Assembly (NCBI GenBank): GCA_002688035.1
Contig: NZBU01000005.1
Span: 1-44,035 of the forward strand
Direction of reading: 5' to 3'
Source: Candidatus Iainarchaeum sp.
GTDB taxonomy: Archaea; Iainarchaeota; Iainarchaeia; Iainarchaeales; GCA-2688035
Length of the DNA: 44,035 nucleotides
A program made the translations under genes and the position numbers. Below the pieces are notes generated by a model, which was not told the origin of the DNA, made no database searches, and saw nothing but the letters and a program-made list of their open reading frames with translations. Shown in pieces: positions 1 through 44,035 of this stretch (within the stretch, counting starts at the first letter, position 1; each line of letters begins with the position of its first letter).

Positions 1-1
1 T

Positions 2-94
2 GAATTCAATGAAATGCAAGTTTCAACAGGAATAATCGCACTTATAGGGGCAATTGCTTTGCCAATGCTATTGTTCAGGAAAAAGAAACAATAG
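2..94 (+). CDS. 3' end of a PEF-type C-terminal-signal surface protein (partial)
   Basis: Only the last 30 codons lie in the window, read in the frame beginning at base 2 and ending in TAG. They encode a short stretch (EFNEM), a hydrophobic membrane segment (STGIIALIGAIALP) and a basic end (RKKKQ). This is the layout of PEF-CTERM type archaeosortase-processed tails. The tail matches the end of the gene at 5981-6472 in 25 of 30 residues, and that gene has the PEF motif just before it. The two are therefore paralogous surface proteins. The PEF motif of this copy would lie upstream of the window. The gene converges on the secreted-protein gene that ends at 110. Confidence 0.75.
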   Translation, partial: EFNEMQVSTGIIALIGAIALPMLLFRKKKQ

Positions 95-109
95 ACAACA
101 TAGAATTAT

Positions 110-1327
110 TTACCCTGTTTTTTGAATGTATAAGTATACTACAACCGCTATTCCAACTAAGCCGAGTCCAAGCCACAACTCAAATGGAACTTCCTGTTTC
201 TCAAAAATGAGAGTTGACTGTTCGCACTTGCTCTCGCTTGTATTTAGGTCAATGTAGTTTACGCTGCAACCAATTTTATATTCGCCTTCCTTAGTTGATC
301 TTACGCTGAAATTTAGGTATTTGGTTTCTCCGGATTGCAGTACATCTATTTCGCTTGTTGCCTCTTCTGTTAAAATCAGATTCGCAGGTAATATTAGTTG
401 GATATCTAGGTTGAATAGTGTGTCTTGGCCATCGTTTTTCACAGCTAACTGCATCTCTGTTTCTGTTCCAACAAGGTTAATCTCTTTCTCTTTTACCACA
501 AAAGCATTTACCTTCCTCTCAGGTTCTCGAACATTGATTGTAACCATTTTTCCAAATTTTTGTTTGGGTTCCCCGAATTCATTACTATAATAGAGTATTG
601 CAGGGGGCAAGGAAATGCTGTTTAGAACGCGTGGTTTTATGGTATAACTCATTTTGATGGTTTCCCCTGCCTTGATGAAACCCTTGTACTGAGTATTACC
701 GTCGACAACAACAAAAGCCTCCTTATCCTCTGCCAGAGCGCGTGCGTGTTTCATTTCCATAAAGCCAGAGGAACTCCCGGCATTATGTAGAAGTATGGTT
801 ATCTTTACTTTTTCACCAATCAGCGGCTCGATCTTGTCAGCCTGCTCCACAAAACTATCTTCGCTTGAAAAATCAATTATCTGGTAGATCCCCATTGAAG
901 ACTCGCTTCTAAGGATGCTTTTGATTACTGGAGGTGAGTTCTGAAGGCAGGCTTCAAATATGTTCTCTTCCTCAATAAGCTCTTTTGGCAGCGCAATTCT
1001 TGCCCAGCAAGTTTCCTCACAAAAAAAGCTTTCATTATGAAAAATACCCACATTTTCATCATTTAGCTTTACTTCTGCATAAAAGTCCTTTCCTTTCACC
1101 GGCAGAAGCTCTATATTAAGCGAGGCAATAGGATAGTTTTCTTCGGCCATTACATTAGCATCTGTAGGAAAAACAAAAGGAATATCTATACAATCTCTTA
1201 TATTTGGTCCGTCAACCTCTAAGTCTGAGTGTCCCATTTCCTCAAAGCTTCTCTCAAAGATTGTTTCAGAAAGAACTTGTGTTGCGAGCAAAAGCAGCAG
1301 TAAAGTAAGTATAAGGCCTCTTTTCAT
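110..1327 (-). CDS. Secreted, C-terminally membrane-anchored protein with CARDB-like domains
   Basis: A 405-residue exported protein. It has a lysine/arginine start and a leucine-rich signal peptide (about residues 1-20, ending near VLS-ET). The extracellular body has beta-rich segments. The part from about 270 to 375 (conserved features: VKNDGQDTLFNLDI, LQSGETKYLNFSV, EGEYKIGC) resembles CARDB or BatD-like adhesion folds. A single membrane helix near residues 383-400 is followed by a short basic end. Two cysteine pairs (around CEETC and the GCSV/KCEQ strands) could form disulfides. It overlaps the upstream kinase-like gene by 4 bases (ATGA), so the two are probably co-translated. Its molecular role is unknown. 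The location on the cell surface is inferred from the signal peptide and the anchor. Confidence 0.75.
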   Translation of the reverse strand: MKRGLILTLLLLLLATQVLSETIFERSFEEMGHSDLEVDGPNIRDCIDIPFVFPTDANVMAEENYPIASLNIELLPVKGKDFYAEVKLNDENVGIFHNESFFCEETCWARIALPKELIEEENIFEACLQNSPPVIKSILRSESSMGIYQIIDFSSEDSFVEQADKIEPLIGEKVKITILLHNAGSSSGFMEMKHARALAEDKEAFVVVDGNTQYKGFIKAGETIKMSYTIKPRVLNSISLPPAILYYSNEFGEPKQKFGKMVTINVREPERKVNAFVVKEKEINLVGTETEMQLAVKNDGQDTLFNLDIQLILPANLILTEEATSEIDVLQSGETKYLNFSVRSTKEGEYKIGCSVNYIDLNTSESKCEQSTLIFEKQEVPFELWLGLGLVGIAVVVYLYIQKTG

Positions 1328-1815
1328 AATTTTCCCTTCTCCCCCAGCTCTTCTATTATATGTGCAGTTGTTTCTTTAATAGTTTTCTTCACGTCCAGTT
1401 CAATGACCTTTTCCTTTGGATAGCGCCTTAGTACGTGTTTTTTGCAGTAATCAATGCCCTCACAGAAAACATTGTCCTGAACTTTCTCGGCAGTATATCC
1501 TCGAGCCTCAAGCCTTGATTCTAGTATCTCGGGGTGGCATCGCAAAAGAATTACAAAATCGGCGGGGAGCTTTAGCTCGCAAAGCATGTGTCCTTCTAAA
1601 ATAATTTTCTCTTCTTTTTCAAGCAGTTCTTTCAGGGATTTTGCAAACTGTTCAAGTGGAATAATCAGTTCGTCTTCCTTCGCACTCCACTTACCAATTC
1701 TCTCATCTACTGCAAACTCTTTCTCATTCACAACCTTATATTTCAGAGCTTTGCCCAAGGCCTTTGCAGTACTTGTCTTGCCTACGCCTGGAGAACCAGT
1801 GATTATTAATCGCAT
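1324..1815 (-). CDS. Adenylate kinase-like P-loop NMP kinase (Fap7/hCINAP family)
   Basis: A 163-residue P-loop kinase with Walker A GSPGVGKT at residues 7-14, directly after a short first strand (MRLIIT). The second strand region (KIILEGHMLCEL) and the loop LLRCHPEILESRLEARGY match the archaeal adenylate kinase-like family that includes Fap7. Fap7 acts with ribosomal protein S11 in late small-subunit assembly. The length is near the 170-190 of the family. A ribosomal role is inferred from the family, not shown here. The start ATG is well placed, and the stop overlaps the start of the secreted-protein gene by 4 bases. That pairing is functionally odd and may only reflect compact packing. Confidence 0.85.
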   Translation of the reverse strand: MRLIITGSPGVGKTSTAKALGKALKYKVVNEKEFAVDERIGKWSAKEDELIIPLEQFAKSLKELLEKEEKIILEGHMLCELKLPADFVILLRCHPEILESRLEARGYTAEKVQDNVFCEGIDYCKKHVLRRYPKEKVIELDVKKTIKETTAHIIEELGEKGKL

Positions 1816-1923
1816 AATATTAGTGCTGTGCGATTTGTTTAAAAGTAGGATTACGAGCTCTTCAGGGCTTTATTAGAGGTAGTCTACGATCTGCGTGAAA
1901 AATAGAAGGGGTGAATAGGAGCA

Positions 1924-2228
1924 CTACCTAAATGCATATTTTTTTGTAAAAGCAGTTACATTGTCTGCAAGGGTAATGCCCCCTCTACTCAGAGTCTTGC
2001 CTAGCTCGGATGCCTTTTCAAAAGACAATTTGCCATTGTCAGTGTTAAGGATTTCCTTCATTTCATTTACCCCTTCGGTTATAGTATATCCTAACTCATT
2101 TAAATACTTTTCGCTTGAAAAAGGGAGATTTGGCCTTCTTTTTTGCTATTCACTTTATTACGGGAATTAGGGCGAAAAAGAAGCCCAGTTTGGCCTTTAT
2201 TTTTATGTATATTTACCTTTTTTTTCAA
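1924..2228 (-). pseudogene. Small gene of about 100 codons with an apparent -1 frameshift in a homopolymer (unknown function)
   Basis: I do not recognise the product. Two overlapping frames on the minus strand both look protein-coding. The first begins at a TTG (2226-2228), reads KKKVNIHKNKGQTGLLF, and continues to about 2120. The second continues from about 2118 (SSEKYLNELGYTI) to the stop at 1924-1926. Adding one base to the five-base homopolymer at 2118-2122 joins them into a single reading frame of about 101 residues. A TATA-like box lies 41 bases upstream of the TTG. If the frameshift is real, the shortest intact product starts at the ATG ending at 2061 and has 45 residues (MKEILNTDNGKLSFEKASEL and onward). 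It may be a sequencing error, a decayed gene or a recoding site. Confidence 0.5.
2116..2205. repeat. Two imperfect 30-base copies 57 bases apart
   Basis: Copies near 2116-2146 and 2173-2205 share GAAAAAG, a central TTTGGCCTT and a following T-run. The 57-base spacing is a multiple of three. Within the small minus-strand gene both copies encode a G-Q-x-x-L-F-like peptide in the same frame. Each copy can also fold as a weak hairpin followed by T-rich sequence. Confidence 0.45.
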
Positions 2229-2262
2229 ACTTTTCTTGAGCTGGAAATCTCCAAAAATAGCG

Positions 2263-2274
2263 GTTATGTATAAG
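2263..2274 (-). promoter_or_regulatory. TATA-like box for the small gene at 1924-2228
   Basis: The minus strand reads CTTATACATAAC, centred about 41 bases before the TTG start. Archaeal transcription starts about 25 bases after the TATA box, which would leave a leader of roughly 15 bases. This supports a real, separately transcribed gene between fttA and the kinase-like gene. Confidence 0.4.
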
Positions 2275-2320
2275 ATATCCTAAAGGGAATAATCTTTTAG
2301 AAAAGGAAAAAGATTTTTGC

Positions 2321-4213
2321 CTATCTTAATCTTGCGGCATCAAGATTCCGTAGTGCTGTAGCATTTATGCCCATCTTACTGGATATATACCTGGAGAGAT
2401 CAAGTGCATTGGACTTTTCTCCGTGTCCAATCAGTACGCGCTTTGGCTTTGGTTTCAAGTTTCTAATATAACTTACAAGCTGATTTCTGTCACTATGCCC
2501 TGAGAATCCCTCTATTGTTTCCACTCGCAGAGCCATCTGCATTGCTCTTGTTCTGCCTTTTGCGTCTGTAACTGGAATGGACTTTATGCCTGACTGTATC
2601 TTTCTTCCAAGACTTCCCTCGCCTTGGTATCCAACAAATATAAGTGCATTATCTGGGCTTTCAGCCAGTTTGTGTAAGTATGCTACGCTTGTTCCACCTG
2701 TCAGCATTCCGCTTGAAGCTATGATTATTACTCCTTTTTCCTCAGCTATTTCGTCCCTGGTTTTGCTGGTTGCAAGTTCAAATATTTCTGCATTGAATGG
2801 ACTATCGTTTTGTAGTACTCTGCGCTGTACTCCCTTCCGTAAATACTCGGGGTAAGCAGTATGAATGGCGCTTGCTTCCCTTGTCATACCATCCACATAA
2901 CATTTTGCGTCCAATAATCCTTTCTTGTAAAAGTTTTCAAGCACCAGCATTATTTCCTGTCCCCTTCCAACCGCAAAAACAGGAATCAGAATGTTTCCGT
3001 CGCGTTGTATTGTCTCTTTTATGACGCGCAGCAGGCGTTCCTCTGCATCCTGCCTGTCTGGTTGTATACAGTCTCTGCCCCCATAAGTACTTTCAAGTAT
3101 TAGTGTTTCCAGTCTTGGGTATTTTATGTCAACATTGTTGAACAGCCTTGTGAATCCAAACTTCATATCCCCAGTATAAACTAGATTGTGTGCTCCTTTT
3201 CCAATGTGGAGGTGCACAGAACTGCTTCCAAGAATGTGGGCAGCGTTATGTAGAGTTAGTCTCATGTCTGGTGCAATGTCTGTAACTTCACGATAATTCC
3301 TTGGAATACAGTATTTTATAACTTCTTTTACATCGCTTTCGTTGTAAGCAGGTTCTTTTCTCTCTTTTCCAAGGACATCAATATAATCAAAGTGAAGTAA
3401 TGCCATCAAATCTCTGGTTGGTGCCGTACAGTAAACTGGCCCCCTATAACCGCTCTTGAAGAGATAGGGCACAAATCCGCCGTGATCCATGTGTGCGTGG
3501 CTGACTATTACAGCGTCAAGTTCGTTGAGTGGAAAATGCAGTGCGTCAAGATAAGGGTAGGGCTTTTCGTTTGACGCAACGTTTATTCCACAATCAATCA
3601 AAACTTTTGTGCTAGGAGTCTCAACCAATATTGAGCTTCTGCCCACCTGTCTAAAGCCCCCGAGCGCAACCATCCTAACCCAGTCATTGCCATTTGTCTC
3701 GGCATCGGCATAAATCTTTTTGGCGGTGTCCTGCAGTATCTTTTTTCTCTCATCAGCATAGCGATGTAAATGGTGCCTTATTCCCCGCAGTATTTCCGAG
3801 TTCTGCGTTGGCGCGCGAACAATGTTTGGAGTCCAACCTGTTTCCAGTATAATGCTTTTACTGGTTCCTCCGCCTTTTCCAATAACAAGCCCTGGTTTTA
3901 CAGCTTCAATAGTTACCTCGGAGAACGCTTTTTCAAAGCTAATGTCCTTGATTCCAGCGTCCTCTGGAACGAGTTTCATTATTTTTTCTTTTGCCTCGGC
4001 CTGGTCAATAAGCAGACTCTTGTCTGTTCTAATGTTAATGCGTTTCTTGAGCTCGAAAGCTATTTTTGCAACATAGTTCTCGTTCTCAAAGAATGTAGCA
4101 GGATTTTTAGTGTATATTGCTACTTCAGGGCCTTCCATCTCTATCTTTGTTATTTCTGCTTTACTTGGAAGGGTTTCCCCTACAAAGTCTTTGATTTCTT
4201 TTAGTATTTTCAT
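2321..4213 (-). CDS. fttA: KH-domain beta-CASP ribonuclease aCPSF1 / transcription termination factor FttA
   Basis: The 630 residues match the full-length archaeal aCPSF1 family (about 635). The N-terminal third holds two KH-type domains, including a VIGKGG loop at about 110-115. A metallo-beta-lactamase domain follows, with the zinc motif HAHMDH at 239-244 and later NAAHILGSSS and YTGDMKFG metal-ligand motifs. The inserted beta-CASP domain holds ESTYGGRD and SSGMLTGG. The last lactamase motifs (GFSGHSDRNQL and VLIGHGEK) close the protein. The family cleaves U-rich RNA 3' ends behind RNA polymerase and terminates transcription. All metal ligands appear intact. It stands 73 bases downstream of the proteasome gene on the same strand, with its own start region. 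Confidence 0.95.
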   Translation of the reverse strand: MKILKEIKDFVGETLPSKAEITKIEMEGPEVAIYTKNPATFFENENYVAKIAFELKKRINIRTDKSLLIDQAEAKEKIMKLVPEDAGIKDISFEKAFSEVTIEAVKPGLVIGKGGGTSKSIILETGWTPNIVRAPTQNSEILRGIRHHLHRYADERKKILQDTAKKIYADAETNGNDWVRMVALGGFRQVGRSSILVETPSTKVLIDCGINVASNEKPYPYLDALHFPLNELDAVIVSHAHMDHGGFVPYLFKSGYRGPVYCTAPTRDLMALLHFDYIDVLGKERKEPAYNESDVKEVIKYCIPRNYREVTDIAPDMRLTLHNAAHILGSSSVHLHIGKGAHNLVYTGDMKFGFTRLFNNVDIKYPRLETLILESTYGGRDCIQPDRQDAEERLLRVIKETIQRDGNILIPVFAVGRGQEIMLVLENFYKKGLLDAKCYVDGMTREASAIHTAYPEYLRKGVQRRVLQNDSPFNAEIFELATSKTRDEIAEEKGVIIIASSGMLTGGTSVAYLHKLAESPDNALIFVGYQGEGSLGRKIQSGIKSIPVTDAKGRTRAMQMALRVETIEGFSGHSDRNQLVSYIRNLKPKPKRVLIGHGEKSNALDLSRYISSKMGINATALRNLDAARLR

Positions 4214-4286
4214 GTGTTTTTAACCTTCTCTTTCAAGTAAGAAAAGAATCTAATTCTAAGGCAAATTGGGATTTAAGCCAATAATT

Positions 4287-4931
4287 TTAGCTTTTTTGCG
4301 GAGTTTTGGCTTTCTCTATGAATTTGCTTACTTCGCTTTCGCTGAGGTCCCTTGCGCCCTGCGCGTCAATTACTAGTACGCTGACGCTTTTTCCCCCGGA
4401 ATAAATATCTCTCTTTTTCCCAGCTTCTATGGCCTTTATCGCAAGTGCGATTCCTTCTTCCTCAGTTATTCCCACTTCATAGTTTTGGTCCAGAGTTGTC
4501 ATTGCCAGCTCTGTTCCGCTTCCACTAACAGCGTACTTCTTTCTTTCAAGTACTCCGCCAAAAGGGGTTAGTTCATATAGTTCTGGCTTCTTGTTTATTC
4601 CGCCAATAATGAATTGTACTGAGTAAGGATAATACCTGTTTGCGTTGAGAACATTTGCCAAATAGCTTGCAAGTGCCTTTGGTGTAATTTTTGTTTCTCG
4701 CTCAACCTCGTATAATTGTGCATGGCCCCTCAAAAATCTTATGATTGCCAAGCTGTCTCCTACCGAGCCAGCGTTTGTAACAGCAATATGGTTTGTTATC
4801 TTGTAAAGCTTCTGGCTTTCCTCATCATAAGCCAGGTGCCCCATGCTTGCACGCATGTCGGCAGCTAACACTATGCCAGCATTTGTTATTAATCCAACGG
4901 TTGTAGTTCCTGTTTTTAGGTCTTTTTCCAA
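4287..4931 (-). CDS. psmB: 20S proteasome beta subunit
   Basis: A 214-residue threonine protease subunit of the 20S proteasome core. The short propeptide (MEKDLKTG) ends at G8, so the mature chain begins TTTVG. Counting from that Thr1, Asp17 (AADMR) and Lys33 (ESQK) fall exactly at the classical catalytic positions, and the later SGSG and the region around GGKSV are also present. It is therefore an active beta subunit that needs an alpha subunit, which is not in this window. The start is a TTG supported by a GGTGAT Shine-Dalgarno site a few bases upstream. It lies between a SlyD-type FKBP and fttA, all on the minus strand. Confidence 0.95.
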   Translation of the reverse strand: MEKDLKTGTTTVGLITNAGIVLAADMRASMGHLAYDEESQKLYKITNHIAVTNAGSVGDSLAIIRFLRGHAQLYEVERETKITPKALASYLANVLNANRYYPYSVQFIIGGINKKPELYELTPFGGVLERKKYAVSGSGTELAMTTLDQNYEVGITEEEGIALAIKAIEAGKKRDIYSGGKSVSVLVIDAQGARDLSESEVSKFIEKAKTPQKS

Positions 4932-5004
4932 TTAATCACCCAAAAAAATTATCTCACAATTAGTTGAGCCTATGAAAATCTTTCTACAAGCAAATGTTTA
5001 AAAA

Positions 5005-5703
5005 TCATTGTTTTGTAGCTTTCTTCTCAACCTTTTCTTTGAACTCCTCAACGAATTTTACTTTTGTAATACCTTTAATGTTCTTTGTCACAAGGTCTGA
5101 GAACCTCTTTTTCAAGTTGGCGGCAGCCGCAGTGTACTTTGCGTCAAGCCCTATCTCAATTTCCTTGTCTGTAATCTTAATGCTCTTCTCTTTCTCCGGA
5201 ATTCCCCCAAAGTACTTATCAAAGAGCGCTTGAACCTGGTTTTTTGCACCGGTAACTTCTTTCACAACCTTGAGCTCGTACTCCAAGTCTTTTCCAGCTA
5301 AAGGATGGTTAAAGTCAACTCTTACTCTTCCACCACTAACACTTTGAACTCTTCCTTGTCTACCATTAACCTCTAAAACAAGTCCAGGGATTGGATTCAT
5401 CTTCTGGCGCTTGAACTCGCGCATTGGAAGCACTCTTACAAGCTGGCTTTGCCTTTCTCCAAAACCGTCAGCGGGTTTTATTGAGGCTTTTCGCTCATCG
5501 CCAACCTTCATCTCTTTGAGAGAATCATCAAGCCCCTTGAGAAGCTCTTGCTCTCCAACAATAACCGTAACGGGCTTGTACTTAATTTGCTTGTTGAAAA
5601 TTCCGGCATCAATCGCCTTCTTCTCAACAGTAGTGTCAAAAACTTCGTTGCTAACAACTACTTTTCCAGTGTAATTAACTTCAACAATGCTTCCTTCCTT
5701 CAA
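5005..5703 (-). CDS. slyD: FKBP-type peptidyl-prolyl isomerase, SlyD/archaeal long-type
   Basis: A 232-residue cytoplasmic prolyl isomerase and chaperone. Residues 1-90 form the FKBP core with typical stretches (GSIVEVNYTGKV, VGEQELLKGLDDSLKEM, IKPADGFGER). The 'insert-in-flap' chaperone region follows, then the closing strand VDFNHPLAGKDLEYELKV. About 80 extra C-terminal residues (from roughly 150) match the extension of archaeal FKBP26-like proteins and end in a lysine-rich tail. The start is TTG with GAGGTG seven bases upstream. A TATA-like TTATAAAG lies on the minus strand near 5742-5752. Prolyl isomerase plus holdase activity in folding new proteins is inferred from the family. Confidence 0.9.
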   Translation of the reverse strand: MKEGSIVEVNYTGKVVVSNEVFDTTVEKKAIDAGIFNKQIKYKPVTVIVGEQELLKGLDDSLKEMKVGDERKASIKPADGFGERQSQLVRVLPMREFKRQKMNPIPGLVLEVNGRQGRVQSVSGGRVRVDFNHPLAGKDLEYELKVVKEVTGAKNQVQALFDKYFGGIPEKEKSIKITDKEIEIGLDAKYTAAAANLKKRFSDLVTKNIKGITKVKFVEEFKEKVEKKATKQ

Positions 5704-5791
5704 TAAAACACCTCTTAAAAAAAATCGCTGCGTAAAAATCAGCCTTTATAACTAATCAATTTTTCCCCAGAAAGGTTTTAAAAGGTGGGGT

Positions 5792-5980
5792 TTGGTAGCT
5801 ATTCTAATCAACCTTCACCCCATTCTCCTGGGTCTATGCCACAAACCTTGTCCTCTGTGCAGTAAGCATCTTGGCCCCCGCAGCAGCCCGCACACAGCAG
5901 GCGAAACAGTTGCAGTTGACGTTGGCTTCTATCTTGTAAGGGGAGAAATCGCTGAAATAAAAGCAGTTGAAAGCGAATAA
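5792..5980 (+). CDS. Doubtful small ORF, possibly a gene remnant
   Basis: This 62-codon frame starts with TTG and ends one base before the stop of the convergent gene at 5981. Its second half (AGETVAVDVGFYLVRGEIAE, then an acidic end) has amino-acid and codon use typical of real genes here. Its first half (with a CHKPCPLC motif) is less convincing. On the opposite strand, the frame ending at 5808 reads CAGCCGGQDAYC and then a V-C-G-I-D-P-G-E-W end, which also looks like a real cysteine-rich secreted tail but lacks a start. The 277 bases between slyD and the gene at 5981 may therefore hold the remains of one or two genes. I cannot decide between these. Confidence 0.3.
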   Translation: MVAILINLHPILLGLCHKPCPLCSKHLGPRSSPHTAGETVAVDVGFYLVRGEIAEIKAVESE

Positions 5981-6472
5981 CTACTGTTTCTTTTTTCTGA
6001 ACAAAATCGTTGGCAGCGCGATTGCTGCTATTAAAGCAATTATTCCTGTTGAGAACTCCATTTCATTGAATTCAATTCCCATGAACTCTGGAATGCACAC
6101 GGCCATAGCAGCACAAGGCGTATCCCAATAACATATACGGGAAGGTGTGCCAGTTTCATAACGTGTATAACACGCCGCTTTAGTAAGACCCACACAAGTA
6201 GTTGTTGGCACTCTTGTTGCACAGACCCCTGTTCCACCAAGTGAACATAGTGGGTCGCAAGAACCACCTGTACCACAAGCAGTTCCTGTCCAAGCACAGG
6301 GTTGACCAACGCCGTTAGTCATATAAAAATAGTCTCCGCACACTGCCTCTGTTTTCCCAACACAAGTGACTATACACCCTCCTGGGGCAACAGTAGTACA
6401 TGGCGGCTTTCCAAAAACGCTGTTAGCAAACAGCGCCAGCAAAACCAAAACAATCAAAATTTTTGCTCTCAT
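5981..6472 (-). CDS. Cysteine-rich secreted protein with PEF-type C-terminal sorting tail
   Basis: A 163-residue surface protein. It has a signal peptide (residues 1-21, ending FANSVFG), then a cysteine-rich body of about 100 residues. The end carries PEF (in IPEFMGIEFNEM), a hydrophobic helix (GIIALIAAIALPTILF) and a RKKKQ tail. PEF-type tails are recognised and cut by archaeosortases in methanogens and others, so anchoring or lipid attachment at the surface is inferred. The body contains an internal duplication with the pattern C-V-G-x-T-x-A-x-C, followed about 12 residues later by C-x-W and a further Cys. This suggests two disulfide-knotted modules. Its upstream element is shared with the next secreted gene. 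No enzyme motif is seen. Confidence 0.75.
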   Translation of the reverse strand: MRAKILIVLVLLALFANSVFGKPPCTTVAPGGCIVTCVGKTEAVCGDYFYMTNGVGQPCAWTGTACGTGGSCDPLCSLGGTGVCATRVPTTTCVGLTKAACYTRYETGTPSRICYWDTPCAAMAVCIPEFMGIEFNEMEFSTGIIALIAAIALPTILFRKKKQ

Positions 6473-6494
6473 TCGAATATATATATATATCTTG

Positions 6495-6531
6495 GAATTT
6501 AATACTTTCTAAAGCGGTATATACTATTTTA
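6495..6531 (-). promoter_or_regulatory. Shared upstream element, copy 1 (promoter/operator)
   Basis: On the minus strand this reads AATAGTATATACCGC, then TTTAGAAAG and TATTAAATTC. It lies 23 bases before the ATG at 6472. Copy 2 (7247-7281) differs at only a few bases and has the same distance to its gene. It contains an 8-base palindrome GTATATAC. The AT-rich part may be the TATA box and the palindromic part an operator. Confidence 0.6.
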
Positions 6532-6660
6532 TTTTTTTCGTGAGTAAGCACAGCCGAATACGACTACAACGAAAACAGCGAGTAACCCAGAGCTTAGTTC
6601 AAACCATTCGAAGTGGATTCCGAAGAATTCGGGAACATATTCTATGTCTAGTTTGGGGGT
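6529..6660 (-). pseudogene. PEF-type sorting tail separated by an in-frame TAA
   Basis: The 43 sense codons directly following the TAA (6661-6663) stay in the same frame and end in TAA at 6529. They encode a short linker, the motif VPEFFGIHFEWFELSSG, a strongly hydrophobic helix (LLAVFVVVVFGCAY) and a SRKK end. This is a complete PEF-type C-terminal signal, alike in layout and PEFxGIxF wording to the tail of the gene at 5981-6472. Its preservation downstream of a stop suggests a recent nonsense change, a sequence error, or stop readthrough. Confidence 0.75.
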
Positions 6661-7224
6661 TTATCCTGTTTCTTGATTGTCTGCCCTGTCTTCAAAATAA
6701 AATTCGTTTCCAGAGGCCCTAGCAAATCTTAAATTAGCTGCACTTGCCCCTTCAAAAATTACAGGAATTAATAATCCATCGGGGTCTTCCATTCTTACTG
6801 TGAAAGAGCTGTCTCCATTATCTACTGCTGCTTGAAGCTGGTCTGTTACATCTACATTGGCCCATGTTGATACCTCTATTGAGCTGAAAGTGCTATCTTC
6901 TTGATTGGCTGTTTCTTGGTCCTGTAAATCTGCGTAAGAACTGCTTTCATCCCAAGACTGGTCTGCAATATACCACAGCCTAACATCATTATCCATTGTC
7001 CCGTCTACACTTGCAAGATACAGTTGATGGGACGCGGTTGTGATTGTTGCCCCTCCTGGAAGCCCTGAAATGTCCCATTTCCATTGAACTCCTCTTTTGG
7101 TATAACTTTGGTCATAGCTTAAATTAGCTTGAACGTCTGTTTCTGTTAGGTTTAAGGTCGCGGCTTGTGTTCCGATAGTAAACAGCAGCAGGAGTAGGGC
7201 AGTAGCCAATTTTTTGCAGTTCAT
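6661..7224 (-). CDS. Secreted DNRLRE-like domain protein, cut before its sorting tail by TAA
   Basis: A 187-residue exported protein. The signal peptide covers about residues 1-21 (ending near GTQA). The rest is one beta-rich domain with the features of the DNRLRE/CBM96-like family: LNLTETDVQANLSYDQSY near the start, WDISGLPGGATITTASHQLY in the middle, WDESSSYADL, then VDVTDQLQAAVDNGDSSFTV and an acidic end. Such domains occur in cell-surface and carbohydrate-associated proteins. The frame stops at TAA (6661-6663) and then continues in frame into a PEF-type tail to 6529. As read, the product would be secreted rather than anchored. The shared promoter element lies 23 bases upstream of its ATG. 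Confidence 0.75.
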   Translation of the reverse strand: MNCKKLATALLLLLFTIGTQAATLNLTETDVQANLSYDQSYTKRGVQWKWDISGLPGGATITTASHQLYLASVDGTMDNDVRLWYIADQSWDESSSYADLQDQETANQEDSTFSSIEVSTWANVDVTDQLQAAVDNGDSSFTVRMEDPDGLLIPVIFEGASAANLRFARASGNEFYFEDRADNQETG

Positions 7225-7246
7225 ACAAACATGTTATGTTTTCCGA

Positions 7247-7281
7247 GAATTTAATTGTTTCTAAAGCAGTATATACTATTT
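7247..7281 (-). promoter_or_regulatory. Shared upstream element, copy 2 (promoter/operator)
   Basis: The minus strand reads AATAGTATATACTGC, TTTAGAAAC, then AATTAAATTC, 23 bases before the ATG at 7224. AGTATATACT is a perfect 10-base palindrome. The element overlaps the last codons of the HTH-10 gene (stop at 7276-7278), so the regulator and its possible target are immediately adjacent. Confidence 0.6.
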
Positions 7282-7941
7282 CAGCGCTGTTTTCAGCATT
7301 TTGCTTTCAGCTCTTCTAACCGCGCCGGAGAAGCTGCTTAGCGAGCTTTGGTTTCCTTTAGCCAGCTTTTTCAGATTGGTTTTTCTTGGCCAGTCGTAGT
7401 AGCCGCGAGAGCAGGCCTGCCTCAAATACTCGAGTTCCTTTTCGCTTAGCACTTCAATTGGACTGTGGCCGTTCAAGTGCCTGAACAGCTCTGCTGCAGA
7501 ACGAATTCTTTTCTTCCTAACCTTTTTGACATCGGCAACCTCTCTTATCCTTGAAGCAAGTTTGCTGGGTTTTTCAAAGGAAACGATTTTTGTGTGCTCA
7601 ATACCGTCCCTTGCCACAAAATCCAGCTTAATGTTTTTTGCCGGAAGAAAGCAGCCGTCCAAAAAGCTGTCTTGTACAGTTGTTCCGAAAACAACAAGTC
7701 TCCCTTTTTCCCTGCAAACAAGCTTTGGGTTTTTGACCTGCTTTATTTTCTTTATTTCGTTCCAGGCCTTGCTTGCATTGAGTCCTGTGAAAACACTCCA
7801 GCTTTCAAGGGTGTTTTTGTCAAGCTTGTTGTGATGAATTAGCCGCAGAGAAGTGTCATGCAGCTTTTCAGTGAGAACAGAGTCTTTGCAGCCGTAGTGA
7901 TAGTCCTGCATTTCAACAAGCCACGCTTTTCCAAAACCCAT
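7276..7941 (-). CDS. HTH-10 (bacterio-opsin activator-type) transcriptional regulator
   Basis: A 221-residue predicted DNA-binding regulator. The C-terminal domain (about 165-217: LSEKELEYLRQACSRGYYDW, then LKKLAKGNQSSLSSFSGAVR) matches the HTH-10 domain of archaeal Bat-like regulators, including the typical GYYDxPR turn and a serine-rich recognition region. The N-terminal 140 residues are a less conserved ligand or signal domain (starts MGFGKAWLVEMQDYHYGC), as in many HTH-10 proteins. It lies directly upstream of two secreted-protein genes that share a palindromic promoter element, making it their likely regulator by proximity. The gene's own upstream region has a 10-base GC palindrome at 7973-7982 next to a CTTAAAATC TATA-like box, which would suit autoregulation. 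The signal sensed is unknown. Confidence 0.85.
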   Translation of the reverse strand: MGFGKAWLVEMQDYHYGCKDSVLTEKLHDTSLRLIHHNKLDKNTLESWSVFTGLNASKAWNEIKKIKQVKNPKLVCREKGRLVVFGTTVQDSFLDGCFLPAKNIKLDFVARDGIEHTKIVSFEKPSKLASRIREVADVKKVRKKRIRSAAELFRHLNGHSPIEVLSEKELEYLRQACSRGYYDWPRKTNLKKLAKGNQSSLSSFSGAVRRAESKMLKTALK

Positions 7942-7972
7942 AAGTAAAACTGGGTTGAAAAAGATTTTAAGG

Positions 7973-7982
7973 CGTGCGCACG
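7973..7982. promoter_or_regulatory. Perfect 10-base palindrome upstream of the HTH-10 gene
   Basis: CGTGCGCACG is a perfect palindrome in otherwise AT-rich sequence. It sits directly upstream of the TATA-like stretch CTTAAAATC of the HTH-10 gene (ATG at 7941) and about 85 bases before the divergent gene at 8066. It is a candidate operator for autoregulation or for control of both genes. Confidence 0.45.
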
Positions 7983-8065
7983 AAGTTGAAATAACCTCTG
8001 GCGATTAGTTTAAAACCTTCGCTTATACTAATAGTTAAAATAATTGTCGGGGAAAAGGTTTTGTT

Positions 8066-9388
8066 ATGGATAAAGCGCAAATAGGTGCATTGCTTATTGC
8101 AGTCTTTTTTGTTGGAAGCATCATTGGCTCCTCTCTTCTCTTTACTCCACCTCCAATTTCACAGGCACCAACAACAAATCCTGATGATATCCAGCCAACA
8201 CAGCTTTCGATGGAAGCCAGTAACATTGAGGCAACAGTTGTTCTGATACTACCCAAGCTAAAAATTGTCGCAGAAACTTCCGAGATAAACATCGAGGAAC
8301 TCGACACAAGCATTTACTCTGTAGAGGGTGTAAAGCGAATCGCAAGCTTCTACAGTCAGGTTGACCAAAGTGAGATTGCCGCAGGCCTAATGTATGTGGC
8401 AGACATACAATTAATTGCAGGCACAGATGCAGAGGAAGTATTTGAACAAATAAAAGAGAAGCCAGGTTTAGAGCAGGCAGAGGGCTTCCCCTTCGCGCTC
8501 GTAACACTCCCAAGCGAAATAGATTTTATCAACGCTCAACTTGATATCACAAAATCACATTCTCTGCGAAGGGCGGAAAGCGAAGCCCTAATAGCCTTTG
8601 ACACTGAAAGAGGAGATGAACTCAGAGTAAATCTTTCAGCAACATTTATTGGCGAGGATCCTCTCAATCTCTTTGCTTATGAGCTCCAGAATACAAGCAT
8701 AATTACTGTGCCGGGAGAAGCAGTTGTAGAAGCTGAGATTGCATCCCTCCAGCCAAAACTCTTGTTTGATATAACAACAAACTACTCACAACTCCCACTA
8801 CTCGAGGAGTTGGAAACAGAGCTCGCTAACACGCCAGGGCTTTCAGATACAAACCTCTTCAAACCTTTCATCGAGCCAAAGATTTCTCTTATTAATGATA
8901 CTAATATTAGCGAGGAAAAAGCAGCAGACCTAAACGTTTTAGTCGCAAGCTTAAGCGATGACACAATTTTCTACAATGAAATTTCCTTTAGAGCAAGCCT
9001 TTTCTTCGAAGATGGAACAGACCTTGCTCCCTTAAAAGCGCAGTTGCAGGAAAAGCTTGATGAGCTTGAACTTTCAGCAGTTGTAATACAGGAAACAATT
9101 GGACATGCAACCGGTGGAGCCTTCCTTAAAAGTGAAGATGCTTCTCAAGAAATGGAGCTCGTAAAGAATCTCATTGAAGATAAGGGTTTTGAAACATTCC
9201 TTGTGCTCCAAGAGGGTCAAATAGTGCTGGAGAAAGTAGATTGGGATGATGAAACTTCATATGAAATAGAATCTGGTTTGGTTGACACTGCTTTCTCCAA
9301 ATCACACAGTGTAGGCGATACTGTAACTGTTAGAGTAGCCTATACTCTAGTTAGAAATAAGATAGATGAAATCAGCGCTTTTGAATAA
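8066..9388 (+). CDS. Membrane-anchored acidic extracellular protein, unknown function
   Basis: I do not recognise the family. The 440 residues begin with a short N-terminus, then one membrane segment (about 6-26, GALLIAVFFVGSIIGSSLLF) without a clear cleavage site. A proline/threonine-rich linker (PPPISQAPTTNPDDIQPTQ) follows, then about 390 acidic soluble residues. It contains repeated alpha/beta-like stretches with similar wording (for example around TDAEEVFEQIKEKPGLEQAE and APLKAQLQEKLDELELSAVV), which may be repeated ferredoxin-like modules. There is no cysteine and no catalytic motif. The protein is probably N-in, with the body outside. A TATA-like CTTATACTAA and a GGGGAAAAGG stretch precede the ATG. 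It is transcribed divergently from the HTH-10 gene. Confidence 0.7.
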   Translation: MDKAQIGALLIAVFFVGSIIGSSLLFTPPPISQAPTTNPDDIQPTQLSMEASNIEATVVLILPKLKIVAETSEINIEELDTSIYSVEGVKRIASFYSQVDQSEIAAGLMYVADIQLIAGTDAEEVFEQIKEKPGLEQAEGFPFALVTLPSEIDFINAQLDITKSHSLRRAESEALIAFDTERGDELRVNLSATFIGEDPLNLFAYELQNTSIITVPGEAVVEAEIASLQPKLLFDITTNYSQLPLLEELETELANTPGLSDTNLFKPFIEPKISLINDTNISEEKAADLNVLVASLSDDTIFYNEISFRASLFFEDGTDLAPLKAQLQEKLDELELSAVVIQETIGHATGGAFLKSEDASQEMELVKNLIEDKGFETFLVLQEGQIVLEKVDWDDETSYEIESGLVDTAFSKSHSVGDTVTVRVAYTLVRNKIDEISAFE

Positions 9389-9399
9389 AAAGACCTTTT

Positions 9400-9753
9400 C
9401 TATTCGCCTTTTAGTTCGAGGATTGCTTCCGCAATATCTCCCTCATTCTTTTTGAGTGCTGCTTCAGCTTTCTTTTTGTCTACTTCGGCTTGCCCCATCA
9501 CCATTTTGATGTCTTCCTCAGGAATACCCTTTTTTTCCTCTACAGCCTCACCAGCAACAGTGTAGGTCTTCTGACCTTTCATATCTATTACTGTTACCTG
9601 CGGCTCCTCCATAACAAGTTTGCTACCGTCCTCTAACTCAAAAATAACTTTTTTTGCTGGCAACTCGTCACTCTTAATGCCGAGCTGACGCATCATTTTT
9701 TGCATTTGCTTTGGGTTTACTCCGCCACCCATTCCACCTAGTCCAGGAAACAT
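9400..9753 (-). CDS. nac: Nascent polypeptide-associated complex protein (archaeal NAC)
   Basis: A 117-residue homodimeric ribosome-associated chaperone that shields emerging nascent chains. It has a glycine- and methionine-rich start (MFPGLGGMGGGVNPKQMQKM), a central NAC beta-barrel (VIFELEDGSKLVMEEPQVTV and KGQKTYTVAGEA), and a C-terminal UBA domain (about 75-117: IPEEDIKMVMGQAEVDKKKA, EAALKKNEGDIAEAILELKG). The length and domain order match archaeal NAC. The start ATG has GGTGAG six bases upstream. It is followed after 11 bases by the convergent stop of the gene at 8066. Confidence 0.95.
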   Translation of the reverse strand: MFPGLGGMGGGVNPKQMQKMMRQLGIKSDELPAKKVIFELEDGSKLVMEEPQVTVIDMKGQKTYTVAGEAVEEKKGIPEEDIKMVMGQAEVDKKKAEAALKKNEGDIAEAILELKGE

Positions 9754-9794
9754 TTTTATCTCACCAAAAGAAAATAAACAGCATAGGCCTTTAA

Positions 9795-12008
9795 TTACTT
9801 TCTAATTTCCTTAACTTTCAAAATTCCAAGCACTATAAGTCCTATGAGCAGCACAATAATAGGGGAAATCTCAGGGATGTTTGCTCTGGGTTTTGGGAGA
9901 ATAACTGAGAAAGTTTTTTGCTTCTCGTTGTTTATAATAATGCTTTCCACTCCAGGGTTTCCTATATCTGCGCTAACCTTGTAATTTGTTCCTGTTTTAA
10001 ACTGGTCTTCGTTCTTAAGAGGAATGCCTGTAAACCTAAAGGTTCTACGTCCATTTGGAAGTATGCTTATCCTTTGCGAACTTATTGGAATAGTGAGCTC
10101 TTGATTGGTTATAAGGTTTTGGAATATGAGGTCAACATCAGGGCTAACAATTGTATTTGAAAAGTTTGTCATTGTGATCTCGACATCAAATGTTTCAACC
10201 TTTGGTTTTGCCAAAATATTAGTTGGGTTAGGTTTATTCGCAGGATAAATCTTTATATCGCTTACAGACACCACATCTCCTGGGGGCGGAATAAAAGTTA
10301 TTCTTGCTTCAGTTTGAACAGTTTTTGCAGGAATAGTGCTTAAACCCCAGGGGTCATCATAGGTAAAGGTTAGGATAAATGTTCTCACTGTTTCTTCCAA
10401 TAGCAAGGGCACTTCAATATCTGAAATCATGATCCCATTTTCACTTGCCTCAAGTGTGAAAAAGATGGGGGTAAGAGGAGTGCCAACAATCGGGCCTCCT
10501 GATTCAACAACATCCACATCAACCAATTCAAGTCCAAAGCTGTTGTTTACGCTAGTCGGGTTTGTGTCAAATGTGTTGTTGTACAAGTTCCAGTTCATTG
10601 TTGCAGTGTGTGTTTCATCATAGGGGGTAAAATAGAATTCCGTGTCATTGCCTGTAGCTGTAAGTTCCATGTCATCAGCATCAAGTACAAGTATGGTATA
10701 ACTTGCGTTCTCGGTCCAGGTTCCAACATTTTCTCCGACATAAGCGTTCAAGAACGCGTTCCAGCTATGTGCGCCCTCCTCTGTCATACGTTCACAGGTC
10801 TTATATTCTACGGAGTAGGTGTAGATTCCAGGAGTGTCTATTGGAACAACTATACTATCTCCTAATGAGTAACTGTCAACGCCACCTGAGATGTTTGTGT
10901 AATCATTCTCATTTCCAATTGGTGTACCGGTTTCTGCGTCAAAAACAAGAACCCTTACAACTGGGTTAAGGGATTCGGCTGCCCCATTAACACATCTTGC
11001 TGTTAGAGGATTGAAACCATTGACGATTAGTCGGTTTCCCTGCGCTGTTATATTAGCTGGCGATGCATTGTAAGTAGTAGAACCAACATCCTCAGAAAAA
11101 CTTTTATTGGAGGTAAAAGTATAGGCATCGCAGTAGAATTCAACACTTTGTCCCACCGTAACTAAATACTGGTGAATTACACGTACCCAGTTTGGTGAAT
11201 TGTCTGCATGGGCATAATACTGAACATACGCGTAATCTATTGAAGGAGCACTAATTTGGCTTACCCGATCATAATATACATCAAGATAGTAGTATTGGTC
11301 ATGGCCAAGCGAATTTGGAAAGAAGATACTTATTGGGTCACTAATTGTTCTCCCACTTAACAAATTGTCCCATACAAGGCTGCTGCTTACAACATCTCCA
11401 TCCCTATCGGTTATTTCAACTTTTACTGCTGCGTTGGGATAGCGAGTTTCTCCACTTCCACTTAATATAAAATCAAAATCTTCTACACTAGCTCCATGAT
11501 TTAGAATAACCGCAATTATATTATCATGTGAAAAATCAGTTGCCTCTGCATTGCCAAAATCTATCTCAGGATCAAATGAACCAAAATCAAAATTATATAC
11601 ATCATCTGGCTTTGAAATCCTCAGCCGCATGCTGTCACGATCTCTTTTAGTTGTCTCATCTTCGGCAGTTAACCATAATGTTGCCCATCTAGAAGTATCA
11701 CTCCCAGTCCACCTGCAGCTCACCGTAAAATCTGCAGTGTTATAATTGTCTTCGATAATTGTTCTTTGCTGCTCACCAATTTTTGTACAAGAGCCTGAAT
11801 GAATGTTCCAATCACATTTATTAAGTGTGCCCTCGCTTGTTCCAATATCATCTTCATCAGTACATTCTCCTGAAATTGTAATTGGAACACCAAAAATACC
11901 ATCATATATAGTATCCCCGGCATCTGCTTCCGGGCGCTCATCATCTGCCATTGCAAAGCTTAGCAAGAGAACCAAAAACAATGCAACACAAATTTTTCTT
12001 AGTTTCAT
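9795..12008 (-). CDS. Large secreted, C-terminally anchored surface protein with an N-I-P-E-I-S-P-I tail
   Basis: A 737-residue surface protein. The signal peptide covers residues 1-21. The first mature domain (PEADAGDTIYDGIFGVPITI, then GECTDEDD) resembles a PKD-like domain. The following 600 residues are beta-rich with few cysteines and many asparagines, suggesting glycosylated extracellular modules. The end is ANIPEISPIIVLLIGLIVLG plus a basic tail (KVKEIRK). The same wording, NIPEI-x-PI before the helix, occurs in the protein at 16654-18573. This suggests a common anchoring or sorting class distinct from the PEF-type tails at the left of the window. The gene overlaps the upstream gene (12005) by 4 bases, so the two form a translationally coupled pair. 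Function unknown. Confidence 0.75.
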   Translation of the reverse strand: MKLRKICVALFLVLLLSFAMADDERPEADAGDTIYDGIFGVPITISGECTDEDDIGTSEGTLNKCDWNIHSGSCTKIGEQQRTIIEDNYNTADFTVSCRWTGSDTSRWATLWLTAEDETTKRDRDSMRLRISKPDDVYNFDFGSFDPEIDFGNAEATDFSHDNIIAVILNHGASVEDFDFILSGSGETRYPNAAVKVEITDRDGDVVSSSLVWDNLLSGRTISDPISIFFPNSLGHDQYYYLDVYYDRVSQISAPSIDYAYVQYYAHADNSPNWVRVIHQYLVTVGQSVEFYCDAYTFTSNKSFSEDVGSTTYNASPANITAQGNRLIVNGFNPLTARCVNGAAESLNPVVRVLVFDAETGTPIGNENDYTNISGGVDSYSLGDSIVVPIDTPGIYTYSVEYKTCERMTEEGAHSWNAFLNAYVGENVGTWTENASYTILVLDADDMELTATGNDTEFYFTPYDETHTATMNWNLYNNTFDTNPTSVNNSFGLELVDVDVVESGGPIVGTPLTPIFFTLEASENGIMISDIEVPLLLEETVRTFILTFTYDDPWGLSTIPAKTVQTEARITFIPPPGDVVSVSDIKIYPANKPNPTNILAKPKVETFDVEITMTNFSNTIVSPDVDLIFQNLITNQELTIPISSQRISILPNGRRTFRFTGIPLKNEDQFKTGTNYKVSADIGNPGVESIIINNEKQKTFSVILPKPRANIPEISPIIVLLIGLIVLGILKVKEIRK

Positions 12009-13684
12009 TCTTCTTTTCGCCCCTTCAAATAAGTATATCCAAAGAATATTATTGCCAATCCAACGATCCCTACAACTAAATACTCTAAAGGCAAGCGTGA
12101 TTCAACACACTCACCACTTTGACATTGCCCATTCTCGCAGGCACTTCCATCTGGAAGCACTTCTTGGCTGCACTTTCCTGTTGTACAATTATCTTGGGTG
12201 CAAGCATTTCCATCGTCACAATTCACATTCTCACAGGATTGTAAATAAGTAACTATATCAATTGTTTCAGCTGATTGCTTTTTTGTTTCAAGATTATTCA
12301 CAATTAATTCATACTTCCCAATTGAAACCACAACTTCTTCCTCAGCACAGCCCTCAGCTTCAATATCACCTTTTTCAATCGTTTGCCCGTTTTGCTGCAA
12401 ATAGTAATTCATTTTTATTGGCTGAACAAACTTGCTAGGGGTAAGTGCACAAAATTCTAGCGATAATTTGAAAGTGTCCCCATCATACTTCCAATTTGTT
12501 GCAATTGTTGCCTCTTGTGTCTCAGCAAACAATTCTGCATCTACCTCAAAACAGTACTCATCATACTGCACTGTTCCCTTAACAACTTTCCCACAAACCT
12601 CTATTTTCTTAAGCTCGCTCTCGGCTGTAAAAGAGGCACTCTTTTTCACAAACTTGCCATTTCCCTCCAGGCCAATTGTTTCACTGAAAAGACTGTTTCC
12701 ACTTTCCACATCCTTGACACTTAACACAAGACTGCTTCCCGCAAGTACTGGATTGTTGAAGTGGTCAGGGCTTGGTCCAACAAGCGCATTTATTTCAACA
12801 GTTTCCCCCCTCTTAAAATAAAAATTGTTCAAATAAACTTTGTGAATTCTTTTGCCCGGGCCCACAACAATTATTCTGTTTCTATAAAGCGAAAGTAGTT
12901 GGTTTCCCTGTAGTAGTTCCAGTCTTACCGCATAAGCACTTGTCTTTCCAAGGGGCTGTAGTCCCACAGCAATCTCTTTTTCTTGTCCTGCAACCAATGG
13001 TCCAACTGCAACTTCTTTTGTTTCCACAAATTCTTCACAAGCAGTATCATCCCACTCACAAACACTCACAACAAGCTTCAAGTCTGATAGCGCTGAATCC
13101 GAGTCATTTGCAACAAACACTTTCCCTGTTATGGATTCATCTGCCTCAACAGGAAATCCAACTGGCCCAAGAACATCATTGAAAACGGTTTCATCTCTCA
13201 CAATTCTTGCACTTGGAAAGCTCCCCGCGCCCAGGACTGAAAAATATGCTGATTCAGGATTAGTGAAGATGTGAGCATAACCAATAATTCCTGTGCGAAC
13301 ATTTTTGAAGTAAACATCAAGCCTGTAACTTCCGGGCGAAATGTTATCTGGCAACTCGTAAGTGAACTCAATTTTTTTACTGCTGTTTGGCGCAAGATTT
13401 ATTCCGGAAACCTTTTCCTCAAAAAAAACATTGTCAGAGCTGGCAAACTGGCTGGGGTAAGAGAACTCTCCGCCCTTCGCAATTTCAACAACCACATAAG
13501 CATCAGCAATTGGGAATTCTTCATTGTTAAAAACAGTTATTTCTGCAGCAAGTTCCTCCTCGCTTTGAAAATTATTTTGGTTTAGTTTTATTTGCACATC
13601 TCCTGAATATGTTAGTTCTTGTGCAAGAGCAGATGCTGCAAACAACGCCAGTGCAGTTAGCAAAAAGAGAATTCTTTTGGTCAT
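12005..13684 (-). CDS. Secreted anchored protein with CARDB-like repeats and a Cys-rich module
   Basis: A 559-residue exported protein. The signal peptide covers residues 1-21 (ending ALAQ). Several Ig/CARDB-like beta domains follow (typical turns: LAPNSSKKIEFTYELPDNIS, and VGPLVAGQEKEIAVGLQPL). Near the end is a cysteine-rich segment of about 45 residues (CENVNCDDGNACTQDNC, TTGKC, DGSACENGQCQSGECVE) of the Dickkopf-like type seen in many secreted bacterial and archaeal proteins. A last membrane helix (LEYLVVGIVGLAIIFFGYTY) and a basic end (LKGRKEE) close it. Its promoter has a clear TATA-like stretch (TTTAAATAT) about 33 bases before the ATG. Together with the coupled 737-residue gene it may form one cell-surface complex; that is inference. 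Confidence 0.75.
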   Translation of the reverse strand: MTKRILFLLTALALFAASALAQELTYSGDVQIKLNQNNFQSEEELAAEITVFNNEEFPIADAYVVVEIAKGGEFSYPSQFASSDNVFFEEKVSGINLAPNSSKKIEFTYELPDNISPGSYRLDVYFKNVRTGIIGYAHIFTNPESAYFSVLGAGSFPSARIVRDETVFNDVLGPVGFPVEADESITGKVFVANDSDSALSDLKLVVSVCEWDDTACEEFVETKEVAVGPLVAGQEKEIAVGLQPLGKTSAYAVRLELLQGNQLLSLYRNRIIVVGPGKRIHKVYLNNFYFKRGETVEINALVGPSPDHFNNPVLAGSSLVLSVKDVESGNSLFSETIGLEGNGKFVKKSASFTAESELKKIEVCGKVVKGTVQYDEYCFEVDAELFAETQEATIATNWKYDGDTFKLSLEFCALTPSKFVQPIKMNYYLQQNGQTIEKGDIEAEGCAEEEVVVSIGKYELIVNNLETKKQSAETIDIVTYLQSCENVNCDDGNACTQDNCTTGKCSQEVLPDGSACENGQCQSGECVESRLPLEYLVVGIVGLAIIFFGYTYLKGRKEE

Positions 13685-13754
13685 GCTTTCGACAATATAT
13701 CTACATTTATTATATTTAAATCTTTTGAATTAAAGTGCTGGGCGGTGCCAGAAA

Positions 13755-13764
13755 ACTTATAATT
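13755..13764 (+). promoter_or_regulatory. TATA-like box for the gene at 13791
   Basis: ACTTATAATT ends 27 bases before the ATG at 13791, which predicts a leader of only a few bases. There is no Shine-Dalgarno site, consistent with leaderless translation. Confidence 0.45.
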
Positions 13765-13790
13765 CCTTTGCCCATCAATTTTTTTGAAAG

Positions 13791-14444
13791 ATGACGCGCA
13801 ACATTATTAGCAACTATGCGCTTTTCTCGAAAAAACTTCCGAAAAGTGTCGACCGTGCAAAATATGCTGAGAGAATAGAGGCGCTAAAGCATTATTTTTC
13901 CAAAGGCGGAATAATTCGAATCTCTGACAGCAGTGATGATTTTCCAAAACTTTTGTATCCTGGCAAAGTAAGAATAAAATCCCAGGTTGACGAGTTGCAC
14001 AAGCTCCGCCAGCTATACCATAAGCGCCTTGTTGACTGGAGAAAAAAGCTCCAGCAGGCACAGGTTTATTTCACAGTTAATAATGTTAAAAAACTCAAGG
14101 AGCCGCTTTACTGGAAGCACATGGCAAAGTATCTTTCAAACAAAGACTACCGGAACGATGCAGATAAGGTAAAGCTTCCGGTAAATCTTGTTGCAGACAG
14201 GCGCTGGAAGCCCATGGTCAAAATGTTTGTAAATGACCTTGATTATCGAAAGCAGTTAACACAAACTGTTGACGAGAGCATAGTTTATGCAAAGGACAAA
14301 AAGGTTGCAAAGTATGCGGAAGAACTACAATCCTTTCGCAGCGAACAAAGCAGTCGTAAAATTGGAGAGCTAGAAAAAAAGCTTGCCGAAATCGATGCAA
14401 GTATTAATGCACTCCAAGAGATTAACAAATGGGCATCTCTTTGA
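13791..14444 (+). CDS. Hypothetical charged protein with C-terminal coiled coil
   Basis: I do not recognise this 217-residue protein. It has no signal peptide or membrane segment. It is rich in Lys, Arg, Tyr and Trp: a basic middle (HKLRQLYHKRLVDWRKKLQQ, YWKHMAKYLSNKDYRNDADK) and a C-terminal heptad-like region (about 170-212, RKIGELEKKLAEIDASINAL), which suggests a coiled coil. The basic aromatic character would suit nucleic-acid or membrane-surface binding, but no motif proves it. It lies 57 bases upstream of the Hel308 gene on the same strand, each with its own TATA-like box, so a functional link to the helicase is only a possibility. Confidence 0.65.
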   Translation: MTRNIISNYALFSKKLPKSVDRAKYAERIEALKHYFSKGGIIRISDSSDDFPKLLYPGKVRIKSQVDELHKLRQLYHKRLVDWRKKLQQAQVYFTVNNVKKLKEPLYWKHMAKYLSNKDYRNDADKVKLPVNLVADRRWKPMVKMFVNDLDYRKQLTQTVDESIVYAKDKKVAKYAEELQSFRSEQSSRKIGELEKKLAEIDASINALQEINKWASL

Positions 14445-14471
14445 ATACTGGAAATCCACTCTCTCCAATTC

Positions 14472-14481
14472 TTTTTATATT
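14472..14481 (+). promoter_or_regulatory. TATA-like box for hel308
   Basis: TTTTTATATT is centred 25 bases before the ATG at 14502, so transcription would start at or next to the start codon. No Shine-Dalgarno site is visible, so the mRNA is probably leaderless. Confidence 0.5.
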
Positions 14482-14501
14482 CCTCTTATTACTTTTCATT
14501 T

Positions 14502-16607
14502 ATGGATGTGAAGAAAGCTGTTTTGAAGGCCAATGGGTTTGATTCTTTCAATCCAATGCAAAGTCAGGCACTCAAAAAGAATTGGGAGGAAAAAAATCTC
14601 GTTGTAGCTGCTCCAACGGCCAGCGGTAAAACAATTATGGCTGAGATTGGTGCGCTGCATTCTATCCTCCAAAACAAGCGCAAAGTAATTTACACTTGTC
14701 CACTTCGCGCCCTTGCATCCGAACACTATGATGACTGGAAAAAAAAGTATTCCAAACAATTTGGAATAAGGATGGCTGTAAGTACAGGCGACTTTGACTC
14801 AAGCAGCAAATACCTCAGCCGCTATGATATTGTTTTCACGACCTATGAAAAGCTCGATTCCCTCATCCGTCATCGCGCAGACTGGCTCTCAAGCGTTGGT
14901 TTGCTGATTATTGATGAGGTGCATGAACTTGATTCAGGAAGAGGGGCAACCCTAGAGGTTACTGCCTGCAAGTTGCGCAGAATGAATCCCAAAATGCGCA
15001 CCTTGGCTTTATCGGCAACAATTCCTAATGCCGAGGAGCTCTCTGATTGGCTGGAGGCGGAACTAGCCAAATCAAATTATCGTCCAATACCATTACGCGA
15101 AGGAGTGTACTTTAATGATGAAATAAAGTATGCCAACCGCAAGACAGAATCTTTGGGTGATGGTAATCCTGTAGAAGCAATTGTTGATGATACACTACAC
15201 AAAAAAAAGAAGCAGGCACTTATCTTTGCAAATACTAGGAGAAATGCAGAGGGTATGGCAAAAAAACTCTCCACTCTCTCAGAAAAATCTTTAGATTCAA
15301 AAGAAAAGCTTGCATTGGAAAAGGATGCCAAAAAAATTTTATCAATTCTCGAGTCTCCAACAGAGCAATGCAAGAAGCTTGCTGACCTTGTAAAGCATGG
15401 CGCAGCCTTTCATCACGCGGGCTTAGTGCAAAAACAGCGTGGCATTGTTGAGGAGGCGTTTCGCGAAAATAGAGTAAAGCTAATCTCTGCTACTCCAACT
15501 CTTGCTGCAGGCGTAAACCTTCCGGCCCACACGGTTGTTATTCCTTCACTCTATCGCTTTGAGGCGGCGGGCATGACCCGCATTCCTGTTCGTGAATACA
15601 AGCAGATGGTTGGTAGGGCAGGAAGGCCAAAATATGATAAGGAAGGAAGAGGTATTGTTATTGCCAAAAACGATCTAGAAGCAGAGGAAATCCTTGAACA
15701 TTACGTTGACGGGGACATGGAAGATATTACTTCCAAACTCGGAATAGAACCAATCCTGAGAATGCATCTTCTCTCCCTTATTGCTTCGCACTTTGTCTTT
15801 GACCTTGATTCAATGGAACAGTTCTTCGGCTGCACTCTTTACGCAAAACAGTATGGGGATTTAGCAGAACTCTTTGAGAAGGTCCAAAGCATTCTTGAAG
15901 AGCTCGAGGAGTGGAAATTCATTGAGTCGGACGAGAAAAAGATTGTGGCAACTCCACTTGGAAAAAGAGTGAGCGAGCTTTACTTGGATCCTTTTACAGC
16001 CCACCAAATGGTAGAGGCAATGCAGAGCAAAAGAAAGTTCTCAGAACTAACTTACCTTTTTCTGTTTACACAGAGCTCTGAATTTAGGCCCTGGCTTGGA
16101 GTTCCAAAGAAAAAGGAGCCAGAACTCTGGGAGCAATTGCAATTGGATGGAAAGCTTTTGCCTGTTGATGTTGAACGAGAAATGTATTTTGATTTGAACT
16201 TGCTTAGAAAATTCCAATCATCACTCTTACTCCAATCCTGGGTTCGTGAAACTTCCGAGCAGGAGGTAATGAAAGAATATAATACTCAACCAGGAATTCT
16301 CCACAGCAAGCTTCGTATCTGCGATTGGCTTGCCTATGCTTCACTTGAACTCGCTCGCCTCCTAAAAGAGGACAAGCACATTGCCCCAATCTCCAAGCTG
16401 CGAAAGCGCCTGAAGTACGGTGTGAAAGAAGAGCTGCTCAACTTGTGTGAGGTTCGCTATATTGGAAGGGTTAGAGCAAGACGGCTTTGGCGCGCAAAAA
16501 TTAAGAGCGTTGCACAACTCAAAAAAACAGATGCAAAGGACCTAGGTCGAATACTTGGCCCTGGAACGGCATCCCAAATCAAGCAACAGCTCAGCCAAAA
16601 GGTTTAG
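14502..16607 (+). CDS. hel308: Hel308-type Ski2-family DNA helicase
   Basis: The 701 residues match the usual 690-720 of archaeal Hel308, a 3'-5' helicase that unwinds lagging strands at stalled forks. Domain order: a short Q-motif-like start (FNPMQSQAL), Walker A APTASGKT at 37-44, DEVH at 138-141, motif III (ALSATIPN), the second RecA domain with HHAGL and the motif VI stretch KQMVGRAGRP, a winged-helix domain, a ratchet domain, and a helix-hairpin-helix end (RYIGRVRARRLW at about 655-666, then GPGTASQIKQ). All helicase motifs appear intact. The DEVH box here matches Ski2-like relatives. The role in fork repair is inferred from the family. Confidence 0.93.
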   Translation: MDVKKAVLKANGFDSFNPMQSQALKKNWEEKNLVVAAPTASGKTIMAEIGALHSILQNKRKVIYTCPLRALASEHYDDWKKKYSKQFGIRMAVSTGDFDSSSKYLSRYDIVFTTYEKLDSLIRHRADWLSSVGLLIIDEVHELDSGRGATLEVTACKLRRMNPKMRTLALSATIPNAEELSDWLEAELAKSNYRPIPLREGVYFNDEIKYANRKTESLGDGNPVEAIVDDTLHKKKKQALIFANTRRNAEGMAKKLSTLSEKSLDSKEKLALEKDAKKILSILESPTEQCKKLADLVKHGAAFHHAGLVQKQRGIVEEAFRENRVKLISATPTLAAGVNLPAHTVVIPSLYRFEAAGMTRIPVREYKQMVGRAGRPKYDKEGRGIVIAKNDLEAEEILEHYVDGDMEDITSKLGIEPILRMHLLSLIASHFVFDLDSMEQFFGCTLYAKQYGDLAELFEKVQSILEELEEWKFIESDEKKIVATPLGKRVSELYLDPFTAHQMVEAMQSKRKFSELTYLFLFTQSSEFRPWLGVPKKKEPELWEQLQLDGKLLPVDVEREMYFDLNLLRKFQSSLLLQSWVRETSEQEVMKEYNTQPGILHSKLRICDWLAYASLELARLLKEDKHIAPISKLRKRLKYGVKEELLNLCEVRYIGRVRARRLWRAKIKSVAQLKKTDAKDLGRILGPGTASQIKQQLSQKV

Positions 16608-16621
16608 AGGCCAAAACAAAA

Positions 16622-16631
16622 TCTTATATTC
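16622..16631 (+). promoter_or_regulatory. TATA-like box for the gene at 16654
   Basis: TCTTATATTC lies 22 bases before the ATG at 16654, supporting that start over the upstream in-frame start at 16555, which would give a 33-residue extension inside hel308 and hide the signal peptide. Confidence 0.5.
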
Positions 16632-16653
16632 TAAAAAGCCCTATTTGAGTGAG

Positions 16654-18573
16654 ATGAAAAAGTATTTCTTAGTATTGGCTTTGCTTGTTCTATTGCCCCT
16701 GGCTTTTGCCGAGGGGATGGACGACACTGAGTTCTATTTGATTGTTGATAGCTTTGATATTGATTTGGTACCAGACCCAAATTATGTTTCTCTCAATGTT
16801 GATGTAAAAAAGTATGAAACTATTAAGGCGGAATATAACCGATGGTTTTCTAATGATAATACCAGTAATTGTGATTATGGTAATTCTCCTACCGTGCCCT
16901 TAGATCGACAACCCTCATCTAACTATTGGATACAGTTTGTTAGTCCATCGGGAGAATTGTCAAATGAAAGTTGTAATCTTGATTATAATGATTGCCTGAT
17001 ACCGAAAACCGCAAACGAGGAAGGAGTTTGGCAGGTAAGGTTTGGCGCAGGCATTACTGGTGCTAGTTGTGATGGTTTACAGAACCAAAAATTTACTTGG
17101 GGAGTTAAAAATTGGAAAATAAATATTGTTGGAACAAACAAGGGCCGAGTATGGAATGATACGTGGCATCTATCTACACGTGGTGGTGTGTTCACCAGGA
17201 ATTTTTTTGTGCTAGCTAAATCTCTTGATAGTCCTGAGTCCTGTCGAACAGAGCTTTTTGGCGGCGACTGTAAAGGGGAATTGTTCAGGGAACAATTTGT
17301 CCGGTCCGATGGATTTAATTGGGTAGCTGTTTCAAACAGTTCAGGCCTCACGTATTCCAATGCAGGCGTAGAAACTAATTTGAGATATAGTGTTCCACTA
17401 CAACGTGATTCCGAAACCTGTTTGGATACACTGCTCCCAGAAAGATATACCTCAACTAACACAACAATAGATCCTGAGCACAGAATTTATCTTATAAGAC
17501 CAGAGTTCTTTGAGAAGACCCTAGCCCCCCAACTTACTCAGACTTTATCACACACAACATTTGATGCTCAAAAAGGAGTGAGATTTTCGTTCACTACAAA
17601 TACAAAAGTATATTATGAATTAATTCTTGATCTTGATTTCCCTCTTAATGGTTTTGATCCTTACAGCCCGGGTGCAAAGGATGTGATTTTTGAAGGAGTT
17701 GCAGAGGGCAATGTTCCTGTTGTAATAAATTGGCATGGGATAAACAAAATTGGAGATCCAGTTGGATTAGGACAGTACGATGCTTATCTTAGAATATATA
17801 GTGCAACAGCTCATTTTCCACTGCTGGATTTTGAGATGGGTAACCTGAGCATTGCCAAGCTGAACGATGGTGGGTCTTTTGAGACTCAAGAAGTGTACTG
17901 GCATGATTCTATTGCCGGGGGCTCAGATAATCTGGCAGGTGGAGACGTGCATTCTTGGACAGGCTGCTCGAGACCCAATGACGTGTCAATAAATCCTCTT
18001 ACAAATTGTTTTCCATTTGGCTTTGACAATGTAGATTGCCAGCACCGCTATGTTTTTGATTGTTGTCCGGCTGATCGATCAGAACCAAGGTTGGATTTAA
18101 CTCTTGGTGACAACGACTTGGTAAACACCTGGGTTTATGGAGACTTTGAGGAAGTTCCGAGCCATTCTTTCGAAGTGCATTCTATAATTGGAGTAAATGA
18201 AATTGGAATTCCCACAATATTATATGATGGTGATGAGTTTGCCGGAAATATAATTATTGTGAATTCCGAGGCAGGGCGTGAATTGGAAGTATCAGTTTTT
18301 GATGCAATAACAAACCAGCAGCTTTCCACATCAACAATTACTTTGCAAGGCGGAGCATCAGAAACGATTGCCATTACTTTCGGAATATTGGACCTTGGTA
18401 ATTACAGGGTTGTTGCAGAAATAGCTGACACTCCTTGTCTCCCATGTCGCAAGGAAAAAAATATTGTTGTAATAGTAAAGCCCCGCGAATTCAACATTCC
18501 TGAAATAGAGCCAATCACAATATTGTTAGTTTTGTTCTCCGTGCTGCTTGTTCTGCGATTTAAACGCGCCTAA
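16654..18573 (+). CDS. Large secreted, C-terminally anchored surface protein with an N-I-P-E-I-E-P-I tail
   Basis: The product is 639 residues. I chose this ATG because the signal peptide (KKYFLVLALLVLLPLAFAEG) begins here and a TATA box fits it; a longer frame from 16555 overlaps hel308. The extracellular body has cysteine-containing segments (for example around SCDGLQ, ESCRTELFGGDC, and FDCCPADRSEP). A stretch near 360-440 (VVINWHGINKIGDPVGLGQY) resembles FlgD-type Ig-like modules. The last part resembles CARDB folds (SVFDAITNQQLSTSTITLQG). The end is REFNIPEIEPITILLVLFSV with a short basic tail (RFKRA), like the 737-residue protein at 9795. It is a surface protein of unknown role. Confidence 0.75.
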   Translation: MKKYFLVLALLVLLPLAFAEGMDDTEFYLIVDSFDIDLVPDPNYVSLNVDVKKYETIKAEYNRWFSNDNTSNCDYGNSPTVPLDRQPSSNYWIQFVSPSGELSNESCNLDYNDCLIPKTANEEGVWQVRFGAGITGASCDGLQNQKFTWGVKNWKINIVGTNKGRVWNDTWHLSTRGGVFTRNFFVLAKSLDSPESCRTELFGGDCKGELFREQFVRSDGFNWVAVSNSSGLTYSNAGVETNLRYSVPLQRDSETCLDTLLPERYTSTNTTIDPEHRIYLIRPEFFEKTLAPQLTQTLSHTTFDAQKGVRFSFTTNTKVYYELILDLDFPLNGFDPYSPGAKDVIFEGVAEGNVPVVINWHGINKIGDPVGLGQYDAYLRIYSATAHFPLLDFEMGNLSIAKLNDGGSFETQEVYWHDSIAGGSDNLAGGDVHSWTGCSRPNDVSINPLTNCFPFGFDNVDCQHRYVFDCCPADRSEPRLDLTLGDNDLVNTWVYGDFEEVPSHSFEVHSIIGVNEIGIPTILYDGDEFAGNIIIVNSEAGRELEVSVFDAITNQQLSTSTITLQGGASETIAITFGILDLGNYRVVAEIADTPCLPCRKEKNIVVIVKPREFNIPEIEPITILLVLFSVLLVLRFKRA

Positions 18574-18646
18574 ACACAGTAACCAAAAACTTATTAATGT
18601 AGAAAGTATTATTCTTTGCTATATTGTTGATGTGGAGCTGTAAAGA

Positions 18647-21600
18647 TTGCCTTTAGATGATATTAAATCAAAACTAGCTGGGTTTACTGGTGGAGACATT
18701 CTCGCAAGCATCAAAAAGATTTACTTTGGCCTTGAGGATCGCTACTATGGCGTTCTTGATCAAATAAACAAAAAAGTCCCAATTTATAAAATAATTGATC
18801 CAATCGACAAGGTATTTCCCTCATTCCTGCTGTTAATTCTCTTCGTGTTTTTTGTAATACTTTTCATTGCTCTTTTTCCAATTTTCACTTTTCCCGCAGA
18901 ATTTAATACCACTATAAAAGTAACTGATACCAGCGGAAAAGTGTTAGAGGGTGCACTAATAGAAATTGATTCAGAGCTTTTCCAGGAAACTTTCTCTGAC
19001 ACAACTGATGCTTGGGGTGAAGTTCAGTTAAAAATTCCAGCGGACGAGCTTAGCGTTGATGCAAAGGTATCCCTAAAAAGCTTTGATACTTTCGATGACG
19101 AGGTACTATTGATTTCAGATGAAATAAGGACCGTTAAACTCAAGCTCGAGCAAATTGATTTAGGGCCCTCGGTAAGTCAAAAAACAATCCTCCTTATTAA
19201 CGCACGAACAAACGTGAAAATTGATTCCTCTGCAACAATCGAATTTAGTTGCTCTACGGGGGATGCCGCCCCTCCAACCCAAACCAGAAGCGATGCAACA
19301 TTCACAGTTACTCCTTCAAGCAACTGTGGGCAAATTACTGCAACGGTTAGGGCAAATGGTTTTGAACCAAGAAGCAAGTTCTTAACACAGAGTACCACCC
19401 GTCTTGAACTAGCTCCTGTTGAGAGTACTGGAAAAATTCATGTTACTGTCAAAAACTTTGATGGTTCAAATGCGCCTGATGCATTACTCTCATTGTTTGA
19501 TGAAACCACAAACGCGGAAGTTGATTCTGGTACCACGGCAACAAGTGGAACATATCAGTTTGATGAAATTGAACCAGGTTCATACAAAGTTGGAGCCTCT
19601 CCGATAGAGGGTGCGCCAGCCATAAAAACCGGTATTGATGTTTCCGCAGGAGACACAGAGTATGTTACAATAAACTTGCCTGAAGTTCTTCAGGGGAAAA
19701 ATCTTTTTGTAAAAGTTGTTGACTTAAATGGAAATGACCCGATTGTTAATGCAACACTTCTTTTTTACGCAGGTTCGGATAGGGTTGATTCAAAAACTAC
19801 TGGAACAGATGGAACTGCTCGCCAACTGATTTCTGATGAAACTCTTACCTACAAAGCAGTCATAACCCATCCAAATTATCTGACAAGTATTGCAGTTGAC
19901 ATTCCTGTCAAGGATGCTTCAGACAGCAGCCCATACTTGATAAAAATCACAAAGAAGATAACTGTTCCCCCTGTAAATCACCCCGTGATATTTGTGAGGG
20001 TTGTGGATGAAGAACAACAGCCAGTAGAAGACGCTTCAGTTTGGATTTACGATAATGACTTTCCGGAACTCCCGCTAAATCACCCTGCAAAAAAATCTAA
20101 TGTCGATGGAAACGTTGTTTTTGATTCTCTTGCACCAGGAACATACTTTGCAAAGGCCCTTGCCAATGAGAAAGACGGGCAATCTGAAGCAGTGTTTGCT
20201 GATGCAGCCGAATTTGTTTTCTTAACTCTTACTCTTGTGTTGGGCGAAGGGGATATAGAAGTAACTGTTTTTGATGCAGAGAGCGCTGAAGAAGCCCCAA
20301 TAGAAAACGCAAGTGTTGAATTCTTTGGTATATCCCCGCCAAATGTTAAAGGTCAATTGATTGACTCCTGCACAACAGATACAGCCGGGAAGTGTACTTC
20401 AAATCTAATTGGAGCGGACAAAATAGTTTATGCAAGAGCAACTGCTCCAGAATTTGTTCCTATTGTAAGTGATAAGGAAATAAGTATTGTCGATGGGTCA
20501 ACTGAACACATTGAACTCGGTTTGATTCCAACAACCAGCATTCCTCTTGACAAGAAAATAATTTCCGAGTTTGTTCAATTGTGTGATGACTGGGATTGTG
20601 ACAGTTCTCCAAACAAACTTGAGAGTAATGATATTGAAGAAGGAGCAAAAACATATTATGCACGATTCAATCTTATTCTTCCTGTAGATGATCAAAACAC
20701 TTACTTGGACATAAAGCAGCACATCCGTGTTGGCTCAAACGAAATGACCGCCATTCCTGTTAATGACTATAAAATAAAGCTTAAGGAGGTGAGAGCGGCA
20801 GCAGCAAACGCAATAATTCTTTCGGACTGTTGGGATGAAACAAATAACTTTTACAATTCCTCAGACTGCTCTACTTTGCTTGACGCTAAAATGGCGAATG
20901 TTGAGTGGGCTGAAATGCAGTACGGCATAATCCCAGTTACAATTAAATTTGTCATAGAGCCTGGCTTGGAGGATGAAACAGAAATTCCAATCTATTATCA
21001 GGCAAAAGCAAATCTTGGAAGTGGAGAATACAGTACGCTTGAAAAAGTTAAGCTATTCAAAATCGGTCAAGTTCTTTGTGAGGGGCAGGATGTTGCATGG
21101 GGATTTGAGCTCACAAATACTGCGGATGGAAACACTTTCAGTGTTGAAGCAAGCGAAGAAGCATATCCTTTACTTCTTTCAACCGAGTATGATCTTGGAT
21201 ATTGGATTTACAATTGTTCAAACTTTGATGTTCAAGCAAATCTAAGTGTGTCAAACCAAAATCCGTCAAACGCAATAAGCTTCCCAGAACTATCTGGACA
21301 ACAACCGTTTGCAGTTTTGACAGAACCATTCCCAAAAAGCACTATTATCTCAAGTAATGAAGAAACAATTGGCCCCTTACAAATGCTGACAATGCTTGAG
21401 ACCGGGGGGAGTCTAACAGATGTCGTGCTAACACTTGTAACAACTCCAACACTTCAAAATGGGATCGAGCAAACAATTTACTTCTCCATTTCTGCGGACA
21501 ATGCAATAAATGTGCAGAGTCTACCGGAGCGTTTGTCAGATATAGCGGCAAACCCTGATTTGTTTGGAATTGTGGTTGATGCTGAAACAGGAAATCCATT

Positions 21601-24600
21601 GGAGGGGGCAGTATTAAAGCTTATTGTTCCAAGTCCTGCAGAACAAATTGTTACGGCGGGTAGAACCAGTGCCGATGGTTTCTTTTCTTTCGGCAACACA
21701 ATACAAGGGCCGCTACTCGGAGTAAGCGAAGTTGTTCTTGAAATAAGGAAAGCAGGTTACAAAACATTTAGTGTTCCTATTCCTGTCGGCGGCTTAACAG
21801 TTGTCTGGAGCCCTGACTTTGCATGCATAGACATCGACAATAATGCCCTTGCAGTAAGGCGGGATCTGGGTAATAGCGATTCTTTCAATGTGGAAACAAA
21901 TGACTGCAATAGAATGGTTGAAGTTATCCTCGAGAGCGAACTTGTAATGAGGATTGGAGGCGATATTGTTGACAGTGAGGATGTAGTTGTTCTAAACACG
22001 GATGATTTCCAAGAAATAAATGTTGCAGCAGAAGTGCCAATCATGGCAGACTATCCACTTGCAATCGGTGAATATTATGTTAGTATAAGAGCAAGGTTTG
22101 ATGGGGATGACGATGGTGTTTTCACTCTTGCTGATGGTCCTTACAGTGCACCATTCAGAAAAGCAAGGGTCTTTGTAACAGATCCTGATAGTTGTTTCAG
22201 GCTTGCCGACCCTGATTTGCCAGGAGATGACTCTAAGATGAAGAGTTCATTTAATTTGAAGCAAGGAAGCGATGACGGTTTGATAGTCAATGATTGTTTT
22301 GTCTATGTAGAGGACACTTCACTTCCAGCGCTTGACACTACCAGAATGCATGGTATCAATCCCGAGGCAATTACACTAAACCAACCACTTTTGAGAAAAA
22401 CAAATCCAGAGGCGCACAATATGGTGGAAGTGCTTGAATACAAATTAAGCGGAAACTATGAGCAATCAATTAGTCCAAACCAAGGGTTTGTTGAATTGCA
22501 GTGGATTGACTTTTATATGACTGATGAAGAACATAATAGTGGAGACAGGCACCGTGTTTGGGCGCAGTTAAACAGAGACGGTTGCACTGCGTCTCCAGCG
22601 GGTTCGATTATTGGGGATTGTTTCAATATAACCGGTCAGTATCCTCTGACAAGATCGAGGTTGGGTTGCCTTACCCAGCGTCAAGATCCAAGTAGATGTA
22701 GTGTTGCAGATCCAGTGATAAGTAACAGCAATGATCCAAATGAAGATGGTTGGGTTGATACAGATACTGCTCACCCGGCAAATGCAAAGTATAAAACCCA
22801 AGTTAGCAAGGCTCCGATTTGGCAGGGGAGGCACAACATCTGCAACAATGAAATAGAATGCTCAATAGATAGATTTAGAAGCAGCGAAACACTACCACCT
22901 TACTTCATTGGCCTGGAAGCCGATAAGTTTATCTTGGAAATCGAAGGCGAGAACACTTGGTTAACTCAGGTTAATTGGGTATATAAAAACTATGATGAGG
23001 ATCATGATGGAAAAATAGAATTTGAGGTAATAAACAATAATGTTTCAGGAGAAAGTTATGCTTTGTTAAAAGCAACTGACTCTGTTGGTAGCGGAGAAAA
23101 TCCTGGACAAGAAAACTCCCCATTTAACTGGTTTGTTGTAGCAACTGCTGTGCAAGAATCAACCACCGCAGATGTAATGATTTCCAGTGACACAACAATT
23201 GCAATAGAAAAAATGATTGGAATATCCGCAGACCCTGACTCTGGAACAAGAACAGCAACTTATGACTTTGATCCAACCACAGATCTAAGTGATTCCGATA
23301 GCTTTAACGCCAGTTTCCAAGATGTTGCAACAGATTTAGCAAATACTCCTGTTTCAGTAAACAGCTTTACTCTTGATTTGTCAACCGTATGTACTCCAGA
23401 TCAAGGTCCACCTGAAGAATGTTTGCGTAGTTTCTTTATATTCTTCTACTTAGCTGATAGCTGGCACTTTGGTGAGAAAGGAGACGGTGCCAACATTGAC
23501 CAGAACGGACTTTTTACACTTGACTTTGTAGCTGATTTGGGACAAGCACAAGAAGTTCTTGCATATGTTCTAATCAATGACGGTGAAGCATCAGATAATA
23601 TTACTGTCGAATCCTTTTCGCAAGAATTGTACTTTTATGAGGAATTCGAAGATATTGGGTCGGATAATGGAGAAGACATAATTCCTGCCGAACAAAATGA
23701 AAAAACAGGAATAACTTTTGATATTCCACTCGTAGTCCCTGGTTTTTCCACTGATAGCAGTGTAGTTTATAATGTTAGTTCTACTACCCCTGGAATCAAC
23801 ATTTACTTTGAAGAGTTAGGTGCGCCAATACAAACAAGTAACTCAGACGCCACAATAACTGCCAAAATTACAACAAGAGTAACGGAGAGAACGCTTGAGG
23901 AGGAGTACTTCCATGTAAGACTTGAGGGGGAAACACAAACAGAGTGTCTTGCATACAACGGTGTTTCAGGTGTAACAGGCGCAAATAACAAGCCAAGAGT
24001 GCGCTTTAATTGGGAGTGGGACAGAATTGATAAGGAAACATGTAGCGAAGAAAATCTGGATTACATTTATTGTGATGCGACACAATTCACAATATCCTTG
24101 CTGTACAGGCTTGAAGAAATAAGAGAGGTAGCGAGCCAAGGCTTTTCAACAGAAAACTTGGCGAGAATTCAGAAACTCAAGTTATTCAATGCTTATCTAA
24201 TGGAAGATTCTATTACAGATGACTTCAGAGCAGACTTGAATTGGTTCCTCTTAAGAGAAGCATCTCCAGACCCGGAAGAAAGTCTACTCTCTCTGGACCA
24301 CCCGTGGCAAAATTATTTGACAGATATAGATAGACTTGTGTTTAATCCAGAAACTCTTGAACCAGGATTATATGATGTGTTCATTACGTTCAACTTTGAT
24401 GGGGAAGACTACATATTCTATGGAACAGGTGGAGGCGATGACTTACTTGGAAATATAACGGTGAACTTCACAAAGATTGCCGACCCACTTATCGCCAGTC
24501 CGTTCTACAGCATGCCTATTGATGGAACAATAGGAAGGCGACCGGACGGAAGCTATGACAGACAAGGCTATGGTGTTAGCTTTAGCAACCCGGGTGGAAT

Positions 24601-25414
24601 AATAACTATTGTTGGAAGTCCTGGAGACGCAATTTATGTTTCAACAGAATCAGATTCGGGCAAAAGAGAAATTCAAACTGCTTTTATTGAGGACTTCTCC
24701 ACAGTTAATCTTGGCGGAGAAAACTATGGACGCAAAGGAGAATTATTTTCAATCGCAAAAACAGGGGATGTAATGACATTCTCGCCAAGTATTGCGACTC
24801 CAGTGCTATTGGAAATGAATTCAGCAGATTCTGAAGCACAAGCGTTCTATTATATTTTGGATCGTGATCAAGGAACGCCAATTTCTAGCAGTGCAGGTTT
24901 CATGAATATTTGGAGCGGAGCGGGAAGCACAATGGGGGATCCCCCATCCAACTGCACAGCATTTAATGGTTTAGATTTATCCTACAGGCAGCAAGATGTA
25001 TCGGTAGTAGGATTAGACGGAATTTGTGAACTAAAGAAGCCCACCTCTTACGGATTCAAGTACCCAGGCGCGCCTAATGCTCAACAAATGTTCATTGAAG
25101 CAGTATTCTTTGTTCCAAAGAGTATGAGTGTGGCTTTAACAGACAGCTGTACTACAAGCACTGCGAAATTCTATTCTCCTGCACAAACAGTTGCCCAATC
25201 ACAGATAGGATTAAGCAATATGGATGGTTTTGTTGTTTCATCTATTCAGGACGTAGTTGACCTTATTGGTGAGGGGCAAATATGTGTTTCAGAGGACAGT
25301 ACCAACATACGCTTCTGGTGGAATCCACAGAGTCTACTCAAAGAACTTGATGGTGTAAAGAATGCTATTCCAAAATGGTCTGAAAAAGAGTGTATGGTTG
25401 CGCAGATAACCTAA
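18647..25414 (+). CDS. Giant (2255-residue) membrane-anchored surface protein with carboxypeptidase-regulatory-like repeats
   Basis: One uninterrupted frame starting at TTG. About 58 cytoplasmic residues precede one membrane helix (about 59-81, FLLLILFVFFVILFIALFPI). Then at least six carboxypeptidase-regulatory/PEGA-like modules follow near residues 85, 262, 352, 446, 536 and 965, each with wording like VKVVDLNGNDPIVNATLLF, DGTA and PGTYFAKA. The rest is long beta-rich sequence with a calcium-like loop DEDHDGKIE (about 1449) and scattered cysteine pairs. There is no clear C-terminal anchor. The size, the N-terminal anchor and the acidic beta modules suggest a filamentous cell-surface stalk or adhesin. 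Its stop is followed directly by the prepilin peptidase start, so the two are in one operon. No enzymatic motif was seen. Confidence 0.85.
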   Translation: MPLDDIKSKLAGFTGGDILASIKKIYFGLEDRYYGVLDQINKKVPIYKIIDPIDKVFPSFLLLILFVFFVILFIALFPIFTFPAEFNTTIKVTDTSGKVLEGALIEIDSELFQETFSDTTDAWGEVQLKIPADELSVDAKVSLKSFDTFDDEVLLISDEIRTVKLKLEQIDLGPSVSQKTILLINARTNVKIDSSATIEFSCSTGDAAPPTQTRSDATFTVTPSSNCGQITATVRANGFEPRSKFLTQSTTRLELAPVESTGKIHVTVKNFDGSNAPDALLSLFDETTNAEVDSGTTATSGTYQFDEIEPGSYKVGASPIEGAPAIKTGIDVSAGDTEYVTINLPEVLQGKNLFVKVVDLNGNDPIVNATLLFYAGSDRVDSKTTGTDGTARQLISDETLTYKAVITHPNYLTSIAVDIPVKDASDSSPYLIKITKKITVPPVNHPVIFVRVVDEEQQPVEDASVWIYDNDFPELPLNHPAKKSNVDGNVVFDSLAPGTYFAKALANEKDGQSEAVFADAAEFVFLTLTLVLGEGDIEVTVFDAESAEEAPIENASVEFFGISPPNVKGQLIDSCTTDTAGKCTSNLIGADKIVYARATAPEFVPIVSDKEISIVDGSTEHIELGLIPTTSIPLDKKIISEFVQLCDDWDCDSSPNKLESNDIEEGAKTYYARFNLILPVDDQNTYLDIKQHIRVGSNEMTAIPVNDYKIKLKEVRAAAANAIILSDCWDETNNFYNSSDCSTLLDAKMANVEWAEMQYGIIPVTIKFVIEPGLEDETEIPIYYQAKANLGSGEYSTLEKVKLFKIGQVLCEGQDVAWGFELTNTADGNTFSVEASEEAYPLLLSTEYDLGYWIYNCSNFDVQANLSVSNQNPSNAISFPELSGQQPFAVLTEPFPKSTIISSNEETIGPLQMLTMLETGGSLTDVVLTLVTTPTLQNGIEQTIYFSISADNAINVQSLPERLSDIAANPDLFGIVVDAETGNPLEGAVLKLIVPSPAEQIVTAGRTSADGFFSFGNTIQGPLLGVSEVVLEIRKAGYKTFSVPIPVGGLTVVWSPDFACIDIDNNALAVRRDLGNSDSFNVETNDCNRMVEVILESELVMRIGGDIVDSEDVVVLNTDDFQEINVAAEVPIMADYPLAIGEYYVSIRARFDGDDDGVFTLADGPYSAPFRKARVFVTDPDSCFRLADPDLPGDDSKMKSSFNLKQGSDDGLIVNDCFVYVEDTSLPALDTTRMHGINPEAITLNQPLLRKTNPEAHNMVEVLEYKLSGNYEQSISPNQGFVELQWIDFYMTDEEHNSGDRHRVWAQLNRDGCTASPAGSIIGDCFNITGQYPLTRSRLGCLTQRQDPSRCSVADPVISNSNDPNEDGWVDTDTAHPANAKYKTQVSKAPIWQGRHNICNNEIECSIDRFRSSETLPPYFIGLEADKFILEIEGENTWLTQVNWVYKNYDEDHDGKIEFEVINNNVSGESYALLKATDSVGSGENPGQENSPFNWFVVATAVQESTTADVMISSDTTIAIEKMIGISADPDSGTRTATYDFDPTTDLSDSDSFNASFQDVATDLANTPVSVNSFTLDLSTVCTPDQGPPEECLRSFFIFFYLADSWHFGEKGDGANIDQNGLFTLDFVADLGQAQEVLAYVLINDGEASDNITVESFSQELYFYEEFEDIGSDNGEDIIPAEQNEKTGITFDIPLVVPGFSTDSSVVYNVSSTTPGINIYFEELGAPIQTSNSDATITAKITTRVTERTLEEEYFHVRLEGETQTECLAYNGVSGVTGANNKPRVRFNWEWDRIDKETCSEENLDYIYCDATQFTISLLYRLEEIREVASQGFSTENLARIQKLKLFNAYLMEDSITDDFRADLNWFLLREASPDPEESLLSLDHPWQNYLTDIDRLVFNPETLEPGLYDVFITFNFDGEDYIFYGTGGGDDLLGNITVNFTKIADPLIASPFYSMPIDGTIGRRPDGSYDRQGYGVSFSNPGGIITIVGSPGDAIYVSTESDSGKREIQTAFIEDFSTVNLGGENYGRKGELFSIAKTGDVMTFSPSIATPVLLEMNSADSEAQAFYYILDRDQGTPISSSAGFMNIWSGAGSTMGDPPSNCTAFNGLDLSYRQQDVSVVGLDGICELKKPTSYGFKYPGAPNAQQMFIEAVFFVPKSMSVALTDSCTTSTAKFYSPAQTVAQSQIGLSNMDGFVVSSIQDVVDLIGEGQICVSEDSTNIRFWWNPQSLLKELDGVKNAIPKWSEKECMVAQIT

Positions 25415-26476
25415 TTGGCGATTGCAATGTTCTATACGCTGAATATTATTCTGATCGCCATACTTGGAATGATATCATCTTACACTGATATCAAGCAAGG
25501 TAAAATTTTGAACATTTTAGTTTTCCCAATGATGGCTTTGGGTTTAATTCTCGCAATCATCAATGACATAAACTTTTTGCTGTTTTTCACCAATGCGCTT
25601 ATAGCATTTGTTTTTGGTTTTGCCCTTTACCTCGCGCGGTTGTGGAGTGCCGGAGACAGCAAACTATTCCTCGCATTTGCAATGCTATTTCCCCTCCCTT
25701 TCTACCCGCAAAACTTTGTTTTATTCCCAGCTTTTTCGCTTGCATTAAACTCTTTTGTCCCGGCATTCCTCGCATTGTTCCTTCTCGCGATTATCAAGAC
25801 AACAACCGCGCAAAAAGTGGAGTCACTCAAAACTGCGCTTAAGCCAAAGCTCTTGGCCTCGCTGGCTGTAATAATCTTTGCTTTCTATTGGATAATGTTC
25901 TATGTTTTCTCCTTTATCGCACTGCCAACAGATTTCTTTCTAATAGTGTTGGTTCTCTTCCTCTTCATTTCAATGTTGGAACGCGTTTTCCCAAAGAAAG
26001 TGGTGCTTGTTTCCGCTGTTCTGGCTGCACCGCTCGCCGCACTAAACGTTAATGAGCTCATTCAACCCAATTTCTGGATTCTCTTTGCCCTAATCTTTGT
26101 TTCAATGGTTTTCCTGCGTTTTTTCATCCTTTACCTTGGCTTTTTTGCCTTTGGAAAGCGCATAGACTTAAAGGATTTAAAGCCAGGAATGGTTCTGCTT
26201 GAGGGGGTCGTCGAAAAGAACGGAATCCTCGAAAAAAAGAAGCTATTCTTCCCAAGCCTTGTAAATGCCTTCCAGGACATAAAAACCAAGTATGTTCTGG
26301 AAATAGGTGCAAAAGGCCTAAGTGAGAAAGATATTGATCTAATTGCACAGAAAGGAAAGGAAATGAAGGTTCGTTTTGACTCCTTGCTCGTACAGGAAAC
26401 CCTGCCCTTCGCACCCCTGCTTTTTGTCGGCACACTACTAACTTTCTTCTGCTCTTTTTTCCTGCCTTGGTGTTAG
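25415..26476 (+). CDS. Type IV prepilin/preflagellin peptidase (A24 aspartic protease, FlaK/PibD-like)
   Basis: A 353-residue membrane protease. Its first catalytic Asp lies in YTDIKQGKI near the N-terminus, and the second in the motif SAGDSKL (GxGD-type) near residue 78. Both match the A24 family, which cleaves class III signal peptides of pilins and archaellins. About nine hydrophobic segments follow, then a soluble C-terminal part (KRIDLKDLKPGMVLLEG) and a last membrane helix, as in large archaeal relatives. The start is TTG directly after the giant gene's stop; the ATG at 25427 is an alternative start. It lies just upstream of the HXS locus. Whether it processes a pilin, the giant protein or an HXS product is not shown. 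Confidence 0.85.
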   Translation: MAIAMFYTLNIILIAILGMISSYTDIKQGKILNILVFPMMALGLILAIINDINFLLFFTNALIAFVFGFALYLARLWSAGDSKLFLAFAMLFPLPFYPQNFVLFPAFSLALNSFVPAFLALFLLAIIKTTTAQKVESLKTALKPKLLASLAVIIFAFYWIMFYVFSFIALPTDFFLIVLVLFLFISMLERVFPKKVVLVSAVLAAPLAALNVNELIQPNFWILFALIFVSMVFLRFFILYLGFFAFGKRIDLKDLKPGMVLLEGVVEKNGILEKKKLFFPSLVNAFQDIKTKYVLEIGAKGLSEKDIDLIAQKGKEMKVRFDSLLVQETLPFAPLLFVGTLLTFFCSFFLPWC

Positions 26477-26479
26477 TTT

Positions 26480-26490
26480 TGTTTAAATGG
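26480..26490 (+). promoter_or_regulatory. TATA-like box for hxsD
   Basis: TGTTTAAATGG ends about 29 bases before the ATG at 26519. It starts just after the stop of the prepilin peptidase gene, so the HXS operon appears to have its own promoter. Confidence 0.45.
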
Positions 26491-26518
26491 TTTTCAGTGC
26501 TCTTATCATACGATACAA

Positions 26519-26842
26519 ATGTCTGGTTCCAACAACTTTGAAATAAACAAAAGCGAGAACTTTGTTCTACTCTCAATTAATCCAAAGATATACTCGCTTG
26601 GAGTGGTTTTCTCTGCGGCCTATGTCCTGTTGGAAAAAGCATTTATTGTTGTTGACGGAAACCCTGAGGAGCAATTGGTTGTATCTCTCCAGCCAAAGAA
26701 AGGCAAAAATCTCACAGAGCTTGCGAACGAATTCAACCAACAGCTAATCAATTTTGCAGTGAACTTTGATCAGAGTGCGCGCACAAAACAGATCAGGGAA
26801 GAGTTCATAAAACAGGCTTTTCTCACACACTCACACAAATAG
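26519..26842 (+). CDS. hxsD: HxsD-like protein of a His-Xaa-Ser system
   Basis: A 107-residue soluble protein. Wording such as LSINPKIYSLGVVFSAAYVL, VVDGNPEEQLVVSLQPKKG, LANEFNQQLINFAV and the end KQIREEFIKQAF matches the HxsD family (a small partner of the HXS radical SAM enzymes; exact role unknown, possibly peptide recognition). It is a little longer than the usual 80-100. It is the first gene of a run of five closely spaced genes ending with the hxsC-like gene at 29752. The stop TAG overlaps a possible ATA start of the next gene by 4 bases (ATAG). The identification is from remembered family features and gene context, not a search. Confidence 0.8.
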   Translation: MSGSNNFEINKSENFVLLSINPKIYSLGVVFSAAYVLLEKAFIVVDGNPEEQLVVSLQPKKGKNLTELANEFNQQLINFAVNFDQSARTKQIREEFIKQAFLTHSHK

Positions 26843-27093
26843 GTGTTTTTATCCATCAACTAAAAATTGACACAGAAAAAAATCGGGCTTTCCTTGACTT
26901 AAACCCGTTTTTTTATCCTGAAAAAGTAATTAACCACACGGCCAGTGCTTTCAACAAATTGTGTTCAACAAAATCGGCAAAAAAAGGCAACCGCTTGACA
27001 GTAGAAATTACCCCATTTGGGAAAGAAGGTTGTGAGAAAATCGCCTTAGAGTTCATGAACTATGCGCTCGCTCTTAAACAGGAGCTGGGCTAA
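26839..27093 (+). CDS. Second HxsD-like small protein, with no standard start codon
   Basis: This frame of about 84 residues has no ATG, GTG or TTG near its beginning, which probably hides it from automatic gene finders. It reads IHQLKIDTEKNRAFLDLNPF, FYPEKVINHTASAF, GNRLTVEITPFGKEG, CEKIALEFMNYALAL and ends KQELG. Several features line up with hxsD upstream: LNPxxY, a central V-x-[IL]-x-P stretch, then [IL]A-x-EF-x-N-x-A. It is therefore a tandem paralogue. Its stop TAA overlaps the ATG of hxsB (TAATG). A start at ATA (26839, overlapping the hxsD stop) would mimic the common 4-base coupling. A later ATC or ATT, or a -1 frameshift from hxsD, are alternatives. The function is probably as for HxsD. 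Confidence 0.65.
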   Translation: MGVFIHQLKIDTEKNRAFLDLNPFFYPEKVINHTASAFNKLCSTKSAKKGNRLTVEITPFGKEGCEKIALEFMNYALALKQELG

Positions 27094-28466
27094 TGCAGTT
27101 GAACAAATTTTTTGTCCACAAAATCAACAAAGACAAATATGCGCTAATAACTGATGTTGGAAACTGGACAGATGTTTCCAAAAAAGAACTCGATTCAATC
27201 AAAGAAAACAAAATAGAAAAGCAACTTCAAAAGCGCCTTGAGTCAAAAAAAATTATTCTCACAAATAAGAACAAACCCTCCATTCAAAAAGATTATACAA
27301 ATCTTTTTTCCCACCTGACCCACGGTGTTTCCCTTCATATTGTAAATCCAACAATGCGCTGTAACCTGAACTGCCTCTACTGTTATGCTGACAGTTCCCC
27401 TATTACCCGCAAGGGTTTTGATATGGACGAAGAAACAGCAAAAAAAACAATCGATTTTATTTGGCAGTCCCCCAGAAAAAATTTTGTAATAGAATTCCAA
27501 GGGGGGGAACCCCTTGCAAACTTTTCAACAATACAATTTATAATAAATTATGTAGCAAACAAGAGACCTAAGAAAAATGTTCACTGGAGAATGGTATCAA
27601 ATCTCTCGTTGATGGATGAAACAATTGCCACGTGGCTCAAAAAGAACAATGTGAATGACCTTTGCACAAGTTTGGACGGTCCAAAGAAAGTGCATGACTA
27701 TAACAGACCACTGCATGGCGGCTCTCACTCCAAAGTTGTTCACTGGCTCAGTTCTTTGAAACAGGACTTTGGATTCAAGAACATTGGTACCCTATGCACT
27801 GTAACAAAGCACAGCCTGCCTTTTGCGCGGGAAATCGTTGAAGAGCATGCAAACCTAGGATTGCCCGATATTACTCCTGTTCCTGTGCGAAGCATTGGCA
27901 GAGCAAAGAAAAACTGGAACAAAATCGGTTTTAGTGCGGACGAATACTCCATTTTTTGGAAAAAAGTTGTAGAACAATGCTTTGCCCGCACTAAGAAAGG
28001 AAAGCCAATGACTGAACAATTCTCTTTAATGATTGCACAAAAGCTTCAAGGTACGAAGCCCGCTTTCCACGCCTGCTTCAGCAAGCCATGTGGCGGAGCA
28101 CTAATGCAAGCTTCATACCAGCCTGATGGTGAAATTTATACTTGTGATGAGGGAAAAGCCCTTCCCCTGTTTAAGATTGGAACAGTAAATCAAAAATATT
28201 CCAAAGTCTTCACTTCCCCAAATGCATTGAACATGATTTCACTTAGCTCTTCTCTTGGTTTGCTGTGCAACGAGTGCAAGTGGACTGCATATTGCTGCTT
28301 TTGTCCTGTAATGGCTTATTCCTCACAGAACAGTCCTATTCCACTGCTCTATAACAATATGGATTGCAAAATCAGGCAAAGCCAATTTGAATATGTTTTT
28401 GAAAAGCTTTTCTCAAAGGACCGCTCTACTTTGTTGCAGTGGCTTGGCAAGGGCAAATCTTTATAA
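27093..28466 (+). CDS. hxsB: His-Xaa-Ser system radical SAM maturase HxsB
   Basis: A 457-residue radical SAM/SPASM-type enzyme. The N-terminal 60 residues (YALITDVGNWTDVSKKELD) resemble a PqqD-like peptide-recognition domain. The radical SAM motif CNLNCLYC has its Fe-S cysteines at 90, 94 and 97. GGEP appears in the SAM-binding loop (FQGGEPLANF). The C-terminal auxiliary cluster region shows CGGALMQASYQPDGEIYTCD, then CNECKWTAYCCFCP, typical of HxsB. HXS maturases modify a partner peptide rich in His-Xaa-Ser, here the gene at 28496; the chemistry is not known to me. The overlap with the upstream gene at TAATG shows coupled translation. It is full length with no break. Confidence 0.85.
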   Translation: MQLNKFFVHKINKDKYALITDVGNWTDVSKKELDSIKENKIEKQLQKRLESKKIILTNKNKPSIQKDYTNLFSHLTHGVSLHIVNPTMRCNLNCLYCYADSSPITRKGFDMDEETAKKTIDFIWQSPRKNFVIEFQGGEPLANFSTIQFIINYVANKRPKKNVHWRMVSNLSLMDETIATWLKKNNVNDLCTSLDGPKKVHDYNRPLHGGSHSKVVHWLSSLKQDFGFKNIGTLCTVTKHSLPFAREIVEEHANLGLPDITPVPVRSIGRAKKNWNKIGFSADEYSIFWKKVVEQCFARTKKGKPMTEQFSLMIAQKLQGTKPAFHACFSKPCGGALMQASYQPDGEIYTCDEGKALPLFKIGTVNQKYSKVFTSPNALNMISLSSSLGLLCNECKWTAYCCFCPVMAYSSQNSPIPLLYNNMDCKIRQSQFEYVFEKLFSKDRSTLLQWLGKGKSL

Positions 28467-28468
28467 AA
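28459..28468 (+). promoter_or_regulatory. TATA-like box for the hxsA-like precursor
   Basis: CTTTATAAAA lies across the stop codon of hxsB, about 28 bases before the ATG at 28496. This predicts a separate, probably strong and nearly leaderless transcript for the precursor peptide, as expected when the substrate is needed in excess of its enzymes. Confidence 0.5.
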
Positions 28469-28495
28469 CCCAAAAACATCTATAATATTGATTCT

Positions 28496-28717
28496 ATGCA
28501 GGAAAAGATTCCGAAAATAAAGCGCACGCTCTCCAACTACCTTAATGAGGAGAACGGTCGAATAACAAAACACTCTGTGCTTTCACTTGGCGCAATTCTG
28601 GCTAGCGCAGCCCTTGCTTCAACTAAGCTAAAGGATGTTGCAGCCGATACTCTGCATAATCACACTCACCTGAGTTATGTGCCGCACAGCAGCCACAGCA
28701 GCCATGCTTCGTATTAA
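28496..28717 (+). CDS. hxsA: HxsA-like precursor peptide with C-terminal His-Xaa-Ser repeats
   Basis: A 73-residue peptide. A longer GTG frame from 28439 is rejected because it overlaps hxsB and the TATA box fits the ATG. The leader (about 1-25, EKIPKIKRTLSNYLNEENGR) is charged. A hydrophobic, alanine-rich stretch (HSVLSLGAILASAALAS) follows, as in bacterial HxsA short forms. The end is histidine-rich: HNHTHLSYV, then PHSSHSSHASY. Four His-Xaa-Ser units (HLS, HSS, HSS, HAS) are visible. It is the expected substrate of HxsB and the next enzyme. The mature product, its location and the cutting site are unknown. It could be exported through the hydrophobic stretch. Confidence 0.85.
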   Translation: MQEKIPKIKRTLSNYLNEENGRITKHSVLSLGAILASAALASTKLKDVAADTLHNHTHLSYVPHSSHSSHASY

Positions 28718-28747
28718 TTTTTATTAACTTCAAGCAATTCTCTTTTT

Positions 28748-29752
28748 ATGGGCATCAAAAAACCCTTTGAGATATCATTAGAAGTAAATGATTCCTGCAA
28801 CTACTCCTGCGAATTCTGCTTTGGGAAAAATTCTGTTGACAAGAGAATAGATCTTTCCAGAGAGCAGGCAAAGAAGGTCATTGAAAAAATTGCGGCTGAG
28901 GGCATAGAACGCATAAGGTTTACAGGTGGCGAACCACTTCTTTGGCCGCACTTACAAGAAATAATTTCATTTGCAAAGCAACAAGGTTTATTCACGAGCC
29001 TTAACACAAATGGGTCCCTTTTTTCCAAGGAAAGTGCAAAAGAGCTTGCCCCTGTTTTAGATGATGTGCTTGTTTCGTTCCATGCGCTGAACGACAAATC
29101 AGAACAGCAACTCTGCGGTCAAAAAGGGTTATTTGATAAAAAAATCAGTGCAATAAAAGATCTTGCAAACCAAGGGGTATTTGTAAGGGCTTCCACAATA
29201 CTCTCAGGCCAGAACATTTCCGCCTTAGAAGAATTCAATAAAACGTTAGAAAATTTGCCGGTTTCGCAGTGGGTCTTGCTCCGTCCAATTCCAAATTCCA
29301 ATGATCTAAATCCAATTTCGTGCACAAAAATTGCGGAGGCAGTAGAAAAACTTGTTGCAATCAACAAAAACAGAAAGAATGACGAGTTCCACTTAATCGA
29401 GAATGCCTTGCCCTTTTGCTGTGCCAATCCCGAGAATGTCAGCAAAGTTGCTTTGGGGGGAATAAGGGAGGATGGTCATAGCTCGCTCTTCATTAATTCA
29501 AGCCTTGAAATAAAACCAAGTTATTTTCTTAATCGCGAATTAGGTTCGGCACTTGAAACCCCAATTAAGGAAGCTTGGGAATCACCTTTCATGCAGAAAA
29601 TGCATGCCCTGGAGTTTATTGCAGAGCAGTGTCATGACTGCAAGTATGTAATGCAATGCATGGCTGGAAGCCGGTTCTCTGCACTACGTGTAAATAAATC
29701 CCTTTATGCTCTGGATCCACTTGCTTCTTCGGAAAAATTCATTCGTCAGTAA
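28748..29752 (+). CDS. hxsC: Second radical SAM maturase of the HXS locus (HxsC-like)
   Basis: A 334-residue radical SAM enzyme. The cluster motif CNYSCEFC lies at 17-24 (Cys 17, 21, 24) with GGEP in RIRFTGGEPLLWP. A GGIREDGHSSLFI stretch follows near residue 238. The C-terminal segment CHDCKYVMQCMAGSRF supplies further cluster cysteines, as in SPASM enzymes. Position directly after the precursor peptide, and the pairing of two radical SAM enzymes with HxsD, point to the HxsC role. However, its sequence also resembles general PqqE-like peptide modifiers, so the family name is less sure than for HxsB. A TATA-like stretch (TTTTTATTAAC) just upstream suggests its own promoter. Confidence 0.75.
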   Translation: MGIKKPFEISLEVNDSCNYSCEFCFGKNSVDKRIDLSREQAKKVIEKIAAEGIERIRFTGGEPLLWPHLQEIISFAKQQGLFTSLNTNGSLFSKESAKELAPVLDDVLVSFHALNDKSEQQLCGQKGLFDKKISAIKDLANQGVFVRASTILSGQNISALEEFNKTLENLPVSQWVLLRPIPNSNDLNPISCTKIAEAVEKLVAINKNRKNDEFHLIENALPFCCANPENVSKVALGGIREDGHSSLFINSSLEIKPSYFLNRELGSALETPIKEAWESPFMQKMHALEFIAEQCHDCKYVMQCMAGSRFSALRVNKSLYALDPLASSEKFIRQ

Positions 29753-29774
29753 AACCTATTTTCTTCAAGCGAAA

Positions 29775-29786
29775 CCTATAAATAGG
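29775..29786 (+). promoter_or_regulatory. TATA-like box for the NHL-repeat gene
   Basis: CCTATAAATAGG lies 34-46 bases before the ATG at 29821. Transcription would start close to the alternative GTG at 29809, so either start is possible; I prefer the ATG. Confidence 0.5.
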
Positions 29787-29820
29787 ATTAATTAGTTATT
29801 ATTGTTCGGTGTTACTAACA

Positions 29821-31830
29821 ATGGTTTTTGACTCTAATCCCGCTAAAGAACCAAGTATTCCTGAAATCAGGGGCATGGTTGAACAGGCTGCAAATGACGG
29901 TGACAACAAAAAAAAGTATATCGCAATTGCCGTAGTAGCCATCATATTGATTGCTTTACTCTGGTTATTTGTTTTTATTCCACCGATTATGCCTCCAATT
30001 GAAGTTGATCTATGCCACAATGCTGTGCAGGATGAGGGTGAAATAGGAGTTGACTGTGGAGGTGAGTGTGGAGACTGCCCTGAATTCATTGATCCTTTCT
30101 ATGTACAGCCAGTTTCAGTCTCAGATGTTGCGGTCAACCTTGCTGAGGACAGAATATTCGTGCTGGATGAGTCAAGGCACAGGATAATGGTTTATGATTC
30201 AAAGAGAAATCACATTGCAAACATCGGCGAGACAAGAGAAGGTAATGACAAGAAAGGCTTTGTTTATACAGGGGGCGGAAATGCCGAGGGAGAACTTCTT
30301 TTCCCGGCGGCAATTGACATTGATTCAAAAGGAAGACTGTATATAATTGACCGCGAAAAAAGAATCCAAGTTTTTTCAAGTGATGGAAGAGTATTGGATG
30401 TTCTTCGCTTTGAAGAAAACATTTTAGACACTTTCCCAAAAATGGAGGACACGCCACAAGTTGATGGCGCAGGGCTTTCAATCGCTGTTGCAGAGGATGG
30501 AAAAATATTTGTTTCTGATGAACTCAGTAGTGCGGCAGCAGTATTTTCCTCAGAACTAAAACTAATAAAGGCAATTGGGGGGAGAGGCTCTGGCAAAACA
30601 AACCTTGTTTTTCCAAGGCAAATATCCCTGCATGATGGCTTAGTTTACATTGCCGACAGCGGCAATTCCAGAATCCAGGTTTTTGACACAGAACTTGAAT
30701 ATCAATCCTCTATATCTGAGGGATTGGAACAACCGGCAGCAGTAGCGGTTGGAGAAGACGGCAAAATTTATGTTGCAGACGCCTGGGACAACAAAATAAA
30801 AGTTTTTGACTCTGCACACAATCTCAAAAGAGAAGTTGGTGGCATTGGAAGCATTAGAGGACTATTCTATGACCCTTACCGGATAAAGCTTGATTCTGAG
30901 GGCAAACTTTATGTGGTTGAAACCGGGAACGCAAGACTGCAAATCCTTGACAAAGAACTTGAAACAGTAATGTCTATCGAAGGAATTAGCGGTGGAAGTC
31001 TAACGAGCTTCTCTCCGTTCTATGTTGCCATAGGGCCTGAAAAACAAATTGTTGTATCAGAACCCTTAAACCATCGCATCACCATGTTTAGTTCGACCGG
31101 AAAATATGTGAAAGAACTTGGTGGAAGAGGTTTTTCCAACACTGAGTTCAATGTTCCAAAGGGGCTTGCATTTGACTCGCAGGGAAGACTGTTTGTAGGG
31201 GACAGCCAAAATCACAGGATACAGGTTTTCTCCAAGAACTTTGACTATATTGCCACAATAAAGCATGCTGAACTATTCTGGCCTGTTGCAGTTCATGTTG
31301 CGCCAAACGGAACAATATTTGTTGGCGAGGACAGTTCTAAAAAAGTTCTGATGTTTGATGACAAGGGAGAATACCTTGGCGCTATTGGTGAGGAAAAAGG
31401 AATTACTCTCCCACTTGGAGTTATTGCAACAGATGACCGAATTTATATTACCGATGATAAGGCAAAAACCATTGAAGTGTTTGACCTGCAGCTTAACAAA
31501 ATTGAGAGCATTGGCGATGTTGATGCGCGAAGGAACTTAAGCGGTGAGTTCAACGAAAGCTTTGCATTGGATGGTGAAGGAAACTTGCTTTTCGCTGACA
31601 ACACAAACAGAAAAGTAATTGTCTACGATTTTGAAACAGAGGAGTTTTCGCACTTTGGAGAATTTGGCGATTTCCCTGGTTATGCGCTAAGCGTGCTGGA
31701 AGTAGCGGCTTCTAATGATGGAAAGATAATTGCTGTAGCCGATATGGTAAAGCATCGCGTATTCCTCTTCGACGAGAACCAGGAAAAAGTCGGAGAGATA
31801 ACTATCAAGGCTTTCCCTCGACAAAACTAA
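29821..31830 (+). CDS. Membrane-anchored NHL-repeat beta-propeller protein
   Basis: A 669-residue protein. About 34 cytoplasmic residues (with a KKK stop) precede a single membrane helix (about 37-57, IAIAVVAIILIALLWLFVFI). A short cysteine-rich neck follows (CHNAVQDEGEIGVDCGGECG, then DC), and the rest is NHL repeats: units of about 45-50 residues with wording such as GKIYVADAWDNKIKVFDS, GRLFVGDSQNHRIQVFS and GRLYIIDREKRIQVFSSDG. About ten such units give one or two propellers outside the cell. NHL propellers bind proteins, sugars or RNA; the ligand here is unknown. The gene follows the HXS locus on the same strand but has its own promoter. Its stop overlaps the convergent gene by 4 bases. 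Confidence 0.85.
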   Translation: MVFDSNPAKEPSIPEIRGMVEQAANDGDNKKKYIAIAVVAIILIALLWLFVFIPPIMPPIEVDLCHNAVQDEGEIGVDCGGECGDCPEFIDPFYVQPVSVSDVAVNLAEDRIFVLDESRHRIMVYDSKRNHIANIGETREGNDKKGFVYTGGGNAEGELLFPAAIDIDSKGRLYIIDREKRIQVFSSDGRVLDVLRFEENILDTFPKMEDTPQVDGAGLSIAVAEDGKIFVSDELSSAAAVFSSELKLIKAIGGRGSGKTNLVFPRQISLHDGLVYIADSGNSRIQVFDTELEYQSSISEGLEQPAAVAVGEDGKIYVADAWDNKIKVFDSAHNLKREVGGIGSIRGLFYDPYRIKLDSEGKLYVVETGNARLQILDKELETVMSIEGISGGSLTSFSPFYVAIGPEKQIVVSEPLNHRITMFSSTGKYVKELGGRGFSNTEFNVPKGLAFDSQGRLFVGDSQNHRIQVFSKNFDYIATIKHAELFWPVAVHVAPNGTIFVGEDSSKKVLMFDDKGEYLGAIGEEKGITLPLGVIATDDRIYITDDKAKTIEVFDLQLNKIESIGDVDARRNLSGEFNESFALDGEGNLLFADNTNRKVIVYDFETEEFSHFGEFGDFPGYALSVLEVAASNDGKIIAVADMVKHRVFLFDENQEKVGEITIKAFPRQN

Positions 31831-33122
31831 AATAATTTTCTCGCGATTTCGTCATGGAAGAACAGTCCATTGTAACCAAGGCCAAGAAAACCGTTCTTCT
31901 CCTCAACCAATCCACCCTGTTTCAATTCACTCAAAATAGGGCCAAACACTTTTACAATTTCCACACCAAACTGTTCTCGAAAATCCCTCAGGCTTACTCC
32001 GTTCTCAGTTCTGTTCAAACCGCTTTTCTTCAGGCCAAGTGCAACAAACCTTACCATTAGTTCTTCTTTTGAAAGCGCTTTTCCTGTTGCGGCCCCGATT
32101 TCATTCTCGTCAATACTATGAAAGTACTCATGGGTAGGCATTGCATTATTGTAATCCCAGCTTGAAACAAAAGAACAACTGCTAACTCCTATTCCAACAA
32201 ATTCTCCATTACTCCACTGGTTATCCAAAAAGCGCATTTCTTTTCCTTTTCTCACAAATTGGTAGGGGAACTGCTGCAAATAACCTTTGCCTGATAATTT
32301 TTCCACAAAAAGATAGTACATTTTACGCATTGTTTCCACAGAAGGAAACAATTTCCGATCTGCTGAAAAGAATGCTGTTCCCTTCATCACTCTAAGGTCT
32401 GAGGCAGTAATACTATCAAGCCCAAGTTCCAGTGTTCTTTCAATAGTTTTCCCCCAGCTCTCAATATCTTGCTTTGGCAAACCATAAATGAAATCTGCAT
32501 TAATATTCTCAAACCCAGCTTCCCTTGCCAGACCAATAGCCTTTTCGGCTTGCTCAGGATTGTGCGCCCGATTTCCAATTTTCAGCACTTTCTCATCAAA
32601 ATCTTGTATGCCAACACTAAGCCTGTTAAAACCATGTTCTCTCAACGAAAAAAGTTTCTCCTCGTTAAGTGTTTCAGGACTGCTTTCAATTGAAACTTCT
32701 GTCTTCTCGTCAAGTGAAAAAAATTCTTTTACAGCTGTCAGCACTTCTGCAAGCGCCTCGGCCTTAAGCAGGGTTGGCGTACCCCCTCCAAAAAACACGC
32801 TTTGTATCTTTGCGTCTTCACCAATTATTTTGCTATAGGCAGCCAGTTCTCTTTTCAGGGCCACAGCATATTTATCGAGAATGCCAGCCGAAGAAAGCAT
32901 CTCCTTATAATAGTGGCAGAAAGCGCATGCCTTGGAACAGAATGGAGTGTGAAAATATAGTGCCAATTTTTCAGGCGGATTATGCTCAATGGAATCAGCC
33001 AATTCCTCGGAATTAAGCTCTGGCAAGTCCTTTGACTCAGGATACCTGTAAACAAAACCATGGCCAAAAACACGTTTTTCAATGCCTCTTTTCGCCAACT
33101 GCTCCAAACTTACCAATTGCAT
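31827..33122 (-). CDS. HemW/HemN-like radical SAM protein
   Basis: A 431-residue radical SAM protein. The CSKACAFCHYYK motif (Cys 62, 66, 69) and the sequence order YFHTPFC, FFGGGTPTLL, SIESSPETLN, RLSVGIQDFDEKVLKIGNR, NADFIYGLPKQ match HemN/HemW. HemW is a heme chaperone and HemN converts coproporphyrinogen III; which, if either, applies is open. The C-terminal part (DNQWSNGEFVGIGVSSCSFV onward) agrees with HemW-type proteins. No heme-synthesis genes are nearby. Another family role, such as a methyltransferase, is possible. It is divergent from the U32 pair, with about 60 bases between starts. Confidence 0.85.
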   Translation of the reverse strand: MQLVSLEQLAKRGIEKRVFGHGFVYRYPESKDLPELNSEELADSIEHNPPEKLALYFHTPFCSKACAFCHYYKEMLSSAGILDKYAVALKRELAAYSKIIGEDAKIQSVFFGGGTPTLLKAEALAEVLTAVKEFFSLDEKTEVSIESSPETLNEEKLFSLREHGFNRLSVGIQDFDEKVLKIGNRAHNPEQAEKAIGLAREAGFENINADFIYGLPKQDIESWGKTIERTLELGLDSITASDLRVMKGTAFFSADRKLFPSVETMRKMYYLFVEKLSGKGYLQQFPYQFVRKGKEMRFLDNQWSNGEFVGIGVSSCSFVSSWDYNNAMPTHEYFHSIDENEIGAATGKALSKEELMVRFVALGLKKSGLNRTENGVSLRDFREQFGVEIVKVFGPILSELKQGGLVEEKNGFLGLGYNGLFFHDEIARKLF

Positions 33123-33182
33123 AACTCTTTTCTCTGCAAAAATGATTTTAAGGTTTAATTATAACAATATAGAGTGATTTGT

Positions 33183-34157
33183 ATGAACATACTTGCTCCT
33201 TTCTCAGACCAGGATGAGATTTTGTCCCTAATCAATGCAGGCGCAAAAGAACTTTACTGCGGGGTAATTGACCAACAATGGGAGAAACAATATGGTTATG
33301 TCAGCAGCATTAATCTAAGGCACGACAAAATAGCCAATCTAAACTCTTTTGAAGAACTCGAGGAATCTGTTAAACAAGCACATGCCAAGAGTGCAAAAGT
33401 ATTTCTTACGCTTAACGCGCACTATTACTCTGAAAAACAATTGCCAATTGTAATGAAGCAGGCAGGCAAAGCCCTTGATTTAGGCGTTGACTCTTTGATT
33501 GTTGCCGATTCAGCTTTAATTCCTGAGCTAAGAAAAGAGTTTGATGCCGATGTTTCCTTGAGCACAGGAAACCCCGTTTTCAACAATTCAGCACTAGACT
33601 TTTTCAAACAACTAGGAGTATCGCGTGTTGTTTTCCCAAGGCATCTTTCCCTCAAAGAAATTGAAGAGCTTTCAAAACACGCAAAAAAAATTGGCTTGGC
33701 AACCGAGGGTTTTGTCCTCAATGTGCTCTGCCCACACATTGATGGTTTGTGCACTTTTCAGCACTTGGTTGAGAAAAACATTTCTTTTGTTCCTGCAGGT
33801 CCGCTTGCATGCAGAATGCCTTTCAAGGCAACCGCGATATCCTCGAGGCCAGAGGAGAGCAAGCGTGTTTCCGAGAACCATGTTCAACTTTGGGAAAACA
33901 CCCTTCTGCGCGACTGTGGCTTGTGTGCAGTGCGTGAATTCAGAAAATTTGGTATTGACACCGTTAAAATTGCGGGCAGAGCTCACTCGTTGGAGAAAAA
34001 GATTTCCGATGTTGAAGCAACAAAAAAGGCAATCAATCTAGCTAGCACCAAAAATGCGGAACAATTCAAGGAAGTTTGCAAGGGTATTTACTTTGACTTG
34101 TTCCACAATTCCTGCGATTACATTCACTGTTATTATGCCGGAGCTGGTTTGGAATGA
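33183..34157 (+). CDS. Peptidase U32-family protein, UbiU-like
   Basis: A 324-residue U32 protein, likely carrying a 4Fe-4S cluster. I chose the ATG at 33183; a GTG at 33174 adds three residues. The start MNILAPFSDQDEILSLINAG and the motif AKELYCGV are typical. The cysteines lie at about 183, 190, 210 and 245/248 (VLCPHIDGLC, PLACRMPF, RDCGLC). Their spacing is close to the four cluster cysteines of UbiU. UbiU and UbiV together hydroxylate ubiquinone precursors without oxygen; archaea do not make ubiquinone, so the substrate here must differ. It overlaps its partner gene by 4 bases (ATGA). Confidence 0.85.
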   Translation: MNILAPFSDQDEILSLINAGAKELYCGVIDQQWEKQYGYVSSINLRHDKIANLNSFEELEESVKQAHAKSAKVFLTLNAHYYSEKQLPIVMKQAGKALDLGVDSLIVADSALIPELRKEFDADVSLSTGNPVFNNSALDFFKQLGVSRVVFPRHLSLKEIEELSKHAKKIGLATEGFVLNVLCPHIDGLCTFQHLVEKNISFVPAGPLACRMPFKATAISSRPEESKRVSENHVQLWENTLLRDCGLCAVREFRKFGIDTVKIAGRAHSLEKKISDVEATKKAINLASTKNAEQFKEVCKGIYFDLFHNSCDYIHCYYAGAGLE

Positions 34158-34954
34158 AATTTGAGAAAGCAATCTTGGTGCAAAACCTTTCAGAATTTGA
34201 AAAACAAAACCTGAACGAATTTGACCGGGTATATTTTGGAGATGAAACCTGTGATAGGCTTATTCCCTCTTCAACCGAATTAAAAAAGGCCATGATTTTC
34301 TGTAAAAAGAAGGGTCTTGCATTCTCATTTGTTACTCCCTTCTGTACAAACCAGGGAGTGAAAAAGCTCAAGTTGCTGCTTGAACAACTTGGCAATGAGG
34401 AGCTGATTGTAAATGACTTTGGGATTTTGAAGGAGGCAGCGAAATTCGAAAATATTGAATTGGTTGCTGGGCGCTTGCTAAACAGGCAGTATCGCGATCC
34501 AAGAATTTCTCTTTTCAAGGGGGCCCCGGACGCAATGACAGACCACTTGCGCTCGAGTCATGCGGCAAGCAAACTATTTCAAAAACTTCTTTTGGATAAC
34601 AATGTAAAGCGCGTTGAACTCGATAATCTCTTGCAAGGAATAACAACAAATCTCACTGGCTCTGGTTTGGCTGGCTCACTATATTATCCATGTGTTTTTA
34701 TTGCAGCCACCCGCTTCTGTTTAACTGCTAATTGTGACAAGCTTTCGCATTCAAAAAAGATAGGGATATTTCCGTGCAAAAGGGAGTGCGCCAAGTATAG
34801 TTTTAGTTTTGAGGGCAAAGAGTTCGACAGGCCCTTGCTATTGTTTGGCAATGCGTTATACTTTGAAAACAATAAGATTCCAAAAAATTTGTTTGCACTA
34901 GGGGTTAATAGGTTGGTCTTCACAGGAACAAAACAATTATTATCAAAACAATAA
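34154..34954 (+). CDS. U32-related partner protein, UbiV-like
   Basis: A 266-residue protein coupled to the U32 gene by an ATGA overlap. It has a fold-like order similar to U32 (FDRVYFGDETCDRLIPSSTE, then LAFSFVTPFCTNQGVKKLKL). A cysteine set at about 33, 194, 208 and 212 (TANCDKL, FPCKREC) resembles the UbiV cluster pattern, whose last two cysteines are also four residues apart. It is therefore probably the second half of a UbiU/UbiV-type heterodimer. It shows no classical peptidase residues. The 3' end overlaps the convergent tail-anchored gene by 35 bases. The substrate is unknown. The family assignment rests on the cysteine spacing and the gene pairing. Confidence 0.65.
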   Translation: MKFEKAILVQNLSEFEKQNLNEFDRVYFGDETCDRLIPSSTELKKAMIFCKKKGLAFSFVTPFCTNQGVKKLKLLLEQLGNEELIVNDFGILKEAAKFENIELVAGRLLNRQYRDPRISLFKGAPDAMTDHLRSSHAASKLFQKLLLDNNVKRVELDNLLQGITTNLTGSGLAGSLYYPCVFIAATRFCLTANCDKLSHSKKIGIFPCKRECAKYSFSFEGKEFDRPLLLFGNALYFENNKIPKNLFALGVNRLVFTGTKQLLSKQ

Positions 34955-35672
34955 CGAGGATCACGCTTGCAACTCTGTATCTGTTTGCCATAATAGTTTC
35001 CATAAGCGCACTCCTCTCACCCCCACGGTTTCTTCCCGCCATTTCTACTAACTCTTGAGTGTACTTAAGCCAAGTCTTAGGATCTTTTAATTCGTTCAGT
35101 GCTTCCTTAGTTATTTCTTTGGCACTTTTCTCCCGGTAGGGAAGTAGGTCTTCCTCAAGAATGTTTCCATCTACCGCACTTATGTGCACAACTATATCTT
35201 GTTTGGCTATCTTCCCACTCATCTCCCAAAGCGGAACATAAAATTTCTTTAAATTCAGAATACTGACTTTATCCAATGGCTTTTCAATCATCTCGGCTGT
35301 CTTAAGCAACGCTATTTTCTTTGCACCCCCAATCTCTAATTTTGCTTTTTTTATCTCAAATTCTTGTTCTTGTGGGATTTCGCGCATCATTTGTTTTTCA
35401 GGGGGCAAAGATTCGGCAATTCCTTTTACTATCTCGCTTGTCTCAGGATCAAGAACAAGCACGCCTTTTTTTACCTCACTTACAATCTTTTCGCCGTTAT
35501 GTTCTTTCTCACTGTATGTGTGATATTCAAAAAAATAGTAGGGGACAAGAAAAAGCTTTGTTTTCTCTACAAAAATATCTTTCCAGTTTCTGCTCGCCAA
35601 CGCTGTCTGGATTAGTTCTTTTGCTTTATCAGCACTAACAGCAATTGGCAAAGAAGGGTCGCCCAAAAACAT
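34920..35672 (-). CDS. Tail-anchored hypothetical protein
   Basis: I do not recognise this 250-residue protein. The start (MFLGDPSLPIAVSADKAKEL) and a middle of mixed alpha/beta character (FLVPYYFFEYHTYSEKEHNG, ILNLKKFYVPLWEMSGKI) lead to one membrane helix at the very end (VASVILVIVLIIIVLFL), with no residues after it. There is no signal peptide, so it is a tail-anchored protein with the body in the cytoplasm. The last 35 bases overlap the convergent UbiV-like gene. It is 10 bases downstream of sepF on the same strand, so co-transcription with the division gene is likely. A division or membrane-sensing role is only a guess. Confidence 0.65.
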   Translation of the reverse strand: MFLGDPSLPIAVSADKAKELIQTALASRNWKDIFVEKTKLFLVPYYFFEYHTYSEKEHNGEKIVSEVKKGVLVLDPETSEIVKGIAESLPPEKQMMREIPQEQEFEIKKAKLEIGGAKKIALLKTAEMIEKPLDKVSILNLKKFYVPLWEMSGKIAKQDIVVHISAVDGNILEEDLLPYREKSAKEITKEALNELKDPKTWLKYTQELVEMAGRNRGGERSALMETIMANRYRVASVILVIVLIIIVLFL

Positions 35673-35682
35673 TTTAATCTAT

Positions 35683-36042
35683 TTATTGGGCTTCTTTCTT
35701 CTTAATAATTTTAACTTTGCTTGGTGTCACCAATACTTGGTCGGCAGATATCCTCGCGATGTCTCCGTCGATTTCCTCGATATCGGACTTGACTTTTGTG
35801 ACAAGTTCCTTGAGCTTTATCGCATTTCTCTTGCTCAAGTCCCCGATATTCAACAGAACAATGTTCCCTTGTTTCGCTTCGTTTAGGACAGCATCGGTAT
35901 CTTCCGTGGACATAAGTGTCATAGGTTTTACAAATGCGTCTGCATCCTCGTAAATACTCTCGTCGTCAGCATCCAGGTTATTCAAAAACTCTTCGACGTC
36001 AATTCCTTCCTCTCTTTTAAGAACTTTTTCTAAAAAAGCCAT
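35683..36042 (-). CDS. sepF: SepF-type cell-division protein
   Basis: A 119-residue archaeal SepF (DUF552), the protein that anchors FtsZ to the membrane. I chose the ATG at 36042 because GGGGTGAT stands a few bases upstream and the product begins MAFLEKVLKREEGI, an amphipathic membrane-targeting helix typical of the family. A frame from 36129 would add about 29 residues unlike SepF. The acidic linker (DADDESIYEDADAF) is followed by the SepF core (VKPMTLMSTEDTDAVLNEAK, GNIVLLNIGDLSKRNAI). FtsZ is not in the window. Its neighbours are a tail-anchored gene downstream and, divergently, cdc6. Confidence 0.9.
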   Translation of the reverse strand: MAFLEKVLKREEGIDVEEFLNNLDADDESIYEDADAFVKPMTLMSTEDTDAVLNEAKQGNIVLLNIGDLSKRNAIKLKELVTKVKSDIEEIDGDIARISADQVLVTPSKVKIIKKKEAQ

Positions 36043-36129
36043 TAAGGCATCACCCCTTAGGTTAAAAACTCCTAGTATATTTTCCGTGAATGTTATTTTA
36101 AAGGTAATGCGAAAATAAAACATAACCAA

Positions 36130-36257
36130 AATTAATTATGTCGAATCAAAGTATGGAACCCAAACTCTAATAGCGGAAGTGGTTTGCTTCCACAACTCCA
36201 AGTTTTTTTATTAGTTGTAGTGCTATTATTATTGAGCGAATTTTTTTGGTGGGGTTG
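36130..36257. other. AT-rich region beside cdc6: candidate replication origin
   Basis: This 128-base stretch holds an inverted repeat GGAAG-(7)-CTTCC at 36175-36191, with overlapping GTGG and CCAC half-sites, then CTCCAAGTTTTTTT and a long T-rich tract. Archaeal origins commonly lie directly beside cdc6 genes and contain origin recognition boxes, some with CTTCCAC-like cores. Only one dyad is seen here, so the call is weak. No other gene is visible in it. Confidence 0.4.
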
Positions 36258-37463
36258 ATGCAGAAGAATATTTTTGAAAGTGTTATGGGGGGCCAAACGG
36301 TTTTCCTCGATCGCAACATCATGAGTCCACACTATACCCCGCAAAAACTACCCTTTAGGGAGAGTCAAATAAAGGAAATAACCGAGATTATTGGTAATAC
36401 TCTCCAAGGAAAGCGAGCGAACAACCTTTTCGTTTATGGGAAGGTGGGCACTGGCAAGACTGTAACGGTAAAATATGTGATGCATCAGCTTGAACAGTTT
36501 GCCCAGCAACACAATGCTTCTGCCGAAACAACTTATGTTAATTGCAGAACACATAACAGCAAGTACAAAGTACTGTTGTCTGCACTTAGAAAATTTTATC
36601 CCGAGGAAAATTTCATTGGTTTTTCCGCAGCCTTTGTCTACGAAAAGCTTTTGGAGTATGCAAACAAGAACAAGAAACAAATTGTTCTCACTTTGGATGA
36701 GGTGGACAAGGTCAAGGATGTTGACGAACTAATTTATGCGCTAAGCCGAAGCAATGACGAGCTTGAAGCAGGAAGTATCTCGATAATTGGAATTAGCAAC
36801 AATCTTTTGTTCAAGGAGCGATTGGACCCACGTACTACAAGCAGCCTGTGCGAAAAAGAGATGGTTTTCTCTCCATACAATGCCCCGGAACTGAAGGCAA
36901 TTCTCGAAGATCGGGTTCTCAAAGCATTCAAAAAAGAAGCAATCTCCAACAGCGCAATAAATTGCGCGGCAGCTTTGGCAGCCCAAGAAACCGGGGATGC
37001 GAGAACTGCTGTAATGCTGTTGCTGCGCGCAGGAGAACTTGCAGACCAGGCAAACAAAAACTGCGTTACAGATGATGAGGTAAAGAGGGCAAAAAGAAAG
37101 GTTGAGGAAGAAATAATCTTCAACATGATTAAAACATTGCCAAGCCAACAACAGCTTGTTCTATACGCAATATCCTCTCTCACAGTCAACAACAAAGGGG
37201 TAAGGCGCATTACAGGTGCGCATGAAGACGGAGTATTGTTTTCAGGAGAAATCTATGATGAGTACAAGCGCATTGCAAAATCCCTTGAACAAAATATTAT
37301 TAGTAGCAGATGGTATAGGCAGTACATTAGCGAGCTTGAAATTTATGGTTTAATTCTCACTACTCCAAGTGGAAAGGGAATCAGGGGATCCACGCGATTA
37401 ATAAAACTCGGGTTCGAAGCCAAAAAGATTAAGGATACACTTGAAAAAGAACTTTTCAAGTAG
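36258..37463 (+). CDS. cdc6: Orc1/Cdc6 replication initiation protein
   Basis: A 401-residue AAA+ origin-binding ATPase. Walker A GKVGTGKT lies in FVYGKVGTGKTVTVKYV, Walker B in LTLDEVDKVKD, and sensor-type stretches follow (GISNNLLFKERLDPR, RTAVMLLLRAGELAD). A C-terminal winged-helix domain (about 300-395) binds DNA. The start ATG (36258) has GGTGGGG upstream; an in-frame TTG at 36246 would add four residues. It ends directly at the stop of the convergent DP2 gene. An intergenic stretch upstream is a candidate origin. Only one orc gene is in the window. Confidence 0.95.
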   Translation: MQKNIFESVMGGQTVFLDRNIMSPHYTPQKLPFRESQIKEITEIIGNTLQGKRANNLFVYGKVGTGKTVTVKYVMHQLEQFAQQHNASAETTYVNCRTHNSKYKVLLSALRKFYPEENFIGFSAAFVYEKLLEYANKNKKQIVLTLDEVDKVKDVDELIYALSRSNDELEAGSISIIGISNNLLFKERLDPRTTSSLCEKEMVFSPYNAPELKAILEDRVLKAFKKEAISNSAINCAAALAAQETGDARTAVMLLLRAGELADQANKNCVTDDEVKRAKRKVEEEIIFNMIKTLPSQQQLVLYAISSLTVNNKGVRRITGAHEDGVLFSGEIYDEYKRIAKSLEQNIISSRWYRQYISELEIYGLILTTPSGKGIRGSTRLIKLGFEAKKIKDTLEKELFK

Positions 37464-40400
37464 TCATACATACTCGAACAAATTTTTTTGCGTTACTTTG
37501 TCATTGCAGAAGATGCTGTCGATTTCCTGTTCAATCAACTCAATCCGCTGCTTCAAATAATCGCTTAGCTGATAAGTATTAGTCATCTCTTTTGCAATTG
37601 CAATGTATTTGCGCACAGAACCCTCGTGAATTGTGAGAATAATGTTATCCTTGCCACACTTTGTGCATTTCCCGTTTAGTGGTGGCCTTCTAAAGCGCTC
37701 GTTGCAGTTTGTGCAGCGAAATGTCTGTCTGCTAAAAGACCGCGCGTTCCCAATTATATCGGGCATGAAGTGCGTTACCATAACTCTTTCCAAAGCATCC
37801 TTTCCATCTACTGCCGCAATCATGTTCTGGAGCTTTGCCTGACCCTTTATTTTCTCTTCCATGCTGTTAAGTTCAACATATTTGGAGGTTGTTGGTGCGC
37901 AGTCAAAGCAGCTTGTTTTGTGTGTAATGCCAAAGCCAGAGTACTGGTTTTTCTTACCTAGTCTTGAGTTAACGGTTTCAATTCCATCTATTTCTGGCGG
38001 AGCGAGCTTCAAAGCCCTCTCATATAATTCTAAAGGGTATTCATTACAGGTTTCCATGTTGTAGCACTCGTCATCAATCTCGGTTGGCTTCAATGCCACA
38101 GTAAAAACGAGTGGCGCATCCATTCTGCCTCCCCTGCTTGCAGGAAGATAACTGTGTGAAAAATTGAGCAGCCCATCCATCAAAAGCATTAGACTGTCTT
38201 GATCTCCATCAATATTCCTTCTTTTTGTCTGGTGGAAATATGGGTGAGCAAAGCAGGCCCTTGCCTTTGTGTAGCCAACAACTCTGCCAACTATTGCAGC
38301 AGAAGTATGAGGAGCCAAACCAAGCAACAGTTCACCAACAAGCTCTTCCCGGGTGTTAATCCTAAAAATTTTCTCGAGCCCATAATATTTCTCCAATAAA
38401 TCGTCAATAAACTTTGTGACAATTACAAAGAAGTCCCCTGCCTCGTCATGAATCACAATGTCCTGTGGCAGAATCTCCACAAGCTGGTTTACATTTTCTA
38501 ATTCTTTTCCCTCAACATCTTTGGTGTAACCCATTTCATGCAATTTCTCAATACTTGTCCCAATTTCCACTGGCTTGAAGTGCGTTAAAGGCGCATTAAT
38601 AATCTCATATCTTATTGTTGCATCTCTGAATACATGCAAATCATATTTTGCCCGCAGAATTCCTTTCTCCAATGGCTCGGCAATCTTTTGCTGGTTTATT
38701 GTTCCCTTTACCCCCTTAACAATATCAGGCACTTTTACTCCAAGCCTCTGTGATGCCTCACTCACAAGCTTTCCAAGATCAATGCTTCTCTTGTTGAATC
38801 CAACAGCTTCCTTGTTGCAGCGCTTGCACTTTGGTTCCAAGGATTCTGCACCACAGCCCGGGCAAATGTAATATGGAATTGTTCTCTCCTTACAATCATG
38901 GCAATAAGACTCTTCTTTTACTTCCTTGCACTTCGGGCACTTGTGTAGTGCAATCGCAACCTCTATTTTTCCATGCCCGTTCTCTTTGCTGGAGCTCTCC
39001 ATAGCCTTGTTGAGGCTTCTGGTGTTTCCCCCATACAATCCAATTGGGAAGAGAACATGCGGGTTTCCAACCATCTTTCTGGGCCGGCTTGCCTCAGGTC
39101 TGCCCATCCTGCTTCCAATAAACGTTCCGGCCTTATCCCTTATTCTAAGTCCACTTGCCAACTCCACAAACGCAAGTGTACTATTACTTTCAGCCGCAAT
39201 TTTTGCAAAATCTTTTTCCTTTCCAAATCCGAACGTGTTCTCAAATATGACAGATGGTTCTTCATCCAAAAAAATCTTGTTATCTTTTACCGTGTGGGTT
39301 ACGCCAATTCTCTCAAGTAGCTCCTTAATCTTTTCATCTTTCTCAAAAACAATTCTCTTGTCCTCTCTTCCAGCTTTCTCCAAGAATGAAACAAGTTCTG
39401 CAAGTTCCTCTTTCTTTAGAATCGAGTAGTAGAACAGTGCGTTTGGATGCAGTGGCAAACCATGCTTCGAGCTTAACTCAAAGGCCCTTTCAATGCTTAC
39501 GTCTGCATGTTTCTCAAAATCCTTGTCAAACTCTTTTCCAACAACCTGGCTTTTCTTGTTTTGTTCTATGCCCTCCTGCTTCCACCACTCAGAACAATAA
39601 CCTGCAGGAATAAGTGGATGAGCGCTATGTCTAAAGTCCCCATAGCTAACCAGTAAATCCCCCAGGAAAAGGATTTTGTCCAACCTTCTTTTTAGTTCCT
39701 GCGCTTGCTGTGCTGTTTCCACTTTTACAACATCGCCATTTAAGAGCCTTACAATAGGCCCTTCAATACTGTCAACCGGGGCCATGCCAGCTGCCTTTCC
39801 AGGTCTCTCAACTTTTATTTGTGTGGCTGTTGCCACAAAACCGTTTAGAATATACATTGTTGCAGGGTGCATTCCCTTTCCCATTAAACCCATGTTTCTT
39901 GCTCTGCCATATCTAATCCTAAAACCGCCTGGGCGCATTGGATAGCTTAGTATTGGTCGGCCTGCAGCTGTTCCCTCCAAATACTTCCAGTTTGGCGAGA
40001 GCTCAAGCTTCTCGGAATCCTGTTTTTTTACTTTGATGATTTCTTCCAGCCAACTCCAATCCAGTCCCAGTGTTTTGCTGAATTTGAGTATTTTCTTTGC
40101 CTTCAAGCCCACCCCTTCACTTATCACAAGGCACATTCCACCCCTAACTCTGTTAGTTGGAATTCTGCTCAGGTTTCTATGTACTGCGACTTCTCTTTCC
40201 TCTGTTGGCTCTCCGTTTATGCACACAGGACAGCCCTTAATTATTTTTCTAACCTCGTCATCGCTTGGCTTGTACTGTCTTGAAACAAGTTCCTCATAAA
40301 TCTGGCATTCCTCCACACACCTCTCAACTTCATCACCCGTAGGCTTGTATCTATCCAAATCCATGAGCTCTCTTGCATAGTCTCCAAGAATAAGTGGGAG

Positions 40401-40886
40401 CACCTGCGAGGTTCCGCCAGCCGCCCTGATAGGCCCGGCATAGTAAATATTTATGTAGGGGGTGCCATCAGGATTTTTGCTAATGTTTATTTGTGGGACA
40501 CCGTCAAGTGGCGCAACAACAACGCCCTCTGTGTTTAGCACTAGGGCTGTTTTGATTGCCTGCTCAACTCTTTTGGAGGGATCCTCTATTTTGCACCATT
40601 TTTGTTCAATCATTTCTTTAAATATCTTGAAGATTGCCTGCAATCTGTCATCCTTTGTTTCCTTCATAGCTTCCCTATAGCGCTTTGCAATTCCCTTTGG
40701 GCCAATAATATTCTCTGTTCTGTCAGCCAGGTCTGCCACAGGAACCGTTTCCACTGCCTCACTCACATCAAAGCCCTTTGCCCTGGCTTTCGAAGCATTG
40801 TCAAACTGCTTGAGCGTTTTCTCCGCGAGCTTTTTGTAGTATTCCTTTACATTTGGTTCGGCCTCAATCTCAAGCTTTAACTGCAT
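37464..40886 (-). CDS. polC: DNA polymerase D large subunit DP2
   Basis: The 1140 residues form an intact, intein-free catalytic subunit of the replicative family D polymerase. The catalytic aspartates lie in NIDGDQDSLMLLMDG at about 890-897. This is a common intein insertion site in DP2 and is uninterrupted here. A zinc-binding block near 650-690 (CPKCKEVKEESYCHDCKE, CPGCGAESLEPKCKRC) and a C-terminal zinc ribbon (CTNCNERF, CTKCG) are present. The end QKNLFEYV resembles a PCNA-binding box, which is inferred. The start has a good GGAGGAG Shine-Dalgarno site, and the gene overlaps the DP1 gene by 17 bases. It works with DP1 at the fork. Confidence 0.96.
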   Translation of the reverse strand: MQLKLEIEAEPNVKEYYKKLAEKTLKQFDNASKARAKGFDVSEAVETVPVADLADRTENIIGPKGIAKRYREAMKETKDDRLQAIFKIFKEMIEQKWCKIEDPSKRVEQAIKTALVLNTEGVVVAPLDGVPQINISKNPDGTPYINIYYAGPIRAAGGTSQVLPLILGDYARELMDLDRYKPTGDEVERCVEECQIYEELVSRQYKPSDDEVRKIIKGCPVCINGEPTEEREVAVHRNLSRIPTNRVRGGMCLVISEGVGLKAKKILKFSKTLGLDWSWLEEIIKVKKQDSEKLELSPNWKYLEGTAAGRPILSYPMRPGGFRIRYGRARNMGLMGKGMHPATMYILNGFVATATQIKVERPGKAAGMAPVDSIEGPIVRLLNGDVVKVETAQQAQELKRRLDKILFLGDLLVSYGDFRHSAHPLIPAGYCSEWWKQEGIEQNKKSQVVGKEFDKDFEKHADVSIERAFELSSKHGLPLHPNALFYYSILKKEELAELVSFLEKAGREDKRIVFEKDEKIKELLERIGVTHTVKDNKIFLDEEPSVIFENTFGFGKEKDFAKIAAESNSTLAFVELASGLRIRDKAGTFIGSRMGRPEASRPRKMVGNPHVLFPIGLYGGNTRSLNKAMESSSKENGHGKIEVAIALHKCPKCKEVKEESYCHDCKERTIPYYICPGCGAESLEPKCKRCNKEAVGFNKRSIDLGKLVSEASQRLGVKVPDIVKGVKGTINQQKIAEPLEKGILRAKYDLHVFRDATIRYEIINAPLTHFKPVEIGTSIEKLHEMGYTKDVEGKELENVNQLVEILPQDIVIHDEAGDFFVIVTKFIDDLLEKYYGLEKIFRINTREELVGELLLGLAPHTSAAIVGRVVGYTKARACFAHPYFHQTKRRNIDGDQDSLMLLMDGLLNFSHSYLPASRGGRMDAPLVFTVALKPTEIDDECYNMETCNEYPLELYERALKLAPPEIDGIETVNSRLGKKNQYSGFGITHKTSCFDCAPTTSKYVELNSMEEKIKGQAKLQNMIAAVDGKDALERVMVTHFMPDIIGNARSFSRQTFRCTNCNERFRRPPLNGKCTKCGKDNIILTIHEGSVRKYIAIAKEMTNTYQLSDYLKQRIELIEQEIDSIFCNDKVTQKNLFEYV

Positions 40887-42402
40887 GTGATTTCTCCTCC
40901 ACCAAAAAGTCTGTTTGCGTTACCTTCCTTGTCTTGAGATTGATTATTGGAACAATTCCCGGGGTAGGAAAGTGCCCTAGTTTAACCTGATAATTGGTTC
41001 GGCCTTGCCATGTTCCATTATGTATTACGGTTGTGCCTCTATAGTTGCCACAGCTGCTGTGGTGCATATCCCCCAAAAAGAAAAGATCAGGCTCCTCCTT
41101 GATAACCATATAATCTTTTTTCTCAGGAACATAGGGCTGCCTGAATCCATATGCCGGCATCAAATCCCGTTTCTTCAAAAGTTCTATTGTTGCCTTCTCA
41201 GGCTCGTCCGACTTTAGAAAAGAAACATTTGCAATCAGGTCGTGCAAGCTTCCACCGTGGTACAGCATTACCTTCAATCCCTCTATTTCAAGCCAGCTTG
41301 GCGAGCCAACAAAATGAATATTATCCCTCTCGTAAAGATCCGGCAAGAATTCTTTTGGAATTGCAGGTTGTGGATCAGCCCACCTAACCGCGTCGTGTTG
41401 CCCGGGACAAATAACTATTTCAATGTAATCAGGTATTTCCAGCATGAGTTTTGAGAACTCGGCGTACTGTTGGCTTATATCTCTAATATTCAGTTCATCA
41501 AATTGTTTTGGGTAGATTCCAATGCCATCAACATTGTCTCCAACAACCATTAGGTATTTAATGCTGCCTGCTTTCTCCCTCTCTTTTTTGGAATTGCTTC
41601 TGCAGTTAATCCAATCCAAAAACCTGTGGAACTCTTTTTCCAAAAAGAGTTTGCTTCCAAGGTGTAAATCACTAATGCTTGCAATGCATATATCTCTCTC
41701 AGCAGTTTTTTGTGGGCGCATTGGTAAATCTGGTAATAGTATTTCTTTTGCAATAACAAGGTCATTTGTGAACTTGGTTCCTTTTATTCCGAGAACATCA
41801 TCAGGCATTATTGCCTCAGCCATATCTGTCAACGGCTTGTCGTCTTTGAGTATTAGCACAACACACCTTGCTTCCGTGTCCTCAAATTGCAGGGCAATAT
41901 GCCCCTTGTTCTTTGTAACCCACTTCTTGTTGACCATTCCAATTAGGTCAACTGCCTCGTTCCTAGCAAGCCCCCCAAGTCTCTTTATTGGCTTCGGGGC
42001 CAACACATGTCTTTTCTTCAGCATTCCTGAGAGCAAATCAAATTTTGTTCTGAAATAGTTTACAAAATCCGCGGCCTTTCCTTCACTGCAACTTTGGCCT
42101 GTGACATCATATTCCTTTAGGATTTTGATGTTGGCCTCAAAGTCTTTTGCCTTCGGCCTAAAACTCGCGTTACTCACAGTTACTTCGGGCTGTTCGCTCT
42201 TTGGCCTTTCATTTATTAGCTCGAGTTTCTTTTCTACAGTGGCCTTGTCAACCATTAAAACGTTTTCTTTTTCAAGTAGTTCAAGGACTTTTTTGAAATC
42301 AGGAGTTTTTGAGAGCACTTGCAAAGCAGTTTTTTCCAGAAACATTTGTTTCTTGCTGGCCTGCTCAACTATCTCTTTCTCTCTAGCTTTGTCTATTTCC
42401 AA
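40870..42402 (-). CDS. polB: DNA polymerase D small subunit DP1 (proofreading exonuclease)
   Basis: The 510-residue DP1 subunit. The N-terminal 130 residues are helical. An OB-fold follows (about 150-225), then a calcineurin-like phosphoesterase with metal motifs SDLHLGS at 244-250, GDNVDGIG at 288-295, CPGQHDAVR near 332-340, YHGGSLHD near 393 and GDMHHSS near 448. All expected metal ligands are present, so 3'-5' proofreading is likely active. The start is TTG, placed six bases after the UPF0147 stop. The UPF0147, DP1 and DP2 genes form one operon. The pairing DP1-DP2 beside cdc6 is a typical archaeal replication cluster. Confidence 0.95.
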   Translation of the reverse strand: MEIDKAREKEIVEQASKKQMFLEKTALQVLSKTPDFKKVLELLEKENVLMVDKATVEKKLELINERPKSEQPEVTVSNASFRPKAKDFEANIKILKEYDVTGQSCSEGKAADFVNYFRTKFDLLSGMLKKRHVLAPKPIKRLGGLARNEAVDLIGMVNKKWVTKNKGHIALQFEDTEARCVVLILKDDKPLTDMAEAIMPDDVLGIKGTKFTNDLVIAKEILLPDLPMRPQKTAERDICIASISDLHLGSKLFLEKEFHRFLDWINCRSNSKKEREKAGSIKYLMVVGDNVDGIGIYPKQFDELNIRDISQQYAEFSKLMLEIPDYIEIVICPGQHDAVRWADPQPAIPKEFLPDLYERDNIHFVGSPSWLEIEGLKVMLYHGGSLHDLIANVSFLKSDEPEKATIELLKKRDLMPAYGFRQPYVPEKKDYMVIKEEPDLFFLGDMHHSSCGNYRGTTVIHNGTWQGRTNYQVKLGHFPTPGIVPIINLKTRKVTQTDFLVEEKSHAVKA

Positions 42403-42408
42403 ACTGGG

Positions 42409-42678
42409 TCACTTCATCTTTTCTTTTACAGCTTCCAGTTTAGAGATGATTTCCCAGATATCGCTCCTTGTGTGAAAAGGCATGTTTATGTCATTACTTA
42501 TGTCGTCAAGCAAATAAATAGCTGAACTAAAGTCCATTGTTTCCGCGCTCTCCTTTCCTATCTTGTCCAGGGCTTTTTCTATGACACCGCGGATGTTTCG
42601 GGGCACGCCCCTGTCATCAACTATCTCCTGCATTAATTCGACAGCGTGTTCAAGCTCTTTTTTAATTTCCGCATCCAT
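42409..42678 (-). CDS. UPF0147 family protein
   Basis: An 89-residue helical protein matching the archaeal UPF0147 family: KKELEHAVELMQEIVDDRGV, PRNIRGVIEKALDK and the end DINMPFHTRSDIWEIISKLE. The function is not known to me. It is often found close to replication or translation genes. Here it is the first gene of the polymerase D operon, six bases ahead of DP1. Its start has GGTGAT upstream and a TATA-like stretch (TTTTAATTTAC) before that. Confidence 0.9.
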   Translation of the reverse strand: MDAEIKKELEHAVELMQEIVDDRGVPRNIRGVIEKALDKIGKESAETMDFSSAIYLLDDISNDINMPFHTRSDIWEIISKLEAVKEKMK

Positions 42679-42771
42679 CCAATCACCGAGAAACCAGCAC
42701 TAACTGGAAAAGTAAATTAAAATCCACTTAGCTTGAGTCCATTGTGCACAGAAACCAATTTAAATTAAACT

Positions 42772-43749
42772 TTACCCAGCCAAAACTTTTGAGCCAATTT
42801 CCTCACGTATTTTCACAGCGCTATTGTCAAGAACTTTAAAGCCCACCATCTTTTTCCTGGCTTCTCTCAACTCGCTTTTGCTCGCAATATCGGTTTTGCT
42901 CAAATAAACCATGATTTCCTTGTCCTTGAACTCTTTTTTGAATCCTTTCAACAATTCTACCTGCTGTTCCAGCGAAAAACCGCATCGCTCTGTTGAATCA
43001 ACAACAAACACTATTAGCGAGGTCAAATACTTTAGGGCGGTTGTTCCCTTCTTCTCAATATCGTTTCTCTTTTCAGGCGGCCTGTCCAGCAATCCAGGAG
43101 TATCAATAATCTGCACCGGAGTATAATGGTGTTTAAAATAACCCATCTCAAGTTTTTGGGTGGTAAAAGGATATGAGGCTACTTTTGGATCGCTCCCGGT
43201 TATCCTGCGAAGCAAAGTGCTTTTCCCAACATTTGGGTAACCTGCAATTATTGCCGTTGCGTCCTCTTTAATGATAGGCATTTCACGAAGCTTTTCGGCC
43301 GCAGTATTATAGATTGCAATACTCTTCTTGAGGCTCTTCACAATTGAGGAAAGTCTCCCGATAAATTGCCTGCTAACCTCTTTTGATTTGCCTTCATTGC
43401 CGCGCCCAAGCTTTTTCACACTAATGATGTGCTGTGCCTTAAGGCTCCTGAGAATCTTTGTTACCGAACTCATTTGCGCGAGAGCCTGCTTCAATTCATC
43501 CACATTAACAATAGAGGTAATAAGTTCCCTTTGAAAATCACTTGTCTTATTCAGGCTTGGAAAATCTTTTACCGTCTGGTCGAGAATCTTGAAGATATAA
43601 TTTGCCGCAACCTCCATTCTTCTGATCTCGTGGTTCTTCTCGTCTTTTAGCTTGTTCCTTTGCTTTGGAAGCTGGTCTGCCAGTTTCCTCGCTTTTCGCA
43701 GGGCAATATCAAGCAGCTCGTTGTCCTTTGGCACTTTTTTGAGATACAT
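42772..43749 (-). CDS. NOG1-like GTPase (OBG/GTP1 superfamily)
   Basis: A 325-residue GTPase. An N-terminal helical domain (about 1-155) precedes the G domain: G1 GYPNVGKS at 170-177, PFTT near 194-197, G3 DTPG at 216-219, then the G4 position SKTD at 284-287. The order and the N-terminal domain match archaeal NOG1, a factor of large-subunit assembly. The usual G4 Asn is replaced by Ser (SKTD for NKxD), which may change nucleotide specificity or affinity. The gene is divergent from secF with about 80 bases between. The start has GGTGA and a GGTTTAAAATGG box upstream. Confidence 0.88.
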   Translation of the reverse strand: MYLKKVPKDNELLDIALRKARKLADQLPKQRNKLKDEKNHEIRRMEVAANYIFKILDQTVKDFPSLNKTSDFQRELITSIVNVDELKQALAQMSSVTKILRSLKAQHIISVKKLGRGNEGKSKEVSRQFIGRLSSIVKSLKKSIAIYNTAAEKLREMPIIKEDATAIIAGYPNVGKSTLLRRITGSDPKVASYPFTTQKLEMGYFKHHYTPVQIIDTPGLLDRPPEKRNDIEKKGTTALKYLTSLIVFVVDSTERCGFSLEQQVELLKGFKKEFKDKEIMVYLSKTDIASKSELREARKKMVGFKVLDNSAVKIREEIGSKVLAG

Positions 43750-43830
43750 TTTTCGTTCACCAAACCATTTTAAACCCTTTCAGATTAAGATTTTAATGCT
43801 CGTTTTTGTTTAAAAAACAGGTGTTTTACA

Positions 43831-44035
43831 TTGAAAGTACTTAGAGAACTTTATACCGGAAATTATAAGAGATATATCGCAATACCACTTATTTTGCTCG
43901 TATTGTCGGTTTTTCTCGCATTTGTTTTCCCAGGGGTTCCAACCGGAATCGATCTTAGCGGCGGAACACTGATAATAATACGCTCAAACCAGCCTTTGGA
44001 CGCGCAGGAAACCAAGCAGCTTCTATCCGATAACT
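43831..44035 (+). CDS. secF: Protein-export membrane protein SecF, 5' end
   Basis: The first 68 codons of SecF, cut by the window end. They begin with TTG and read KVLRELYTGNYKRYIAIPLI, one membrane helix (LLVLSVFLAFVFPG), then the periplasmic-type turn GIDLSGGTLIIIRSNQP that is typical of SecF. SecF works with SecD to pull secreted proteins outward, so it fits a genome rich in secreted proteins. SecD would be expected next on the right. A TATA-like GTTTAAAAAAC stands about 20 bases upstream. Confidence 0.85.
   Translation, partial: MKVLRELYTGNYKRYIAIPLILLVLSVFLAFVFPGVPTGIDLSGGTLIIIRSNQPLDAQETKQLLSDN

Follow-up and report, generated by a model that had tools for sequence, protein, structure and literature searches.

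An archaeal His-Xaa-Ser peptide-modification locus with an adjacent prepilin-type peptidase

Does a tiny archaeal genome encode a peptide-modification system of the His-Xaa-Ser (HXS) type, and if so, which genes belong to it and what could they make? We analysed a stretch of 44,035 nucleotides (hereafter the window) from an Iainarchaeota/Diapherotrites archaeon whose genome is tiny. An earlier note had placed here, in this order, two HxsD-like proteins, HxsB, a precursor and another radical SAM enzyme, and all five open reading frames are confirmed where it put them, on the + strand. Its five-gene extent was too narrow. It missed the adjacent A24 peptidase, which on sequence grounds is part of the system and its most distinctive feature. 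The features are:

25415..26476, +, A24 prepilin-type membrane aspartyl peptidase (PF01478 match; HXS-specific clade; adjoins HxsB elsewhere)
26519..26842, +, HxsD (D1), 107 aa (TIGR03976)
26851..27093, +, HxsD-like protein (D2), about 80 aa (NF038315; non-canonical start, ATC at 26851, or one-base indel upstream)
27093..28466, +, HxsB radical SAM/SPASM maturase, 457 aa (TIGR03978)
28496..28717, +, HxsA-type precursor, 73 aa (NF038309 HxsA3; conserved leader)
28556..28558, +, codon of the conserved Gly21, after which A24 is proposed to cut (from leader conservation)
28748..29752, +, second radical SAM/SPASM-like enzyme, 334 aa, not HxsC (generic radical SAM scores)

The genes and their archaeal host

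The five genes are related to HXS peptide-modification systems and the match is not due to chance, because the family E-values are 1e-96 for HxsB, 4e-12 for HxsD, 3e-13 for the HxsD-like protein and 3e-9 for the precursor. Profile searches matched four of the five window genes to HXS families, with the HxsB, HxsD and HxsA scores in this genome all under the curated cut-offs. TIGR03978 is by far the best family for HxsB (324.5 bits, cut-off 370, which the HxsBs of relatives in family f17 exceed), and the match to a different radical SAM family that the earlier note had considered did not occur; HxsD and HxsA matches are also present. TIGR03976 is the sole match of weight for HxsD (46.2 bits, cut-off 50), the HxsD-like protein scores above the cut-off of NF038315 (49.9 bits against 41), and the precursor matches NF038309 (HxsA3) with 36.5 bits, under the cut-off of 65. 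The search against family models suggested in the earlier note thus returned HxsA-, HxsB- and HxsD-type matches, but no HxsC: the second radical SAM enzyme is rejected as such by its 49.5 bits against TIGR03977, a generic radical SAM level given the cut-off of 267.9. The HxsC-like proteins of the f17 relatives reach about 190-214 bits. Best matches of the window enzyme are diffuse (TIGR04347/NirJ2/GeoRSP), and it is missing from the locus of one relative (L028).

HxsB carries a CxxxCxxC motif at 90/94/97 and seven SPASM cysteines (333, 351, 392, 395, 401, 404 and 425); all seven recur in 22/22 HxsBs of a first set, in 12 of the 16 of a second set and in 0/13 plasmid HxsBs. All archaeal HxsBs of the Iainarchaeota phylum form one clade (support 100/100), and the nearest solved structures are CteB, a RiPP maturase and the closest, and anSME. 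The AF2 model is too poor for use beyond the N-terminus, where a bbbaa order at residues 6-51 (mostly pLDDT 66-84), compared with bbbaaa in PqqD-like domains, may point to a leader-binding domain (RRE); Pfam gave no PqqD-domain match in HxsB. A part for HxsD as a PqqD-like leader binder is unsupported, as its AF2 model (pLDDT 72) has the order b-b-a-b-b-a-a and, weakly, the RPB11/RpoL/Pcc1 subunits as nearest folds. The HxsD-like gene has no ATG, GTG or TTG start in the window. Its relatives have ATG, ATA or GTG nearby, and a T run close to this point is one base shorter in the window than in locus L026, so the gene either starts at a near-cognate codon or contains a single-base error.

Proteasome, NAC, Cdc6 and DNA polymerase D subunit genes lie on the same contig, and we reject bin contamination because the locus has archaeal genes for replication and the proteasome on its flanks. 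The claim of an HXS-type locus in an archaeon therefore stands, on the family matches and the surrounding archaeal genes, and the same order of genes is found again in related archaea, where the earlier note had proposed to look for it. HXS systems are described mostly from bacteria, and the note would regard an archaeal one as notable; the locus is no one-off, since HxsB occurs at high score in 20/87 Iainarchaeota genomes and in genomes of two other archaeal phyla. The NCBIfam HxsA3, HxsA4 and HxsD-like models already match archaeal members, to varying degrees. The NHL, HemN-like, U32 and giant-protein neighbours reflect general synteny within families f1 and f18 and were therefore left out of the system. 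Anti-phage defence was rejected, as the PADLOC matches are generic radical SAM similarity to viperins only. Tandem-repeat and promoter scans were uninformative.

The A24 peptidase beside HxsB

The A24 protein matches PF01478 (30.7 bits, above 26.5) and contains SSYTD and WSAGDSKL, the two catalytic Asp regions, both of which are kept in those HXS A24s inspected. Its reading frame starts with TTG at 25415, an ATG at 25427 being the more likely start, and it is the only A24 gene found in its genome assembly. HXS A24s form one clade (95/92) with the motif W(S/P)A(G/A)D.KL, separate from the housekeeping A24s that those genomes also have; the A24 of the gut bacterial contig L069 falls inside this clade.

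A24 adjoins HxsB at 31/36 archaeal loci, from three phyla, and on L069, against 0/13 bacterial plasmid loci. An out-of-sample check in the two additional archaeal phyla found an HXS-type A24 within 1 kb at 13 of the 14 loci with HxsD. HxsB stands without an adjacent HXS-type A24 in L128, L130, L136, L039 and L043. At the genome level, a third A24 is present in 16/20 HXS+ genomes versus 3/67 HXS- genomes (Fisher p = 3e-11). The association points to a membrane protease that probably trims the HXS peptide.

The precursor, its proposed maturation and the alternatives

The precursor ends TLHNHTHLSYVPHSSHSSHASY and can be divided into a leader (MQEKIPKIKRTLSNYLNEENG), a hydrophobic segment with an AxA-like end (RITKHSVLSLGAILASAALASTKLKDVAA) and a core (DTLHNHTHLSYVPHSSHSSHASY). 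At A24-type loci, 27 precursors were found, and in each of them the hydrophobic helix is preceded by EExG followed by (+)I(S/T)K, with Gly (26/27) or Ala (1/27) at -1 and always with E at -3, S/T at +3 and K/R at +4. This leader is kept in each member of f1, the family of the window, with a readable precursor and absent from plasmid-type HxsA. The four His-Xaa-Ser units previously described are reached if HLS is counted with HSS-HSS-HAS, but only three stand in tandem. The idea that this end is conserved in relatives proved right for HxSY, found in 10/10 complete f1 precursors, and wrong for the internal units, since proline-rich stretches take their place in G011 and G004; the invariant part is therefore TLHxHxH(L/M)S ... 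HxSY, not a tandem repeat.

We infer cleavage, cut site, chemistry, export and the order of steps from gene content, conservation, co-occurrence, leader motif and cysteine pattern. On balance, it seems somewhat probable that the locus makes a ribosomal, radical-SAM-modified, surface-directed His/Ser peptide whose leader is cut by a dedicated A24. Of the 73 residues of the precursor, about the first 21 would form the leader, followed by a hydrophobic helix and then by the core, rich in His and Ser, at the C-terminus. HxsB would modify the core in the cytosol, probably via its N-terminal leader-binding region, while HxsD and the HxsD-like protein would assist it or serve for docking. A thioether is excluded because the core lacks Cys; the most likely product would have His bonded to the beta-carbon of the Ser two residues on (i/i+2), and the second radical SAM enzyme may add a further change. 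Once the core is modified, A24 would cut after the conserved Gly at the inner membrane face, and leader removal would free the hydrophobic segment for export. The core would stay anchored outside the cell or be set free there; a second cut, at the AxA site, may come first.

A24 being the prepilin peptidase family, the precursor might itself be a pilin-like subunit, its helix packing into a type IV-like filament that the modified core decorates. Gly at -1 and S/T at +3 are indeed like those of archaeal prepilins (PMC2910488), and T2SSF pilus platform genes are found in 86/87 genomes of the phylum. Yet the HXS loci inspected showed neither a pilus ATPase nor a platform gene, and most precursors have, after the helix, an AxA site resembling that of signal peptidase. 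In textbook class III signals the cut is followed at once by the hydrophobic stretch, and +5 is usually Glu; the precursor shares Gly/Ala at -1, but its charged +1 to +5 stretch (RITKH) has neither a hydrophobic start nor Glu+5, which is rare (2/27 precursors). This departure also weighs against the A24 cut proposed above. A pilin is an unlikely product. Ordinary Sec export, with signal peptidase I alone cutting at AxA and A24 acting on another protein, also strikes us as improbable. It would account for the AxA-like site in nearly all precursors and for plasmid HXS systems without A24, whose N-termini are plain signal-peptide-like. It sits badly with the joint occurrence of A24 and the EExG leader wherever both are visible in loci and with a third A24 mostly in HXS+ genomes, and no other shared substrate candidate was seen.

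We are quite doubtful that the locus makes a His-rich peptide for metal binding, in which the radical SAM enzymes would install a small metal-tuning change, not a cross-link. The 7-27 HxS units of f17 precursors and a His spacing suitable for metal would suit this role, but the window product has few His, G011 and G004 lose the tandem units yet keep HxSY, and we noticed no gene for a metal transporter next to it. It is very improbable that the adjacency of A24 and HxsB is mere inherited synteny of one ancestral arrangement: the f1 and f18 flanks are syntenic too, but gene arrangements differ, being A24-D-D-B in f1, f18 and the other phyla, B-A24 in f17, 4 kb apart in f22, divergent in L122, L127 and L131-L133, and D-A24-C-B in gut L069. 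We favour a radical-SAM-modified peptide whose leader is cut by the A24 peptidase.

Relation to known systems

HXS, a predicted radical-SAM peptide system, is widespread; we found no published product, role or chemistry for it in the literature searched. The A24 link offers it a testable route of maturation, since the protease can be named, the site of its cut predicted and the step located at the membrane. If our reading is true, the prepilin-type peptidase would join the known kinds of RiPP leader protease; the word prepilin is absent from a 2023 review of these proteases (PMC10885120). The locus also places a radical-SAM peptide pathway in small-genome archaea, whereas a survey of ten Iainarchaeota genomes reported no biosynthetic clusters there (PMC9902471). 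The short window-family precursors (67-74 aa, 2-4 HxS units) would suit in vitro work as substrates.

The chances appear evenly balanced that A24, as leader peptidase of a radical-SAM system, defines with the EExG leader and the seven-Cys HxsB a second HXS lineage, present in at least three archaeal phyla and in gut bacteria (represented by one A24-type locus, L069) and separate from the HXS that plasmids of Pseudomonadota, Cyanobacteriota and Bacteroidota carry. Searches of viral contigs with the gut HxsB and of plasmids with the gut A24 gave no match. Plasmid systems (HxsD-HxsB-HxsC-HxsA; TIGR03976/7/8, HxsA or HxsA2; Aeromonas L068, Enterobacter L070, Nostoc L099) resemble the window in their clustered HxsB, HxsD and precursor with C-terminal or internal His-Xaa-Ser. 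They differ by having a true HxsC and neither A24 nor the EExG leader, whereas the window has A24 and a second HxsD-like gene without HxsC; plasmid HxsBs also lack Cys351 and Cys404, and most of them Cys333. The gut-type L069 (MT837156.1; HxsA3 113 bits) shares the HXS-type A24, EExG leader, seven-Cys HxsB and HxsD with the window, but its precursor is long, it has a single HxsD, and it encodes a true HxsC (280 bits) as well as a protein with MORN repeats. The archaeal f17 islands (L092-L095, L098) share HxsB beside A24, D1 and an HxsA with the same leader, and differ by an HxsC relative, several extra radical SAM genes and their more repetitive precursors.

Two better-known systems each resemble one half of the proposed pathway. 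Triceptide, or three-residue cyclophane, SPASM radical SAM enzymes act on aromatic-X-X motifs, in which the first residue can be His and the third can be Ser, and form i/i+2 links from His C2 to Ala Cbeta and from Phe C4 to Ser Cbeta (PMC11002830); the window core matches in H-x-S spacing only, HxsB is of another family, and the cross-link in its product is a proposal. EppA of Methanococcus is, like the window A24, a dedicated A24 peptidase serving its own substrate family through a private motif, QXSXE (PMC2910488), but its substrates are pilin-like (DUF361), whereas the partner in the window is a predicted radical-SAM-modified peptide.

Genes of the window locus

The five open reading frames that the earlier note had described as an archaeal His-Xaa-Ser (HXS) locus are present on the forward strand, in the order claimed. 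NCBIfam models matched HxsD, the HxsD-like protein, the radical SAM enzyme HxsB and an HxsA3-like precursor peptide, but not the fifth gene as HxsC: this second radical SAM gene reached 49.5 bits where the cut-off is 267.9 (190-214 for relatives in f17, another archaeal family). The locus of genome G011 has no second radical SAM gene. Because the gene in the window is not HxsC, one defining feature of canonical HXS is missing, and the locus is an HXS variant, not a standard member. The earlier note had also passed over the peptidase directly upstream.

Genes of the locus and its neighbours in the window (NCBIfam scores in bits)
18647-25414, + strand: giant surface protein of 2255 aa that contains carboxypeptidase-regulatory-like domains
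25415-26476: A24 prepilin-type peptidase, directly upstream of the five genes
+ strand: HxsD, 46.2 (cut-off 50)
+ strand: HxsD-like protein, 49.9 (cut-off 41)
+ strand: HxsB, 324.5 (cut-off 370)
+ strand: HxsA3-like precursor, 36.5 (cut-off 65)
29809-31830, + strand: membrane-anchored NHL beta-propeller protein

The HxsD-like gene has no standard start (26840-26853, with one T fewer in a T run); its relatives start with ATG, ATA or GTG. The giant surface protein also adjoins HXS loci in f1, the window's own family, and in f18, and has paralogues in genomes without HXS. The NHL protein lies 3' of the locus in both families, which may reflect synteny or a partnership. The contig also encodes DNA polymerase D, Cdc6, proteasome, FttA and NAC; the host is an Iainarchaeota/Diapherotrites archaeon.

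Spread of archaeal HXS and its likely chemistry

HxsB is present in 20 of the phylum's 87 genomes (12 of the 18 in the window's family). Two further archaeal phyla, to which G090 and G092 belong, have it at E below 1e-60 in 11/156 and 3/295 genomes, respectively. In the tree, the archaeal HxsBs of the first phylum all group in a single clade (support 100/100). HXS is thus a retained archaeal system with a patchy distribution rather than the result of one chance transfer. Of the 328 records in the plasmids collection that contain an HxsB relative, 305 are from Klebsiella, so canonical HXS is common on plasmids of this genus. In G004, L029:1562-6452 (- strand) has ~3.3 kb of extra DNA between HxsB and the precursor gene. 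The f17 and f22 islands (L092, L093, L094, L095, L098, L096) are rich in additional radical SAM genes, around ten of them inside a stretch of about 26 kb in G061; the islands also encode a SPASM protein of 610-650 aa, and one has a cysteine desulphurase-like gene.

A full set of SPASM cysteines implies two auxiliary iron-sulphur clusters. All seven (window 333, 351, 392, 395, 401, 404, 425) are kept in 22/22 HxsBs of a first set (21 archaeal plus one from a bacterial gut contig, L069), whereas the 13 plasmid HxsBs all lack 351 and 404, and 12 also lack 333; as the two groups are two branches of the tree, this contrast reflects lineage and cannot serve as an independent test. In a second archaeal set, 12 of 16 have all seven; the HxsBs of L129 and L131-L133 keep 333, 351 and 404 and, in this alignment, miss three or four others. 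The precursors of L131 and L133 are unusual, with few HxS units.

The window precursor ends in TLHNHTHLSYVPHSSHSSHASY. In f1 relatives TLHxHxHLS and the terminal HxSY are kept, but the tandem His-Xaa-Ser repeat is not; this conservation shows where to look for modification. The core has no Cys, which excludes thioether formation. The nearest solved structures to HxsB are CteB and an anaerobic sulphatase-maturating enzyme. Three-residue cyclophane enzymes make i/i+2 links between His C2 and Ala Cbeta and between Phe C4 and Ser Cbeta (PMC11002830), and by this analogy a His-to-Ser cross-link would be our best guess, with perhaps an even chance of being right; the main alternative would be Ser oxidation as in sulphatase maturation. 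The AF2 model of HxsD (pLDDT 72) weakly resembles RPB11/RpoL/Pcc1 subunits (best E 3e-3, TM about 0.5), and since these are dimerisation folds, a putative HxsD/HxsD-like heterodimer is an attractive idea.

A dedicated A24 peptidase beside HxsB

The A24 gene of the window is the only one found in its genome assembly, which is incomplete. Such genes lie 5' of HxsD in f1 and f18, directly after HxsB in f17, 4 kb off in f22, and between HxsD and HxsC in the gut contig. Overall, 36 archaeal loci had flanks long enough to judge (L011 and L035, truncated at contig ends, were left out), and in 31 of them an HXS-type A24 accompanies HxsB, versus 0/13 bacterial plasmid loci. The two extra phyla played no part in forming this idea, and there 13 of 14 loci with both HxsD genes have an HXS-type A24 no more than 1 kb from HxsB; these peptidases reach 199-351 bits with the HXS-A24 profile versus 53-97 with the housekeeping one. 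The gut locus (MT837156.1, 871-6425) is a full bacterial one, with HxsD, A24, HxsC, HxsB, a MORN protein and HxsA3; its record, from human faeces, is titled 'Bacteriophage sp.' and looks like a bacterial contig.

Two A24 genes per genome is the usual number in the phylum. At least three were found in 16/20 genomes with HXS versus 3/67 without (Fisher p = 3e-11, optimistic given genome kinship, the pattern recurring in several families). In the A24 tree, 18 of 19 HXS-linked enzymes, the bacterial one included, form one group (95/92) separate from 20 housekeeping A24s that the same genomes encode; the exception, from f21, has a very long branch, and the bacterial branch is also long. In HXS-linked enzymes the GxGD-type motif reads W(S/P)A(G/A)D.KL instead of GGGDVK. 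The A24 of HXS loci is thus a dedicated paralogue.

A shared leader and its proposed cut

All 27 precursors found at A24-type loci share the leader P(+)I(+)KTISSFL.EE.G|(+)I(S/T)K...L.LGA, where | marks the proposed cut, with Glu at -3, Gly or Ala at -1, Ser/Thr at +3, Lys/Arg at +4 and Gly at +11 each in 27/27; it was found in no plasmid-type HxsA or HxsA2 protein compared. From this conservation and the known habit of A24 peptidases, we infer that the enzyme would cut after Gly21. The precursor was considered as a pilin and not filed as one, because the stretch from +1 to +5 is charged, unlike that of ordinary prepilins. One leader-bearing precursor is fused to a Hint/intein-splicing domain (L133:6059-7372, - strand), and two other leaders are followed by long Thr-Thr-Ser repeats (L122:4068-5741, L131:7708-8310).

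An open-literature search returned only passing mentions of HXS, and no paper on HXS in archaea or on a part played by A24 peptidases in RiPP maturation; the NCBIfam curators of the HxsA3, HxsA4 and HxsD-like models may already have noted part of these findings. The archaeal A24 enzyme EppA, which has a substrate family and a motif to itself, is a precedent for a dedicated peptidase with private substrates such as we propose at HXS loci (PMC2910488).
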